In this document: positions 1-59,703 of the stretch, piece after piece
How positions within the stretch are numbered: the stretch's first letter is position 1
Layout: each line of letters opens with the position of its first letter
Origin: Candidatus Zixiibacteriota bacterium
Lineage (GTDB): Bacteria; Zixibacteria; MSB-5A5; UBA10806
Assembly: GCA_020348065.1 (NCBI GenBank)
Contig: CP070742.1
Span: 2,896,481-2,956,183, forward strand
DNA length: 59,703 nucleotides
Reading direction: 5' to 3'
Notes under the pieces: model-generated
The model's input: the letters and a program-made list of their open reading frames with translations, nothing else
What the model was told of the DNA's origin: nothing
Databases searched by the model: none
Position numbers and translations under genes: made by a program

Positions 1-53
1 AAATGACAACAAACGATCCAATCAAAAAAGAGATAATTGAAAAGATACTGTAA
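1..53 (+). CDS. Possible 3' end of a gene cut by the left edge
   Basis: An open frame runs from the left edge to a TAA at 51-53. Its last residues (NDPIKKEIIEKIL) look like an amphipathic helix. An ATG at position 3 would give only 16 residues, so a truncated longer gene is more likely than a mini-gene. No function can be assigned. A hairpin with an 8-bp stem lies about 70 bases downstream and may be its terminator. Confidence 0.3.
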   Translation, partial: MTTNDPIKKEIIEKIL

Positions 54-614
54 ATTTTCATGGTTACCCTCATCTTATTACCGCCCATCTTATTCACTCC
101 AAATTTCAAAGACTAAAAAACTCGGGATCGGGAAAATCGCCGATCCCCTGATTTCGCTCAATTTATTCCCGAGGCGATGAATTGCCCCGCTGAGACCCCA
201 AAAAAAACAAAAAATTCCTGCCTTAATATAAATATTGCAAGGAAATTGTCAAGATTGAATTACGTTCTAACATCAAGCATAAAAACAGGATATTATATCT
301 TGTTTGTTCCGTAAATTCGGGTTATACAGATCAATTATTACGCGGAAAAAATCGCTTTCTAAATTATGCAGCTCACCCATAACTTTAATCTCAAGGGATA
401 TTCATCATGTTTAAGTCCCAGGAATTTTGTTTTTTACCCGGCAGGACGGTTATTTTACTGGAGATCATGAACATATTTTTATTCACCTGTAATTTATCGA
501 GATGGTTTTGTCGATCGCCGATTATCGGCCGTTTTAATTCTTGACGATGATCGATCCCCGTTATATGAAAAGATTCGGAATGCTGGTTTTCAACGATTAC
601 CCGGAAATGCGGCA
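54..614. other. Intergenic region, no gene seen
   Basis: About 560 bases without a convincing coding region. It holds a hairpin at 124-147 (stem GGGATCGG/CCGATCCC, loop of 8) and a weak sigma70-like pair near 300-328 (TTGTTT, 17-bp spacer, TATACA). The minus-strand open frame that covers its right half shows no family resemblance and I do not call it a gene. Confidence 0.5.
124..147 (+). terminator. Hairpin, possible terminator of the left-edge gene
   Basis: A perfect 8-bp inverted repeat, GGGATCGG at 124-131 and CCGATCCC at 140-147. There is no clean T-run after it, so it may be only a weak terminator or a structural element. Confidence 0.35.
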
Positions 615-1952
615 ATGAAGGGCGATTTTTCTCGGTTCACGTTCGATAAGCATAAGAATTATATTGGATTACTGCGGCAGCAGGGGCATGTAATGCTGGA
701 CGCCGATTGGAATGAGCAGTCATTCCTGTGGATAGAGAATTTCCGCCAGCTGACCCGCGACATCATGGGCGATTTCGCTATTCCTTTGAATTCCAACGAA
801 ATAACAGAAAACAATTCAGGAGCCCTGAAAATATCCAGGTTTTCAATAGACTCCGGCGGGGTGATAGATTTCAGGATTTCCCGGGGACTCGCCTACATTG
901 CGGGATACCCCTTTATCCTGGCCAAGGATGCCGCCTTCAGAAATCAGCCCGATTATCCGGAGCCTATTACTCCCGAAGTTAAAGGGAATATTCTTGTTTT
1001 TATCGAGGTCTGGCAGAAGACAGTAAACTACATAGACGACGGTTTTATTCGGGAGCCGATTCTCGGCGGCCCCGATACCTGCCTGCGCGCCAGGCTGGTG
1101 GGGCAGGTCAAGGCTGTTTCGTCGGAGGGAATTGATAATTGTGATGACGCGATGGAATATCTTGAAAGTCTTTATCCGGCAAATAGTTTGACCTTAACGG
1201 CAAAGATAGATTATTCCGGGAGGCAGATACCTTTGAGTTTCGGGGAAATAGAAGTGAGCGGCGGTTATACCGTCCAGAATCTTCATATGCGACTCGAGCT
1301 GCATCAAGGAGTCGTATCGAATGGAGGATTTTCCAGGGGTTTAAAATGGTCCGATGAGAACTGCGCCACTGTCGTACCGCTGCATAATGTCGTAGGTTCC
1401 GAGTCGGTCCTGATCGAGGAGCCGGAAGCGGTTTCGGGATCGTCTCTGAATAAGGGAGACTGGGTGGAAATCGGCAATATAATTACCGAGTTGCACAGGC
1501 AGGGCGGGCAGATTGCCCGGATCAAAGATATTAAGCACGTTGATGAAGGCCACCTGGTTGAACTGGATTCTAATATTCATCCCCTGCTAACTCGATTCAG
1601 GACGGGCGCCAGGTCCGGATCAAAAATCGAATTGGCGCCCAGACTCCGAAGGTGGTCCGGATATTTATCCCCGATATCGCCGGAAAAACCGATTAACCTG
1701 GGCAGGGGTATCAAGGCCATCTTTCACGCCCCGGGAAAGAATATAGAAATTACCCCGGGAGATTACTGGACTTTCGCCATCAGGGATAGAGATTATAACA
1801 GGAGGTATTTCCCTCAAAAATCCCCACCCGATGGAGTGCGTGTTCATCGCCATCCTCTGGCTGTAATAAAACAAACGGGGAAAAACGAATTCGGCAAAAC
1901 AATCGACTGTCGCAAGTTCTTTAAGCCCCTAACTTCATTTAACTTATATTAA
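615..1952 (+). CDS. DUF6519-type protein (phage-tail/contractile-system associated family)
   Basis: 445 residues. The N-terminus, with KGDFSRFTF followed by LRQQGHVMLDADWNEQ, is the signature of the DUF6519 family as I recall it: proteins that often accompany contractile injection or phage-tail-like clusters and may be baseplate or tail-tip parts. The C-terminal half is beta-rich. No signal peptide is visible, so a cytoplasmic or particle-associated protein is expected. No sheath, tube or spike gene lies nearby, so it is an orphan here. The ATG start has no clear ribosome binding site. The next gene begins 35 bases downstream on the same strand. Family call fairly firm, role unknown. Confidence 0.7.
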   Translation: MKGDFSRFTFDKHKNYIGLLRQQGHVMLDADWNEQSFLWIENFRQLTRDIMGDFAIPLNSNEITENNSGALKISRFSIDSGGVIDFRISRGLAYIAGYPFILAKDAAFRNQPDYPEPITPEVKGNILVFIEVWQKTVNYIDDGFIREPILGGPDTCLRARLVGQVKAVSSEGIDNCDDAMEYLESLYPANSLTLTAKIDYSGRQIPLSFGEIEVSGGYTVQNLHMRLELHQGVVSNGGFSRGLKWSDENCATVVPLHNVVGSESVLIEEPEAVSGSSLNKGDWVEIGNIITELHRQGGQIARIKDIKHVDEGHLVELDSNIHPLLTRFRTGARSGSKIELAPRLRRWSGYLSPISPEKPINLGRGIKAIFHAPGKNIEITPGDYWTFAIRDRDYNRRYFPQKSPPDGVRVHRHPLAVIKQTGKNEFGKTIDCRKFFKPLTSFNLY

Positions 1953-1987
1953 AAATCGATATTTTAGGTAAAGGCAGAAGATCTGAA

Positions 1988-3520
1988 ATGGAAAGCAGTA
2001 AAGACGATACCCCGGGCGCTCCGGTAAAGACTGTATTGTTTATTTTAATATTGGTCTCACTGTATAATTTTGTTTTTGCCGGCGAACCGGTAAGATTTAC
2101 CATATTGCATACAAATGATATGCACGGTCGCTATCTCCCTTCAAAGGCGACCTGGCTCGATCGGGAGCCCGATATAGGGGGATTTGAAGCCTTATCATAT
2201 TATGTCAAACGGGAACGCGATCGGGCGGCGAATTCTCTTCTGCTGGACGCCGGCGATTTTATGACCGGTTCGATGATTTGCGATATTGAATACCAGGACG
2301 CATATGGAGGCGCACTGGTGGCCATGATGAATAGGATTGGATACGACGGCATGGCGCCGGGTAATCATGAGTTTGATATTTCGGTTACCAATTTCAGGGC
2401 TCTGGAGAGCATAGCGGAGTTTCCCTTGCTGTGCGCCAACATGGCCAAAAAAGACGAACCGTTAACCGAAAAATCCTATCAGATATATAATATCGGCGGG
2501 CTGAAGGTGGGCGTTATCGGAATAACCTACTATCAGATGAAAGGTATGGTTTCAGATCCAAATCTCGAAGGTTACGATTCAATCGAGCCGAAAGGCATAG
2601 TCGATTCGCTGGCAGCCGAGATTGACCCCGTAACCGACGTTACAATATTATTATCGCATATGGGATTGGATTACGACCGTTATCTCGCTCAAACCACCGG
2701 GGGATTGGATTTAATAGTCAGCGGGCACAGCCATATTGAACTCCAGAACCCGGAAATGGTTAACGGCGTGTTAATAATCCAGGCTGGCTCCGATTGTCAG
2801 TATCTGGGTCGAATTGACCTTACCATTGAAGACGACAGCGTTGTCGATTATCATGGGGAACTTATTCCCATGCTGACCGAGAATGTCCGGCCCGATTCGG
2901 AGGTTTCGGCGATGGTCGCGCGTTTCAGTTCGGAGATTGACAACCTCTACGGGCAAGTTATCGGGAGACTTAAAGACAGGTGGGAAAATGCGCATGGAAA
3001 AGAGACAATAATTGGTGATTGGGTAACTGATATTTTAGGAAAGCGACTTTATACGGATTTGGCGATAGTGAACAGCGGCGCGATCAGGAAAAGTCTTGGC
3101 CCGGGTGATATTACTGTCAAAGATATCTTTGAAATGCTTCCATTTGATAACGAGATAGTGACTTTCGGATGCCCGGGCTGGCAGCTCCGATCGATTGCGG
3201 AGCAAAATATTAGTTATCAGGCCGAAGGATATATTTATCCGTTGCAGATATCGGGGATGACCTGTTCATGGCGCAAAACCGGCTCCGGAAATAAAATTGT
3301 CGAGCTTTTAGTCAACGGTGAACCGATTGATACCAATAGAATATATACCGTCGCTTCGCTCGATTATGTAGTTATCTATAATTCAATAAGATACTTCGGC
3401 TTCAAAGTGAAAGCGTATATAAAGACGAGCTATAAGCTGCCTGATCTGGTAATTAAGGAAATTGAGAGCAGGGGAATTTACGAAAGCAAGACTGCAGAAA
3501 GATTTAAGGAAATAGATTGA
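1988..3520 (+). CDS. Secreted 5'-nucleotidase/UshA-family metallophosphoesterase
   Basis: 510 residues. An N-terminal hydrophobic stretch (about residues 14-31, ending FAGEP) acts as signal peptide after an unusually charged leader. The calcineurin-like domain carries HTNDMHGR (H41, D44, H46), DAGDFMTG (D90), GNHEFD (N126, H127), LSHMG and SGHSH, the dinuclear metal set. The C-terminal 5'-nucleotidase domain is recognised by NSGAIRKSL and the MLPFDNEIVTF stretch. The family hydrolyses nucleotides or nucleotide sugars in the periplasm or outside the cell, to scavenge nucleosides and phosphate. The usual GGDGY-like loop near the C-terminus is not evident, so substrate specificity is open. No sorting domain. 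Start chosen at the only upstream ATG. Confidence 0.85.
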   Translation: MESSKDDTPGAPVKTVLFILILVSLYNFVFAGEPVRFTILHTNDMHGRYLPSKATWLDREPDIGGFEALSYYVKRERDRAANSLLLDAGDFMTGSMICDIEYQDAYGGALVAMMNRIGYDGMAPGNHEFDISVTNFRALESIAEFPLLCANMAKKDEPLTEKSYQIYNIGGLKVGVIGITYYQMKGMVSDPNLEGYDSIEPKGIVDSLAAEIDPVTDVTILLSHMGLDYDRYLAQTTGGLDLIVSGHSHIELQNPEMVNGVLIIQAGSDCQYLGRIDLTIEDDSVVDYHGELIPMLTENVRPDSEVSAMVARFSSEIDNLYGQVIGRLKDRWENAHGKETIIGDWVTDILGKRLYTDLAIVNSGAIRKSLGPGDITVKDIFEMLPFDNEIVTFGCPGWQLRSIAEQNISYQAEGYIYPLQISGMTCSWRKTGSGNKIVELLVNGEPIDTNRIYTVASLDYVVIYNSIRYFGFKVKAYIKTSYKLPDLVIKEIESRGIYESKTAERFKEID

Positions 3521-3812
3521 CAGCCGCGAAAGTAAAGAATGCCATACAATCTCTCGGCCCTTAAATTTATAATTTCGTATTAATAATAAATATTATGGCT
3601 TTTTGGTAACTCCGGTGATTCTGCCGGAAAAAGTGTTTTCTTAATTTTTAGTAATTATGTATATTGCTATGAAGCTGTCAGATTGCGTTTTTGGCACGCA
3701 TATTCGGTTAACAATTGGGAACGCAATTTGGTTTTTGTATGTTAATAGGTTGAGTTATGAAGGTAAGAGTAAAATCCATCCCTTTATTAGCCTGATCCCG
3801 GGAGGTAATTAT

Positions 3813-6800
3813 ATGCGTTATCGGTCAATTGCGGCATCCCTGGTTATATTCTTGATTTGTATACCTGTAGCCGAAAGCGAAAATATTATTTTAGGCGACG
3901 GTTCGTCGGGGGTTACTGTCGTTGAGCAGCAACAGAATCGCACAGTATTAACCGTGAAGGTTTCTGATATCGATCTTGAAGAGATTGAATCGGCGGGGCG
4001 CAGAGTTTCCAGATTATCGCTGCCGGAGGAGTTCGGAATATCCGCGGGGGCCGCCCCGGGGTCGGGCAGTGTATTGCTTCCGACCATTACCCGGAATATC
4101 GCGGTGCCTTTCGATTCGGAACCGGTCTTAAGAGTTACCCGCACGTCTTATAGGGAATTGGGCGGTGTAACCCTGGCGAGGGCGACCGAAGAGGAACTCG
4201 AATCCTATTATAAGGAAGATCACAGTTTTTCATTACACTCGCGAGACGAGATTGTCTCGGCGGAGATCGCCGGCGTGATGAGAGATATAAAGATTTACTC
4301 CATTACCGTGGCTCCGGTTAAATATGATCCGGAAAACTCCACGCTGGGAATATATCACGATATCGAGATTGAAGTTGAACATGCCGGTTCGAAGCTTACG
4401 CGATTCGACAATCAGATATCCGAAGCGTTCGCGCCCATCTATCGCGCGATTCTGGATAATCCCGCAATATTTGATCCCATCGGCGTTACCCGTGGAGCCT
4501 ACTGGATTATATATCCCGATGGTTTTGGCGCCCAGATTCAGCCCTTTGCCGAGTGGAAACATCGGAAAGGATTTAGCGTGGAGATAATAGCCAAAAGCGA
4601 TATCGGTTCTTACCCGACTTATCTGACCATAAAAAATTATATTATCGCCAGATACGATTCCTGCCAGGTAAAACCGGACTACATCGTCATCTTCGGGGAC
4701 GTTACCATGCCGTCAAACCTGGGCATCCCCACCAGGAACTATCTCAATCCTTTCGGTATGGGCGATATCGAGTCAGATAATTATTACACGTTCATCGAGG
4801 GAAACGATTATTTTCCGGAAATTTTCATCGGCAGGATATCGATCGATTATATCAGTGAGGTGAGCAGCTATCTGAACAAGTTTTTCTCCTATGAACGAAC
4901 GCCATACATCGATGATACCGACTGGTATTTGCGCGCCACGGTAGTATCCGGCGGAGATAACGGCTATTTCGTAAGCCCCAGAATCACGAAATTATGGTGC
5001 GGCGATCGAATGAGCGACGTCGGATTTACCAATATCGATACGCTCTTTGACTCCTACAGCAACTATGTAACTCCGGCCGAGATAAACGCCTCTATCAACA
5101 GCGGGGTGTGCTACGTGAATTACCGCGGTTACGGCAATCCTTCAGGGTGGACGGCGCCTCATTATACCTACAGCAATCTTACCGGCCTTTATAACGGTCC
5201 CAAATACGCTATTATGACCTCTATGGTATGCGGCACCGGCGATTTTGACGACAGCTGGACCGATGTGTGTTTCGGGGAGGCCTGGATTAGATATAGCGGA
5301 AAGGGCGGCCCCGGTTTTATCGGCAACACCAACCATGACGGTCATACTAAATGGACTAACGCCCTCGATTGTGGCGTGTACTGGGGTCTGTTTGTCGAAA
5401 ATGTCTCTTCTCTCGGGCAGGCTCAATATATTGGCAAAATGGTATTGTGGGATGCCTTTCCCAACGACCGGCATCTTGGCGGGCAAGTTGATCTCTATTT
5501 TAACAGCTATAATATTCTGGGCGATCCGGAGTTAAATTGCTGGACCGGTGTGCCCGAATATATGACGGTTACTTGTGCCGATTCAATAGAATTCGGGTCA
5601 AACCTGTTATCCGTGCAGGTTGACGATAATTCCGGAAGCCCCTTGGAGGGCGCTTACGTTTGTATAACCAACGATAACGATGTATTTGAGGGGGGATTTA
5701 CCTCTCAGGGCGGTTTAATTCATTTTAATGTTGTGCCAAACATGGCCGGGGATATGTATGTTACCGTAACCGCTCGTAATTTCATTCCCTATGAAGGCGT
5801 TGTAACGTATTATAGTACCGACGTTTCTGTCGGTTACGAGGCTCATGTTATCGATGACGATAACACCGGTCAATCTTCGGGTAACGGTAACGGGATCGCC
5901 AATCCCTCCGAAACGATTGAGCTCGAAGTCGACCTGCACAATTTCGGGCAGTCCGTTACCGCCGTTGGCGTTTCCGCTATATTATCATCCGATTCTCCTT
6001 TCATAACGGTAACTGATGATAGCGCCGATTTCGGGAATATCGCTCCCGGAGTGACAGTTGCGGGGGATCAGCCTTATTTGATTGATATAGCTTCGGATGC
6101 GTTTGATGGGATTTCGGTCGATCTTCTTTTATCCGTTTCGGACAATAACGGCAACTACTGGAATTCTATGATTCAGATTCCCGTCGAAGCGGCCCTGTTC
6201 GAGGTAGATAATGTTACCATACTGGATAACGGAAATAATCAGATAGATCCCGGCGAGGTTTTTGAAATGTACCTGTCGGCGTCCAATATCGGAAACAATA
6301 ATATAACAGGGGCAACGGCGATACTTCGAACCGTGGACGATCAGGTAACCATATACGATTCCATAGCCGCTTTCGGAGACTGTGCGCCAGGAGGCTCATT
6401 CGACAACAGCGGGGCCGAATTTATGCTGTCAGTCGATTCGGATATCTACGTGGGACATCTGATAAACTTCACCATAGAATTCACGGGAGCGGGTCCCCAG
6501 GTCGTTACCGCTTCTTTCAATCAGGTTGTCGGTACGATATCCTCGGACGATCCTATAGGCCCCGATGACTATGGTTATTACTGTTTTGATAATACCGATG
6601 TAAGCTACGATGATCATCCAACCTACGAATGGATAGATATAGACACCCAGCACTGGCCCTATATTCAGCCGGCTGACGACGATGTTATCATTCTGGATCT
6701 GCCGTTCACGGTATCGTATTATGGAAATATGTATGATGGAATTTCCGTATGCGACAACGGCCACATTGCCATGGGCCGGTCATGGTGGAATGCCTGGCAC

Positions 6801-7505
6801 AACACACCCATCCCCGCTCCCCAGAACGCGGGTGCCATGATCGCGCCGTTCTGGGATGATCTGAAATACTCAAGCTACAGCAACATGGGGCCCAGAATTT
6901 ATTATCATCATGATGATACCGGCGGGTATTTTATTATCGGCTATGATAACGCCTGGGCGGACGATGTTTACCGTTACCAGACATTCGAGATCATAATCCT
7001 CGATCGTCAGGCCTGGCCCACAGAAACCGGCGATAATGAAATTATATTCCAGTATCTTGACGTAAACAATCCCTACTCTGCCTCGGTTGGTATTTGTTCG
7101 CCTGACAGGAGAGTCGGTCTCGAGTATCTTTTCAATAATCGTTACTCCGACGGAGCGGCTGCGCTGGCTGACGGCCGTGCCATAAAATTTACGACCGGAT
7201 CAACTTATAATACCGATATCGAAAACCGCAACAGTATTCCCGGAGCTTTCTCTCTTTCTCAGAGTTACCCCAATCCATTTAACGCCGCTGTTACGATTGA
7301 GTTCTGCATCGCGGTTTCCGAGGATGTCAGACTCGAGATTTTCAATCTTCTGGGGCAAAGTGTTGAAACGTTAGTCGACGGCAAGCTGGATGCCGGAACG
7401 CATAGAATTTCGTGGAACGCCGCCGGGCAATCATCCGGAATATATTTTTATAAATTAACCGGCCGAGGATTCGAAGAAACCAGACGGATGACTCTTTTGA
7501 AATAA
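3813..7505 (+). CDS. Gingipain-like C25 cysteine peptidase with T9SS sorting domain
   Basis: 1230 residues from the ATG at 3813, which follows GGGAGGTAA and opens a clear signal peptide (MRYRSIAASLVIFLICIPVA). The open frame extends upstream to 3657, but that part has no ribosome binding site and would bury the signal. A propeptide-like region precedes a C25 catalytic domain with IIYPDGFG, YIVIFGDVTMPSN, SMVCGTGDF (putative nucleophile Cys), CFGEAWIR and GNTNHDG. The position where many C25 enzymes have GHG reads YRGYGNP, so the catalytic His is not obvious. CARDB/Ig-like repeats follow, then a lectin-like region, then a sorting domain from YPNPFN to the terminal LLK. Predicted to be exported through T9SS and cell-attached or released. 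Activity is inferred. Confidence 0.85.
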   Translation: MRYRSIAASLVIFLICIPVAESENIILGDGSSGVTVVEQQQNRTVLTVKVSDIDLEEIESAGRRVSRLSLPEEFGISAGAAPGSGSVLLPTITRNIAVPFDSEPVLRVTRTSYRELGGVTLARATEEELESYYKEDHSFSLHSRDEIVSAEIAGVMRDIKIYSITVAPVKYDPENSTLGIYHDIEIEVEHAGSKLTRFDNQISEAFAPIYRAILDNPAIFDPIGVTRGAYWIIYPDGFGAQIQPFAEWKHRKGFSVEIIAKSDIGSYPTYLTIKNYIIARYDSCQVKPDYIVIFGDVTMPSNLGIPTRNYLNPFGMGDIESDNYYTFIEGNDYFPEIFIGRISIDYISEVSSYLNKFFSYERTPYIDDTDWYLRATVVSGGDNGYFVSPRITKLWCGDRMSDVGFTNIDTLFDSYSNYVTPAEINASINSGVCYVNYRGYGNPSGWTAPHYTYSNLTGLYNGPKYAIMTSMVCGTGDFDDSWTDVCFGEAWIRYSGKGGPGFIGNTNHDGHTKWTNALDCGVYWGLFVENVSSLGQAQYIGKMVLWDAFPNDRHLGGQVDLYFNSYNILGDPELNCWTGVPEYMTVTCADSIEFGSNLLSVQVDDNSGSPLEGAYVCITNDNDVFEGGFTSQGGLIHFNVVPNMAGDMYVTVTARNFIPYEGVVTYYSTDVSVGYEAHVIDDDNTGQSSGNGNGIANPSETIELEVDLHNFGQSVTAVGVSAILSSDSPFITVTDDSADFGNIAPGVTVAGDQPYLIDIASDAFDGISVDLLLSVSDNNGNYWNSMIQIPVEAALFEVDNVTILDNGNNQIDPGEVFEMYLSASNIGNNNITGATAILRTVDDQVTIYDSIAAFGDCAPGGSFDNSGAEFMLSVDSDIYVGHLINFTIEFTGAGPQVVTASFNQVVGTISSDDPIGPDDYGYYCFDNTDVSYDDHPTYEWIDIDTQHWPYIQPADDDVIILDLPFTVSYYGNMYDGISVCDNGHIAMGRSWWNAWHNTPIPAPQNAGAMIAPFWDDLKYSSYSNMGPRIYYHHDDTGGYFIIGYDNAWADDVYRYQTFEIIILDRQAWPTETGDNEIIFQYLDVNNPYSASVGICSPDRRVGLEYLFNNRYSDGAAALADGRAIKFTTGSTYNTDIENRNSIPGAFSLSQSYPNPFNAAVTIEFCIAVSEDVRLEIFNLLGQSVETLVDGKLDAGTHRISWNAAGQSSGIYFYKLTGRGFEETRRMTLLK

Positions 7506-7658
7506 GGGATTATCCGCCGAAAAAAACAGCTTCTTGATACGTCAAGACTTTGAAAGGCAACGGGATAAACTTCATCGCGGTCTGTCTCGATTTTGACAAT
7601 TAATGATTCTTAATTATAATTAAATAAAGCGCATCTTTAAGAATAAGGGAGTTTTGCG

Positions 7659-9518
7659 ATGAAATTTAACGGGATTTTTTTGTCTTTTTTTATATTCGCA
7701 TTTCTGATACCGATCGAAGGCGGCGCTCAGCTGCCCGACACTTATACACGTTATAATGAAGCTCTCCGGACTCTTTCGGATCTGGCGGCAGACAATCCCG
7801 CGATTTGCAGACTCGATACCATGGGCTATTCCACCAGGGATTCAATTCCCATGTTAAGAATGAAAATATCGGACAATGTACATATTGATGAGGATGAACC
7901 GGCGGTCTTTTACTGCGGGGGCGTACACGGGGATGAAGTCCTCGGTGTTGAAGTTGTTATAAATTTTATACAGGATATAATTCGTCTATATAACCTCGAA
8001 GATCCCGATATCAACAGGTATGTCGACAACATAGAGATATTCTGCGTACCCTACATAAATCCCGAGGGGCATATTGAGGTGGAGGGCGGGAATACCTTAT
8101 GGCGCAAAAACAAATGCGATAACGACGACAACGGAGTTTTCGATATTCATGACGGTGTCGACAATAACCGTAATTACGATTTCGGCTGGGATATAGATAT
8201 CAGCCCGGAAACCACGACGCCGGAATCGCTGATGTTCAAAGGAACGGCTCCATTCACGCAACTGGAAAATATAGCGATGGCCGATTTCGGATGGCATTAC
8301 CGGCCATTGGTGGCGCTCGATTATCATTCTCCGACCTACGGCCGTCCCAATGTCGCCTACTATCCCTGGTACTGGTATTCCAGCCAGGGCGGTCACGGAG
8401 TCGGTCCGGACGAGGCTTTGATGCAATCGATTTGCCAGAGTTTTACGTCATTGATTGCAGCGATACCTGATGATTCCTCCACCGGAACATATACGGCCCG
8501 ACGAGCCCTGGTCAACAAGGGGGATTTAAAGACATATTTTTATGGAAATTTCGGCAGCGCCTCTTTCACGGTTGAGATCTCGGACACCACGATCCAGGAC
8601 CCGGCCCTGATGGATTCCATTGTAACCGCTCATCTTGCCGGTCAGTATTACCTGCTGGAGAGGGTTCTCGGTCCCGGTATTACAGGTGTGATCCGCGATT
8701 CCGTGACCCTTGAGCCTATTGAGGCCGAGGTACAGGTTCAGCAACATATTAATACCGATATAAATCCTCGTCTTTCCAGACCGGACCACGGCCGTTACCG
8801 CAGGCTGCTCGCCCCCGGAAGCTACACCCTGGTTTTTTTAAAGGACGATTACCAGACCAAAACATTATATAATGTCGCGGTTAGCGGCGGCGGTCCGACG
8901 GAGACAGATATTTTATTAAGGCCCCTGCATCCCAGGCCTCCGGCACCGGAACCTGAATATCCTCCTCAAGATACTACGCTCACCGATAATACCGTCACGT
9001 TTATCTGGAACTCCTCCATATTCGCCGATTATTACCTGTTTGAGCTTTACTACGAGTATGATTTTCCGAATCCGGCTTATATAGATTCTGCTGTAGCGGA
9101 CACCTCATTTGTATTTTCAACACCTTTGTCTGATTCTCTCTACGTCTGGCGCGTTAAGGGCGGCAATGAAAACGGCTGGGGACCCTGCTGCGAACCCCGG
9201 TTTTTTACCATCTCCAGCGCCGCTTCGTACGGTTACGATTATATAAGAACACCTTCGAATTTCAGGCTTCGCCAGAATAGACCCAATCCTTTTAATCCCT
9301 CCACCAGGATTGAATTCGATCTGCCCGTTGAATCACGAGTGGATATGGAGATTTTCAACGTACTCGGGCAGATTGTAGATTCAATCTATTTGAATTCCCT
9401 TTCCCCGGGAAAATATGCAGTAACATGGAACGGCTCCGGGTTTCCATCGGGGGTTTATTTTTACAAGCTTATGGCCGGAGAGTATCTTGAAATTAAAAAA
9501 ATGACTCTTTTAAAATAG
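7659..9518 (+). CDS. Secreted M14 zinc carboxypeptidase with T9SS sorting domain
   Basis: 619 residues. A signal peptide (MKFNGIFLSFFIFAFLIPIEG) follows a GGGAG ribosome binding site. The M14 domain has zinc ligands in GGVHGDE (H90, E93) and LDYHSPTYG, a substrate-arginine-type motif VDNNRNYDFGW and a likely general-base Glu in FTVEISDT. The insertion DNDDNGVFDIHDGVDNN is acidic and could bind calcium. Next come a carboxypeptidase-regulatory-like domain (GVIRDSVTLEPIEAEV), a fibronectin III-like segment and a sorting domain (RPNPFNPS to MTLLK). It would trim C-terminal residues from peptides outside the cell, complementing the C25 endopeptidase encoded 150 bases upstream. Confidence 0.88.
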   Translation: MKFNGIFLSFFIFAFLIPIEGGAQLPDTYTRYNEALRTLSDLAADNPAICRLDTMGYSTRDSIPMLRMKISDNVHIDEDEPAVFYCGGVHGDEVLGVEVVINFIQDIIRLYNLEDPDINRYVDNIEIFCVPYINPEGHIEVEGGNTLWRKNKCDNDDNGVFDIHDGVDNNRNYDFGWDIDISPETTTPESLMFKGTAPFTQLENIAMADFGWHYRPLVALDYHSPTYGRPNVAYYPWYWYSSQGGHGVGPDEALMQSICQSFTSLIAAIPDDSSTGTYTARRALVNKGDLKTYFYGNFGSASFTVEISDTTIQDPALMDSIVTAHLAGQYYLLERVLGPGITGVIRDSVTLEPIEAEVQVQQHINTDINPRLSRPDHGRYRRLLAPGSYTLVFLKDDYQTKTLYNVAVSGGGPTETDILLRPLHPRPPAPEPEYPPQDTTLTDNTVTFIWNSSIFADYYLFELYYEYDFPNPAYIDSAVADTSFVFSTPLSDSLYVWRVKGGNENGWGPCCEPRFFTISSAASYGYDYIRTPSNFRLRQNRPNPFNPSTRIEFDLPVESRVDMEIFNVLGQIVDSIYLNSLSPGKYAVTWNGSGFPSGVYFYKLMAGEYLEIKKMTLLK

Positions 9519-9564
9519 TCTTATGAGCGGATAATATTAGAACTGTTTTAACTAAAAAGAGACG

Positions 9565-9921
9565 TTAATTATTGCCGATGATCTCTTTTACTTTATTCAA
9601 TAATATGGAAGTATCCGAGGATTTGACTATATAATCATCCGCCATCCAGCTTGAAAAATCGGATTTGTAGACCGAGTATGCCGAATTTATGATAACCGGG
9701 ATAGTCTTGTCTATGGCCTTGATTTCATCGAGAACCTGAAGTCCCTCCATATCATTTAATTTAATATCCAGAATAACCAGGTCGGGACGCTGTTTTCTGA
9801 CGCTCGCGATGGCGTCTCGGCCAGTTGCCACCGGCAGGACTGCATACCCGACGTCCTCAAACTCACTTCTGTAGAGATCGAGAAGATGTTTCTCGTCCTC
9901 TACCACCAGAATTGAATGCAT
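9565..9921 (-). CDS. Single-domain (CheY-like) response regulator
   Basis: 118 residues, receiver domain only. The acidic pocket is E8-D9, the phospho-acceptor is D52 in LVILDIK, the switch Ser is S80 and the conserved Lys is K100 in YIVKSS. There is no DNA-binding or enzymatic output domain, so it signals by protein contact or works in a phosphorelay. It lies 53 bases downstream of the histidine kinase gene on the same strand and has its own AGAGGGA ribosome binding site, so the two form a two-component pair. Its stop faces the carboxypeptidase gene tail to tail. Confidence 0.9.
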   Translation of the reverse strand: MHSILVVEDEKHLLDLYRSEFEDVGYAVLPVATGRDAIASVRKQRPDLVILDIKLNDMEGLQVLDEIKAIDKTIPVIINSAYSVYKSDFSSWMADDYIVKSSDTSILLNKVKEIIGNN

Positions 9922-9974
9922 TTATCCCTCTCTAAAATGATGTTTTTGATTACATTTAAAAATATAAGTTGCAC

Positions 9975-11609
9975 CTAATTTCCCCCTTCGATTTCCACAT
10001 TTTGAGGCATGAAAATAGAGAATTGGGTACCGGAGAAGAGTTGAGATCTAAACTCGATTTTGCCTCCATGATCTTCGACTATCTTTTTTGAAATTGGAAG
10101 ACCCAGGCCGGACCCGCTGGTTTTAGTCGTGAAAAACGGCGTATATAAATGGCTTTTATCTTCCTCCGGAATCCCCTTGCCGTTATCCTCTATTTTAAGC
10201 TCAACATAACCGTTTTCCGCATTTGTAGTGATTGTCAATCTGCCGCCCGGATCCATGGCATCCAGAGCATTACCAATAATATTGAAAACTACCTGCCTGA
10301 ATCTTCTTTCATCGAGCTCCACCTGAGGTTCTCCTGTGTCGAATTTCGTTATTAGTTCGATATTGCCGGATTTCATCTGAGTTTTCATGAAATCCAGAGA
10401 ATTCCTCACCAGATCATTGATACTATGAGGTTTTTTTTCAAGATTCGATTTCCTGGAGTATTCCAGGAGCTCGGATGTTATTTTCTCCAGGCGCAGGACC
10501 TCCGATGCTATAATATCCAGATCTTTTTTTTCGGGTTTCCCCGAATTCAGCATCCTCTTCAACCTTCGCGCGTAACCTCCGATGGTTACCAGGGGCGTCT
10601 TGAACTCGTGGGCTACCGTGGCGGCAAGTTTGCCTATGTCGGCCAGACGTTCAGTTTGTATAAGGTAATTCTGGTTCTCTCTTAGAAGAGCGTTGAAGTG
10701 CTCCAGCTCTTTTAGTCTGTCGGAAAGCTGCTGATGCAGAAGAGTCCTCTCGAGCACGGCGGTGCAGGCCGTGGCAAGGGTCTGCAGGGCGTCAATAGAT
10801 GATTCGGTTATGGGCTGGCCGGTATAGTAGTTGTCCGCGACCATTAGCCCCAGAGGAGGTCCGTCGGCGCGCAGCGGAATGATGACAAACTCGTTAAAAT
10901 CGAAATAAATGCCGATTTTCTTGGACATTTCCTCATCGATGGAATCTCTGTCGTGGAATTTCGGCTCGCCTTCCCAGAGCGATTTAACCAGAATATTTTC
11001 TTCATCTGATAGACGTATCTTTATTTTGGAAACCGTATTATAAAGGGAATCCGTTTCCATATCCTGATCTCTGGAAATATTTTCTATCTGCTTTTCAAAG
11101 CTCAAATTTTTAAGCTCGTTCCATATTCTCAGGGCTTCATCTTTATTCCGGGGTCCCACGGCGTATTTACCTATTAACATTTCCTGACGTTCATCGATGA
11201 GGAATATGCCGGCGCGGTTAAAACCGAAAGCCCGGCCCGAAGTTACTCCCGTGAGTATAATTTTCAGAGCCTTATTCAGATCCGTGGTTTTGACTACCGC
11301 GTCCGTAATTATCTTGATTAAAGTCAGTTCTTCCGCCTTTGATTTTAGTTGCCTGCTGGCTTTTTCAAGATGTATGGTTTTTTCCGAAACGAGCAGAAGG
11401 AGTCTGGCAATAGTTTTTCCCAGCGCCTGATCCGCGGTACGGCGTCCGAAACCGCGATTAATAACGTCCTTGAACTGAATACAATCCCGGCAAACCAGGA
11501 TATCGTCCTGAATTTCAGACTGGATAACCCCGTCAGCAAGATTATGTAACCAGCAGGCCTTTTTATCGTGTCCCGGCAGATCGCATAGGATTTTTTCGGG
11601 AATATACAT
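9975..11609 (-). CDS. Cytosolic GAF-domain sensor histidine kinase with N-terminal cysteine motif
   Basis: 544 residues, no membrane segment. Order: a short N-terminal module with four cysteines (C9, C19, C40, C43), a coiled-coil linker, a GAF domain (about 95-290), HisKA with the H-box VAHEFKTP (H334), then HATPase with an N-box (NIIGNALDAM), DNGKGIP and GSGLGLPIS. It autophosphorylates on H334 and should pass phosphate to the adjacent receiver protein. The cysteines suggest a metal or redox input beside the GAF ligand, but this is inference. The ATG at 11609 has GGAGGAGA just upstream. A sigma70-like promoter, TTGACA-17-TATGTT, lies at 11627-11655. Confidence 0.9.
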   Translation of the reverse strand: MYIPEKILCDLPGHDKKACWLHNLADGVIQSEIQDDILVCRDCIQFKDVINRGFGRRTADQALGKTIARLLLLVSEKTIHLEKASRQLKSKAEELTLIKIITDAVVKTTDLNKALKIILTGVTSGRAFGFNRAGIFLIDERQEMLIGKYAVGPRNKDEALRIWNELKNLSFEKQIENISRDQDMETDSLYNTVSKIKIRLSDEENILVKSLWEGEPKFHDRDSIDEEMSKKIGIYFDFNEFVIIPLRADGPPLGLMVADNYYTGQPITESSIDALQTLATACTAVLERTLLHQQLSDRLKELEHFNALLRENQNYLIQTERLADIGKLAATVAHEFKTPLVTIGGYARRLKRMLNSGKPEKKDLDIIASEVLRLEKITSELLEYSRKSNLEKKPHSINDLVRNSLDFMKTQMKSGNIELITKFDTGEPQVELDERRFRQVVFNIIGNALDAMDPGGRLTITTNAENGYVELKIEDNGKGIPEEDKSHLYTPFFTTKTSGSGLGLPISKKIVEDHGGKIEFRSQLFSGTQFSIFMPQNVEIEGGN

Positions 11610-11626
11610 ATTCTCTCCTCCGCTCT

Positions 11627-11655
11627 AACATATTTCGCACTGTTCGCGCTGTCAA
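11627..11655 (-). promoter_or_regulatory. Sigma70-like promoter of the histidine kinase gene
   Basis: On the minus strand, TTGACA (11655-11650) is followed after exactly 17 bases by TATGTT (11632-11627). The start codon at 11609 lies about 20 bases downstream with a strong ribosome binding site between. It lies back to back with the nadC promoter. Confidence 0.6.
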
Positions 11656-11667
11656 CATAATTCCATA

Positions 11668-11695
11668 TTGACAACAGAACATGTTAAGTTAAATT
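11668..11695 (+). promoter_or_regulatory. Sigma70-like promoter of nadC-birA, predicting a leaderless transcript
   Basis: TTGACA (11668-11673), 16-base spacer, TAAATT (11690-11695). The expected transcription start falls on or next to the nadC ATG at 11702. No ribosome binding site precedes that ATG. Confidence 0.5.
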
Positions 11696-11701
11696 GTCTG
11701 A

Positions 11702-12550
11702 ATGCAAAAGAATTCGCTTGATTCCCGGCTTATTCGCCTCGCCCTGAAAGAAGACATAGGAAAAGGCGACATCACCACCGGGGCCCTGGGCCTGAAGGGC
11801 CAAAACGGGAGAGCGGCAGTATTCGCTAAATCCGACGGAGTTATTTCCGGCGTCGATCAATTTAAGGCGGTTTTTAGGACGTTGTCTTCGAAAGTCTCTT
11901 TCAGCACCTATATTAAGAACGGCGGAAAGGTGTTTTCGGGGGATCGGGTGATCCGGGTAGCAGGGCCGCTGGATTCCCTGTTAACGGGGGAGCGAGCCGC
12001 CATGAATATTCTATCTCATCTTTCGGGTGTGGCAACATTGACGGCGAAATTCGTGGAGAAAATAAAGGGCTTCCCCGCAAAGATCCTTGATACGCGGAAG
12101 ACTCTGCCGGGTATGAGGGCCTGGGAAAAGGCTGCCGTAAAGCACGGCGGCGGGACCAATCATCGTCACGGTTTATACGATATGTATTTAATTAAGGAGA
12201 ATCATATTGCCGGCGCCGGCGGGATTTTAAAAGCCCTGGGAACAATCCGAAAGCACAGCCTGAAAACCGGAGCGAAAATCGAAATCGAAGTGCGCAATAT
12301 CACGGAGTTAAGGATCGTTCTTCCCTTCAGACCCGATTATATTCTTCTGGATAATTTTTCTTCCCGTCATCTAAAAAAAGCGGTGGAAATAACGAAAGCG
12401 GAAAGCAGGAAGACCGTTCTTGAAGCTTCCGGCAATATTAATCTGAAAAATGTGGCCGGGGTCGCCGCCTCGGGCGTCGATCGCATTTCTATCGGGGCGC
12501 TTACGCATTCCGCTCCGGCGCTGGATCTATCATTCAGGATATCGGATTGA
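11702..12550 (+). CDS. nadC: Nicotinate-nucleotide diphosphorylase (carboxylating)
   Basis: 282 residues, normal family length. It converts quinolinate and PRPP to nicotinate mononucleotide in de novo NAD synthesis. Diagnostic motifs: ALKEDIGKGDITT near the N-terminus, SGVATLT, ILDTRKTLPGMR, AVKHGGGTNHRHGLYD (phosphate and quinolinate binding), LIKENHI and IEIEVRN. Cytosolic. The stop TGA overlaps the birA start by four bases (TTGA), indicating translational coupling. nadA and nadB are not in the window. The ATG lacks a ribosome binding site and sits where transcription should begin. Confidence 0.95.
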   Translation: MQKNSLDSRLIRLALKEDIGKGDITTGALGLKGQNGRAAVFAKSDGVISGVDQFKAVFRTLSSKVSFSTYIKNGGKVFSGDRVIRVAGPLDSLLTGERAAMNILSHLSGVATLTAKFVEKIKGFPAKILDTRKTLPGMRAWEKAAVKHGGGTNHRHGLYDMYLIKENHIAGAGGILKALGTIRKHSLKTGAKIEIEVRNITELRIVLPFRPDYILLDNFSSRHLKKAVEITKAESRKTVLEASGNINLKNVAGVAASGVDRISIGALTHSAPALDLSFRISD

Positions 12551-13542
12551 GATCGGGAATTTCCTTCGAGACCCATAGAATACAGGCTGAAATACTTGAT
12601 GCCGCCTTGAGTTCGGATAGTCGCGAAATTTTATTTTCCGATCTTGAAAAGAAAACCGGATACAGTATAGATATCATTAAGGAAAACGTGAAGGATTTGG
12701 CGGAATCGGGAGCGGGATCGGCGGGAAGAAAATATTTCAGGATCCCGGAATCGCTCGATCTGATTTTGCCTCCGGTCATTTTGTCAGGCCTGAAAAGCGG
12801 ATATATAGGACAGCGGATTTTTGCCTATAAGTCGATCGGATCTACCAATGATACGGCCAGAAGGCTTGCGGAATCCGGTTCACCCGAGGGAACCCTGGTA
12901 ATTGCCGAAAAACAGACCAGAGGCCGCGGGCGGCTGGGCCGCTCCTGGCATTCACCGCAGAATAAGGGATTATATTTTTCCCTGATCCTTCGACCCCGGG
13001 TTCCGGTGGAAAAAATGCCGGCGCTTTCAATGGTCGCCGCCCTTTCGGTTTGCAGAGCGATAGAGACGATGACGGATATTCGGCCACAGATAAAATGGCC
13101 CAATGATTGTTTGATCAACGGAAAAAAAGTGGCGGGAATACTTATAGACATATCCGCGGAGCTTGGCCGGGTTTCTTATGCTATTTTAGGTATGGGCTTA
13201 AATATAAATACCGCAAAAAAAGACTTTTTATCCGAGCTTAAAAAAACCGCGACATCACTGACCATTCAGACCGGTATGGTATTCAGCAGGATCGATTGTT
13301 TGAGGACGTTATTACACGAATTCGAGAAATCCTACAGCAATTTCTGCAGATACGGTTTCGAATTTATGGCGCCGGAACTTATAAAAAGATCATCGGTTAT
13401 CGGAAAGGAGATAGATTTCAAGCTGAGCGGTAAAAAATATACGGCAATCGCGCTGGGATATGATGAAAACGGGGGGTTGAGGGTAAAATCAAAAACCGGA
13501 GTCAAACTTCTTACAGGCGGCGAAGTTACAATTCGAAAATAG
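12547..13542 (+). CDS. birA: Biotin--[acetyl-CoA-carboxylase] ligase, BirA-type with N-terminal HTH
   Basis: 331 residues from a TTG that overlaps the nadC stop. Residues 10-60 look like the winged-helix DNA-binding domain of bifunctional BirA. The catalytic domain has SIGSTNDTA, the ATP/biotinyl-AMP loop TRGRGRLGRSW (124-134), KWPNDCLINGKKVAGIL and a C-terminal SH3-like part. It attaches biotin to acyl carrier subunits of carboxylases and may repress biotin genes, none of which are visible here. A hairpin terminator follows at 13576-13600. Start inferred from the overlap; no in-frame ATG is nearby. Confidence 0.92.
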   Translation: MRSGISFETHRIQAEILDAALSSDSREILFSDLEKKTGYSIDIIKENVKDLAESGAGSAGRKYFRIPESLDLILPPVILSGLKSGYIGQRIFAYKSIGSTNDTARRLAESGSPEGTLVIAEKQTRGRGRLGRSWHSPQNKGLYFSLILRPRVPVEKMPALSMVAALSVCRAIETMTDIRPQIKWPNDCLINGKKVAGILIDISAELGRVSYAILGMGLNINTAKKDFLSELKKTATSLTIQTGMVFSRIDCLRTLLHEFEKSYSNFCRYGFEFMAPELIKRSSVIGKEIDFKLSGKKYTAIALGYDENGGLRVKSKTGVKLLTGGEVTIRK

Positions 13543-13575
13543 ATTTTAATGCTTTGCGAATCTCCCAAAAATGAA

Positions 13576-13600
13576 AAGGCGGGTAATTACTACCCGCCTT
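13576..13600 (+). terminator. Hairpin terminator after nadC-birA
   Basis: A perfect 10-bp stem, AAGGCGGGTA and TACCCGCCTT, with a 5-base loop, located 34 bases after the birA stop. Only a short T-poor tail follows, so termination efficiency is uncertain. Confidence 0.55.
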
Positions 13601-13611
13601 ATTCAGCGACG

Positions 13612-13664
13612 CTGTTGTCGAGCTGTTGTAAACCATGTTGTACAAACTGTTGTCGCGCTGTTGC
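13612..13664. repeat. Five phased copies of a CTGTTGT-type heptamer
   Basis: Copies begin at 13612, 13623, 13635, 13647 and 13658: CTGTTGT, CTGTTGT, ATGTTGT, CTGTTGT, CTGTTGC. The spacing is 11, 12, 12 and 11 bases, about one helical turn each. The middle copy lies in the palindrome TTGTACAA. This could be a multimeric protein-binding site or a remnant of a dispersed repeat. Confidence 0.6.
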
Positions 13665-13915
13665 AAACGCAAAAGCAGGCTGGTCGCATCATTTTCATTT
13701 AGTCATTTTAAAAGATCGCCGCGGTCGGTTTAAGTAATAATTGCTAATCTCAATAAACCGACATAACCGGAAACTTTAACGGATAAGAATTATTAAAAGT
13801 TCCCTTAATAAAAACAAATGGATGAATGGGCGGTAAAATTATTACAATGATGATGATTGGAACATCGTATGCCTTTAACACGTTTACTAATTTAACGATA
13901 TAAATTGAGGAGATC

Positions 13916-15187
13916 ATGAAAAGTAAAGTCGTTTTGTTGTCAATACTGTCGATTTTTGTTGTTTCAAACGCCTTTGCCTCCAGGATCTTAATACCTATGG
14001 ACAATAGCCAGACCGATCATTTGAAGGCCTATGGTCTGGCCTATTGGTGTCTTCAGTACGGGGTTAAGGTTGAATGGCTGTTAAATTATCGGGGCGGATC
14101 GTTCATGACCGAGGATATTTCTCAGATAGAGGAAGCCTGCAGACTGAGGGGAGTATCCTGCGAGAAAATCAGCGGAGCGGATGAGGCCCGGATCATAAAT
14201 ATAATCGAAGAAAGCAACATGGAATCAGTGCTTTTGGAAAAGGCGCCAAAGGTGGCGATATACGCGCCGCCTTCGCGTAAAAGCGAGCCCTGGGACGATG
14301 CCGTGAACCTGGCCCTGGAATACGCGGAAATCCCTTTTGACATTATCTGGGATCCGGAAGTCCTGCTGGGAAAGCTGAGCGAATATGATTGGATTCATCT
14401 TCATCACGAGGATTTCACCGGTCAATACGGCAAATTTTTCGCCGCTTACAGAAACACTATGTGGTACAAACAGGATAAAGCCCTAAATGAGACCACGGCT
14501 CACGAACTCGGTTTCACCAAGGTATCGAAATTGAAGCTGGCGGTCTCGGAAGCCATTCATGATTACGTGGTCAGAGGCGGCTTTTTATTTGCCATGTGTT
14601 CCGCCACGGACACGTATGATATCTGCCGGGCGGCGTACCGGACCGATATCGTGCCATCGGAGTCTGACGGCGACGGCGTGGACCCGAATCATGAATCCAG
14701 ACTGGATTTCGGGCGCACTTACGCATTTGAGAATTTCAGTATAGTCATAAATCCCTCGATTTATGAACATTCGAGTATCGACACCTCGCCAACCCGCGGC
14801 AGGAGATCCCTTACTCCCGAATCCGATTATTTTTCTCTTTTTGATTTCTCCGCGAAATGGGATCCCGTTCCCACCATGCTCGTTCAGAATCATAGCGACG
14901 TCGTTAAAGGATTCTGGGGTCAATGTACGGGATATAACAGTCGTTATATAAAAAAGAATGTAACAATCCTTGCTGAAACACCCGGAAAGGAAGAAGCCAA
15001 GTATATACACGGCAATATAGGAAAAGGGACTTTTACGTTTCTTGGCGGGCACGACCCCGAGGATTATCAGCATATGATCGGCGATCCTCCCACGGACCTG
15101 CGTTTGCACAGGCATTCACCGGGATACAGGCTGATTCTGAATAATGTATTGTTCCCGGCGGCGAAAAAGAAAGAGAGAAAAACCTGA
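13916..15187 (+). CDS. Secreted GATase1-like protein ('asparagine synthetase B'-annotated family)
   Basis: 423 residues with a signal peptide (MKSKVVLLSILSIFVVSNAFA) after GAGGAG. The mature start RILIPMDNSQTDHLKAYG, then WLLNYRGGSF, IYAPPSRKSEPWDDAV and the HLHHEDFTG stretch match a family in Bacteroidetes-like genomes that is often labelled asparagine synthetase B, although I see no asparagine synthetase domain. The second half resembles a class I amidotransferase-like fold, with FAMCSATDT as a nucleophile-elbow-like Cys. Real substrate unknown. It is the first gene of a run of four; its TGA overlaps the next gene's probable CTG start. Confidence 0.7.
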   Translation: MKSKVVLLSILSIFVVSNAFASRILIPMDNSQTDHLKAYGLAYWCLQYGVKVEWLLNYRGGSFMTEDISQIEEACRLRGVSCEKISGADEARIINIIEESNMESVLLEKAPKVAIYAPPSRKSEPWDDAVNLALEYAEIPFDIIWDPEVLLGKLSEYDWIHLHHEDFTGQYGKFFAAYRNTMWYKQDKALNETTAHELGFTKVSKLKLAVSEAIHDYVVRGGFLFAMCSATDTYDICRAAYRTDIVPSESDGDGVDPNHESRLDFGRTYAFENFSIVINPSIYEHSSIDTSPTRGRRSLTPESDYFSLFDFSAKWDPVPTMLVQNHSDVVKGFWGQCTGYNSRYIKKNVTILAETPGKEEAKYIHGNIGKGTFTFLGGHDPEDYQHMIGDPPTDLRLHRHSPGYRLILNNVLFPAAKKKERKT

Positions 15188-16035
15188 CCGTAAGGATCGA
15201 AAAGCATCTTGGCGGCAGAACAGGTTTCGCGGCCGCGCCGTTGTTCCGCGATTTGAAATCTATCGCCGATTTCGCTTCGGAACACGATTTTGATTTCGTG
15301 CAGCTCAGCCTGGATTTTTCCCTATTGTTTCCGGAAAATCTGACAGAGTCCCGGCGAGGGGAAATTCGGAAGTATTATTATGATAAGAACATAGGTCTTT
15401 GCTTTCACGGCCCGTCGGATATTCCTCTTGTGAATCGACACAAAGCCATAAGGGAAGCGGGCCTGAATCGGCTGTTTGAAATGATCGACCTGGCGGTGGA
15501 GCTGGGGGGGGAGTTCTTTATTTTTCATCCCGGCAGGCTGGCGTTTTATTCTTCGGGAAAAAATAAAGTGCTATTCATGGAAGACCGTATTCCGCCAAAG
15601 CGCCTGATTTTTTTCAGAGACTCTCTATATAAAATACTGGAATATGCGGCCGGCCGCATTTCCGTATGTATCGAAAATACGCATTACATGCCCTTAAGTT
15701 TTCTTGATGTGATCAATGAAATGGTCAGGGATCGGGGATTGTATCTGGTGTGGGATGTCGGCTACACGGACGTTCTGCCGGCCGATAAGAGGGCGCGCAT
15801 GCTTAAATTTTTCAATGATAATATAAGATATGTAAAAATCGTCCACCTTCACGACATAACCGATTCCGGGGGACATAAAGCTCTGGGTACCGGATCGTTG
15901 AACATCTCCGCTTATCTGGATATAATAAATACCATTAAAGCCGATGTCGTTCTGGAGATATTTCCCGAAAAAAGTCTGCTCGAATCGATTGGGTATTTGA
16001 ACAGTCTGGCGGCCAACCTTAAGATTATGCCATGA
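15184..16035 (+). CDS. TIM-barrel sugar phosphate isomerase/epimerase-like protein
   Basis: About 283 residues. Xylose-isomerase/AP-endonuclease-2-like barrel, seen in FHGPSDIPL, EFFIFHPGR, VCIENTH, YLVWDVGYTD, KIVHLHDI and VVLEIFP, which supply the usual Glu/Asp/His metal site. Cytosolic; the reaction is probably isomerisation or epimerisation of a sugar derivative. Start: the first ATG/GTG/TTG-type codon is TTG at 15241, but homologous-looking sequence (TVRIEKHLGGRTGF) continues upstream. CTG at 15184 overlaps the previous stop as CTGA and follows AAAGAGAG, so I place the start there as a rare CTG. The next gene overlaps by four bases (ATGA). Confidence 0.75.
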   Translation: MTVRIEKHLGGRTGFAAAPLFRDLKSIADFASEHDFDFVQLSLDFSLLFPENLTESRRGEIRKYYYDKNIGLCFHGPSDIPLVNRHKAIREAGLNRLFEMIDLAVELGGEFFIFHPGRLAFYSSGKNKVLFMEDRIPPKRLIFFRDSLYKILEYAAGRISVCIENTHYMPLSFLDVINEMVRDRGLYLVWDVGYTDVLPADKRARMLKFFNDNIRYVKIVHLHDITDSGGHKALGTGSLNISAYLDIINTIKADVVLEIFPEKSLLESIGYLNSLAANLKIMP

Positions 16036-17135
16036 AATTCGCATGTAACATAATATTGATGATCTGTATTGTCAGTTTTATCGCCGTCCCGGTTTCGGCT
16101 TCGGTGAAATGCGATGTATGCAAAAAAGATATCAAGGGTAAATATGTTGCCGGGCCGGATAACACCGCCTATTGCCGGGAATGTTACACAAGATACTCCG
16201 CGTGTTCGGTATGCGGTAAAATATACAAATCGTTAATAAACGTGGACGATTATAAGGTTTGCGGCGGCTGCTATGTGGATCTGGAGAAATGCGACATATG
16301 CGGGAAGGTATTGATGGGAAGTTATGTTATGTATCCCGATATAGGCATCAATGTATGCGGCGACTGTGATAAGAACAGCCCCAGATGCGAAGCGTGCAAC
16401 AGGCCCTGCAAAAAATTAAATCGTATAGGAAACGCCATGCTCTGCAACAGCTGCGCCCCCAAAGCGGATCGGTGCTATTCCTGCGGCGACGCGTTGCTGG
16501 AAAATTACAAATATTTCGAGAGTGACAAATCGAAAAAATATTGCCTGAGGTGTATTTCGAATTATGAGTCTTGCGCTGATTGCGGGGCGCCGTCGGGACC
16601 GGGAGGTTTAAAGCTGGACGACGGCCGATACCTTTGTTCTGATTGCCGCAGAGAGGCGATCTTCAATCCTTCTCTGATAACTCCGATAAAACTGGACGTT
16701 ATAGAGTTTCTTTCAAACGGATTGGATATGGATATCGAACATAAAATCAATTATTCGGTTCAGGATAAAAAATTCCTGGAGAAAAAATCGAAAGGTTTGA
16801 GCGAGGATATTAACGGGCTTTTTTATAGAAAAGATAATGATTATAACGTGTATGTTCTATACGGTTTGAGAAAGAAGGACCTGATCTGGGTTCTGGCGCA
16901 TGAAACGACCCATGCCTGGCAGGCCGAGAACTGCTCCGAAAGGTTAACTGAAGAGGACCGTGAGGGATTCGCGCAGTGGGTGGCCTACCGTACGGCGCAG
17001 AATTTCGGATACCGGGAGTATGCCGAGAACATGCGGGGCGGCGAAAGTGTATATTCCTCGGGTCTAAATAGGATGATTGATCTTGAGAAAACCGGAGGAT
17101 CCAAAGCGGTTTTTGATTATATAAAGGCAAAATGA
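16032..17135 (+). CDS. Secreted DA1-like metallopeptidase with six zinc-ribbon/LIM-like modules
   Basis: 367 residues. Signal peptide to about residue 23 (ending VSAS). Residues 27-205 hold twelve CxxC pairs forming six modules (27/51, 58/80, 87/112, 119/141, 148/174, 181/205), each CxxC-X17-22-CxxC, with a constant six-residue link between modules. The C-terminal domain has VYVLYGL and LAHETTHAW (H290, E291, H294) followed by EGFAQWVAY (E311 as third ligand), the layout of plant DA1/DAR peptidases, which also sit behind LIM domains. A zinc-dependent extracytoplasmic protease is the likely role; substrate unknown. Its ATG overlaps the preceding stop (ATGA), indicating coupling to the TIM-barrel gene. 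Confidence 0.75.
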   Translation: MKFACNIILMICIVSFIAVPVSASVKCDVCKKDIKGKYVAGPDNTAYCRECYTRYSACSVCGKIYKSLINVDDYKVCGGCYVDLEKCDICGKVLMGSYVMYPDIGINVCGDCDKNSPRCEACNRPCKKLNRIGNAMLCNSCAPKADRCYSCGDALLENYKYFESDKSKKYCLRCISNYESCADCGAPSGPGGLKLDDGRYLCSDCRREAIFNPSLITPIKLDVIEFLSNGLDMDIEHKINYSVQDKKFLEKKSKGLSEDINGLFYRKDNDYNVYVLYGLRKKDLIWVLAHETTHAWQAENCSERLTEEDREGFAQWVAYRTAQNFGYREYAENMRGGESVYSSGLNRMIDLEKTGGSKAVFDYIKAK

Positions 17136-17176
17136 ACGGATTCGGAAATTGTTTTTGATTGATTTTGAGGAAGAAA

Positions 17177-17950
17177 ATGACAGATAGCCCGGAATACAAA
17201 AAATATGATTTATTGGTATTCGGCGCTCATCCCGATGATATAGAGGTGGGATGCGGCGGTTTGATAATCAAGCTAAATAAAATGGGATACGGATCCGGCC
17301 TTGCCATCCTTACCCGGGGCGAGATGGGCACCGGCGGAACCTCTGAAATACGTAGAGAAGAGGTTAGAAACGCGGCCGGATTAATGGGCGCGGAAATTGT
17401 GGCTCACCTGGATATGGGAGACTGCAAAGTAGAGGACAACTACGAATCGAGGCTGGCGGCGGCGGAAATTATCAGGCGGCATAGACCCTCTATTGTATTT
17501 GCTCCCTGGTGGACAGGCGGACACGGTAAGAGACAATCGCACCCGGATCACCTGGCCTGCGGGCGGATCGCTGTTAACGCCGTTAATTACGCCACCTTCA
17601 AAAAGCTGCCCCTCGATTTTCCCCCGCACCGTGTAAACGCGCTGTTTCATTACATGCTTCCGCCGGAGGTTCCCCCGACCTTCGTGGTGGATATAACCGG
17701 CGAATACGAGCAATGGATAAAGGCTCTTTCGGCCCATCGTTCGCAGTTCTTAAATCCCGACAAGGAAAAAGACTATCTCTGGTCATTGGAGTCGATGGCC
17801 CGCACCTACGGCAACCTGATCGGGGCCAAGTACGGGCAGGGCTACGCCATCGGCGAACCCTTGAAAATAGAGAATCCTTTCTGCCTGGTGGGCTCCTGCG
17901 GCCGCCTTCCGGAACTGCTTATTGAGAAAAAGACCAGCGATGAGGAATAA
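17177..17950 (+). CDS. bshB1: LmbE/PIG-L family deacetylase, BshB1-like
   Basis: 257 residues from the ATG at 17177, which has TGAGGAAG upstream; the frame is open from TTG 17159 but that start is inferior. The zinc site is AHPDDIEVGCGG near the N-terminus and SHPDHLACG (about residue 123). WWTGGHGKRQSHPDH and the C-terminal SHRSQF-like stretch (AHRSQF) are typical of N-acetyl-glucosaminyl-malate deacetylase 1 of bacillithiol synthesis. Cytosolic. bshA and bshC are not in the window, so bacillithiol use is only a suggestion; another N-acetyl-sugar could be the substrate. It follows the DA1-like gene by 41 bases and ends the run. Confidence 0.75.
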   Translation: MTDSPEYKKYDLLVFGAHPDDIEVGCGGLIIKLNKMGYGSGLAILTRGEMGTGGTSEIRREEVRNAAGLMGAEIVAHLDMGDCKVEDNYESRLAAAEIIRRHRPSIVFAPWWTGGHGKRQSHPDHLACGRIAVNAVNYATFKKLPLDFPPHRVNALFHYMLPPEVPPTFVVDITGEYEQWIKALSAHRSQFLNPDKEKDYLWSLESMARTYGNLIGAKYGQGYAIGEPLKIENPFCLVGSCGRLPELLIEKKTSDEE

Positions 17951-18058
17951 TACCGATTTTCTCCCCGGTTTGGAAACCACTTATTTTACTTTCATGTTTT
18001 AACAGTGTCTATTATATTAAGGATATAGGTTTGGTAACTACGCATTGGAGAAGATAAA

Positions 18059-19324
18059 ATGAAAAAGATAATTATTGCGACGGCGGCGGTGGTACTTCTA
18101 ATAGTCATTTACTTCGGGCGGGGAGTATTCAGTTCATCCGATGCGGGATATAACTCCCCGATAAAAATATCGACTGCTGTGGCCAAGAGAGGGAATTTAA
18201 TATTAACCGTCAACTCGACGGGAATAGTGGAGCCTATTCTCACGGTGGATCTCAAATCCAAGGCTTCCGGGGAGATTATCGAACTGCCCATAGAAGAAGG
18301 CGACGTGGTTTCCAGAGGAAAACTTATAGCGAAGCTCGATGCCACCACCACGAAATACGCTTACGATCAGGCGCTGGCTGACCTGGAGGTGGCGAAGAAA
18401 AGCCTGTCATTGGCGGTAAAAGAGGCCAACAGGGCGGACGAGCTTTTTGGCCGGGAGCTGATATCCGAACTGGATCACGAAAACGCCCTTCTGGCGAAGG
18501 AGCGGGCCAACTCCGACCTGGTCAAGGCGACGGCAAGCCTCGAGGACGCCAAAGAGCGGCTGTCGGATACGGTCATAAAATCGCCTATCGACGGCATAGT
18601 GTTGCAGAAATTCGTCGAAAAGGGGCAGATTATAGCATCCGGGATCTCCGCCGTATCGGGCGGGACCATTATCGCCACGGTAGCGGATCTTTCCAGGGCG
18701 TATGTGACCACGGCGGTCGACGAGGTCGATATCGGGAGTATCGAGCCGGGCCAGAAGGCCGCCATTATAGCCGAAAGCTATCCTGACCGGGAGTTTATGG
18801 GCGAGGTTCAGCGGATTCATCCCCAGGCGAGTATAGAGCAGAACGTCACCACGTTCAATGTCACCATCGAGGTCGACAACTCCGAAAGGCTGTTGATGGC
18901 TGGCATGAACGCCAGCGTTGAGATTACGGCCGGTTTCGTGGAGAACGCTCTTTTGATACCGCGGGAGGCGTTAGCCGATATGCGCACTATCGCCAGGATG
19001 ATCGGTGAAGGCGCGGGGTCCGGGCCGCCGGAGAGGATGAGGCAACGTCCGGAAGGAAGCGAGGGCGGCATGCGAAATAGCAGGCAGGATGACGATTCCA
19101 GAAAATCGAACCCCGTCAAGATGGTTATCGTTGTCAATAGCGGGGTCGAGGAACCCCGTCCCGTTGAGCTGGGCCTGTCGAATTTCGAGCAGGCGGAGGT
19201 GCTTTCGGGTTTATCCGAGGGCGATACCGTGCTGACTACCATGACATCCAAGGCCTTGAAAGACCGCGAAGCTTTCCTGGAGCGTATGCGAGGCTGGAAC
19301 CGGTTGCCGGGGCAGAGGCGATAG
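18059..19324 (+). CDS. macA: MacA-type periplasmic adaptor (membrane fusion) protein
   Basis: 421 residues. An N-terminal membrane anchor (IIIATAAVVLLIVIYFG) precedes a biotinyl-lipoyl-like half (TVDLKSKASGEIIELPIEEGDVVSRG), a coiled-coil hairpin, the second half-motif (SPIDGIVLQKFVEKGQ) and a beta-barrel domain. A Gly/Arg-rich insertion (about residues 318-350) interrupts the membrane-proximal part, which is not usual. It would link an inner-membrane FtsX/MacB transporter to an outer-membrane channel for efflux or export. The stop TAG abuts the GTG of the permease gene, so the two are one operon. Symbol by analogy. Confidence 0.85.
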   Translation: MKKIIIATAAVVLLIVIYFGRGVFSSSDAGYNSPIKISTAVAKRGNLILTVNSTGIVEPILTVDLKSKASGEIIELPIEEGDVVSRGKLIAKLDATTTKYAYDQALADLEVAKKSLSLAVKEANRADELFGRELISELDHENALLAKERANSDLVKATASLEDAKERLSDTVIKSPIDGIVLQKFVEKGQIIASGISAVSGGTIIATVADLSRAYVTTAVDEVDIGSIEPGQKAAIIAESYPDREFMGEVQRIHPQASIEQNVTTFNVTIEVDNSERLLMAGMNASVEITAGFVENALLIPREALADMRTIARMIGEGAGSGPPERMRQRPEGSEGGMRNSRQDDDSRKSNPVKMVIVVNSGVEEPRPVELGLSNFEQAEVLSGLSEGDTVLTTMTSKALKDREAFLERMRGWNRLPGQRR

Positions 19325-20542
19325 GTGAACTGGATAGAATTCTTCGCCGTCAGCGTGGCTTCGCTTCACGCCAACAAGATACGTTCGCTTCTCACCATGC
19401 TCGGTATCATTATCGGCGTGGGCGCCGTCATAACCATGATATCGCTGGGGCAGGGCGCCAAGAAGGCGGTGGCGGACAGGCTGGAAGCCATGGGTACCAA
19501 CCTTTTATATATACGTTCCGGCGCGCCCCACCGAGGGCATATCCGGATGGCCGTGGGTGCGGTGCAGAGACTTGATGAGCGCGATCTGAAAAGGCTGCGC
19601 GCGGATTGTGTTGCCGTAGACAATATCGTACCCGAACTGCGGGGAAGCCAACAGATTATCTACGGCAACAAAAACTGGAACACAATGATCGTGGGGACCG
19701 GGCCTGAGTATATGGAGCTGCGCAATTACACTCTCGCCCAGGGCGAAAACTTCACAGAACGCGATGTAAATGGCATGAAAAGGGTCGCGCTAATCGGTCC
19801 CACAATTGTCGAAAACCTGTTCGGGGATATTAATCCCATCGGGAAAATTATCCGTATCGGCCGTTTGCGTTTCGAGGTTATCGGCGTGACCCGGGAAAAA
19901 GGCGCTTCGGGGGGATGGATGGATTTCGACGATATCATCCTGATACCATATACCACCGCGCAGAAAAGGGTTTTCGGCGTGAACAGTCTGAATCGCTTCA
20001 TCGCGCGCTTGAAAGACGAGTCGATGGTATCATCGGCCTACCTGGAGATAGAAAACATACTCCGCAAATCACACCGGCTCCGTCCTGACCGGGACAATGA
20101 TTTCAATATACAGTCGCAGACCGATTTTGTGGCGGCCCAGGAGGAAACCACCGAGACTTTCACCTACCTCCTCGCCGGCGTGGCGCTGGTATCATTGATA
20201 GTCGGCGGTATAGGCATCATGAACATCATGCTGGTATCGGTTACCGAGAGAACCCGCGAGATCGGCGTGCGCATGGCGGTGGGCGCCCGGCGCAAGGATA
20301 TACTCCTGCAGTTCATTATGGAATCGATTGCGCTGTCGCTCCTGGGAGGGCTTCTCGGTATTCTGGCAGGCATCGGGGCCTCATCCGTGATGACCGAGTT
20401 TTTCGGCTGGACTACGTTCGTGGCTCCCGCCGCGGTGGGGCTGTCGTTTTCCTTCGCCTTCGCGGTGGGAATCTTCTTCGGCATCTACCCCGCCCGCAAG
20501 GCGTCGCTGCTGGATCCGATTGACGCGCTCAGGTGGGAGTAG
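19325..20542 (+). CDS. MacB/FtsX-type ABC transporter permease
   Basis: 405 residues starting at GTG directly after the adaptor stop. Domain order: first membrane helix (LLTMLGIIIGVGAVITMI), MacB periplasmic core domain (about 45-250), then three helices of the FtsX domain with VSLIVGGIGIMNIMLVSVTERTREIGVRMAVGARR. It is the membrane half of a mechanotransmission ABC complex acting with the adaptor. The ATP-binding subunit that normally lies between the two or just downstream is absent; downstream is about 1 kb of repeats. The ATPase must be supplied from elsewhere or has been lost. Confidence 0.88.
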   Translation: MNWIEFFAVSVASLHANKIRSLLTMLGIIIGVGAVITMISLGQGAKKAVADRLEAMGTNLLYIRSGAPHRGHIRMAVGAVQRLDERDLKRLRADCVAVDNIVPELRGSQQIIYGNKNWNTMIVGTGPEYMELRNYTLAQGENFTERDVNGMKRVALIGPTIVENLFGDINPIGKIIRIGRLRFEVIGVTREKGASGGWMDFDDIILIPYTTAQKRVFGVNSLNRFIARLKDESMVSSAYLEIENILRKSHRLRPDRDNDFNIQSQTDFVAAQEETTETFTYLLAGVALVSLIVGGIGIMNIMLVSVTERTREIGVRMAVGARRKDILLQFIMESIALSLLGGLLGILAGIGASSVMTEFFGWTTFVAPAAVGLSFSFAFAVGIFFGIYPARKASLLDPIDALRWE

Positions 20543-20560
20543 GGGGTTACTTAACTTTTC

Positions 20561-20668
20561 TATTTATTATAATTTCATAGCCGGGCCATTGGGGCGCATG
20601 GGCTTCAATCTATGGACGCATTTTAGCAGGTCTGGGTGTCGGGTTTCGGGGAAACCCGACCTACGGCT
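20561..20668. repeat. Repeat unit A, copy 1
   Basis: 108 bases that recur at 21336-21444 with roughly a dozen changes. The unit begins with TATTTATTATAATTTCATAG and ends in the hairpin GTCGGGTTTC...GAAACCCGAC followed by CTACGGCT. Confidence 0.85.
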
Positions 20669-20692
20669 CGCGTGTCGGCCGGGAAAATATTC

Positions 20693-20800
20693 ACCCAACC
20701 TTAATAGGCGAGTCTTTCCAGACTCGCTCCGCGACTGGAAAGTTGCGGCTATTATTTTGGCTTTGGCGTCGGGTTTCTGGAAAACAAGACCTACGGCTGG
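20693..20800. repeat. Repeat unit B, copy 1
   Basis: 108 bases starting ACCCAACCTTAATAGG. It includes the small inverted repeat GCGAGTC...GACTCGC, the string GGCTATTATTTTGGC, and ends in a GTCGGGTTTC-type hairpin that is degenerate in this copy, then CTACGGCTGG. Confidence 0.8.
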
Positions 20801-20966
20801 TTTTACAAATGGATTTATCATAATAACGCCAATTATCAAAACATAAACAGTGATCGGTTTATATATGTCTTTGATCGCAGACGGAAATAATAGAAACAAT
20901 ATTATAGTTATTAAGAGGAATCCTAATATTATTGGTGCGGTCAAGTCTCCGCACTTGAACGATGAA

Positions 20967-20992
20967 GGTGGCAGGTACGGAGACCTGCCACC
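20967..20992. repeat. Perfect 10-bp hairpin (GGTGGCAGGT/ACCTGCCACC)
   Basis: The stem GGTGGCAGGT (20967-20976) and ACCTGCCACC (20983-20992) enclose a six-base loop. The outer GGTGGCA/TGCCACC ends match those of the element at 38004-38087. Confidence 0.75.
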
Positions 20993-21005
20993 ACAAGGAA
21001 TATCC

Positions 21006-21110
21006 ACCCAACCTTAATAGGCGAGTCTTTCCGGACTCGCTCCGCGACTGGAAAGTCGCGGTTATTATTTTGGCTTCGGCGTCGGGTTTCGGGGAAACCC
21101 GACCTACTGG
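21006..21110. repeat. Repeat unit B, copy 2
   Basis: 105 bases, close copy of 20693-20800. Here the terminal hairpin is intact (GTCGGGTTTC GGG GAAACCCGAC, 21081-21103). A fragment of the unit (AAAGTTGCGGCTATTATT) is repeated directly after it. Confidence 0.8.
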
Positions 21111-21156
21111 AAAGTTGCGGCTATTATTATTGTGGTCGCCGGGCATCCTTTTCGTT

Positions 21157-21243
21157 CCGTCGGATCGTAGTCCCGACTTTTCAATCGGGACGTGATCCGA
21201 CGGTTTTCCGGTCAGGTCACGGCCTCCGGCCTACGACCTGACC
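21157..21243. repeat. Two adjacent long hairpins
   Basis: Hairpin 1 (21157-21203) has outer arms CCGTCGGATC/GATCCGACGG and inner arms GTCCCGA/TCGGGAC. Hairpin 2 (21210-21243) has arms GGTCAGGTC/GACCTGACC with an inner GGCC...GGCC. Both are much stronger than needed for a terminator. Confidence 0.7.
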
Positions 21244-21260
21244 GAACGGGGTAATACCCA

Positions 21261-21335
21261 CTCGCTACGCGATCGAAAAGTCGAGGCTATTATTTTGGCT
21301 TGGGCGTCGGGTTTCGGGAAAACCCGACCTACGGC
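21261..21335. repeat. Repeat unit B, partial copy 3
   Basis: It shares CTCGCT(A/C)CGCGA, GGCTATTATTTTGGCTT and the GTCGGGTTTC-type hairpin with the full B copies, but lacks the first 25 or so bases. It runs straight into A copy 2. Confidence 0.75.
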
Positions 21336-21444
21336 TATTTATTATAATTTCATAGCCGGGCGATTGGGGCGCATGGGCCGCAATCTATGGACGCGTTTTA
21401 CGCAGGTTTGGGTGTCGGATTTCGGGGAAACCCGATCTACGGCT
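21336..21444. repeat. Repeat unit A, copy 2
   Basis: 109 bases, copy of 20561-20668. Its terminal hairpin carries paired changes (GTCGGATTTC with GAAACCCGATC) that partly keep the pairing. Confidence 0.85.
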
Positions 21445-21628
21445 ACTTCTTGGGATTCAATATTTTGAACTCCTGCCGGTGTTTCCGCCATTTTTTGCCT
21501 TGAAATGTTTCAGTCTGAAACCGCGCGGAAAGTATATCAATAAGGTTAAATCTAAAGCCGTCTATTTATCTTGCCCGCATGTCGATAATTAACAAGAAGA
21601 TATAATTTAACATAACCGGGGGGAAAAT

Positions 21629-21883
21629 ATGTTAAGCTGGTGCATAATATTATTCGGACTCGGTGTTATGGCGTTTCTGGACACCATATTCAATTACGGG
21701 GAGATTTTCCGCCGCATTAATTCGGTGGTGTTCATGCTGGTATCGCTGGGCTTGCTGATACGTGTTTACCACATGGCGAAATTGGGCGAAAAAGAGAATC
21801 TTCAGAACCGCAATACTCAGCTCGAAGATGAAGTAACAAGCAGGGGAACGAAGCCGGTTGAGGCCAGCCAACCAGTGGCCTGA
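21629..21883 (+). CDS. Small membrane protein, function unknown
   Basis: 84 residues, ATG preceded by GGGGGGAAAAT. Two hydrophobic stretches (about 2-17 and 31-47) with a short polar turn, then a charged tail (KLGEKENLQNRNTQLEDEV) likely to form a short coiled coil facing the cytoplasm. No family recognised. A strong rho-independent terminator at 21929-21955 follows on the same strand, which supports a real transcription unit. Confidence 0.6.
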   Translation: MLSWCIILFGLGVMAFLDTIFNYGEIFRRINSVVFMLVSLGLLIRVYHMAKLGEKENLQNRNTQLEDEVTSRGTKPVEASQPVA

Positions 21884-21928
21884 ACAATCATTTTTCCGCA
21901 TCGGATGGCTCGACAACTGTGAGAATGG

Positions 21929-21955
21929 GGCGGGACGTCGGTCCCGCCTTTTTTT
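21929..21955 (+). terminator. Rho-independent terminator of the small membrane protein gene
   Basis: The stem GGCGGGAC (21929-21936) and GTCCCGCC (21941-21948) with loop GTCG is followed by seven T residues. Confidence 0.85.
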
Positions 21956-21993
21956 ATCTTGCGCATACAAATATAATGTTATTTTCCGATAAA

Positions 21994-22028
21994 TAAAAAA
22001 GCCCGACCACGCCGTAGGCGTGGTCGGG
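21994..22028 (-). terminator. Rho-independent terminator of bcp
   Basis: Perfect 12-bp stem CCCGACCACGCC/GGCGTGGTCGGG (22002-22013 and 22017-22028) with loop GTA. On the minus strand it is followed by a run of T (A residues at 21995-22000). Confidence 0.8.
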
Positions 22029-22066
22029 GTCATGTCGGGCGCCGTTGTCGGCTGACGCTTCGTAGT

Positions 22067-22525
22067 TTACCCCGACATTACGTCCAGCACTTCGTGAGCG
22101 TGGATATCAGTTTTTACCTTGTTGAATATATGTTTTATCTTTCCGTCTTCATCTATAAGGAAAGTCTTGCGGGCGGTACCCCATTTCTTCTTGCCGTACA
22201 TATTCTTTTCAACCCAGACGCCGTATTTCTCCATCGCCTTTTTGTCGGGGTCCGCGAGAAGCGTAAAGGGAAGGTTGTATCTCTCGCGAAATTTCATATG
22301 TGACTTTTCATCGTCAATCGAAATGCCCAAAACCTCAATCCCCATTCTTTTGAACATACCGAAATTATCCCTGAACGAGCAGGCCTCCGTTGTGCATCCG
22401 GGCGTATCGTCCCTGGGGTAGAAATATAGCACAACCGGCTTGCCCCTGTAATCGGACAATTTTCGCTTAACGCCGTCCTGATCTTTCAGAGTGAAATCGG
22501 GGGCTTTTTTACCAACTTCCGGCAT
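22067..22525 (-). CDS. bcp: Thioredoxin-dependent peroxiredoxin (BCP/PrxQ)
   Basis: 152 residues. Atypical 2-Cys PrxQ: peroxidatic C44 and resolving C49 in PRDDTPGCTTEAC, preceded by VLYFYPRD. It reduces hydroperoxides in the cytosol with electrons from thioredoxin. KAPDFTLKDQDG at the N-terminus and GTARKTFLIDEDGKI near the C-terminus are standard. Two ATGs stand in tandem; the second (22525) is chosen because GGAGG lies five bases before it and touches the first. The upstream region carries two direct copies of GATTTATAA. Single gene with its own terminator. Confidence 0.95.
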   Translation of the reverse strand: MPEVGKKAPDFTLKDQDGVKRKLSDYRGKPVVLYFYPRDDTPGCTTEACSFRDNFGMFKRMGIEVLGISIDDEKSHMKFRERYNLPFTLLADPDKKAMEKYGVWVEKNMYGKKKWGTARKTFLIDEDGKIKHIFNKVKTDIHAHEVLDVMSG

Positions 22526-22614
22526 CATTCCTCCATCGTTTACCTTTTATAAATCAAACTTGGGCGGCGTATTTATAGTTTCTTATAAATCTCGATCAGA
22601 GGAGAGGAGGTCTA

Positions 22615-23496
22615 TTATAGATAATCACCCAGGCTGTCCTGCAATTTCCGGGGAGTGATACCGTAACGATCAAAAAGCCGGATGTCATCGGTATAGCTTT
22701 CGTCGTACAGCATGATAATCTGATCTCGGGTCACCGGGAACCAGGAAAATCTACCGAACAAAGCGGCCAGAATTTTCATTATGAAAATGGGCTGGCGGAG
22801 TTTTATCACCTTCTTGCCCAGGGCATTTCCGACTATATCCACAATCTCATTAAAGGTCAGAATCTCCGGCCCGCCGATTTCGAATGTCTTGCCAGAGGTG
22901 AATTCGTCACCCAGAGATTTAATAATGACTTGGCATAAATTATCGACACGTACCGGCTGGAGCCTGTATTTGCCGTCGCCGATAACCGGCATTACCGAGA
23001 ATTTTTTAACGAAACCTGCAATCATATTGATAAACTCATCGCGGGGACCGTAGATTATGGACGGTCGGAAAATAGTTATGTTTAAGTCTGAATTCTTAAG
23101 CAGTTCTTCGGCTTTGTACTTGGTTTGGAAATACCCGGTTTTCCCATCGGGGCCGACGCCCAGGGCGGAAACCTGTAGAAATCTGCCGATGCCGTTTCTT
23201 TTAGCCAGTTCTATTAAGTATCTTACTGTCTCGTAATGTACTTTTTCGAAAGTTATACCTTTCGAGGAGAATTCCCTGATTATGCCGATGCAGTTTATCA
23301 AAACGTCGGGTTTGGCGGGGATTGATATGTCTGTTTGGCTGAAATCCGTTTCTACTGTCGGGATATTTTCAGCGTTTTTTATTTTAGGTTTCGATCCGGG
23401 TCGCGCCAATAAAGTTATATTATGTCCGTTTTCATGAAGTTTCCCGGCCAGGTTCGATCCCACGAATCCGGTTCCGCCGGCTATCAGGATATTCAT
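22615..23496 (-). CDS. NAD(P)-binding SDR, NDUFA9/complex I-associated-like
   Basis: 293 residues. Atypical/extended short-chain dehydrogenase: Rossmann GGTGFVGSNLAGKL at the N-terminus, QVSALGVG, YFQTKYKAEELL (YxxxK), TIFRPSIIYGPRD, and GKTFEIGGPEILTFNEIV in the substrate domain. The pattern matches NDUFA9-like reductases, which in bacteria handle quinone-, sterol- or sugar-linked substrates. Specific reaction unknown. Soluble, monocistronic, ends about 90 bases upstream of bcp on the same strand. Confidence 0.8.
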   Translation of the reverse strand: MNILIAGGTGFVGSNLAGKLHENGHNITLLARPGSKPKIKNAENIPTVETDFSQTDISIPAKPDVLINCIGIIREFSSKGITFEKVHYETVRYLIELAKRNGIGRFLQVSALGVGPDGKTGYFQTKYKAEELLKNSDLNITIFRPSIIYGPRDEFINMIAGFVKKFSVMPVIGDGKYRLQPVRVDNLCQVIIKSLGDEFTSGKTFEIGGPEILTFNEIVDIVGNALGKKVIKLRQPIFIMKILAALFGRFSWFPVTRDQIIMLYDESYTDDIRLFDRYGITPRKLQDSLGDYL

Positions 23497-23672
23497 CTAA
23501 ATTCCGCCATTCGAAATTCGTCCCGTAATAATTAATGTTATTAATCTCATATTGCAAGGATGAATATTGTTGTTTTACAACTTTGATTTTGCTAAACTTC
23601 GCGAATAACTAATAACCGGGGGAGCCGTTAGATTCCGGGAGGAAAAATTAAACGCTTTTTTATGGATTTCTA

Positions 23673-23699
23673 TTGACATATATAATTCGATTATATAAC
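23673..23699 (+). promoter_or_regulatory. Sigma70-like promoter of the propeller protein gene
   Basis: TTGACA (23673-23678) with TATAAC at 23694-23699 (15-base spacer) or TAACTT 17 bases on. The spacer and -10 form an AT-rich imperfect palindrome (TATATAATTCGATTATATA). Confidence 0.5.
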
Positions 23700-23768
23700 T
23701 TATATCGAAGTAGATTTCTCGACTGGAGATTAGCTTGCATTTGAAAACTGTATGATACGGAGAAAATT

Positions 23769-25181
23769 ATGTTAAGCGAAAAAGGATTTGTGTTATTTGC
23801 GGTTTTACTGATTGCCTTGCAGGCAGCCGTTTTCGCCCAGGCGCCGGACACGCTGTGGACGAAACACTACGGGGGATCGAGATCGGATGAAGCGTGGCAG
23901 CTCAAACAAACGCCTGACGGCGGTTTCATCGTTGTCGGGTACACCGGAAATACGAAGGACATCTTATTATTAAAAACCGATAGTAGCGGAGATTGGCTTT
24001 GGATAAGATCGTACGATTTTTCCGGGGAAGACGTGGGCCGCTCTGTCGAAATCCTTGAGGATGGGGGTTTTATATTGACAGGTGTCGCGGGGGATAGTTG
24101 CACATTATTAAGGACCGATTCCCTAGGCAATGAAATATGGCATACCAATCTTGACAGTGGTTATGGAAGAGCTATACGGGTAACCAGTGACGGCAATTTT
24201 ATTATAGCGGGTTATAAGATCGTAGGCGGGAGCAGTTACCAAATATATATCGCCAAGGCGGGTAGCGATGGGAGTTTGATATGGTCAAAAACTTATGGTG
24301 GAAACGAGCCCGAAATGGCCTGGGACATACGAGAAACGCCTGACGGCGGATTTATAATACTCGGTTGGACGGAATCTTTTGGAAATGGATTGGCGGACAT
24401 ATATCTATTAAAGACAGATTCCAGCGGAGATACCTTATGGACTCGGACATATGGAAATGCCTACAATGACGAGGGAAGATCGATTATTGTTAAGGATGAT
24501 GGAGGATTTGTTTTAGCCGGGAAACTGTCTCAAGATCTAGATAATTACGATATTTCGGTCATAAACGCTGATTCTGATGGTATTGAAATCTGGTCTGATT
24601 CGTATATTCAAGATGGAATATCAGTGGCAAATTCCATCATTCCTGCGTCCGGGGGCGGATACGTGATTACCGGAATGAAGTTCGATTCGAAGTTTTCTTC
24701 GTTTATAATGAAAATTCGCGCCGATGGAGATTCTTTATGGACGAAGATGCTCATAGATTCTACCGGAAATCTCTACTGCCGCTCAATAGTCCAGACCGAA
24801 GATGGCGGTTATGTAATCGCCGGTTATCATCAAATACCGAATCATGGCAATGACGTCTTCCTCTGCAAACTCGCACCGGATATAACTGGAACCGAAGATG
24901 AAATTACCTCTTTACCCGATAATATCACCCTGCAACAGAACTATCCCAATCCGTTTAACGCAAACACTACCATTTCGTTCAGGCTGGCGAAACCGCAGAA
25001 TATCAACCTCTCCGTATATGATCTGTTGGGGAGAAAGGTGGAAGTTCTGTTAAAAGGATTTATAGGCGCCGGAAATCATAAGATCAAATTTGACGCGGGC
25101 ACATATCCAAGCGGATTGTATTTTTACAGACTGGAAGCGAATAATTATTCTGATACTAGGATGATGCTGCTTTTGAAATAG
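23769..25181 (+). CDS. Secreted beta-propeller-repeat protein with T9SS sorting domain
   Basis: 470 residues. Signal peptide ending AVFAQ. Residues 30-375 contain seven or so repeats of about 50 residues with the pattern TPDGGFIVVGYT...D(I/L)LLKTDSSGD.LW...YGG, typical of a propeller built from W-containing blades. A sorting domain follows (YPNPFNANTT, YDLLGRKVEVL, SGLYFYRLEA, terminal LLLK). A structural or binding protein displayed on the surface is the likely role; no enzyme motif seen. GGAGAAAATT precedes the ATG. Confidence 0.8.
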   Translation: MLSEKGFVLFAVLLIALQAAVFAQAPDTLWTKHYGGSRSDEAWQLKQTPDGGFIVVGYTGNTKDILLLKTDSSGDWLWIRSYDFSGEDVGRSVEILEDGGFILTGVAGDSCTLLRTDSLGNEIWHTNLDSGYGRAIRVTSDGNFIIAGYKIVGGSSYQIYIAKAGSDGSLIWSKTYGGNEPEMAWDIRETPDGGFIILGWTESFGNGLADIYLLKTDSSGDTLWTRTYGNAYNDEGRSIIVKDDGGFVLAGKLSQDLDNYDISVINADSDGIEIWSDSYIQDGISVANSIIPASGGGYVITGMKFDSKFSSFIMKIRADGDSLWTKMLIDSTGNLYCRSIVQTEDGGYVIAGYHQIPNHGNDVFLCKLAPDITGTEDEITSLPDNITLQQNYPNPFNANTTISFRLAKPQNINLSVYDLLGRKVEVLLKGFIGAGNHKIKFDAGTYPSGLYFYRLEANNYSDTRMMLLLK

Positions 25182-25239
25182 AGTTTATTATTTGACCTTT
25201 CATTTCTTATTTATAGTATAATAGCCAGAGTAATGTACT

Positions 25240-25354
25240 GCGTGTCATAATGACCGCAGTCAGGAGCGCGCGCGGTCACAACAAGTTGTGACACGCGGAC
25301 GCGATAGCAATCGAGGAAAGTATGCGGTCACAGCCACGCCGCCGGCGTGGTGAC
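25240..25354. repeat. Cluster of three nested inverted repeats
   Basis: GCGTGTCA (25240-25247) pairs with TGACACGC (25289-25296). Inside the second arm region TCACAAC-AA-GTTGTGA (25276-25291) forms its own hairpin. GTCACAGCCACGCC and GGCGTGGTGAC (25328-25354) form a third. The cluster fills the gap before the phosphatidyltransferase start and probably belongs to the same noncoding repeat class as other hairpins in the window. Confidence 0.65.
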
Positions 25355-25382
25355 TCGCAGTTAAATGCGAGGAAGAGCTTTT

Positions 25383-26030
25383 ATGCTGCCGAATTTAATC
25401 TCGCTAATCAGAATCGGGCTGGTGTTTTTGGCCATCTGGATGTTCACGCTGGGATTCTACCAGAGGATATCGGCCACCATCCTGACCATAATCGTGATCT
25501 ACATGGATTCTCTCGACGGTTATATCGCCCGCAAGCTGAATATAGCTTCTGATTTCGGGGCGCTGCTGGATATCGCCGGCGACCGCATCGTGGAGAGCGC
25601 CTACTGGATATTCTTTGACTGGAAAGGTCTTTTCAGCTACTGGATTCCGGTAATAGTGGTGACCCGGGGTTTCATGACCGACCTCATCCGCAGCGTCGCC
25701 TTCGCCGACGGCAAAACCCCGTTCGGCGAGAAATCGCATTTGAGATCGAAAGTCGCCCGCTTTATCTGCGCCAGCAGGTTCTCCAGGGCGCTATACGGCA
25801 GCGCCAAGGTCGTGGCCTTCGTATGGCTCGGTGCCTATCTGACCATTCTGATCGGAAATCAGAATTATAAATGGGGAATACCAGATTCTACGGTAAATAT
25901 GATCTTGCTTATCGGAAAGATCCTTGTTTATATAACCGTAACCATGTGTATCGTGCGGGGGATTCCGGTTATATGGGAATCGCGGCACCTGCTTCTGGCG
26001 AAAAAATATCCATGGAAAACCCGCGTTTAG
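25383..26030 (+). CDS. CDP-alcohol phosphatidyltransferase (PgsA-like)
   Basis: 215 residues from the ATG at 25383, which has GAGGAAG before it. The diagnostic DxxDGxxAR(x8)GxxxDxxxD motif is complete: D42, D45, G46, A49, R50, G59, D63, D67. Five to six membrane helices. It transfers a phosphatidyl group from CDP-diacylglycerol to an alcohol such as glycerol-3-phosphate or inositol-phosphate in the inner membrane. The overlapping HAD phosphatase gene suggests a synthase/phosphatase pair, as for phosphatidylglycerol, but the acceptor cannot be read from sequence. Confidence 0.88.
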   Translation: MLPNLISLIRIGLVFLAIWMFTLGFYQRISATILTIIVIYMDSLDGYIARKLNIASDFGALLDIAGDRIVESAYWIFFDWKGLFSYWIPVIVVTRGFMTDLIRSVAFADGKTPFGEKSHLRSKVARFICASRFSRALYGSAKVVAFVWLGAYLTILIGNQNYKWGIPDSTVNMILLIGKILVYITVTMCIVRGIPVIWESRHLLLAKKYPWKTRV

Positions 26031-26671
26031 TCGTATTCGATATCGACGGCACCCTGCTTCCGGGGACATCATGCGAGAGGATGTTCTTCAAGCATTTAGT
26101 AAAACAGAAAATCGTAGGTTTTAGAAATTTCGTCAATTTCGCGGTTCGCGGTATCGCCCTTGCACCGAAGGGGAAAACATACATCATCAAAGCGAACAAG
26201 GGATACCTTCGAGGCTTTTCGCCGGAATATATGAACAATATCGGAATGGAGTTTTTCAAAAGTGATATCATAAATAGAATTTCGAAAAAGGGGATAATCA
26301 GGCTGACCGAACATAAGAATAAGGGCGATAAGGTCGTATTGCTTTCCGGCATGCCGGAATTTTTGCTCAGGAATTTCGCCGAATTTCTGGGAGTCAGCGA
26401 GTATTACGGAAGCGTTATGGAAGTTAATAATAAAAAATTTACGGGGAAAACCATCGGGGTATTTCCGCTGGCCCAAGGCAAAGTTAAAATTATAGAGACA
26501 GGGTTAAGGCAACACGATCTCAAATGGGGTGATGTAACGATCTACGCCGATCATTATCTCGATAGATTTCTTTTACAAAAAGCGGGCGAGCCGACGGCCG
26601 TAAATCCGGATGACAGGTTAAAGGCTGTTGCAGAAAGTAATAATTGGCCAATAGAGTATTTTGATATATGA
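26012..26671 (+). CDS. HAD-IB family phosphatase
   Basis: 219 residues from the ATG at 26012, overlapping the preceding gene by 19 bases. The longer open frame upstream runs antisense to sense in another frame of the transferase and is not credible. Motif I is FDIDGTLLPGT, motif II VVLLSGMP, and the motif III/IV region is TIYADHYLDRFLL with NPDDRL near the end. HAD-IB enzymes include phosphoserine- and lysophosphatidate/phosphatidylglycerophosphate-type phosphatases. Coupling to a CDP-alcohol transferase suggests removal of phosphate from its lipid product; this is inference. Confidence 0.8.
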   Translation: MENPRLVVFDIDGTLLPGTSCERMFFKHLVKQKIVGFRNFVNFAVRGIALAPKGKTYIIKANKGYLRGFSPEYMNNIGMEFFKSDIINRISKKGIIRLTEHKNKGDKVVLLSGMPEFLLRNFAEFLGVSEYYGSVMEVNNKKFTGKTIGVFPLAQGKVKIIETGLRQHDLKWGDVTIYADHYLDRFLLQKAGEPTAVNPDDRLKAVAESNNWPIEYFDI

Positions 26672-26680
26672 AAAATTAAA

Positions 26681-26710
26681 GGGGTCAGGCATGCCCGACC
26701 CCTACCGTAT
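26681..26710. terminator. Near-palindromic hairpin between convergent genes
   Basis: GGGGTC(A)GGC-AT-GCC(C)GACCCC (26681-26702), one mismatched pair, then CTACCGTATTTTT. It lies between the HAD gene (+) and the CoA-transferase gene (-) and could terminate both. Confidence 0.6.
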
Positions 26711-26743
26711 TTTTAGTCAATTTTTATTAATATTTAGTTAATC

Positions 26744-28042
26744 TCAAACAAACCACTTCTTACCCCTGGCGTAATCCTCGAGTTCCGATTTGAAATCGGG
26801 ATGGGCTATGGATATCAGCAGTCTGGCGCGTTCTCCCACTGATCTGCCGTGAAGATTGACCGCGCCGAACTCGGTTACCACCCAATGGATATCACCGCGG
26901 CTGGTGGTAATTCCTGTGCCTTCGGGAAGCTTTTGTGAAATCCTGGAAATTGTGCCGCCCTTGGCGGTTGCCGGAAGGGCAATGATCGGTTTCCCGCCCT
27001 TGGAGCGGGCGGCTCCCCGTATGAAATCGACCTGCCCCCCGATACCGGAATAGAAATAGGTGCCCAGGGAATCGGAGTTGGCCTGCCCGGTGAGATCCAC
27101 CGAAAGAGCGGAATTGATGGCGACCATCCTGTCGTTCTGGGCGATGATGAAAGGATTGTTGACATATTTTGAGGGATGAAGCTCGATGATGGGATTGTTA
27201 TCGGCGAAATCGAAACACCGCCTGGTTCCCAGCATAAAACTGGCGATGATCTTTCCGGGATGAAGCGTCTTCTTTTCGTTGTTTACCACGCCGGCCTCGA
27301 CCAGGTCGATTACGCCGTCGGAAAACATCTCCGTATGCACCCCGAGATCATTTTTATTGCCGATATTAAACAGTACGCCGTCGGGGATGGAACCGATGCC
27401 CATCTGTAAAGTCGAGCCGTCTTCGATCAGGTCCGCTATATGCTCTCCTATGGCGCGGGAAATCTCATCGGGCTGCCCCTGGGGAAGCTCCAGAATCGGG
27501 GCCGAGTGCTCAACCACGTACGTGATTTTTCTTAGATGAATAAAGTTATCCCCCATGATGCGGGGCATTTCCGGATTTACCTGCGCGATAACGCAATTGG
27601 CCGATTCCGCCGCCGATTTGGTAATCTCAACGCCGACACCATACGAAAGGAAACCATGCTCATCGGGAGGCGAACAGTGTATCAAGGCCACGTCAATAGG
27701 CAATTGACCGTTGGTATATAACTCCTCGATTTCCGAAAGGAAAATATGTGTCTGGTCGGCCCGTCCCTCGTTGACGGCATTTCGGACGTTGGCGCCGGTG
27801 AACAGTGAACGGTGCCGGAAATGACCTTCCATTTCGGGATTAACATAATCCGCGGAACCCACCGTTAGAAGATGCACGATCTCGACGTTTTCGAGAGAGT
27901 CTTTTCTGGCCGTAAGATGTTTGACGAGGTATTCCGGCTCGGCGCAGCCGGCGTGTATATAGACGCGATCCCCCGATTTAACCACCTTCAGGGCTTCTTC
28001 GCCGGTTACCTTTTTGCTCTCGTAAAGATCGACCCAGTTCAT
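26744..28042 (-). CDS. Acetyl-CoA hydrolase/4-hydroxybutyrate-type CoA-transferase
   Basis: 432 residues, family I CoA-transferase of the Cat1/Cat2/4-hydroxybutyrate group. Motifs: GDRVYIHAGCAEP near the N-terminus, LIHCSPPDEHGFLSYG, MGIGSIPDGV, GVHTEMFSDG with catalytic E238, and the GTGITTSRGDIHWVVTEFG C-terminal block. It swaps CoA between acyl-CoA and a carboxylate such as acetate, succinate or 4-hydroxybutyrate. It begins two bases after the alanine dehydrogenase stop, so the two are cotranscribed. This fits fermentative or syntrophic amino-acid use, with energy conserved through acyl-CoA. The exact substrate is not readable. Confidence 0.88.
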   Translation of the reverse strand: MNWVDLYESKKVTGEEALKVVKSGDRVYIHAGCAEPEYLVKHLTARKDSLENVEIVHLLTVGSADYVNPEMEGHFRHRSLFTGANVRNAVNEGRADQTHIFLSEIEELYTNGQLPIDVALIHCSPPDEHGFLSYGVGVEITKSAAESANCVIAQVNPEMPRIMGDNFIHLRKITYVVEHSAPILELPQGQPDEISRAIGEHIADLIEDGSTLQMGIGSIPDGVLFNIGNKNDLGVHTEMFSDGVIDLVEAGVVNNEKKTLHPGKIIASFMLGTRRCFDFADNNPIIELHPSKYVNNPFIIAQNDRMVAINSALSVDLTGQANSDSLGTYFYSGIGGQVDFIRGAARSKGGKPIIALPATAKGGTISRISQKLPEGTGITTSRGDIHWVVTEFGAVNLHGRSVGERARLLISIAHPDFKSELEDYARGKKWFV

Positions 28043-28044
28043 GG

Positions 28045-29169
28045 TTATGCCCCCCCTATGGCTTCGCTCAGCGGCACCAGTTCTTTCGCAAATTGTCTGG
28101 CCACAGCCGCATTGGTCACCATGCCGTTTGTCGTATACACTCCTTTTCCCAAATCCGGGTCTTTTTTAATGGCGTTTGCCAAACCGTTATCGGCTATTGA
28201 CTTTATATATGGCAGAGATACGTTGGATAACGCGTATGTAGCGGTTCGGCCCACGTTGGACGGCATATTGGGAACGCAGAAATGAGTTACGCCATGTTTC
28301 ACGAAAGCAGGGGTGTGCCAGTTTGTGGGGCGTGACGTTTCGACACATCCGCCCTGATCGATGGAAACGTCGAGAATAACGGAGCCGGGTTTCATGTTTT
28401 CAACCATTTTCTCGCTGACGAGTTTCGGGGTCTGCTCACCGTGAATAAGAACAGCTCCTATAAAGACGTCGGCGAAGGGTATTACTTTCTCAATGTTATA
28501 TTGATAGGGAAGATAAGTGACTATCTGTTTTCTGAATATTCTATTGGCGAATCTGAGCCGTTCGAGACTGGAATCGATCAGGACAACGTTACAGCCAATC
28601 CCTTTGGCATTCCTGGCGGCATTTATACCGACAATACCGGCGCCTAAAATTACGATTGTCGCAGGGGGGATTCCGGCTCCTCCCCCGAGAAGAATGCCGC
28701 GTCCCCCCCCGATATTCGACAGATAATAACTCGCGATGGGAATAGACATCTGCCCCGCCAGCTCGGACATGGACGCCAGAATGGGGAGACGGCCGTTTTT
28801 ATCCTCTATTACCTCGAATCCGATAGCGGTGATCTTTTTCTCCAGAATCGTATTCAAACCGGCCTCGCCGGCAACCACCAGGTGCAGGGAGGAGAAAATT
28901 ATCTGCTCGTCCGGCATCAGCCGATACTCCTCCAACGTTGGCGGGAAAATCTTTAAGAGAATTTTCCCGCGCAGGAAGGCCTCGTCTTTTGAGTAGACTA
29001 TTTTCCCGCCAACCGCGAGGTATTCCTCGTCGGAAAAACCGGCCCCGGCCCCGGCGCCGCTCTCGATGAAAACGTCGTGACCCGAAATTACCAGATCATG
29101 TACAGCCGCCGGCGTCAAGGCGACCCTGTTTTCATAATGATGTTCTTCGGTTGCTATGCTTATATCCAT
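28045..29169 (-). CDS. ald: Alanine dehydrogenase
   Basis: 374 residues. MDISIATEEHHYENRVALTP, KIFPP, SSLHLV and the NAD-binding ILGAGIVGINAARNAKGIG are standard for Ald, which interconverts L-alanine and pyruvate plus ammonia with NAD. The ligand stretch HGEQTPKLVS and the C-terminal NGMVTNAAVARQF also fit. The second ATG (29169) is preferred: AGGAGA is placed well for it and directly touches the first ATG at 29175. First gene of an operon with the CoA-transferase. Upstream is a TTGCCG-17-TATTAT promoter and a CRP-type palindrome, so the operon is probably controlled by a Crp/Fnr-family factor. Confidence 0.92.
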   Translation of the reverse strand: MDISIATEEHHYENRVALTPAAVHDLVISGHDVFIESGAGAGAGFSDEEYLAVGGKIVYSKDEAFLRGKILLKIFPPTLEEYRLMPDEQIIFSSLHLVVAGEAGLNTILEKKITAIGFEVIEDKNGRLPILASMSELAGQMSIPIASYYLSNIGGGRGILLGGGAGIPPATIVILGAGIVGINAARNAKGIGCNVVLIDSSLERLRFANRIFRKQIVTYLPYQYNIEKVIPFADVFIGAVLIHGEQTPKLVSEKMVENMKPGSVILDVSIDQGGCVETSRPTNWHTPAFVKHGVTHFCVPNMPSNVGRTATYALSNVSLPYIKSIADNGLANAIKKDPDLGKGVYTTNGMVTNAAVARQFAKELVPLSEAIGGA

Positions 29170-29208
29170 AATCATTCTCCTTTTTCACTCAACAGCCATA
29201 TGGTTCCC

Positions 29209-29237
29209 ATAATAAACGGTCGGTGAAAAATCGGCAA
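29209..29237 (-). promoter_or_regulatory. Sigma70-like promoter of the ald operon
   Basis: On the minus strand, TTGCCG (29237-29232), 17-base spacer, TATTAT (29214-29209). Transcription would begin near 29202, some 30 bases before the start codon. Confidence 0.55.
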
Positions 29238-29245
29238 GCTATTTT

Positions 29246-29261
29246 TGTGAATATTATCACA
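29246..29261 (-). promoter_or_regulatory. CRP-type operator TGTGA-N6-TCACA upstream of ald
   Basis: Perfect half-sites TGTGA (29246-29250) and TCACA (29257-29261) separated by six bases; the match extends by one base on each side. Its centre is about 50 bases upstream of the predicted transcription start, an activator-like position. It lies in the gap between the GT-C-like gene and ald. Confidence 0.65.
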
Positions 29262-29280
29262 ATGTCCATGCTTTATAAAG

Positions 29281-30543
29281 TCAATAGGGTTTTATGATGA
29301 CAGCGCGGTTTTTTAAATTTAGATGTTTATAAATCATAAATAACAGCAGGAATAAGGCAATGACAGATATAGTTAATAGGGATTTTTCTAATATTTCGAT
29401 TGAGGTATTTCCAAGCGCCTTATTGTACATATTCAACGCCAGATCCTTGGAAAGGGATTTATATCCAAAACCTTTTGCATAAACTTTCAGGCCATAGGCG
29501 ATCCCAAAACCGGTCGAGGCTAACGCCAGAACCAGATGTAACCCGTGAAAGAAATGCCTCTCAACTTTGTTTTTATGCTCCATCGGTACAACGGCAAAAA
29601 GCGGGAGAGCATAGATCAGGTATTCTGGAATGATATGGTAGAAAAATAAAAATAATATTATAAAGGATAAAAGGGCCAGCTCGTTGAAATCGGCCCGATT
29701 CAGCTTTTTTCTAATAATCCAGAGGATCGTTAAAAATGCGAAAACAAGGGCCAACGAAGTCCATTTTAAAAATCCGCCGGTTATTCCTATATAACTATAT
29801 TGTTGTATCAGGGTGAACATCGAAAGGCAAAAGGCCGTACTACTCGGGGAGAATTCAATAAAGGGGACCATGCCTGTAATCGAATATCCTATTACACAAT
29901 ATACGATCAGGAAAATAAGGGCCGGATATATCCCCCATTTGAAGACCTCCTTTTTATTTTTCAACGTAATGAGCAGCGGGAAAAACATTACCCCGAAAAG
30001 AATTTTTCCCGTAATCATTCCCAGAAAAATCAATATGCTTGCCGGCTTTTCCCTACCCTTTTTCATAGCTAAGATTAATGCCGACGTAAAAATCATGACA
30101 ATCGCCTCTTCGGTTCTCATGACCGTGCCTGCCATAAATCCGATCGGAGAAAATGCTAGAATTAGCAGGGCTATTTTTTTATCTCTGACGGAACTGCTTT
30201 TTGATATCGAAAGATACTTAGCCGTTATGAGAAATCCCAGAAGCTCAAATATCGTAAAGCTGATTCTCGAGGCGAGGAATTCGCCGAAAAAAAGGCCGGT
30301 AATAAACGCAAACGGTGCAAGGGCAACGGGAAAAAAAGGAGGCTGAGAATAATTGCTGGCATCTGTCCCAAAAGTAATAACTGAAAAAGGGTCCGAACCT
30401 AAATCGAAAACCCATTGATCCATTGTAAATTCACTATTATTGGTGATGAAATATAACAGGCAGATTATGGCAATTCTTAACAATAAAAATAAAGATAACG
30501 GAATATAAAACCAAGCCTTAGCCGAAAATCTATGTGATAACAT
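29281..30543 (-). CDS. Polytopic membrane protein, GT-C glycosyltransferase-like
   Basis: 420 residues with about ten hydrophobic helices. The first periplasmic loop has DQWVFDLGSDPF and GTDASNYSQPPFFP, an acidic loop placed like the DxD-type site of GT-C enzymes that use lipid-linked sugars. VMRTEEAIVMIF and a basic loop (KNKKEVFKWG) resemble PIG-V/mannosyltransferase-like proteins. I do not recognise a specific family. The likely role is transfer of a sugar from polyprenyl phosphate to a cell-envelope acceptor. Poor ribosome binding site for the first ATG. Confidence 0.6.
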   Translation of the reverse strand: MLSHRFSAKAWFYIPLSLFLLLRIAIICLLYFITNNSEFTMDQWVFDLGSDPFSVITFGTDASNYSQPPFFPVALAPFAFITGLFFGEFLASRISFTIFELLGFLITAKYLSISKSSSVRDKKIALLILAFSPIGFMAGTVMRTEEAIVMIFTSALILAMKKGREKPASILIFLGMITGKILFGVMFFPLLITLKNKKEVFKWGIYPALIFLIVYCVIGYSITGMVPFIEFSPSSTAFCLSMFTLIQQYSYIGITGGFLKWTSLALVFAFLTILWIIRKKLNRADFNELALLSFIILFLFFYHIIPEYLIYALPLFAVVPMEHKNKVERHFFHGLHLVLALASTGFGIAYGLKVYAKGFGYKSLSKDLALNMYNKALGNTSIEILEKSLLTISVIALFLLLFMIYKHLNLKNRAVIIKPY

Positions 30544-30764
30544 CGGTAATGGAAATTACTCCCATATTATTCAAAAATCAAATAGTATTTTCAAGAGTAT
30601 TTTGGGCATCTTGCTGAAAACATGAACATCTCTCCCGGATTTTGCCGGATAAACTGAAATTTAATTTGTTTATCACCAAGAGCTTACATTCTGCAAATGA
30701 AATCGCCGATTGTTGGCATAAAGTTTAATACCTTTTACATTTGTAACCCTAAAGGGGAGAAAAT

Positions 30765-31319
30765 ATGCAGCTAATAAATACCTTCGCAGAATTGTTAAGG
30801 TTTAACGCCGGATATCTCTCAAAATCACTGGAGAATATTCCGGATGCGAATTTTCTTGTCAGGCCCGAAAGAAGAGGCAATCCCTTGATCTGGCTTCTGG
30901 GGCATGTCGTGGTAAACAGGGGCGAAATCGTAGAGATACTGGGCGGCAATCCGGCGGTGGGAAACCTGGCGGATCTATTTGCCCGCGGAACAAAACCCCA
31001 GGGAGATACGTCGGTCTATCCCAAACCGCAGCAGTTGTTGGCGCGTTTTATGAAATTGGCTTCCGTTACAGATAATATTCTGAAAAAAAGCGACCCCAAT
31101 ATTCTTAACCAGAAAAGCTGGGGGCAGTTCGAGACCCTGGGACAGAATCTGGCGTACAGCTATATGCACGAAACTCATCATATAGGACAGATTATCTATG
31201 TAATAAGCCTGCCCGGGATCAGGCCCGATAAGAAATCGTCGACAAACTTCCGCAGGCCGGATCAGAAAAACTCGACGGCAAAAATATTATTAAACAGTAT
31301 CAAATCCGTCTTCGCATAA
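30765..31319 (+). CDS. DinB-family protein
   Basis: 184 residues. Four-helix DinB/YfiT-like fold: LLRFNAGYLSKSLENIP, then WLLGHVVVNRGEIVEILGG and YMHETHHIGQIIYV, which supply the histidine metal triad. Members act as thiol transferases or are of unknown function; some detoxify or use low-molecular-weight thiols such as bacillithiol, which would fit the BshB1-like gene at 17.2 kb. A good ribosome binding site, AAGGGGAG, precedes the ATG. Single gene. Confidence 0.8.
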   Translation: MQLINTFAELLRFNAGYLSKSLENIPDANFLVRPERRGNPLIWLLGHVVVNRGEIVEILGGNPAVGNLADLFARGTKPQGDTSVYPKPQQLLARFMKLASVTDNILKKSDPNILNQKSWGQFETLGQNLAYSYMHETHHIGQIIYVISLPGIRPDKKSSTNFRRPDQKNSTAKILLNSIKSVFA

Positions 31320-31416
31320 AAAAGGGATGATTCAGTCACCCCTCATATTAATCAGGTTTCCAAAGTCGTCTTAATCTATGGAATACAAACGTTAACAAAA
31401 TCGGCCGAAATCCCTG

Positions 31417-33438
31417 TTACCCTATCTGCCTGTCGACAATTTCCTTTATTTTGTTTTCGTATCCGGACAGCAATGAAATTATCGCGGTTTCGTTATGAAC
31501 GCCCCAGGAACCGTCCTTTTTTAGTCTTTCCAGAATATTTTGAGCCTTATCTACGGTCGCTTTATCTGATTCTGTGAGGCCGGCAGGAGAGATGTCCTTT
31601 AGAAGCAGTTCGAGATTTTCGACGGATGATCTGACCGCCAATTTCCATCCCCTTTCCAATTCGTCATATCCCGATTCGTGGCACTCCATGCATTTATCGG
31701 GAGCGGGACGCTTGATTTTACCGTCTTCAACATGGCAGCTCGCGCAATCAAGACCCGCTTCGAACATTACGTTCGGCTCGGATATATCGATATATTCGGC
31801 TTCGCCCGAATAAAGATCCGCCTGCAGCCGGTGACAATTGCCGCATTCGGGCTTTTGATGATGACAGTTCATGCAGTTGTCTTTATTGACAACGAGTTCT
31901 CCGTGCCTTCTCTGGTTTGAATGACATCTTCCGCATTTCAGGCCGGCGGATACAATATGTCTGTCATGGCGGAATTGCATCTGGAAAATATAAACCTTTC
32001 TCTCTTCGATCCCGGTATGGCAGTTGGCGCACTGAGAGGGGACGAATTTTGAAGATGCCGTCAACTCCGGCGGGCTGTAATAAGAGTCTATGATTTTCAG
32101 GGCTTCGGTAAGATATTTGTAACTCGCGCTTAAAAGCTCATCCGAATATTTGATATTATGAATCGGGCGGCCGTTTTTTACAAGGTTGTAATTATGCCGG
32201 GCGTTTTCCAGGTTTTTTTCGGCTTGTTTTTTTTCGGCGGGCTTCTTACTGGAAGCGCCGATTTCGTATGAGGTTTTTTCAATGAGATTTTTAATAGTCG
32301 TGAGTTTCTCGCCGCTGGTTTCTATCCATATTTTTAACAAATGTCCGAAACCCGTTCCATGGCAGGGTTCGCATGATTCCGGTTTCGCAATATTGATTTC
32401 TCCCCTGGATTGATACTCGGAACCGTAGGTGTGAAACACATGGCAGTTCTGGCAGTTCAAACCCGATTCATACATCGGGTCGGGCATATCGTGAACTCCA
32501 AAACCCCCTTTTCCTGCAAATAGATTTTCCTGCCCGGCGTGGGTTTGGGCGTGACAGCCGGCGCAGTCGGCCGCCAGATTATCGGTTCTGGCGGGCGCTT
32601 TGTGCTGCATGGCGAGATGGCAGTTTTCGCATTCGATCTTGTTTTCCGTAATATGTTTTTGATGCATCAAGATGGAATCGTCGTATTTGGAATTCCTCTC
32701 CTGGTCCCAATGGCAATTGTAACAGCGTTCCCTGGGGACCGAACCATCCCCGACAATCATTCGTCCGTGACAGGTTCTGCAGCCGATTTTGCGTTCGAGA
32801 ATCCGGGTATGGTCAAACGTTATGGCTTCATCATTATCCCCGTTTTTTAGAGGAGGATCGTGGCAAAGCATGCAATCGGACATATGCGATTCCGGCCCGA
32901 GCTCTTTGAAATGACACAGAATACAGGTGGATTCGGTAACCGTAATATGCTCCCCCTGGACAATTTGCGAATGACATGACGTGCAGCGCAGTTTCTTGCC
33001 TCGTCTAAGCTCTCCCAGATGGGGCGTGTGGTCGAAAGTCACCTTTTCAAACTCTACTTTCCCCGCTCCCTGAAGATTTCGCGCGGAATGACATCCACTC
33101 TTCAGACATGACGCATCCTCGATTTCAGCCCAGGGTTTTGATCGCTTGTAGGTGTTGGTCAGATATTTTACCAGCTGATTCAAATCGCGAAATTTCCCGC
33201 TGATCTTTTCCATGGTTCCGGGCGGGTAATGGCATTCGCTGCAGGGAATATCCTTATGGGTGGAGGTTTCCCAGGCGTCGTAAAACGGTTGCATATAATG
33301 ACAGGTAACACAAAACTTGGGCTTGCTGGTAATTTCTATAACCGCGAATCCCATAATCGCTATGAGAAGCAAAAACCCGCCGACATATATCCCGAATTTT
33401 TTTAATAACCTAAGAATTTTTTGGTTGCCAATAGCCAT
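31417..33438 (-). CDS. Octadecaheme NapC/NirT-type membrane-anchored cytochrome c
   Basis: 673 residues. One N-terminal membrane helix (IYVGGFLLLIAIMGFAVIEI) leads to FCVTCHYMQPFYDAW and CSECHYPPG, a NapC/NirT-like head. I count seventeen CxxCH motifs plus one CxxxxCH (CLKSGCH), that is 18 heme sites. A heme-free helical segment (about residues 375-445) splits the chain. It should carry electrons from a quinol-side complex through the periplasm to a terminal reductase or the outer membrane. Last gene of the Rieske/cytochrome b/nine-heme operon, 60 bases after the nine-heme gene. Confidence 0.88.
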   Translation of the reverse strand: MAIGNQKILRLLKKFGIYVGGFLLLIAIMGFAVIEITSKPKFCVTCHYMQPFYDAWETSTHKDIPCSECHYPPGTMEKISGKFRDLNQLVKYLTNTYKRSKPWAEIEDASCLKSGCHSARNLQGAGKVEFEKVTFDHTPHLGELRRGKKLRCTSCHSQIVQGEHITVTESTCILCHFKELGPESHMSDCMLCHDPPLKNGDNDEAITFDHTRILERKIGCRTCHGRMIVGDGSVPRERCYNCHWDQERNSKYDDSILMHQKHITENKIECENCHLAMQHKAPARTDNLAADCAGCHAQTHAGQENLFAGKGGFGVHDMPDPMYESGLNCQNCHVFHTYGSEYQSRGEINIAKPESCEPCHGTGFGHLLKIWIETSGEKLTTIKNLIEKTSYEIGASSKKPAEKKQAEKNLENARHNYNLVKNGRPIHNIKYSDELLSASYKYLTEALKIIDSYYSPPELTASSKFVPSQCANCHTGIEERKVYIFQMQFRHDRHIVSAGLKCGRCHSNQRRHGELVVNKDNCMNCHHQKPECGNCHRLQADLYSGEAEYIDISEPNVMFEAGLDCASCHVEDGKIKRPAPDKCMECHESGYDELERGWKLAVRSSVENLELLLKDISPAGLTESDKATVDKAQNILERLKKDGSWGVHNETAIISLLSGYENKIKEIVDRQIG

Positions 33439-33498
33439 TGAAGTTTTAATCCCCGATGTCAGATCTCATCAATTCGCGTTAAATTCTGATCTATAATA

Positions 33499-34797
33499 TT
33501 ATTTTTTTTCCTGCACTTCAAAATTGGTTACACTATCGATTTTCTTTATTTTCAATCTGATCATAATAGCTATGAAAACTATGACCACAAGCGATATTGC
33601 CAGGCCGATCTGCCGGATTAATATATCGCTTAGCGCCGCCTCCGCCATAAGCTGTACTTCGCCGGCGGTCTTTATCCCCGCTCTGGTTATATCACTTACC
33701 TGCTCAAGGTCGAAGGTGTGTATAACCGATCTTACCCGGATAAGATCGTCCTTGGCCGATCCCAGATCAAACCGCGCCTGGCCGCCCTCCACTCCTTTAA
33801 GCTCGGCCTCCTCCACCACAGCCTGCGCGGCTTCAATTGAGAATTTAAGGGAATCTATCGACATGCTCATGGCCATGGCAGTCTTATATCCGGCGCTGGT
33901 TTCATCGTGGCAATCCAAACAAATGGCGTCCTCCGAAACCCCCAGCAGGTCATCGGTAACCGCCTGTATATAATGGTTGCCGTGACACTGCTCGCATTCG
34001 GGCAGATCCATCTCTTTCCAGGGGGTTTTGTGCGGCGAACCGTTGAAAAAGTCGCGGTTGTTGGCATGACATTCTCCGCAGGCGGCGGATACGGAGGCGA
34101 GATTGGGGGGCGTGGCGCCGTGATTCCCATGACAATCGTTGCAGGCCGGCGCGGAGTTGTCGCCCTTTTCAAGAACCAGAATGCCGTGAACCGATTCTTT
34201 GTATTCGGAGTATTGATCCACAGGGATCTGCTTTCCCTCGTATTTATAGCCCCTCATATAGCCTTCGTCGGAATGACATTTTTTGCATGTTTCCGGAATT
34301 TTGGCGTGAAATACCCTGCTTCTCGAATCGCTTGACGGCAGGATTCCGTGAGCGCCGTGACAGTCGGTGCATATGGCTACCTTAGTGTCTTTCCGGTTGT
34401 ACAAGCTTTTTCCATGTACCGAGGTTTTATAAAGTTTGAGCTGATCTGTGGAGAGCCTGGGATTATATTTTTTCATATATTCGACATCCGAATGACATTT
34501 GCCGCAAAATTCGGGTATACTCAATCTGTCCGGCGGATTCCCGTAGCCTTTCGCCGGATTCATGGCGAGTTCCGGGTCGCCCTCCTCGAAGCCGATCCCG
34601 GGATCGCCGCCGTGACAGTCCTCGCATCCGAGACCCATATTGCGATGAATGTCTCCCGCCATAAATGTCGCGGCTATACTTGTATCTGAAACCCATTCCG
34701 AGGAAATATGGCAATTGATACAACTGGATTGCCCGGCAACTGCCGAATCATAAAATATAGTTGGAATTGTGAGTATCGTTATGATTAAATATCTCAT
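33499..34797 (-). CDS. Nonaheme cytochrome c with C-terminal membrane anchor
   Basis: 432 residues from the ATG at 34797, one base after the cytochrome b stop, with GGGGGA upstream; an earlier in-frame start would overlap cytochrome b. Signal peptide (MRYLIITILTIPTIFYDSAVA), then nine CxxCH motifs (CINCH, CEDCH, CGKCH, CTDCH, CKKCH, CNDCH, CGECH, CEQCH, CLDCH) up to about residue 300. A heme-free helical region and one membrane helix near the C-terminus (IGLAISLVVIVFIAIMI) follow. Position and topology suggest it replaces cytochrome c1 as electron acceptor of the Rieske/cytochrome b pair. Confidence 0.88.
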   Translation of the reverse strand: MRYLIITILTIPTIFYDSAVAGQSSCINCHISSEWVSDTSIAATFMAGDIHRNMGLGCEDCHGGDPGIGFEEGDPELAMNPAKGYGNPPDRLSIPEFCGKCHSDVEYMKKYNPRLSTDQLKLYKTSVHGKSLYNRKDTKVAICTDCHGAHGILPSSDSRSRVFHAKIPETCKKCHSDEGYMRGYKYEGKQIPVDQYSEYKESVHGILVLEKGDNSAPACNDCHGNHGATPPNLASVSAACGECHANNRDFFNGSPHKTPWKEMDLPECEQCHGNHYIQAVTDDLLGVSEDAICLDCHDETSAGYKTAMAMSMSIDSLKFSIEAAQAVVEEAELKGVEGGQARFDLGSAKDDLIRVRSVIHTFDLEQVSDITRAGIKTAGEVQLMAEAALSDILIRQIGLAISLVVIVFIAIMIRLKIKKIDSVTNFEVQEKK

Positions 34798-34798
34798 C

Positions 34799-35869
34799 TT
34801 ATTCCCCCGGGGCCACATAGCCGATTACGGTGAACACTATGACGTAGAGCAGGGCGGCAACGCCGATAATGGTGAACAGCCGGTTGTACTCGCCGCGATT
34901 GGATTTAGTATCGAAAAACGGCAATATTATCCATACCATTGCGGCCACCGCGAAACCGAAAACTCCCAGGGCCTTGGGTACATATTTCAAAGTTTGATAC
35001 ATGAACACAAAGAACCATTCCGGACGTACATGAGGCGGAGCGGGCTTGAGGATATCGGCCTTCTCGCCCAGCTCCCACGGGAACAATGTCGACAGGAGGA
35101 TTATGAGCCCCAGAGCCAGGGTCCATCCCAGGGCGTCGCGGTAGAGGAAATTGGGGAAGAACGGTATCTCCAGCCTTTTGGCCTTGCCCGATCGGATCTC
35201 TTTTTCTATTGAGACCGGCACGCTCATTCCATGGCGCTGGACCAGTATGAGATGACCGGCCAGAAAGACCGTGCAGATTCCGGGCAAAACCGCCACATGA
35301 AAACCGAAAAATCTCGTCAATGTAGCTCCCGTCACTTCGGGGCCGCCCCGCAAGAACTCCAGAAGCCACTGACCTATAAACGGAACCATAACCGCGAAAT
35401 TGGTTCCCACGTTGGTGGCGAGATAAGCCAGCTGGTTCCAGGGAAGCAGATACCCCGAAAAACCGAAGGCCATGGCCAGGAAAAGCAGAAATACGCCCGA
35501 AACCCAGGTCAACTCTCTGGGCTTGCGGTATCCCTTCATCAAAAATACCGAGAACATATGGATGAAGACGAAGCCTATAAACAGGTTAGCGGCATAGGAA
35601 TGGATGGAGCGTATAAGCCACCCGAAGGGAACCTCCGTCATGATATACTGGACGGATTCAAATGCCGCTTCCGCCGTAGGCTTGTAATATAATAGAAGCA
35701 GTATTCCGGTTATAACCTGTATTATGAATAGATAAAGGCACATACCCCCTATGTAGTACCACAGGGAATGACGGTGATAAGGCACCGTTTTCTTCTTCAT
35801 AAATTTCAAGATATTTTCGAGATCGACCCTGGAGTTGAACCACTCGTATAGTCTGCTTCCGGTTTCCAT
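34799..35869 (-). CDS. Cytochrome b of a bc-type quinol-oxidising complex
   Basis: 356 residues. Four heme-b ligands are visible: H90 and H104 in helix B, H191 and H206 in helix D. The spacing of 14 and 15 is the cytochrome b6 pattern rather than the bc1 pattern. GYLLPWNQLAYLAT and RPEWFFVFMYQTLKY (Qo-site PEW loop) are conserved. The Cys that anchors heme ci in b6 (C-L-G-G) is replaced by Tyr (Y39-I-G-G). The C-terminal subunit IV-like helices are fused to the b6 part. It moves electrons across the membrane during quinol oxidation. Two bases separate it from the Rieske gene. Confidence 0.92.
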   Translation of the reverse strand: METGSRLYEWFNSRVDLENILKFMKKKTVPYHRHSLWYYIGGMCLYLFIIQVITGILLLLYYKPTAEAAFESVQYIMTEVPFGWLIRSIHSYAANLFIGFVFIHMFSVFLMKGYRKPRELTWVSGVFLLFLAMAFGFSGYLLPWNQLAYLATNVGTNFAVMVPFIGQWLLEFLRGGPEVTGATLTRFFGFHVAVLPGICTVFLAGHLILVQRHGMSVPVSIEKEIRSGKAKRLEIPFFPNFLYRDALGWTLALGLIILLSTLFPWELGEKADILKPAPPHVRPEWFFVFMYQTLKYVPKALGVFGFAVAAMVWIILPFFDTKSNRGEYNRLFTIIGVAALLYVIVFTVIGYVAPGE

Positions 35870-35871
35870 CT

Positions 35872-36339
35872 TCAGGCCTCCTCGCTGGAGACAAAGATTT
35901 CGTCGCCTTTGATGGCAACGCGATACTCCCGCAACGCTTCCGGCGGCGGCCCGGAGATGACTTTACCGTTGAGATCGAAATGACCGTTGTGGCAGGCGCA
36001 CCAGATTTCCTTGAGATCGTCCCGATACTGGACAGTACAGTTTAAATGGGTGCAAACCGCGGTGAATGCCGCGTAACTTAACGCACTTGCAGGATCGCCG
36101 CCCGGTTTCAAAACCAGGATCCCGGGGGCGTTGCCGAATTTGAATATCTTGCCTTCGTTCGGCTTTAGCTCTCCCACTTTGGCCGCTGCTAGAGACGACG
36201 ATCCCGAACCAGATGCCGCCGGGGGAATGATATATCGGGCTATGGGGAATACCGTCGCCGCGCCAAGCGCCCCGATCCCGGCGCCAAGCAGGTAATTGAT
36301 GGCATCGCGACGCGGGATTTTTTCATCAGCCACAGGCAT
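35872..36339 (-). CDS. Rieske iron-sulfur subunit of a bc-type complex
   Basis: 155 residues. N-terminal signal-anchor (YLLGAGIGALGAATVFPIARY) after a short basic segment (RRDAIN), Tat-like in outline. Cluster ligands: C96 and H98 in CTHLNC, C114 and H117 in CACHNGHF; C101 and C116 would form the disulfide. A GSGSSS hinge links anchor and head. It transfers one electron from quinol to the cytochrome outlet. First gene of the four-gene operon, with a TTGACC-16-TATATT promoter and a CRP-like palindrome upstream. Confidence 0.93.
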   Translation of the reverse strand: MPVADEKIPRRDAINYLLGAGIGALGAATVFPIARYIIPPAASGSGSSSLAAAKVGELKPNEGKIFKFGNAPGILVLKPGGDPASALSYAAFTAVCTHLNCTVQYRDDLKEIWCACHNGHFDLNGKVISGPPPEALREYRVAIKGDEIFVSSEEA

Positions 36340-36354
36340 CTCCTTGAGTCAAAA

Positions 36355-36370
36355 TGTGCATTATTTCACA
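36355..36370 (-). promoter_or_regulatory. CRP-like palindrome upstream of the Rieske operon
   Basis: TGTGC-N6-TCACA (36355-36370 on the plus strand), one mismatch to the TGTGA-N6-TCACA box seen at 29246-29261. It lies between the predicted promoter and the start codon, so binding would repress that promoter or serve a closer one. Confidence 0.4.
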
Positions 36371-36402
36371 ATCTAAACCGCCCCGCCCTCATCAAAGTGC
36401 CC

Positions 36403-36430
36403 AATATAGTTATAATTCCTATTAGGTCAA
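36403..36430 (-). promoter_or_regulatory. Sigma70-like promoter of the Rieske/cytochrome b operon
   Basis: On the minus strand, TTGACC (36430-36425), 16-base spacer, TATATT (36408-36403), giving a leader of about 55 bases. Confidence 0.5.
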
Positions 36431-36618
36431 GAAAAAAATAGAGTGTATTAATCTATATTATGAATACATTTCGCTGTGCTAAAATGAATAATGGAATACG
36501 CTTACGGCTTTTTCTCCCCACAACATTTTCATGATCGTCGTAATTGATTTTAATTACATGCTTAATAAAAATGGATATAATTTGTATCTTTAATTGTTAG
36601 TAAATCAGGAGTGCTAAA

Positions 36619-37983
36619 ATGATAAATGTTCTCCGGATTATGATTCCATTATTTTTTACGTTCTATATGAACACCTCCGCCACCATTATCAACATCCCCG
36701 GCGATTACCCCACTATCCAGCAGGGGATCGATGCCAGTGTATCGGGCGACACGGTACTGGTCGCAACGGGTACTTATTATGAGAACCTTATCACCTCAGA
36801 TCATGATATCGTCCTAACAAGCAATTTCATTTTCGATGGAAATCCGGCGACAATTGAGAACACGGTTATCGACGGCGGAGATGTCAATACCGTCATAACC
36901 GTCGACGATACCAGTTGCTTTACCGCTGAAATTTACGGGCTCAGTATCACTAACGGGTTCTGGTATGGGGACTGGCCTAATGTTCGCGGCGGCGGCATTC
37001 ATACCGGCGACTTGGTTCAGGCGAAAATAGGAAACTGCTATATTCACAATAATATAACGACCGGATATCTCAGCCAGGGAGGAGGGATCTATTTAAATTC
37101 ATCCAATTCGATTATTTTCGATTGTATCCTTTACGGCAACGAATCTACCGTGGGACCGGCCGTAGCGATAGGTGATCGTACAAATAATGTTCTGATTGAA
37201 AGATGCAATATTTATAATAACGCCTGCGCGGTTTCGAACCCGGCCGGTCTTTCCATCATATCGATAACCTTTTCATCGGATATTACAATCTCCCGATCGG
37301 TAATTCATCATAACGGAGGGACCGGTATAAGGAATTACAGTTCGAGCAATACTTCGGTTATTCACTGTACAATCGCGAACAATTCCGGTTTCGGTATAAA
37401 CAATATTTATTACGATTCCGACATCTACGTACATAATACGATCGCCGCCTTCAATAATATGGGTAATTTGTATAACTCGGATAATTTTTTCAGTGTGACC
37501 GTATGTGAATACAGCGATATTATCAACGGTACAGGACAGTCCTGGTTCAATGAAGGATGTATCGACGCAGATCCCCTGTTTGAAGACACATCCCAAAATA
37601 ATTATTATCTTTTGGGCAACTCGCCTTGTATCGACTCGGGCGACCCCGATTCTCCATTAGATCCGGACGGTACGACAGCAGATATGGGAGCCTTATATTT
37701 TGACCAGGCAACCAATCTTGAGGAAACGGTTGAATTACCCGATCATTCGGTTTTGCTGTATAATTATCCCAATCCCTTCAACGCCGCCTGCAGGATAACC
37801 GTCTCCGATCCCAGTATTGAGCTTGTCGAAATATACGACATTACCGGCAGGCTGGTGGAGCGGCTGGAGTTGAACGGGGGAGAGATTGTTTGGGATGCTC
37901 GAGCCCATACCTCCGGCGTCTATTTTGCGCGGGTGGGGGCGGATAATATAACAAAAATCATAAAAATGATGTTGTTGAAGTGA
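36619..37983 (+). CDS. Secreted parallel beta-helix protein with T9SS sorting domain
   Basis: 454 residues. Signal peptide of about 20 residues (ending NTSATI), then [22 protein letters not shown], the usual entry of pectate-lyase-like right-handed beta-helix proteins, and repeats with [25 protein letters not shown] and ISRSVIHHN. The helix ends with [26 protein letters not shown], typical of this class. A sorting domain follows ([31 protein letters not shown], terminal LLK). Polysaccharide binding or cleavage is possible, but no catalytic residues can be assigned. AGGAGTGCTAAA precedes the ATG; a TATAAT box lies at 36576-36581. Confidence 0.82.
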
Positions 37984-38003
37984 GAATGGATCGTTATCGC
38001 AAG

Positions 38004-38122
38004 GGGTGGCACGCTTTTGCCAATTGGCATAAGCGTGATAAGGGTATACATGCTTATTCCGGTTTCACCGGAAAAAGCATGCCACCCGCCGTTATGTTGT
38101 CGGGTCACCCGACTCGACAACA
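38004..38122. repeat. Branched hairpin element with GGGTGGCA/TGCCACC ends plus a third hairpin
   Basis: Outer arms GGGTGGCA and TGCCACCC enclose two strong hairpins: CACGCTT-t-TGCCAATTGGCA-t-AAGCGTG (38010-38037) and CATGCTTaTTCCGGT...ACCGGAAaAAGCATG (38049-38082). A third follows (TGTTGTCG...CGACAACA, 38095-38122, with GTCGGG/CCCGAC inside). Noncoding; lies between the convergent beta-helix and secF genes. Confidence 0.7.
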
Positions 38123-38178
38123 TTACCGCCGGGAGAAGCCACCTGATGCCACAATGACGATTTCAACCATCCCGATAT

Positions 38179-38202
38179 AAAAAAAGGCGCCGAATCGACG
38201 CC
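38179..38202 (-). terminator. Rho-independent terminator of secDF
   Basis: GGCG-C-CG/CG-A-CGCC hairpin (38186-38202), followed on the minus strand by a run of T (A residues 38179-38185), 27 bases after the secF stop. Confidence 0.7.
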
Positions 38203-38228
38203 GTTAAGAAGTCTGTTTTAAAATATGC

Positions 38229-39215
38229 TTATTTCACCCGCTTGGGCGAACGCTTCTCCCATTCCACCATTATAGGGCTGGCAACAAACACCGAGCTATA
38301 GGTGCCCACCAGTATGCCCAATGCCAGCGCCAGGGCGAAATCGAACAGCACCTCGCCGGCGAATGCCAGAAGGATCAATACGACCGATAATGTCGTGATC
38401 GACGTTATTATGGTCCTCGACAGGACCTCGTTGACAGACATGTTAATCGTAGAGGGATAATCGGTTCGCTTGCGGAAATTTTTCAGGTTCTCTCTTATTC
38501 GGTCGAAAACAACCACGGTATCCGTCAGCGAATAGCCGGCCAGGGTCAGAAGCGCCGTGATTACCAGGAGCGACACCTCCCGGTTCAGCAGGAAATATAT
38601 CCCCAGCACCGCCAGCACATCATGGAAGGTGGCAATGGTGGCGGCGACCCCGAAACGAAAATCAAACCTGATCCAGATATATACCAGAATTCCCAGAAGC
38701 GCGAAAATAATCGCCTTTATGGCATCGCCGGTCAGTTTCTCGCCCACCTTGGCGCTGATATTGTTGGTGGAATCGAGGATGAATTTGTTTTCTTTAAATT
38801 TATCGGATATGGCCTCTTTCAATAAATCCCCCAGCTGATCTCCCTCGGCCGCGATCATGTTAATAACCATGTTGCCGTCCTCGGTGTAGGTGGTCTCGGG
38901 GATAGCGTTTTCGATGGATCCCTGTACCCTGATCATGAAGGAGTTCTCGAATCCCTCGCCGGTGATGCTCTGGATTTTGGCTTTTCCGTAGCCGACCTCC
39001 GATAAAGCGCTTCTTACCTCGTCAACCGAGACAGGATTCTCGAAACTTCCGATAATCTCCGCGCCGCCGGTAAAATCTATCCCGAGATTCGCCTCGCCCA
39101 TTATGATCATCAAAAAGGCGATAACACCCAGGGCGAAAAGCAGTCCGGAAAACATAAATGAGAATTTTCGTTTACCGATAAAATTTATATTCGTCTCTTT
39201 TATTATCCTCATCAT
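38229..39215 (-). CDS. secF: Protein translocase subunit SecF
   Basis: 328 residues. Six membrane helices and one periplasmic loop. LGIDFTGGAEIIGSF marks the first periplasmic domain; YSLTDTVVVFDRIRENLK and SVNEVLSRTIITSITTL are the conserved SecF membrane motifs. With SecD it uses proton motive force to pull secreted proteins out of SecYEG, important for an organism with so many exported proteins. It lies 14 bases downstream of secD. Two adjacent ATG-type codons exist; either may start translation. Confidence 0.95.
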   Translation of the reverse strand: MMRIIKETNINFIGKRKFSFMFSGLLFALGVIAFLMIIMGEANLGIDFTGGAEIIGSFENPVSVDEVRSALSEVGYGKAKIQSITGEGFENSFMIRVQGSIENAIPETTYTEDGNMVINMIAAEGDQLGDLLKEAISDKFKENKFILDSTNNISAKVGEKLTGDAIKAIIFALLGILVYIWIRFDFRFGVAATIATFHDVLAVLGIYFLLNREVSLLVITALLTLAGYSLTDTVVVFDRIRENLKNFRKRTDYPSTINMSVNEVLSRTIITSITTLSVVLILLAFAGEVLFDFALALALGILVGTYSSVFVASPIMVEWEKRSPKRVK

Positions 39216-39229
39216 TGTTACGTACCTCG

Positions 39230-40891
39230 TCAGATTGAAAGGCTTTTATATTTCTTGCGCATATCGAAAATAATCTTGGTGATGAAAAGCGCGGTGAACA
39301 GGGACAGGAAAACCCCTACCGACAACGTTACCGCAAATCCTCTTACCGGTCCCGAACCGAAAATGAAAAGGAACAGGGCGGTAATGAGCGTGGTGACGTG
39401 CGAGTCGATGATGGTCAATAGAGCGCGGTCGTATCCCGCGTCTATTGACGCTCGAACGGTTTTACCGGTCCGCAGCTCCTCTCTTATCCTTTCGAATATC
39501 AAAACGTTTGAGTCAACTGTAATACCGACCGTCAGAATTATCCCCGCTATACCGGGCATGGTCAATGTCGCGTTGACTCCCGGGATTACCATAAAGGCGA
39601 GAACGAACAGAATGTTAAGAAGGAGAGCGATATCCGCGATAACTCCTGAAAGCCTGTAATACATGGCCATGAAAAAGACCACCAGCAGAAGCCCGACGAT
39701 GGCGGCGGTCTGGCCTTTCTGGATGGAGTCCTTTCCGAGGGCCGGGCCCACCACCGTGCTCTGGAGTATTTCCACATTGGCGGGAAGCGATCCGGCTTTG
39801 AGCAAAACCGCCAGAAGATAAGCTTCACTTATGGTGGCATTGCCTCCCATGGTGATCTGACCGTTTTTGGCGATACGGGATTGGATCTCCGGCGCCGATT
39901 CGACCCTGCCGTCGATTACGATGGCCAGCGGTTCGCCTATATGTTTGCCGGTTAAGCTGGCGAATTTCCTGGCTCCATCGGTATCGAGTTCGAAATTAAC
40001 CACCGGTCGTCGGAGCTGATCGTAAGTTTCCTGAGCCGATACCAGCGATTCGCCGGTCATCTCTATATTCGAATTTAAGACATATAATGTCTGGAAATCC
40101 CGATCGCCCAATCTCTCAGGCCTCGTTCCCCACATGAGAGTATAATTCGGGGGAATCACCGCCTGAACTTCGGGCATTTCGAAGTACTGCTGGGCTTTGC
40201 GAAAATTCTCCATGGTGATTTCCCACCACGCGCCGGTCCAGCGGTCGAGGAGAGCGGAAAACGGCCTGGTCTTCTCGAATTCCTCCTCGTCGAGTTCCGC
40301 GACGCTGGTGTCGGCCAGTTCCTCGCCGAAAAGATCGACCAGAGCCTGGTCGGTGGTGTCGCGTTCAGCGGTCTCGGCGATTTCCTCGCCGGTTTCCTCC
40401 TCAGATGATTCGAGTTTCTCGGCCAGGAGCGAATCAATCGCCAGGATTAACGCTTCGCACTCCTCCGGCGACCTTAAAAGATGGAACTGAAGTTGGGCGG
40501 TGCTCCCTATTAACGTCTTGGCGGTGTCGATATCGGTGTAGCCCGGAAGATCCACCACTATCTGGTCGGCGCCCGATTTCATGATCTCCGGCTCGGTGAT
40601 GCCATATTTGTCCACCCTGATCCTGATCTTCTCCAGCACCTGGTCCTGGACCGAACTGGAAACATCTCCGCCCCTGGGATCCCTGACCTGCAATACCATG
40701 TGAACCCCACCCTGCAGGTCCAGACCCAGTTTTAAGGCCCTGCCTTTCAGCGAGTAATATCTAGATGGATTTTCTTGCCGGATGGTTTCAGGATCCTCGG
40801 AGTAAAATACGATTGATGGATATAATAGGACGAAAGATATTATTATCGCCAGTATAACCACGACCATCCAGGTAAATTGTCCTCTTCTCAT
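39230..40891 (-). CDS. secD: Protein translocase subunit SecD
   Basis: 553 residues. The P1 periplasmic domain starts LKLGLDLQGGVHMVLQV, followed by DQIVVDLPGYTD; the transmembrane part carries GLLLVVFFMAMYYRLSG, the TVDSNVLIFERIREEL motif and DSHVTTLITALFLF. An insertion of about 60 mostly acidic residues (about 155-215, rich in Glu, Asp and Thr) interrupts P1 compared with E. coli SecD. It powers late translocation with SecF. AGGAGATAG precedes the ATG, and a TTGACT-16-TATATT promoter lies upstream. No yajC is adjacent. Confidence 0.95.
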   Translation of the reverse strand: MRRGQFTWMVVVILAIIISFVLLYPSIVFYSEDPETIRQENPSRYYSLKGRALKLGLDLQGGVHMVLQVRDPRGGDVSSSVQDQVLEKIRIRVDKYGITEPEIMKSGADQIVVDLPGYTDIDTAKTLIGSTAQLQFHLLRSPEECEALILAIDSLLAEKLESSEEETGEEIAETAERDTTDQALVDLFGEELADTSVAELDEEEFEKTRPFSALLDRWTGAWWEITMENFRKAQQYFEMPEVQAVIPPNYTLMWGTRPERLGDRDFQTLYVLNSNIEMTGESLVSAQETYDQLRRPVVNFELDTDGARKFASLTGKHIGEPLAIVIDGRVESAPEIQSRIAKNGQITMGGNATISEAYLLAVLLKAGSLPANVEILQSTVVGPALGKDSIQKGQTAAIVGLLLVVFFMAMYYRLSGVIADIALLLNILFVLAFMVIPGVNATLTMPGIAGIILTVGITVDSNVLIFERIREELRTGKTVRASIDAGYDRALLTIIDSHVTTLITALFLFIFGSGPVRGFAVTLSVGVFLSLFTALFITKIIFDMRKKYKSLSI

Positions 40892-40948
40892 TTTCTGCTA
40901 TCTCCTGAAAACGGAATTTCCTGTCCACTAAAACTCAGTAAAACAAGC

Positions 40949-40976
40949 AATATAACCGTAATCGGTCTGAAGTCAA
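40949..40976 (-). promoter_or_regulatory. Sigma70-like promoter of secDF
   Basis: Minus strand TTGACT (40976-40971), 16-base spacer, TATATT (40954-40949), with a leader of about 50 bases. Confidence 0.55.
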
Positions 40977-41144
40977 TAAAATTAATCCGAATGATTTAAT
41001 CTAATCTATTGTTTGAACTTATGCAAGTACCCCCGGCCCTGATTTTTCACTTTTTCCTTGACATTATCGTCAAAAAGAGCTTTTTATAGATATAAATACG
41101 GACTTCGGGATTTTTCTTTAAAACTTGAATATGCGGAAGTGTCT

Positions 41145-42131
41145 ATGGCTAAGACCGTCGTTGCGGCATGCGCAATTTTCATAATCGGGATCGCCACACC
41201 AGCCCTGGCACAGTTGCTTGGTGATGTCAATTGTAACGGATACCCTTGGGAGATTGCAGATGCTGTACTTATGGCACGTCTTCATGTTGAACATTGCGAT
41301 CTATTTGCGCCGCCCTGCTGGGAAAATAGTGATTTTGATCAAGATGGACAGGCGCCCACCGTTGGTGATATGATTTATATGGTCTTCTTTAATGATCCAC
41401 CGAATTACCCCCGTCACCCTCATTCCGATACTCTTGGGGTAGAATCCGCAATTGCCCATCCCGGTGAAACCCTAACCCTGCCGGTCTGGATTTCAACGGT
41501 GGACACATTAATGGCCTTTCAATTTCTACTGGAGACAGATGTAAATTACCTTGAATTCGATACCTTAATCGCGAGCGGTAATTTTCAACTACTGAGTTCA
41601 AACTGCGACGGAGATATTTATTCCATCACGCCATCTCCATTATTTGATGAACAGGTAATCGATCAGCCTGGAAATTACCATATCTGCGATTTAATCCTCA
41701 CGGTCAATCCCGATATCAATCAGCCCGTCATCACTCCGCTTCTGTTCTCCTCGAATCCGCCGCTGGCCCTTTTCTCCGGTTTCGCCAATTCCGCCTTTTT
41801 CCTTCCGGTCATGGTCGACGCCGAAATAGAGATTTTGCCCCTGACCGATATCGAATCGGCGGAAGACCCCGTCCCAACCGATTTTTCGATAACAAGTTAC
41901 CCCAATCCTTTTAATGATGCAGTAAACATATCGGTATTCTCAGATCACGCGGCGGAGATATCGGTTTACGACATCATGGGGCGGCCGGTAAAGAGATTTA
42001 CGGCAAACGCCGGAAACAGCTTAATCAAGTGGGATGCCACCGATGAAAGCGGACGAGCCTTATCCGCCGGCATTTATTTTATAGGTGAAGGCCAAACCCG
42101 CAGTTTTAAGAAGGTCTTGTATTTGAAATAG
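41145..42131 (+). CDS. Secreted dockerin/cohesin-like protein with T9SS sorting domain (paralogue 1)
   Basis: 328 residues from the ATG at 41145, after GCGGAAG, giving a signal peptide ending TPALAQ. The frame is open from TTG 41058, but that codon lies in a TTGACA promoter-like box. Residues 25-80 form a dockerin-like pair of calcium loops (GDVNCNGYPWEIADAVLMARL and SDFDQDGQAPTVGDMIYMV). The middle (VESAIAHPGETLTLPVWI...AFQFLLETD) resembles cohesin-type domains. A sorting domain follows (YPNPFNDAVN, YDIMGRPVK, SAGIYFIGEG, terminal LYLK). Likely a surface scaffold or adhesion protein. A close paralogue follows 21 bases downstream. Confidence 0.82.
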   Translation: MAKTVVAACAIFIIGIATPALAQLLGDVNCNGYPWEIADAVLMARLHVEHCDLFAPPCWENSDFDQDGQAPTVGDMIYMVFFNDPPNYPRHPHSDTLGVESAIAHPGETLTLPVWISTVDTLMAFQFLLETDVNYLEFDTLIASGNFQLLSSNCDGDIYSITPSPLFDEQVIDQPGNYHICDLILTVNPDINQPVITPLLFSSNPPLALFSGFANSAFFLPVMVDAEIEILPLTDIESAEDPVPTDFSITSYPNPFNDAVNISVFSDHAAEISVYDIMGRPVKRFTANAGNSLIKWDATDESGRALSAGIYFIGEGQTRSFKKVLYLK

Positions 42132-42152
42132 CGAAGGGACTTTGAGGATTAT

Positions 42153-43148
42153 ATGAACAATAAAATTATCGGTATTGCCATTGTTGGAATAGTATTTTTC
42201 GCTGTTCCGGCCGTCGCCCAGCTTTCGGGGGATTTGAACTGCAATGGTTTTATTGATGTTGAAGACATTGTACATGCCATAAATTTGGTAAATATTTGTG
42301 AAATTTCACATTCAGAATGCTCTTGGAGAAACGGAGATATCGACGGTGATGGAAGGTCAATGACGATAGGTGATCTTCTTTTTATGCCTTTTCTGATTTT
42401 GCCCGGTCCGTTACCGCCCGATTACTCCAGACATCCTGATCTCGACACAATTATGGTAGAATCGGCAATCGCGAATCCCGGAGAGACAATTGCATTACCG
42501 TTATGGGTGAAAACCGTTGATACCCTCGTAGCCTTTCAATTTTTGCTTGAAGTAGATCAAGATTACTTGGAATTTGATACAGTGATTATATATAACGATT
42601 TTCCGCTCGTGCAACGTAATTGTGATGTAAACATTTACTGTAATGCAATTGGTGATTTTCCACTTGCAACTATTTTGTTGTTGCCCGGAAACCATCATAT
42701 TGCCGACATAATCCTCAACGTCAACCCCGACATTAATCAGCCCGATACCACCGGTCTATACTTTTCGTCCGTTCCGCTACAGGCGCTATATAGCGGCTTC
42801 GCCAATTCCGACTTCTTCCTGCCGGTTATGATAGACGCCGAAATACAGATTCTGCCTTTAACCGGTGTTGAATCTGAGGAGGAAATCATCCCTTCCGAAT
42901 TTGAGATATCGGTCTACCCCAACCCCTTTAACAATGCGCTAAATATCTCTATGTTTTCAGATCACCCAACTGAAATATCGGTTTACGACATCATGGGACG
43001 GCCGGTTAAGACGTTCGCAATTAACGCCGGTAATAGCTTGGTTAAATGGGACGCTGCTGACGATAAGGGCCGGTTCGTATCAGCCGGGATCTATTTTATC
43101 GGCGTAAATGAATCAAGCAGTTTTAAGAAAGTCTTGTATTTGAAATAG
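42153..43148 (+). CDS. Secreted dockerin/cohesin-like protein with T9SS sorting domain (paralogue 2)
   Basis: 331 residues, same architecture as the preceding gene: signal peptide ending PAVAQ, dockerin-like loops (GDLNCNGFIDVEDIVHAINL and GDIDGDGRSMTIGDLLFM), a cohesin-like middle (VESAIANPGETIALPLWV...AFQFLLEVD) and a sorting domain (YPNPFNNALN, YDIMGRPVK, SAGIYFIGVN, LYLK). The C-terminal halves are much more alike than the dockerin parts, which suggests tandem duplication followed by divergence or homogenisation. The two genes are probably cotranscribed. Confidence 0.82.
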   Translation: MNNKIIGIAIVGIVFFAVPAVAQLSGDLNCNGFIDVEDIVHAINLVNICEISHSECSWRNGDIDGDGRSMTIGDLLFMPFLILPGPLPPDYSRHPDLDTIMVESAIANPGETIALPLWVKTVDTLVAFQFLLEVDQDYLEFDTVIIYNDFPLVQRNCDVNIYCNAIGDFPLATILLLPGNHHIADIILNVNPDINQPDTTGLYFSSVPLQALYSGFANSDFFLPVMIDAEIQILPLTGVESEEEIIPSEFEISVYPNPFNNALNISMFSDHPTEISVYDIMGRPVKTFAINAGNSLVKWDAADDKGRFVSAGIYFIGVNESSSFKKVLYLK

Positions 43149-43176
43149 CGATAAACTCTACGTCCTGTCGGAAAAC

Positions 43177-44229
43177 TCACATTAGTAGTCTGCCTGCATG
43201 GTCGTAATAAAACATCTTTTCAGATAAAAACCTCATCGATATCATATCGCCTATTCCATAATTCCCCTCGCCCTGAACCCTGATTCTCTCGCCTTTTTCA
43301 AGCTCCACAAAAAGGAGAACCGAGCGCCCCAGGTTCTCAAGAGATACTATTTTCCCTTTAATATCGCCGCTCTCGACGATCTTTACATCGTCCGGACGGA
43401 TGCCGAGGGTAATATTTTGCGGTTTGGCGAGTTGCCGAGATCCTTCAAGGCTGATTCGGGTGCCATTTTCGGTGATAAAATTATTGCCCGATAAATCCCC
43501 TTTTAAAAGGTTCATAGCGGGGAAACCGAGGAATCCCGCGGTAAAAAGGTGGGGAGGTCTTTCGTAAAGCTCCCTTGGAGAACCGGATGAAATAATCCTG
43601 CCCTCCTTCATTATATATATGATATCCGCCAGGCTCATGGCCTCCACCTGGTCATGGGTTACGTAAATCGATGTCCCGTTTACTCTTCGATGAAGCGTCA
43701 GGATCTCGCCCCGCATTTTCATGCGAAGTTCGGCGTCCAGGTTGGACAGCGGCTCATCAAACAGGTAAAGCTTCGGCTTCCTCACGATCGCTCGTCCCAG
43801 GGCCACCCTCTGGCGCTGCCCGCCGGAGAGTTCCTTCGGCTTCCGACTTAATAATTCTTTCAGTTCCAGAAGATCGGCCGCCCATTTGATGAATTGTTTT
43901 CTTTCCTCTTTACGAATTTTCCTCGATTTTAGCCCGAATTCGAGGTTTTCGATTACGGTCATGTGCGGGTAAAGAGCATAATTCTGAAAAACCATTGCGA
44001 CGTCGCGCTTTTTTGGTTCCCAGCCGGTAATATCAGCGCCGTCGATAAATATTTTTCCCTCGGTGGGCGTTTCCAGTCCCGAAATCAATCTCAAAAGAGT
44101 CGATTTTCCGCATCCAGAGGGCCCCAGCAGGACCGCGAACTTCCCTTCTTCGACAGATATATTAAGATCGTCGACTCCAGTGGCGCCGTTCAAGTATACC
44201 TTTTTCAAACCCTTTGTCTTTAATTTCAT
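43177..44229 (-). CDS. ABC transporter ATP-binding protein, MalK/UgpC type
   Basis: 350 residues. Walker A GPSGCGKST, Q-loop (MVFQNYALYPHMTV), signature LSGGQRQRVALGRA, Walker B LYLFDEPLSNLDA, H-loop YVTHDQ; the C-terminal TOBE-like domain has NITLGIRPDDV. It energises a sugar or sugar-phosphate importer, with two inner-membrane permeases and a binding protein that are not encoded in this window. Such ATPases are often shared among several importers. It is not the ATPase expected for the MacA/MacB-type pair at 18-20.5 kb. The stop faces paralogue 2 tail to tail. Confidence 0.92.
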   Translation of the reverse strand: MKLKTKGLKKVYLNGATGVDDLNISVEEGKFAVLLGPSGCGKSTLLRLISGLETPTEGKIFIDGADITGWEPKKRDVAMVFQNYALYPHMTVIENLEFGLKSRKIRKEERKQFIKWAADLLELKELLSRKPKELSGGQRQRVALGRAIVRKPKLYLFDEPLSNLDAELRMKMRGEILTLHRRVNGTSIYVTHDQVEAMSLADIIYIMKEGRIISSGSPRELYERPPHLFTAGFLGFPAMNLLKGDLSGNNFITENGTRISLEGSRQLAKPQNITLGIRPDDVKIVESGDIKGKIVSLENLGRSVLLFVELEKGERIRVQGEGNYGIGDMISMRFLSEKMFYYDHAGRLLM

Positions 44230-44289
44230 TACAGTATATATACAATATTGAGTATTTCCTTTTCAAATAATTTAGGCGTCGGGAACTTC

Positions 44290-44423
44290 AAAAACCGAAT
44301 CGGTGTTAGAGTGGCTGAGTTGATTTTGCCTTGTAAAGGCAAAACAACTCATCTTTCTTCTCTCTCCTGAGGAAAATCAGGAATAGACCCTGGCCGGACC
44401 CGTAAAAGGTCCGGCTTTTTTTT
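44290..44423 (+). ncRNA. Candidate small RNA or attenuator with intrinsic terminator
   Basis: Hairpin 1 (44316-44351) pairs TGAGTTG-a-TTTTGCC with GGCAAAACAACTCA around loop TTGTAAA. Hairpin 2 (44365-44382) is TCCTGA/TCAGGA. The terminator stem GCCGGACC/GGTCCGGC (44393-44415) is followed by eight T residues. The nearest upstream plus-strand gene ends at 43148 and the gene between is on the other strand, so this terminator ends a transcript that starts in the gap. It matches no RNA family I know. The 5' end is a guess. It could be a stand-alone RNA or a leader attenuator for the sigma gene. Confidence 0.45.
44393..44423 (+). terminator. Strong rho-independent terminator
   Basis: An 8-bp GC-rich stem (GCCGGACC/GGTCCGGC), 7-base loop, T8 tail. 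Plus-strand orientation. Confidence 0.85.
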
Positions 44424-44587
44424 GTTTTCGGATTCGCGGTTGGAATCGCAACATGTTATCATTTAATAAGTTATAAAATCCCTGTGATTTGAGGGGAATG
44501 AAATTCGACTTAATTTGTAATCTTTATGGGGAGAAGAAGCTTTCGGGCAACGGCTGGTCTTTGCCGTCTTGAGCCAGCCCAACGCGG

Positions 44588-45238
44588 ATGCGTTTGTTCT
44601 TAAAATTACCCCCGGCTGATGTCCGGGATACGCAAAAGGATTTTGCCGTGCAGGTTCCCTCGCGGACATCACAGAATACAATTGAAAGATTCGAGAAAAT
44701 AGCCCTTGTCCATTCGGGATTTATGCTGAACCTGGCCCGGAAACTAACGGGTAACGAGGCTCATGCTGAAGATCTTTATCAGGATACTTATTTCAAGGCG
44801 TTCAGATCTTTTGAAAGTTTTAACGGCGAATCCAGGTGCCGCGCCTGGCTGAAAAAGATCATGATAAACACCTTTATCAATATGTATAACAGAAGACAAA
44901 AGGTGGTATTTTGCCATAAGGACGATGAGGCTTTCAATCAGTTTCCGGCCGAGCCGTTAGAGAATCAGCCGGATTGCGAAAGGTCCGATCACGATTCCCT
45001 TTTGAGGGAATTAGTCTCCGATGAGGTGAAGAAATCCTTAATGCTTCTGCCCGAATCTTACCGAACGGTCGTCATTATGTATGATATGTTGGGATTTTCT
45101 TATAAGGAGGTTGCCCGGAAGGTACAGGCTCCCATGGGCACCATTAAATCGAGGCTCTTCAGGGGAAGGACCGCACTCAAGGAAAATCTCCAGCAATATT
45201 ACAATGAATTTAACGGCGGAAACGACTTGACCGGCTAA
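44588..45238 (+). CDS. ECF-type RNA polymerase sigma factor
   Basis: 216 residues from the first ATG. Region 2 is HAEDLYQDTYFKAFRSFESF with CRAWLKKIMINTFINMYNRR; region 4 is LPESYRTVVIMYDMLGFSYKEVARKV with GTIKSRLFRGR (helix-turn-helix). It directs polymerase to a specific promoter set, often for envelope stress. No anti-sigma factor is visible; the next gene is a four-helix membrane protein 130 bases away. ATG 44588 has no ribosome binding site, while GTG 44648 follows AAGGA by seven bases and would give 196 residues, so the true start may be there. Confidence 0.88.
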   Translation: MRLFLKLPPADVRDTQKDFAVQVPSRTSQNTIERFEKIALVHSGFMLNLARKLTGNEAHAEDLYQDTYFKAFRSFESFNGESRCRAWLKKIMINTFINMYNRRQKVVFCHKDDEAFNQFPAEPLENQPDCERSDHDSLLRELVSDEVKKSLMLLPESYRTVVIMYDMLGFSYKEVARKVQAPMGTIKSRLFRGRTALKENLQQYYNEFNGGNDLTG

Positions 45239-45308
45239 TATGTCGCCGCTTATGTTTTAGTTGAATAACTGCAGGGATATTCGACCTATTTTTTGATAAA
45301 GATTTATA

Positions 45309-45337
45309 TTGACATTTCTCCGCTTTATTTTTAAGAA
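45309..45337 (+). promoter_or_regulatory. Sigma70-like promoter of the small membrane protein gene
   Basis: TTGACA (45309-45314), 17-base spacer, TAAGAA (45332-45337), about 30 bases before the ribosome binding site AAGGAGGGA. Confidence 0.45.
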
Positions 45338-45368
45338 ATATATGTTTACTTTAAAATAAGGAGGGAAT

Positions 45369-45788
45369 ATGAACTGGAAAAGGCTTTGGTTGACGGCTTT
45401 GATAACATTCATCTTTCTGCAATTAACCGATTTTCTCATTCATTGGGTTATCCTTGAAGGCGTATACGAAGATTTAGCGGCCCGGGGAATTTTCAGTAGC
45501 GCCGGTGTAATATGCGGGTATATATGGGTGGAGATACTTATGACCGCGCTTTTCTCGTTCTTCTTCACCTATATATTTGTAAAAGGTTACGAGGGCAAAG
45601 GGGTTCTCGAGGGCGTTCGTTACGGAATCGTTATTGGATTCTTCTGGGTATTTACAAACGCCTACAACGCTTTTGTAATCATACCTATTCCGTACGGTCT
45701 GGTATGGTACTGGATAATCGCCGGTTTTATTCAAACAATAATAGCGGGGATTCTGGCGGCTATTATCTATAAGCCGAAACAGGGGTAA
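45369..45788 (+). CDS. Four-helix inner-membrane protein, function unknown
   Basis: 139 residues with an ideal ribosome binding site (AAGGAGGG). Hydrophobic helices at about 8-27, 46-72, 84-104 and 110-132. The pattern of polar residues inside helices (QLTDFLIHWVILEGVY, FTNAYNAF) is typical of small conserved membrane proteins, but no family is identified with confidence. It has its own promoter and is separate from the sigma factor gene. Only five bases separate its stop from the stop of the convergent propeller gene. Confidence 0.65.
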   Translation: MNWKRLWLTALITFIFLQLTDFLIHWVILEGVYEDLAARGIFSSAGVICGYIWVEILMTALFSFFFTYIFVKGYEGKGVLEGVRYGIVIGFFWVFTNAYNAFVIIPIPYGLVWYWIIAGFIQTIIAGILAAIIYKPKQG

Positions 45789-45793
45789 AGAGC

Positions 45794-47617
45794 CTATTTT
45801 ATAAAAGTCATAGCTTTGGTTTTTCCGGATTCGGTATTGGATCTAAGACGGTAGAAATAGACGCCTGATGACACATATTTAGCGTGGTCGCTTCTCCCAT
45901 TCCAGATTATTTCGCGTCGGGCAGCGTCGCTTATCATAAAGGTTTTTACGATTTTCCCTTTTATATCGAATATTTCGAGGTATAGCGGAAAAGTCATATT
46001 CCTCGCCGAAATCGGTATACTGGTTGAAGCATTGAACGGGTTGGGATAATTTTTCCCCACAATAAGGCTTCTTGGGACTCCCGCGATCTCCCGGATCCCT
46101 ATCAGAGTGGATCGATATAGAGCCGGCGCCGACTCCTGGCCCGAAAGATCTACGGCCTGGACGCTGATTATGAAATCATCAAAACAAGACGATCCGATTT
46201 CGAAATGATTGTCATACAAAATTGTATCTCTTCCGTTGAAATCGACAATGTAATGGCTGATGTCGGGTTCGGAATTATCCCTCCATGAAATGACATTATT
46301 TTCCCTGTTGAACTCGAAACCGTTCGGGGCCGGGGGAGGGGAATCATAGATTGAATAATAAACCTCCTCGTCTCCGAGCAGATCGGGATTTTCCCGGTTG
46401 GTTATATATATAAGATGCAGATTGTGGAACGAATCCGCCGCTATTACAGGCATCATATTAAAAAAGCCCGTCGAGTTTGTAACCTGAACCGCATCCGATA
46501 AGGCCCCCGTGATGGTATTGAATCTTTGATGATATATCTGACCATCGGGCGCATCTTTAGGCGCTTCATAAACGAAATCCACGAAATCGCCGTTAACGGC
46601 AACACATGGATATCCACTGGTCTTATCGCCGGCGGATAGGATCATCGGTTCCGTCCATACCCCGGAAATATTGGATAAAAATAGGGCTTTAGAATTTATA
46701 TTGCTGACCTCGAACGTAATGAAGATCAAATCGTTTCCACTTTTTCGGGGAGAAACCGCGATATAGGGAAACCGGCAGTATCTGGTTTCATTCGGGGTGA
46801 GATCTTCAATTTCCGTAACCAGCCCATTTTTAATGTTTAAAGTCAATAGGAAAATATGACCGCGGGGGAATTCGTCGCAGATTATGCGGCAGACAAGATA
46901 TATTCTATCATTACTGCCTGCGCTTGCCGAAAGATTAACGCCTCTATACTCTAAGCCCCGTTCCGGGAAAATAATCGGCTGTTCGCTCGTTAACGGTTCG
47001 TCCTTATCGTAGATTTTATAATATACAGGCAAACTACCCGGGAGTTCTGGATTAACATACGGCCAGAATGTTATGAACATATCTTCGTATGCGGCTATTG
47101 TTGTCTGCCAGCCGCTGGATGAAAAAGTCAGGTAATGGCCGCCGGGGCTGGAAACCATATCGGTTTTTATTTGTCTGGATGGATGATTGGCGAACCAGGA
47201 ACCGTATAATTCTCCTCCGAATGGTCTCTCTTCGACGTAAACAGAAAAGAGTTTTCCGTCGCGCCGCGGGTAAATTGAAGGATGCCCGAATATTACCACC
47301 GAATCGATTATTGATAGTTCATAATCGGAAAAATCCCATTTCATCCATGTAGGATCGGGATCTTTGCCTCTATAATAGATTCTTAAAGGACGTCCCTGCC
47401 GCCTGTCTTCCCAGACGACGTGTACGCGATTATTTCCGTCGACGGATATTGACCAGGGACAATCGGCTCCGCGGCTTGCCTGTTTCCCGTCACTAACGAC
47501 ATTTACGCGAATATCGCCTTTCCATTCCGACCGGGCCGATCTCGAGGAAAACAATATCAGACAGAATACGAATAATGAAAATAATAATATGAATTTCCCG
47601 AAATTCTGATTTTTCAT
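45794..47617 (-). CDS. Secreted sialidase-like propeller protein with T9SS sorting domain
   Basis: 607 residues from the ATG at 47617, which follows GCGGAGG by six bases; the in-frame ATG at 47632 is inside that ribosome binding site region. Signal peptide about residues 10-30. Residues 40-420 have propeller-like blades with Asp-box-like strings (SISVDGNNRVHVVWEDRR, VAVNGDFVDFVYEA, IAADSFHNLHLIYI). A fibronectin-like segment (PNGFEFNRENNVISWRDNS) and a sorting domain (YPNPFNASTS, FDIKGKIVKT, SSGVYFYRLRS, terminal IK) follow. Glycan binding or sialidase-like activity is possible but no catalytic set was assigned. Confidence 0.8.
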   Translation of the reverse strand: MKNQNFGKFILLFSLFVFCLILFSSRSARSEWKGDIRVNVVSDGKQASRGADCPWSISVDGNNRVHVVWEDRRQGRPLRIYYRGKDPDPTWMKWDFSDYELSIIDSVVIFGHPSIYPRRDGKLFSVYVEERPFGGELYGSWFANHPSRQIKTDMVSSPGGHYLTFSSSGWQTTIAAYEDMFITFWPYVNPELPGSLPVYYKIYDKDEPLTSEQPIIFPERGLEYRGVNLSASAGSNDRIYLVCRIICDEFPRGHIFLLTLNIKNGLVTEIEDLTPNETRYCRFPYIAVSPRKSGNDLIFITFEVSNINSKALFLSNISGVWTEPMILSAGDKTSGYPCVAVNGDFVDFVYEAPKDAPDGQIYHQRFNTITGALSDAVQVTNSTGFFNMMPVIAADSFHNLHLIYITNRENPDLLGDEEVYYSIYDSPPPAPNGFEFNRENNVISWRDNSEPDISHYIVDFNGRDTILYDNHFEIGSSCFDDFIISVQAVDLSGQESAPALYRSTLIGIREIAGVPRSLIVGKNYPNPFNASTSIPISARNMTFPLYLEIFDIKGKIVKTFMISDAARREIIWNGRSDHAKYVSSGVYFYRLRSNTESGKTKAMTFIK

Positions 47618-47924
47618 CACCGGCCTCCGCATGCAAATCGGCGATAATCATATTTTTTTGATGCGGAAGTATTTCAAATGGAATCCTGTTCATTTTTTGC
47701 GTTCCAGCATGTAACCGGATTATTAATTCGATCTCGAAGCGGGTTGAAAAGAGAAACATCTATTTATTTTTGAAACACCTGTGGTCGGGGAAAGAAAATA
47801 AGCGTGAAATATAGATTCAAAATAAATGCGACGAAGTCTGGCGGAAAAATATGGATTGTGATTTGGGAATAATGTTGTATATTTTCGGTAACGGGAGAGA
47901 ATAGAATTTAAACCGGAGGAAAAT
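47618..47924. other. Divergent intergenic region
   Basis: 307 bases between the propeller gene (-) and the subtilase gene (+). It holds the subtilase promoter at 47856-47883 and no other element I can support; the rest is AT-rich and featureless. Confidence 0.4.
47856..47883 (+). promoter_or_regulatory. Sigma70-like promoter of the subtilase gene
   Basis: TTGTGA (47856-47861), 16-base spacer, TATATT (47878-47883). The start codon at 47925 follows CCGGAGG. Confidence 0.45.
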
Positions 47925-50816
47925 ATGAGGAATTTCGCGATCGTCGCCATGCTCTTTCTTTTTTTCGGTACCGCTTTTTCCGGGTCCATAGATTCGAGGC
48001 TTGAAGCGAAACTGGAGAATGCGGCCCCGGATCAGTTTTATAAGACGTTGATCTTCATGAAATATCAGATCAATCTCATAGATTTGAAAAAGGATATTGA
48101 ATTCGTAAATGCCACGCGGGCGGAACGTCACAGACGGGTAATAACGGAGCTGCAACGGATAGCCACCGAGACCCAGCCCGATATCCTGGCGTACTTGACG
48201 GATCGAAAAACCGCAGGCTCGGTTGGCGGATTCAGGGGATTCTGGATATGCAATATGATAGTCGCGGAATTGACGGCCTCCGAAATTTACGCTGTAGCCG
48301 CGCGCGAGGATGTGGATGAAGTCCATAGCGAATTCAAAGGAGAATTAATCAAGCCGGTTACCGTTGAAAAAAACGATCCTCCAACGATAAACAGCGTGGA
48401 GATCGGAGTCAGGGCGATTAAGGCCGACAGCATGTGGGCGCTGGGATACACCGGCCAGGGGCGATTGGTGTGCAATATCGATACCGGTGTCGACGGCAAC
48501 CACATCGCCCTGAGCCAGAGGTGGAGGGGCGCCAACGGTTATCCTGCCGATGAGAGTTGGTATGATTCCGCGAATCCCGGAAATTCTTTTCCCCATGACG
48601 AATACGGTCACGGAACGCATACCATGGGTACCATATGCGGCAGAAGCGCGACCGGCGGGGATACATTGGGAGTAGCGATTGACGCTCAATGGATTGCGGC
48701 TCGCGCCGTTGATATTTCCGGCGGGAATATCGCCGCCGCTTTTCAATGGGCAGCCGATCCCGACGGCGATCCCAATACCGTTCATGACGTTCCCGACGCT
48801 ATTTCTAACTCCTGGGGTTCAATCGGAGACTGTCCTCCCAGTTATTATTCATTGATCGATAACTGCGAGGCTGCCGGCGCGGCGGTTGTATTTGCCGCGG
48901 GGAACGAAGGACCCGACGCGCAAACATTAAGAATCCCGGCAAACAGAATAACTACGCCGTACAATTGTTTTTCGGTGGGAGCGGTAGACGGCGCCAACAG
49001 CAGTTATCCCATATCGTATTTCTCATCCCGGGGACCGTCCCAGTGCGACGGACAGACCATCAAACCCGAAATCGTGGCTCCGGGGTTAAACGTTAGATCG
49101 TCCATACCCGGAAACGCCTACGCCACGATGAGCGGAACCTCCATGGCCTGTCCGCACGTGGCCGGCGCCATCGCCCTTTTACGGCAAGTAAATCCCAATG
49201 CCACCGTCGATACCATTAAATGGGCGCTTATGCAGTCCGCGGCCGATCTGGGAAACAGCGGGGAAGACAACACTTATGGATGGGGGATCATTAATGTCCG
49301 CGCGGCCATGGATCTATTGCCCACTATTAACGAGCCTTATCTTTTTGTAAGCGCTGCCTACGTGGTTGATTTCAACAACAACTATCCCGATCCGGGCGAA
49401 ACAATCGACCTTTATATAAGACTCCAGAATACCGGTATATCAATTGATAATGTCGCCGCCGTGATAAGCGCTAATGATATCTATACCGACATAACCTCCG
49501 ATTCGGTATTTTACGGCGCCATCGCGGGAAATGATACCTCAGCTACATCCGATCCTTACGTGATGTCTTTTTCCGAGGACACCCCCATCGGTTATGATGT
49601 CAACTTTGAATTATACATTACCGGCGACGGGGGTTATAACGTTACCAGGAACCTGGTGTTGTCGGTGGGCATGCTGGCCGATCCCGGTATAGCCGACCAC
49701 GACGTCGGTAACGCCCGTTTCACGATCTCGAATTTCGGGCAATACGGTCTGGCGCCGACCACGATCAATACTATCTGGAACGGGGTGGGGTACAAGATGT
49801 CGCCCTCCGCGCCCAATTATCTTTTCGAAGGAGCGTTATTTATCGGGGATGGTCCGACCCGCGTATCCAACGGCGCCCGCGATGAAAATCAAAATATAGG
49901 CGATGATTTCAACGCCGTGACCAATATCGAACTGCTTGAACCGGGACCTCTCGCCGACCAGGAATATCATACTTCCTTCAACGACCAGAACGCCACCGAA
50001 CCGCTTGGCGTGCTCGTCTCTCAAAAATCGTTCGCTTTTTCAGCCGCTCCCGATGACGAGTATATTATTACCGAATATACCATCGCAAATACCGGCGTCA
50101 ATACGCTGACGGGTGTGCTGGTGGCTCATTTCGAGGACTGGGATATGACCTGGAACGTGGGCAATGATATGGTTAATTTCGATAGAGGCAGAAACCTCGG
50201 ATATCATTATAACGCCAACAATTATCGTGGCCATCAGGTGCTTTCCGATTCGGGCGTTTATTCCTTCATGGCTCTGGATAACGCCGTTCATGTCTATCCG
50301 CCGGCTTTTGCACTGGCGGATAAATGGAGCTATATGAACGCCGGTATAGTCGATACCGCCATCACCACGATCAGGGATTGCTCGATAATTATAACCACCG
50401 GCCCTTACGATATCGCGCCGGGCGAGGAAGCAATCGCCGCTTTTTCGATTCTCGGTGGGAACTCCCTCTCTGACATCCGGGCCAACGCCGATGCCGCAAT
50501 CGCGCGCTACGGTCTTATGACTTCGATTAGTGATAATTTTGTCGAGTTGCCGGCTGAGTTTTCTTTATTGCAGAACTATCCGAATCCGTTTAATGCCAGA
50601 ACGACAATAAGCTTTTCCGTTCCGGGACCGGGACGGGTTCTGATCGAAGCCTTCGATCTGCTGGGTAGAAAAGTCAAGACAATTTTTGACGATCACCTTG
50701 AAGCCGGAAATCATACCGCCGCATGGGACTGCTCGAATCTTTCTTCCGGCATATATTTTTACAGGCTAACGGCAGGAAATGAATCCGCGGTAAGGAAAAT
50801 GACTTTGATAAAATAG
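47925..50816 (+). CDS. Secreted subtilisin-like serine protease (S8) with T9SS sorting domain
   Basis: 963 residues. Signal peptide to about residue 20, an inhibitor-like prodomain (about 25-150, FYKTLIFMKYQ, MIVAELTASEIYAVAAREDVDEV), then a bacillopeptidase F-like catalytic domain: D186 in CNIDTGVDG, H229 in YGHGTHTMG, oxyanion N327 in FAAGNEG, S406 in SGTSMACPHVAGA. CARDB-like and other beta-domains follow (ISNFGQYGL, YTIANTGVNTLTGVLVAHFEDWD), then a sorting domain (YPNPFNARTT, FDLLGRKVKT, SSGIYFYRLTA, terminal LIK). With the C25 and M14 enzymes it gives a three-protease exported set. Active site complete. Confidence 0.92.
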   Translation: MRNFAIVAMLFLFFGTAFSGSIDSRLEAKLENAAPDQFYKTLIFMKYQINLIDLKKDIEFVNATRAERHRRVITELQRIATETQPDILAYLTDRKTAGSVGGFRGFWICNMIVAELTASEIYAVAAREDVDEVHSEFKGELIKPVTVEKNDPPTINSVEIGVRAIKADSMWALGYTGQGRLVCNIDTGVDGNHIALSQRWRGANGYPADESWYDSANPGNSFPHDEYGHGTHTMGTICGRSATGGDTLGVAIDAQWIAARAVDISGGNIAAAFQWAADPDGDPNTVHDVPDAISNSWGSIGDCPPSYYSLIDNCEAAGAAVVFAAGNEGPDAQTLRIPANRITTPYNCFSVGAVDGANSSYPISYFSSRGPSQCDGQTIKPEIVAPGLNVRSSIPGNAYATMSGTSMACPHVAGAIALLRQVNPNATVDTIKWALMQSAADLGNSGEDNTYGWGIINVRAAMDLLPTINEPYLFVSAAYVVDFNNNYPDPGETIDLYIRLQNTGISIDNVAAVISANDIYTDITSDSVFYGAIAGNDTSATSDPYVMSFSEDTPIGYDVNFELYITGDGGYNVTRNLVLSVGMLADPGIADHDVGNARFTISNFGQYGLAPTTINTIWNGVGYKMSPSAPNYLFEGALFIGDGPTRVSNGARDENQNIGDDFNAVTNIELLEPGPLADQEYHTSFNDQNATEPLGVLVSQKSFAFSAAPDDEYIITEYTIANTGVNTLTGVLVAHFEDWDMTWNVGNDMVNFDRGRNLGYHYNANNYRGHQVLSDSGVYSFMALDNAVHVYPPAFALADKWSYMNAGIVDTAITTIRDCSIIITTGPYDIAPGEEAIAAFSILGGNSLSDIRANADAAIARYGLMTSISDNFVELPAEFSLLQNYPNPFNARTTISFSVPGPGRVLIEAFDLLGRKVKTIFDDHLEAGNHTAAWDCSNLSSGIYFYRLTAGNESAVRKMTLIK

Positions 50817-50837
50817 GCAAAATCGAGCAAAAAAAAT

Positions 50838-50872
50838 AAACATGGGCCGGTCTTCGGGCCCATGTTTTATTT
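50838..50872. terminator. Bidirectional rho-independent terminator
   Basis: An 11-bp stem AAACATGGGCC/GGCCCATGTTT (50838-50848 and 50857-50867) with A-run on one side and T-run on the other, between the convergent subtilase and NYN genes. Confidence 0.8.
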
Positions 50873-50884
50873 TAAGACTGTTTA

Positions 50885-51499
50885 TCAGCTTAACAGATTA
50901 TTTTCGGGTTTTTCATTCTTTTCCGGCTGCTGGATACCCTCCAGAAATTCTTTATCGATCAAGATATATTTATCGGCGGTTTGACGGAGAAGATATGAAC
51001 CTCCGAGATTGGCCACCTCGACGTGCTTGCCGAGATCTTTTATGTTCTCGACGAGTACGGCGAAATCCTCGTCGCCGGATACGAGGATAGCGGTATCGAA
51101 ATTGTCCTTGTAGGCGTGCGACAGCATATCGATGACTATAAATGTATCGACCCCTTTTTCAACATATGTCGGCGCTGAAAAAAACGTTCCGTCGGGAAGG
51201 GTTTGTTTTACCAGCCGTTTTTCAAGTCTTCCGAATTTTTTTGTCAGATAAGGAACGGAATCCAGGGAATCGAAAAACGATTGCTGCATTCGATATTTCT
51301 CATCGTCATCCTCCCGGTTGAGAGGAGCGTTATAATAATAGACGCGGATAAGATGTCTCTTTTTTACGAGACGTCTGGAGAATTCATGGAAATCGAGATT
51401 GGTCCGGCCGGCGACATGTTTTAAACTGTGATACAGGTTGTTGCCATCTATGAAAATCATTACTCTCTCGTCGCTTTCATTCCTTGAAAATAATTTCAT
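50885..51499 (-). CDS. NYN/LabA-like (DUF88) PIN-fold protein
   Basis: 204 residues from the ATG at 51499, which has AGAGGG upstream; the frame is open from a TTG six codons earlier. Acidic PIN-like site: VMIFIDGNNLYHSL, EKGVDTFIVIDMLSHA and AILVSGDEDFAVLVENI. NYN proteins are predicted metal-dependent RNases, some regulatory. Cytosolic. The C-terminal tail is charged and likely disordered. Single gene with its own terminator. Confidence 0.85.
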   Translation of the reverse strand: MKLFSRNESDERVMIFIDGNNLYHSLKHVAGRTNLDFHEFSRRLVKKRHLIRVYYYNAPLNREDDDEKYRMQQSFFDSLDSVPYLTKKFGRLEKRLVKQTLPDGTFFSAPTYVEKGVDTFIVIDMLSHAYKDNFDTAILVSGDEDFAVLVENIKDLGKHVEVANLGGSYLLRQTADKYILIDKEFLEGIQQPEKNEKPENNLLS

Positions 51500-51714
51500 A
51501 TCATTACCCTCTTTCAATAATGACCTTTAGCCTCAAAAAAACCCGGAAATGCTAATAGGTTCTGAATTGGTTCTGACTATTTAAAGTTTTTTATTTTAAT
51601 AAAGTCAAGCCACAATTGTATTACCGCAGAATAACCTCTTGTGCCGGTATCCATCCTCCTTTCAATTTAAAAACGGAGACAGGGCGGCCGCCGTCGCTTT
51701 AAACCTTGCGTTTC

Positions 51715-52224
51715 TTATTCGGATTCCCGGGAAGATGCGCGCTGGCCGACAATGTGTCTGTCGATATAAAACAGGCTGCCAGGCTCGCCTTCCACCATTT
51801 TGATCTGGTTTAAAATATCTTCCGCCGTGGCCTCTTCCTCGACCTGCTCTGAAATAAACCATTGCAGGTGAGCCTGGGTGGCGTAATCATTTTCTTCGAT
51901 GGCCAGTTTGTTAAGATTATTGATTAAACTCGTGACTTTTCTTTCATGTTCAAGGGTTTGCTCGAAGGTATCCTTTACAGATTTGAAGTTTGATGGCGGT
52001 TCCTCGATAGCCTTCAGTATTACTCTTCCGCCACGCTCCTGCAGATAATCGAACAGTTTAAAGCCATGCGTTCTTTCCTCTTCGGCCTGCAGCCGAAACC
52101 ATTCCGCGAATCCCTTGTAGTTTTCGGATTCGCAATATGCCGCCATCGAAAGATAAAAATAAGACGAATAAAATTCGGCATTTATCTGATCGTTGATCGC
52201 TTTTTGCATTTTCTCACTGATCAT
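51715..52224 (-). CDS. ftnA: Ferritin (FtnA-type, non-heme)
   Basis: 169 residues. Ferroxidase-site residues E17 (NAEFYSSYFY), E50 and H53 (EEERTHGFKLF), E94 (EHERKV) and E126 (ISEQVEEE) are in place. It stores iron as ferric mineral in a 24-mer cage; useful here given the heavy demand for heme iron. Start: AAGGAG stands six bases before ATG 52224 but only three before an in-frame GTG, so the ATG is used. Monocistronic. No Fur-type box recognised. Confidence 0.94.
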   Translation of the reverse strand: MISEKMQKAINDQINAEFYSSYFYLSMAAYCESENYKGFAEWFRLQAEEERTHGFKLFDYLQERGGRVILKAIEEPPSNFKSVKDTFEQTLEHERKVTSLINNLNKLAIEENDYATQAHLQWFISEQVEEEATAEDILNQIKMVEGEPGSLFYIDRHIVGQRASSRESE

Positions 52225-52346
52225 CACGCGCTCCTTACATCAAATTTAATTAAAACGATCCCGGGTTCAAAATCAAAATATTTACAAATTCCGATAACTC
52301 CGGATCCGTTACCTTGGTTCCCGTTCCGTTTTACGAATAATTTCAA

Positions 52347-53420
52347 TTATCCGGTTGATTCAAAGGAGCTAATTTCATCGATAAGCAATTTGAGAATTTC
52401 GGATTCATTATATCTTCCCAATATCTCCCCCCGGCGGGTAAGCATAACTCTCCCTTTACCTCCGATTATACCGATATCGGCCTCGGCGGCCTCGCCGGGA
52501 CCGTTTACCAGGCATCCCATAACCGCGACCTTTATATCTTTATCGATACCCTCAAGCGCTTTTTCGACTTTTTCGGCTAATCCGTAGACATCGGTCTCCG
52601 TTCTTCCGCAGGATGGGCAGCTGACCAGCTCCAGGCCCTTTCTCCTGAATCCCAGAGCCTTAAGAATCGCCCAGGCGGCTTTTATTTCATGCTCGATATC
52701 GGCGGAAAGAGATACTCTTATGGTATCGCCAATACCGTCATAAAGCAGTTTCCCCAATGCTACGGCGGACTTGATTGTCCCGGTAAAAAGAGTGCCCGCC
52801 TCTGTAACTCCCAGATGGAGCGGATAATTGCATCTTTCCGCCACCATGCGGTAACACTCTATGGTATCAATGGTGGAACTTGCCTTTATGGAAATCACAA
52901 TATCTTTAAAATTATGTTTCTCGAGAATCTCCACATGCCTCATGGCCGATTCAACCATCGCCTCCGGTTTTGGGCCCCCGAATTTATCGACCAGGTCGGT
53001 TTCCACCGAGCCCTGATTTACGCCGATGCGAATGGGGATACCTTTCTCTCCGGCCTTATCCACCACTGCCCGGACTCTGGACTCGTCGCCGATATTCCCC
53101 GGATTTATCCGTAATTTATCAAATCCGGCGTCCGCAGCCATCAACGCGAATCGATAGTTGAAATGAATATCCGCTACCAGCGGAACGTCGGTTCCTTTCT
53201 TGATATCCGCCAACGCCGATGCGGCTCTCTTATCCGGTACTGCGACTCTGACTATCTCGGCGCCGCAGACTGCGGCCCGGTTTATCTCTTTAATGGTTTC
53301 CTCAATTTTTTCCGGTGCCGTATTTACCATGGTCTGGACGGCCACGGGGTGATCGCCTCCGATATAAATATTTCCGATTTGAACAATGCGGGATTTTCGT
53401 CTTTTAATCTTCTTTGCCAT
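52347..53420 (-). CDS. ispG: 4-hydroxy-3-methylbut-2-en-1-yl diphosphate synthase (flavodoxin type)
   Basis: 357 residues. [4Fe-4S] ligands C268, C271, C303 and E310 in SCPSCGRTETD and MGCLVNGPGEAAEADIG; TIM-barrel motifs VQTMVNT, LVADIHFNYR and KLRINPGNIG. It carries out the reductive ring opening of methylerythritol cyclodiphosphate, the next to last step of the MEP isoprenoid pathway. The start codon lies 17 bases inside ispH with no ribosome binding site of its own, so translation is probably coupled. Last gene of the pdxS-pdxT-ispH-ispG operon. Confidence 0.95.
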   Translation of the reverse strand: MAKKIKRRKSRIVQIGNIYIGGDHPVAVQTMVNTAPEKIEETIKEINRAAVCGAEIVRVAVPDKRAASALADIKKGTDVPLVADIHFNYRFALMAADAGFDKLRINPGNIGDESRVRAVVDKAGEKGIPIRIGVNQGSVETDLVDKFGGPKPEAMVESAMRHVEILEKHNFKDIVISIKASSTIDTIECYRMVAERCNYPLHLGVTEAGTLFTGTIKSAVALGKLLYDGIGDTIRVSLSADIEHEIKAAWAILKALGFRRKGLELVSCPSCGRTETDVYGLAEKVEKALEGIDKDIKVAVMGCLVNGPGEAAEADIGIIGGKGRVMLTRRGEILGRYNESEILKLLIDEISSFESTG

Positions 53421-54321
53421 CGTAGATATTTACTTTTTTTATTCCGTTTTTCAACGCTATACGTATAATACGCTCGACGACTTTCTTAACTATATGGTCC
53501 GGGGTTGATGCCCCGGCGGTTATCCCGATATTCTCTATACCCGAAAACCATTCCGGTTCTAATTCATCGGCGCTGTCGATTAAGAACGTTTCGGCGCCGG
53601 TCTTTTTCGATATCGATACCAGCCGCTTGGAGTTGGCTGACGTTTGCGAACCGACCACGAGAACCAGATTGACCTTCGGAGCCAGTTCGATTATCGCGGC
53701 CTGATGCTTTCTGGTGGCATCGCAAATAGTGTTCTTGATTTTCACGTCATTGTATTTTTGTTTTATCAGTTCCGCGGCTTTTTCAAACAATTCAAGCGAC
53801 TGCGTGCTCTGGGATATTAACGCCACCTTCCCGTCGATGTCAGGCAGGTCCTCAGGTTTTGTAATTTCCTTTATCACGTGGATTTTTTCGGGGTTTCTTC
53901 CTTTTACACCTTTCATCTCGTCGTGGTTGGGATCGCCATGTACCAGAACGGTAAAATTCCGGTTTATGAAATAATCAACCGCCTTGTGAATTACTTTTAC
54001 CAGAGGGCAGGTCGAATCGATTACGTTCAAACCTTTATCCTTCGCTTTTTTGATTACCGACGGTGCCACTCCGTGGGCCGCTATTATCAGGGTTCCTTCC
54101 TTAACATCATCAAGGTTCGTCGTCCGGGAGATACCTTTGTTTTCAAGATCGGCGACAACCGAATTATTATGAACGATTTCATTTAATATAGTGATGGTTT
54201 CCTCAATCTCCTCTCTGGCTTTTTCAGCCATACTGATGGATCTTTCCACTCCCATGCAGAAACCGCGGGCCTTAGCCAGATATAAATTCAAAGTTGCCAT
54301 CGCTTTTGTTTCCGAAACCAT
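53404..54321 (-). CDS. ispH: 4-hydroxy-3-methylbut-2-enyl diphosphate reductase
   Basis: 305 residues. Iron-sulfur ligands C22 (ARGFCMGVERSI), C105 (STCPLV) and C200 (NTICDATRKHQ); substrate residues H51, H83 (AAHGV), H133 and E135 (HGDPNHDEMKGV). VVGSQTSANSKRL and GITAGASTPDHIV complete the signature. It makes IPP and DMAPP in the last MEP step. The ATG follows AAAGGAAAAG. The ispG gene overlaps its end by 17 bases. Having the two terminal MEP iron-sulfur enzymes together lets them be made in step. Confidence 0.96.
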   Translation of the reverse strand: MVSETKAMATLNLYLAKARGFCMGVERSISMAEKAREEIEETITILNEIVHNNSVVADLENKGISRTTNLDDVKEGTLIIAAHGVAPSVIKKAKDKGLNVIDSTCPLVKVIHKAVDYFINRNFTVLVHGDPNHDEMKGVKGRNPEKIHVIKEITKPEDLPDIDGKVALISQSTQSLELFEKAAELIKQKYNDVKIKNTICDATRKHQAAIIELAPKVNLVLVVGSQTSANSKRLVSISKKTGAETFLIDSADELEPEWFSGIENIGITAGASTPDHIVKKVVERIIRIALKNGIKKVNIYDGKED

Positions 54322-54330
54322 CTTTTCCTT

Positions 54331-54885
54331 TTACAAACCTAAAAAATATTCATGAAAACAGCCGTTATCCGTTAATTCCGGATGAAACGCCAGCGCCATT
54401 TTGTTTCCCGATATTACTCCCGTGGCTTCATCTCCCAGCCACGCTATCGGCTCGACTTTATCGCCGACCCGTACGAATTTCGGCGCCCTGATAAATACCA
54501 TCTCGAAAGGCTTCTCGGAAATCGCGATTTTTCCTTCAGCTGTAAATGAGTTGATCTGTCTGCCGTAAGCGTTTCGTTTCGCAGTAATATCCAGCATCCC
54601 CCATCCTTCGGCTTTCGGGGACTCGATCTGCCTCGCCATTAAAACAGAACCCATACAGGTTCCCAATACCGGTCCCCGAAAGATCGCCAATTTATTCCAG
54701 AATCCCTCCGATTTCGCCACTTTTCGTATGGTCGTCGATTCGCCGCCGGGAACCACCAGATGAGTTACGCCCGAAAGATCGTTTTCGGATCTTATTTCTT
54801 TATGAGCGACGCCTAATTTTTTAAATACCTTTATATGCGCCTTAAAATCGCCCTGGATAGCCAGGACGCCGACCAGGATGCCCAT
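54331..54885 (-). CDS. pdxT: Pyridoxal 5'-phosphate synthase glutaminase subunit
   Basis: 184 residues. Class I glutaminase triad C77 (VLGTCMGS), H168 and E170 (FHPEL); VPGGESTTIRK and the AIQGDF N-terminus are standard. It releases ammonia from glutamine for PdxS. GTCMGS is a small departure from the more common GTCAGM. It starts one base after the pdxS stop. Confidence 0.95.
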   Translation of the reverse strand: MGILVGVLAIQGDFKAHIKVFKKLGVAHKEIRSENDLSGVTHLVVPGGESTTIRKVAKSEGFWNKLAIFRGPVLGTCMGSVLMARQIESPKAEGWGMLDITAKRNAYGRQINSFTAEGKIAISEKPFEMVFIRAPKFVRVGDKVEPIAWLGDEATGVISGNKMALAFHPELTDNGCFHEYFLGL

Positions 54886-54886
54886 T

Positions 54887-55768
54887 CTATCTGGTCTGCA
54901 AAAGCTGGTCCTCGGGTATCTGTTTGATATCGAGGCCTTTCATGGCCAGGCCCAGCGATTTTGACGCCTCCGCCACGATTTTCGGATCGTTATAGTGAGT
55001 GGTGGCCAGCACAATAGCTTTGGCGCGGCTTTTCGGATCGGATGATTTAAAAATCCCGGAACCGACAAACACCGATTCGGCGCCCAGCTGCATCATCAAC
55101 GAGGCATCGGCGGGGGTGGCGATACCTCCCGCGGCGAAATTCGGCACCGGCAGTCCGCCATGCGCTTTGACATATTTAACGAGATCGTAAGGGGCTCCGA
55201 GATTTTTGGCCTTAGTCATAAGCTCTTCATCGTCGAGCGTGGTAATGCGCCTTATGGCTCCTATTACCGCTCTCATATGCCGCACGGCCTCAACAATATT
55301 GCCGGAGCCGGCTTCGCCCTTGGTGCGAAGCAGCGCCGCTCCCTCGCCGATTCTGCGAAGCGCCTCGCCAAGATTGCGACATCCGCATACAAACGGGATC
55401 TTGAATTTCGTCTTATCTATATGGTTATGCTCATCGGCTGGAGTGAGCACCTCCGATTCGTCGATGAAATCGACCTCCAGGGCCTCCAGCACCTGGGCCT
55501 CGGCGAAATGACCGATTCTGGTTTTCGCCATCACCGGTATCGAGACCGCCGCTTTGATCTGCTCGATTATGGTCGGGTCCGCCATGCGTGCCACGCCGCC
55601 GTCGGCGCGGATATCCGCCGGCACTCTCTCCAGGGCCATCACCGCGCACGCCCCCGAATCCTCCGCGATCTTCGCCTGCTCCGCGTTGGTGACATCCATA
55701 ATCACCCCACCCTTCAACATCTCCGCCAGCCCTACCTTTACCTTAAATTCTTTATCGTTAATAAACAT
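54887..55768 (-). CDS. pdxS: Pyridoxal 5'-phosphate synthase synthase subunit
   Basis: 293 residues. Catalytic Lys K82 ([10 protein letters not shown]) and K150 ([10 protein letters not shown]), D25 in GVIMDV. It builds PLP directly from ribose 5-phosphate, glyceraldehyde 3-phosphate and ammonia, as a dodecamer with PdxT. First gene of the operon; a TTGACA-17-TATTTT promoter lies at 55837-55865. The codon use is GC-richer than in neighbouring secreted-protein genes, as expected for a highly expressed gene. Confidence 0.97.
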
Positions 55769-55836
55769 AACGCACCTCTCTTTTCAGCCTCCGCGAAGAG
55801 AAAAATTCCCCGCGAAATATTTATATACAGGGTGAT

Positions 55837-55865
55837 AAAATAGGTTTGCCCAATATTTTTGTCAA
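55837..55865 (-). promoter_or_regulatory. Sigma70-like promoter of pdxS-pdxT-ispH-ispG
   Basis: Minus strand TTGACA (55865-55860), exactly 17 bases, TATTTT (55842-55837), with a leader of about 60 bases before the pdxS ATG. Confidence 0.65.
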
Positions 55866-56010
55866 TAGGTTTAGGTGGCATAATGGACACCTGTTTACAT
55901 GATGGCATTGATAAACGGCTTGACCTCTTTTTAATATAGATTAAATTATAATTATAGTGGCTCTTTAAGCTCCGCAACTCGCGAAAACAAGTACGCTTCG
56001 GAGGCCGATT

Positions 56011-57420
56011 ATGGCGCCAAGAATATTATCGCTTTCAATCATCGCTATTTTAATACCGATTTCAGCAAAGGCAGTTATCATCCATGTCCCCGATGATTGC
56101 CCCACCATTCAGGCGGCAGTCGATTCCTGTTCCGGCGGCGATACCGTGATGGTCGCGCCGGGAATCTATTCCGGCGACGGCAACCGCAATATTTCCATCG
56201 TAGGAAAATCGATTGCCGTTATAAGCGCCGATGGCCCGATTTCAACGATCATCGATGGCGGGGTTATCGAAATCGGCTTCAATATTATCGCCGGCGGGGA
56301 ATCCTCCTCCCTGATACAGGGATTTACAATCCGGAACGTCTATATCGGCATCTATTGCGATTCCTCTTCCGTTATAGTAAAAAAAGTCATCATCGAGGAT
56401 TTCCTGAGCCGGGGGATACATTTCGACGGTTTTTTATACGATCCGCCCCTAACAGCCGATATTGAGGAATGCGTAGTCCATCAGATACAGCCGTCATACC
56501 AGGGGGTAGGCTTGGGTTTCCGAGGTGCCCGGAGCGTTGATGTGTCTATATACGGATCTGTATTCAGCGATTGCCTTTACGGAATGGACTTCCATACTCT
56601 CGACAACAGGGTGCCCGAATTCGATATCGAAAAATGCGTTTTAAGAAACAGCCTGCTGGACGGTATCTGGACTCACTCGTGACACCAGGCTTCGCCGGCG
56701 GGCTCGGCGCAGTACTGTAATTTCTCGGGCAACGATAACTACGATATCCGCGCCGAGGCCTGCAGCGATCCCAACACCGTTATCGACGCCCGTTACAACT
56801 TCTGGGTCCGGACCGAGTCGGCCTCCATCGCCGACAGCTGTATTTTCGATCAGCTTGATGACCCGGAGGCGCCCATCATCAATTTCATGCCTTTCATGTC
56901 CCGGCCGGGCGCCGGCGTCATGGCCGGCATGGTAACCGACGATTCCCTGAATCCCATCGAAGGGGTATATGTGCAGGTTGTGGGGTTATCCGTCGCCGAC
57001 AGCAGCGATTCCGACGGCGGATATATCCTGGAGGGGCTGGAGAACGGGTATTACGACCTGGCCTTCTCCCATGAGGATTTCCAGGATTCTATCGTATACG
57101 ATATTTTTGCCGTTATCGGCGATACCGCAATTGTGGATATAACCCTGCGAGCCTGGCAGGGATACGAGTATGTAGTCGGCGATGCCAACGCCAGCGGCGA
57201 TTACAACGGCCTCGATATCACCTACGGCGTGGCCTATTTCAAGGGCGGCAACCCTCCGCCTTACCAATGCGACTGCCCGCCCCACGGCACCTGGTATGTG
57301 GCCGGCGACGTTAACGCCAGCTGCAGCTACAACGGCCTCGATATAACATACGGCGTAAGCTACCTCAAAGGGATAATACCCGAACGGTTCCCCTGCCCCG
57401 ACTGCCCGCCAGGGGAGTAG
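56011..57420 (+). pseudogene. Beta-helix/dockerin secreted protein gene broken by one in-frame TGA
   Basis: One frame is open from ATG 56011 to TAG 57418 except for TGA at 56680-56682; both halves (224 codons including TGA, and 246) are in the same frame. First part: signal peptide (LSIIAILIPISAKA), IIHVPDDCPTIQAAVDSCSGGD and beta-helix repeats. The second part continues the helix (QYCNFSGNDNYDIRAEACSD, NTVIDARYNFWV), then a carboxypeptidase-regulatory-like domain (GMVTDDSLNPIEGVYV) and two dockerin-like loops (GDANASGDYNGLDITYGV and GDVNASCSYNGLDITYGV). The context WTHS-stop-HQAS suggests a lost Trp (TGG to TGA). No sorting domain. A nonsense mutation or base-call error is most likely; a restart at ATG 56887 has no ribosome binding site. 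Confidence 0.75.
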
Positions 57421-57584
57421 GCGGTCGGTTCATCCGGCCGCATGTTTGCTGACGGTTTTATGTGGGAATTTTCTGCAAGTGGTTAAAAAAATAAATTGAC
57501 ACAGCAAGATATCATATGTTTAATTAAAGCACTGATTAATTTTAATATGAATTTTCTCTACCCTAAAAGAATGATAGGGCTTTC

Positions 57585-58022
57585 ATGGTGAGGATGAGGG
57601 TTAGGCAATCTAAAGAAGAGCCGCCAGTTTACTTAAATCAATATTGGCGATATGCATCCGTATTAAAAAATTGGTTTATTGGCTATGGTATCGGAATGTT
57701 ATTATTATTTATCAATAAACCTGATTTTTTTATATCCATTCAGCAAGAAAAAAGAATAATAATTTTCATTTGGGTCTTGGCCGCAGTATTTTCGCAGGTA
57801 CTCATTGCGTTAGTTAATAAGATTACTCAATATTATGTATATCGGGGAGCAGTCGACTCAAAGATAAAAGCCCGATTTTACTATAAGTGGTCATATAAAA
57901 TAAGTTGTTGGTTTTTGATTGACCTCTTAGCCGACCTGATAACTCTTGTGGCCTATGCCTGGGCTACAATACAAATTATTATGAATATCGGAGCAGTTCC
58001 TAGCGGAGGAAAACCGACGTAG
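57585..58022 (+). CDS. Hypothetical membrane protein in an AT-rich segment
   Basis: 145 residues. Hydrophobic segments at about 30-45, 56-78 and 108-135 with basic loops between. No family recognised. Base and codon use is AT-rich (AAA, AAT, TTA), unlike genes to the left, which together with the adjacent recombinase suggests acquired DNA. The start is uncertain: ATGs at codons 1 and 4, the second preceded by GGTGAGG. Confidence 0.5.
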   Translation: MVRMRVRQSKEEPPVYLNQYWRYASVLKNWFIGYGIGMLLLFINKPDFFISIQQEKRIIIFIWVLAAVFSQVLIALVNKITQYYVYRGAVDSKIKARFYYKWSYKISCWFLIDLLADLITLVAYAWATIQIIMNIGAVPSGGKPT

Positions 58023-58135
58023 TAGTAGTGTAAATCACGTAATTACTTATGGGCATATTAAAAAAAACAAGAATATATTTGTATAGGAGAAAATCGCACC
58101 CTAGAGCGAAAAAAATAAATGGATTTAATTGAAAA

Positions 58136-59047
58136 ATGAATATTTGGAATCAATGGTTATCGGACTTTAGAATTTATCTGGAAAATGTCCTTAATTCACC
58201 GGAAAATACAATAATCGCGTATACGAGGGACTGCGTTCAATTTATTGATTTTATCGAAAAATACTACCCCTGTGTATATAAAACTGGTGATATATCTGAA
58301 GTTGAAGCGAAAGCATTTAAAGATAAATTGGAGGAAAAGGGTTATAAGAAAATCACATGTGCAAGGAAACTCGACTCATTAAGGAAATTCGGCGAATTTC
58401 TTAAAAATGGTGGTTTAAGGAAAGGGGTAAATCCTTTTTATCGAATACCATACCCTAAACCGGAAAGAGATAGAATCGATTATCTAACTATTAAGGAAAT
58501 AGATATACTTTTATCAATGGATTTTAGAAATGATTTTATTGGTTTGCGAGATAATGCCTTACTCGAGCTGTTTTATCGCACTGGATTTAGATTGTCTGAA
58601 TTGGCAAATTTAAAGAGGCACGAAGTAAAATTAAAAGATGGATTGATATTGATTTGCAAAAAAAAAGATGAGATTAGAAAATTCCCAGGGGGCCCCAAAA
58701 CATTTGAAGCAGTAACCAAATATTTGGAAGCAAGAAAAAAGAAAATTCCAAGTTCAAGAATTAAATCAAGAAATAATACATTCTTTTTAAATAATAGTGG
58801 ATATACGATAACGCCAAGAAGCATCGCCAGAATAGTCAGTAAATATTTAAAGGAAGTGGCTGAAAGGCAAAAATTATCTACGCATAGTCTGCGCAGTTCT
58901 TTTACAACTCACTTGTTGGATGCTGGTCTTACCATAAAAAGGGTCCAAAGCATTTTAAGGCATAAAGATTGCATGATAACCTATAAGTACAAATGGTATA
59001 AGAAAAATTATGAAAACAAAAAATCAAATAAGAACAAATCAAATTGA
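58136..59047 (+). CDS. Tyrosine recombinase/integrase (XerC/D-like)
   Basis: 303 residues. N-terminal SAM-like core-binding domain (about 1-100). Catalytic residues: R152 (TGFRLSELANL), a Lys in CKKKDEIRKFPG, H250 and R253 (STHSLRSSFTTHLLDAG), H276 (RHKD) and a Tyr at 283 or 285 as nucleophile. The LGH-type motif reads LRHKD and the Lys/Asn-rich tail is short, so it resembles mobile-element integrases more than the housekeeping Xer. AT-rich like its neighbour. No att site was found. Confidence 0.85.
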   Translation: MNIWNQWLSDFRIYLENVLNSPENTIIAYTRDCVQFIDFIEKYYPCVYKTGDISEVEAKAFKDKLEEKGYKKITCARKLDSLRKFGEFLKNGGLRKGVNPFYRIPYPKPERDRIDYLTIKEIDILLSMDFRNDFIGLRDNALLELFYRTGFRLSELANLKRHEVKLKDGLILICKKKDEIRKFPGGPKTFEAVTKYLEARKKKIPSSRIKSRNNTFFLNNSGYTITPRSIARIVSKYLKEVAERQKLSTHSLRSSFTTHLLDAGLTIKRVQSILRHKDCMITYKYKWYKKNYENKKSNKNKSN

Positions 59048-59108
59048 AGAGTCGCAGGCAGAACTCTTTGGCGGTCCTCCCGTATAGAAATAGATCAGAT
59101 TTGATGGG

Positions 59109-59132
59109 TGGCACAACAACTAAAGGGTTGTG
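59109..59132. repeat. Hairpin GCACAAC/GTTGTGC next to GGGTGGCA
   Basis: GCACAAC and GTTGTGC enclose a ten-base loop; the left arm is preceded by GGGTG, so the string GGGTGGCA recurs here as at 38004. It lies between the recombinase and the small gene at 59160. Confidence 0.5.
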
Positions 59133-59159
59133 CGCTACAACTAAAACCAAGGAAAACAT

Positions 59160-59387
59160 ATGGCCCTCGTTAAGAAGTTATCTAAAATAACAATGGATCG
59201 AAATATTACCCACGATCCCGTTGATTGCTCTTATACTGTATTCGCTGATGAATCTGGTGGGAAGTATCTCCAAATCGACACTTATGGTTCGAATACCAGA
59301 AAGCTCAAAGGCAAAAAAAGCCAATCGATACAATTTAATGAAGATTCTTTAAGAGAGCTCTTGGAGATAGTCCGGGGTATATTGTAA
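59160..59387 (+). CDS. Small conserved-looking protein, function unknown
   Basis: 75 residues. The core YLQIDTYGSNTRKLKGKKSQSIQFNEDS is a pattern I associate with short proteins found across many bacteria near mobile or defence genes, but I cannot name a function. Predicted soluble, one domain. It lies downstream of the recombinase and may belong to the same acquired segment. Seven bases separate its stop from the stop of the convergent right-edge gene. Confidence 0.6.
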   Translation: MALVKKLSKITMDRNITHDPVDCSYTVFADESGGKYLQIDTYGSNTRKLKGKKSQSIQFNEDSLRELLEIVRGIL

Positions 59388-59394
59388 AATTCGC

Positions 59395-59703
59395 CTACAC
59401 CCGCCACGCCTCCACCTCCGCTTCGCCCGCCGGGGCGGTCTCAAGAAAGCCGTCACCGATCCGGCTCACATAGGATACGCGCAATAAGGGCTGGTTTTTA
59501 CCGTCGCAGTAGCGCGCCACAATCGAGGCGGCCGTCATCATTACGGTCTCATCGGCCTCTCCCCGCAGCAAACCGATCGGGGAGCCGAACTCCAGAACCT
59601 CCAGGATACAATCGTCCGGCCGCCGCAACGATTCGATCAGGTCATTTTCCTTTTCGTCGCGCCCCACCACCAGTTTGGCTTTGTCGCTCAGCCGGAAATG
59701 CCG
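59395..59703 (-). CDS. C-terminal part of a probable tRNA-thiolation-type (ThiI/MnmA-like) protein, cut by the right edge
   Basis: About 102 residues of the C-terminus; the frame stays open to the window edge (HFRLSDKAKLVVGRDEKEN...). The sequence KLVVGRDEKENDLIESL, then LEFGSPIGLLRG and TAASIVARYCD resembles the NFACT-R-like C-terminal domain attached to some adenine nucleotide alpha-hydrolases annotated as tRNA 2-thiouridine or 4-thiouridine synthases. The catalytic part lies outside. GC-rich codon use returns here, marking the right limit of the AT-rich segment. Confidence 0.55.
   Translation of the reverse strand, partial: RHFRLSDKAKLVVGRDEKENDLIESLRRPDDCILEVLEFGSPIGLLRGEADETVMMTAASIVARYCDGKNQPLLRVSYVSRIGDGFLETAPAGEAEVEAWRV

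Follow-up and report, generated by a model that had tools for sequence, protein, structure and literature searches.

A predicted exported DA1-type peptidase with six regular four-cysteine modules in the phylum Zixibacteria

LIM domains and DA1 alike are mostly treated as eukaryotic and cytosolic. In plant DA1 the peptidase motif reads HEMMH-x15-E-E (PMC5322733), and the substitution C274Y in the LIM-like region abolishes both ubiquitylation and peptidase activity (PMC5322733). The combination of the two is already known in bacteria, since that paper, in a passage citing Burroughs et al. (2011), notes a high similarity between the DA1 family and proteins predicted in Roseiflexus that have four CxxC/H pairs (PMC5322733). 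The protein presented here is a recurrent and apparently exported form of this combination in an uncultured bacterial phylum.

The protein is encoded in the 59,703-nucleotide stretch of DNA that was analyzed (the window) by an ORF at 16032-17135 on the + strand, which begins with ATG, specifies 367 residues and is present as a single copy in the one-contig 3.74 Mb genome. Conservation in relatives identifies the ORF as a real gene. As in plant DA1/DAR proteins, a zinc-finger region precedes a DA1-like HExxH peptidase with an E-G third ligand, and the spacing of the motif agrees with that of DA1. However, six Cys4 modules stand in place of one LIM and one LIM-like domain, the motif reads HETTH...EGFAQW instead of HEMMH, and the protein is predicted to be exported whereas DA1 is cytosolic. 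The first module follows directly on the signal peptide, a Pfam scan of the protein gave no match to a UIM, and the ubiquitin layer of plant DA1 is not part of it. Taken as a whole, the best explanation, to which we assign a probability of roughly 0.75, is that the gene encodes an exported zinc metallopeptidase of the DA1 family.

A regular cysteine array joined to a DA1-like domain

Twelve CxxC pairs begin at residues 27, 48, 58, 77, 87, 109, 119, 138, 148, 171, 181 and 202, such that the gaps between successive pairs are 17-6-15-6-18-6-15-6-19-6-17. These resolve into six modules with internal gaps of 17, 15, 18, 15, 19 and 17 residues and five joints of exactly 6. In 20,000 composition shuffles the count never rose above 9 pairs, and the residue positions and the shuffle test together bear out the preliminary description, which had counted six modules with six-residue joints ahead of a HETTH...E motif. 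The motif is where it had been placed: HETTH occupies residues 290-294 (16899-16913, +), providing two predicted zinc ligands and the predicted catalytic glutamate, and is followed after 16 residues by E311-G312, with E311 (16962-16964, +) as the predicted third ligand. The pattern HExxH-x16-E-G is found with identical spacing in 29 of the 29 homologues examined.

A unit of two modules (a,b) occurs three times in the array, odd modules resembling odd ones and even resembling even; with cysteines masked, the odd-versus-even division scored best of the ten possible 3+3 splits (13.8 versus 5.4 for the next). All lie on the + strand. Sequence, conservation and model define the first four predicted zinc modules, namely module 1 (type a, CDVC...CREC, residues 27-51, 16110-16184), module 2 (type b, CSVC...CGGC, residues 58-80, 16203-16271), module 3 (type a, CDIC...CGDC, residues 87-112, 16290-16367) and module 4 (type b, CEAC...CNSC, residues 119-141, 16386-16454). 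For module 5 (type a, CYSC...CLRC, residues 148-174, 16473-16553), which aligns to CxxC...HxxH/CxxH in a sister subfamily, and module 6 (type b, CADC...CSDC, residues 181-205, 16572-16646), the definition comes from sequence, model and sister alignment.

For the mature protein, AlphaFold gave a model with a mean pLDDT of 91.4 from 11 sequences. Each of its six modules opens with a CxxC knuckle, continues into a beta hairpin and has its second CxxC where a helix begins, the helix of module 4 being short. This arrangement is the anatomy of a treble clef, and as modelled the array is six successive treble clefs in three a+b pairs. Are these LIM domains? A serial arrangement of treble-clef zinc modules is shared with LIM (PF00412), and the top Foldseek match in the PDB is a LIM pair, PINCH LIM4-5 (E 9.1e-5). 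However, the Pfam LIM score of 15.2 bits falls below the gathering cut-off of 22.9, and the hallmark two-residue LIM spacer is missing because every joint has 6 residues. With a spacer of 6 instead of 2 the modules are separate, single treble clefs, and LIM domains proper are ruled out. The earlier suggestion of LIM-like modules therefore holds for serial zinc-type treble clefs with a LIM pair as the best fold match, and fails for LIM in the strict sense.

The DA1-like peptidase domain (residues 206-367, 16647-17132, +) scores 25.3 bits against PF12315 where the Pfam cut-off is 25, a margin of only 0.3 bits over residues 272-332 only; in a six-frame search of the DNA the score was 26.5 bits. 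Modelled in isolation, the domain reaches a pLDDT of 90.9. The nearest solved folds are weak and mixed (SPRTN, E 0.038; YbeY, 0.048; M61, ~0.1), and this similarity to the peptidase fold of the SPRTN/SprT, YbeY and M61 proteins, at E 0.04-0.1, is accompanied by other architectures and little sequence support. Structure prediction, proposed earlier as a check, was thus clear for the module treble clefs and gave only weak matches (E > 0.03) for the peptidase domain. A sequence search of the PDB with the single protein returned no match, and no DA1 structure was found there by sequence.

Homologues supply a firmer assignment. A single-sequence search of the genome contigs found no relative; a profile search recovered relatives. 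Of the 132 genomes of the phylum Zixibacteria, 40 contain a match at E <= 0.001. The relatives form two subfamilies, A, to which the six-module protein belongs, and B, its sister, and no genome was seen to carry both. Subfamily A comprises ten members from this genome's own order and from G007, and PF12315 matches all ten at E values up to 1 (best, 1.3e-6). In subfamily B, LIM and DA1-like Pfam matches are found in 18 of the 18 members analyzed, and the profiles of A and B match over their full length (hhalign E 1.8e-41). The DA1-type assignment is marginal when made from this protein alone, and by sequence comparison it holds firmly through the sister subfamily, because that subfamily carries both domains and aligns over its whole length. 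The proposed DA1-like peptidase, and the DA1-like order of zinc modules followed by peptidase, are accordingly upheld: the C-terminus matches DA1-like, and all 18 sister proteins have both parts.

The two subfamilies differ markedly. In a peptidase-domain tree containing bacterial members only, a long, fully supported branch of 2.6 changes per site parts A from B. The sister proteins (L011-L030) have a similar exported N-terminus, but their modules are canonical LIM, with the two-residue spacer, and LIM-like, with His and Asp among the ligands and joints of 8, 8 and 6 residues, whereas in subfamily A all ligands are Cys and every joint is 6. Since the last joint in most subfamily B members is also 6 residues, the regular array may derive from duplication of the pair nearest the peptidase. 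Across the ten subfamily A homologues, down to 35% identity, 23 of the 24 module cysteines are invariant; the remaining one is lost once, in L009, where C61 is replaced by Y. The module joints are free of insertions and deletions in the alignment. C301, which lies near the active site, was considered as a possible cysteine switch; it is absent from two of the ten relatives and from all sister proteins, and such a switch is therefore unsupported.

A relative of the subfamily A type was also observed outside the sequences labelled Zixibacteria: L040 (7449-8942) has four Cys4 modules, 28% identity and the motif HEIAHAWQAENC...EGFAEW. No relatives were found in viral contigs. Matches on Embleya and Streptomyces plasmids cover only the Cys-rich stretch and were set aside as chance cysteine similarity. 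The Streptomyces record (L041, 2293-4728, plasmid NZ_CP107962.1) is a hypothetical protein of 811 residues with a Cys-rich stretch, lacks a DA1-like match and adjoins an Imm21 family immunity protein, so that the two are a possible polymorphic toxin pair.

Gene neighbourhood and export

Directly upstream of the peptidase gene lies a gene for a TIM-barrel protein assigned by Pfam to the AP_endonuc_2 family (15241-16035, +), which overlaps the peptidase start by 4 bases and is a candidate for co-transcription. In eight of eight relatives' contigs (L031-L038) it occupies the same position. Such linkage would be expected if the two proteins served one pathway, for example in maturing an envelope component, a reading that is compatible with the best explanation. 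We nevertheless consider it unlikely, because no signal peptide is evident in the TIM-barrel protein and the two proteins would therefore reside in different compartments, and because the linkage, like the rest of the subfamily A neighbourhood, is missing from the subfamily B loci. The TIM-barrel protein was also considered as CbiR and rejected at a score of 59.6 against an NCBIfam cut-off of 105.

On the other side, at 17159-17950 (+), a BshB1-type deacetylase (189.9 bits; cut-off, 182.5) is found downstream here and in four relatives. BshB1 is a deacetylase of bacillithiol biosynthesis, here encoded beside a Cys-rich peptidase, and a low-molecular-weight thiol pathway may be present. Further upstream, 13916-15187 (+) encodes an exported protein of 423 residues that has no Pfam or NCBIfam match, is 70-90% identical with gene order kept in seven relatives, and appears to be a very conserved core protein of the phylum. 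It occurs in 117 of the 132 genomes, most of which lack the peptidase, and is therefore not a specific partner. No Rfam match was found in the window.

The N-terminus of the peptidase carries a predicted Sec-type signal peptide (residues 1-23, 16032-16100, +). By simple rules it is a hydrophobic segment with a hydropathy peak of 3.2 that ends in V-S-A|S without a lipobox, the likely cleavage site being judged by eye, and relatives complete at that end have a similar N-terminus, also lacking a lipobox. The signal peptide of the preliminary description is thus retained as a prediction shared by homologues. An alternative is that this segment is an uncleaved inner-membrane anchor and that the protein acts in membrane or envelope protein quality control. 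The hydrophobic segment is indeed close to the array, the first module starting 3 residues past the predicted cleavage site, and the peptidase has no match to a Por-type sorting tail even though two neighbouring proteases carry one. However, a loose pattern finds a small-x-small motif of the kind recognized by signal peptidase ahead of the first Cys in 26 of the 28 homologues checked, and we regard anchoring as quite unlikely.

For the exported protein, where would it reside? Omp85 proteins are encoded at 11 places in the genome, which therefore belongs to an organism with an outer membrane, and with no sorting tail on the peptidase the periplasm is its most likely final location. The neighbouring proteases are a gingipain-like peptidase C25 with a propeptide (3657-7505, +) and a zinc carboxypeptidase M14 (7659-9518, +), and their Por secretion-system sorting tails suggest type IX-like secretion in this genome.

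Zinc or disulfides outside the cytoplasm

Do the module cysteines hold zinc, or do they form disulfides? The CxxC pairs could be redox-active or structural disulfides in an oxidizing periplasm, given that the protein appears to be exported, that CxxC is also the thioredoxin-type redox motif and that three genomes with the family carry Dsb-like genes. The comparison with subfamily B argues against this. At the aligned ligand positions the sister proteins have Cys, His or Asp, the one exception being a row with Ala (L022), whose protein does not have the module concerned. C77, for example, becomes Asp, C138 and C174 become His, and C171 becomes His or Cys. Histidine and aspartate are zinc ligands and are unable to replace a disulfide partner, the loss of which would leave arbitrary residues. 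Because the cysteines are exchanged only for His or Asp, zinc is favoured over disulfides, and the treble clefs of the model point the same way. Zinc at the module cysteines is thus the supported reading, and the disulfide alternative appears improbable.

The enzymes of the phylum are consistent with this assignment. An HMM search in which controls worked detected no VKOR, DsbA or DsbB in this genome, although in so divergent a phylum such a result falls short of proving absence. Among the 132 phylum genomes, matches to DSBA were found in five (three over cut-off) and to Thioredoxin_4 in five (four over cut-off), and G019 and G056 contain the only two VKOR matches. In each of these two genomes a single frame was observed to carry VKOR together with two DsbA-like matches (G019:C23:169504-171282 and G056:C34:31729-33468). 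Three genomes (G056, G089 and G099) have a Dsb-like match together with a subfamily B gene, and thus Dsb enzymes and LIM-DA1 proteins are not mutually exclusive. The scarcity of disulfide-forming enzymes may explain the existence of an extracytoplasmic cysteine-zinc protein, in that such modules can persist because the usual enzymes appear to be absent. It had been noted at the outset that zinc modules outside the cytoplasm would be unusual. The oddity is real, but it is not a quirk of one gene: it is a phylum-wide rule that fits the near absence of disulfide enzymes.

Proposed working and implications for the DA1 family

In the proposed working of the exported DA1-family metallopeptidase, the Sec signal peptide would direct export through the inner membrane, with the periplasm as the most likely destination. 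The N-terminal 180 residues would fold as six Cys4 treble clefs with one zinc each, in three tandem a+b pairs, and zinc would support this folding in an envelope where cysteines are probably not oxidized. From motif and family, the C-terminal domain is predicted to bind a catalytic zinc through H290, H294 and E311, with E291 as the putative residue for peptide-bond hydrolysis. By analogy with plant DA1, the most likely function of the six-module arm is to bring substrate to the one-zinc active site or to gate it; the effect of C274Y in the plant protein makes such a regulatory or structural role plausible. Our best guess at the role is turnover or processing of envelope proteins. That the protein is instead a catalytically dead relative, its zinc array a binding scaffold and its peptidase fold kept for structure, is a doubtful alternative that could appeal to the strong divergence of subfamily A from the sister clade (the 2.6-change branch), but HExxH, the third-ligand E, Y341 and G344 are invariant over the ten members to 35% identity, a degree of conservation that would be surprising if activity had been lost.

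New, as far as found, are the all-Cys subfamily with six modules and six-residue joints, its phylum-wide export and the link to missing disulfide enzymes. We tentatively hypothesize, as a serious possibility, that structural zinc replaces envelope disulfides in a diderm phylum that is mostly without disulfide enzymes, and that the LIM region of an exported DA1-family protein was rebuilt there, possibly by duplication of the a+b pair, into a rod in which six Cys4 treble clefs follow one another regularly, forming the extracytoplasmic, zinc-dependent arm of a protease. The near absence of disulfide enzymes makes the replacement of disulfides by zinc outside the cytoplasm a testable prediction. 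Because sequence searches of the PDB turned up no structure of DA1, a compact and confidently predicted bacterial member could give a route to one. Moreover, the bacterial form has no ubiquitin-binding motifs and therefore offers a simple model for the joint action of a DA1-type peptidase and a zinc arm.
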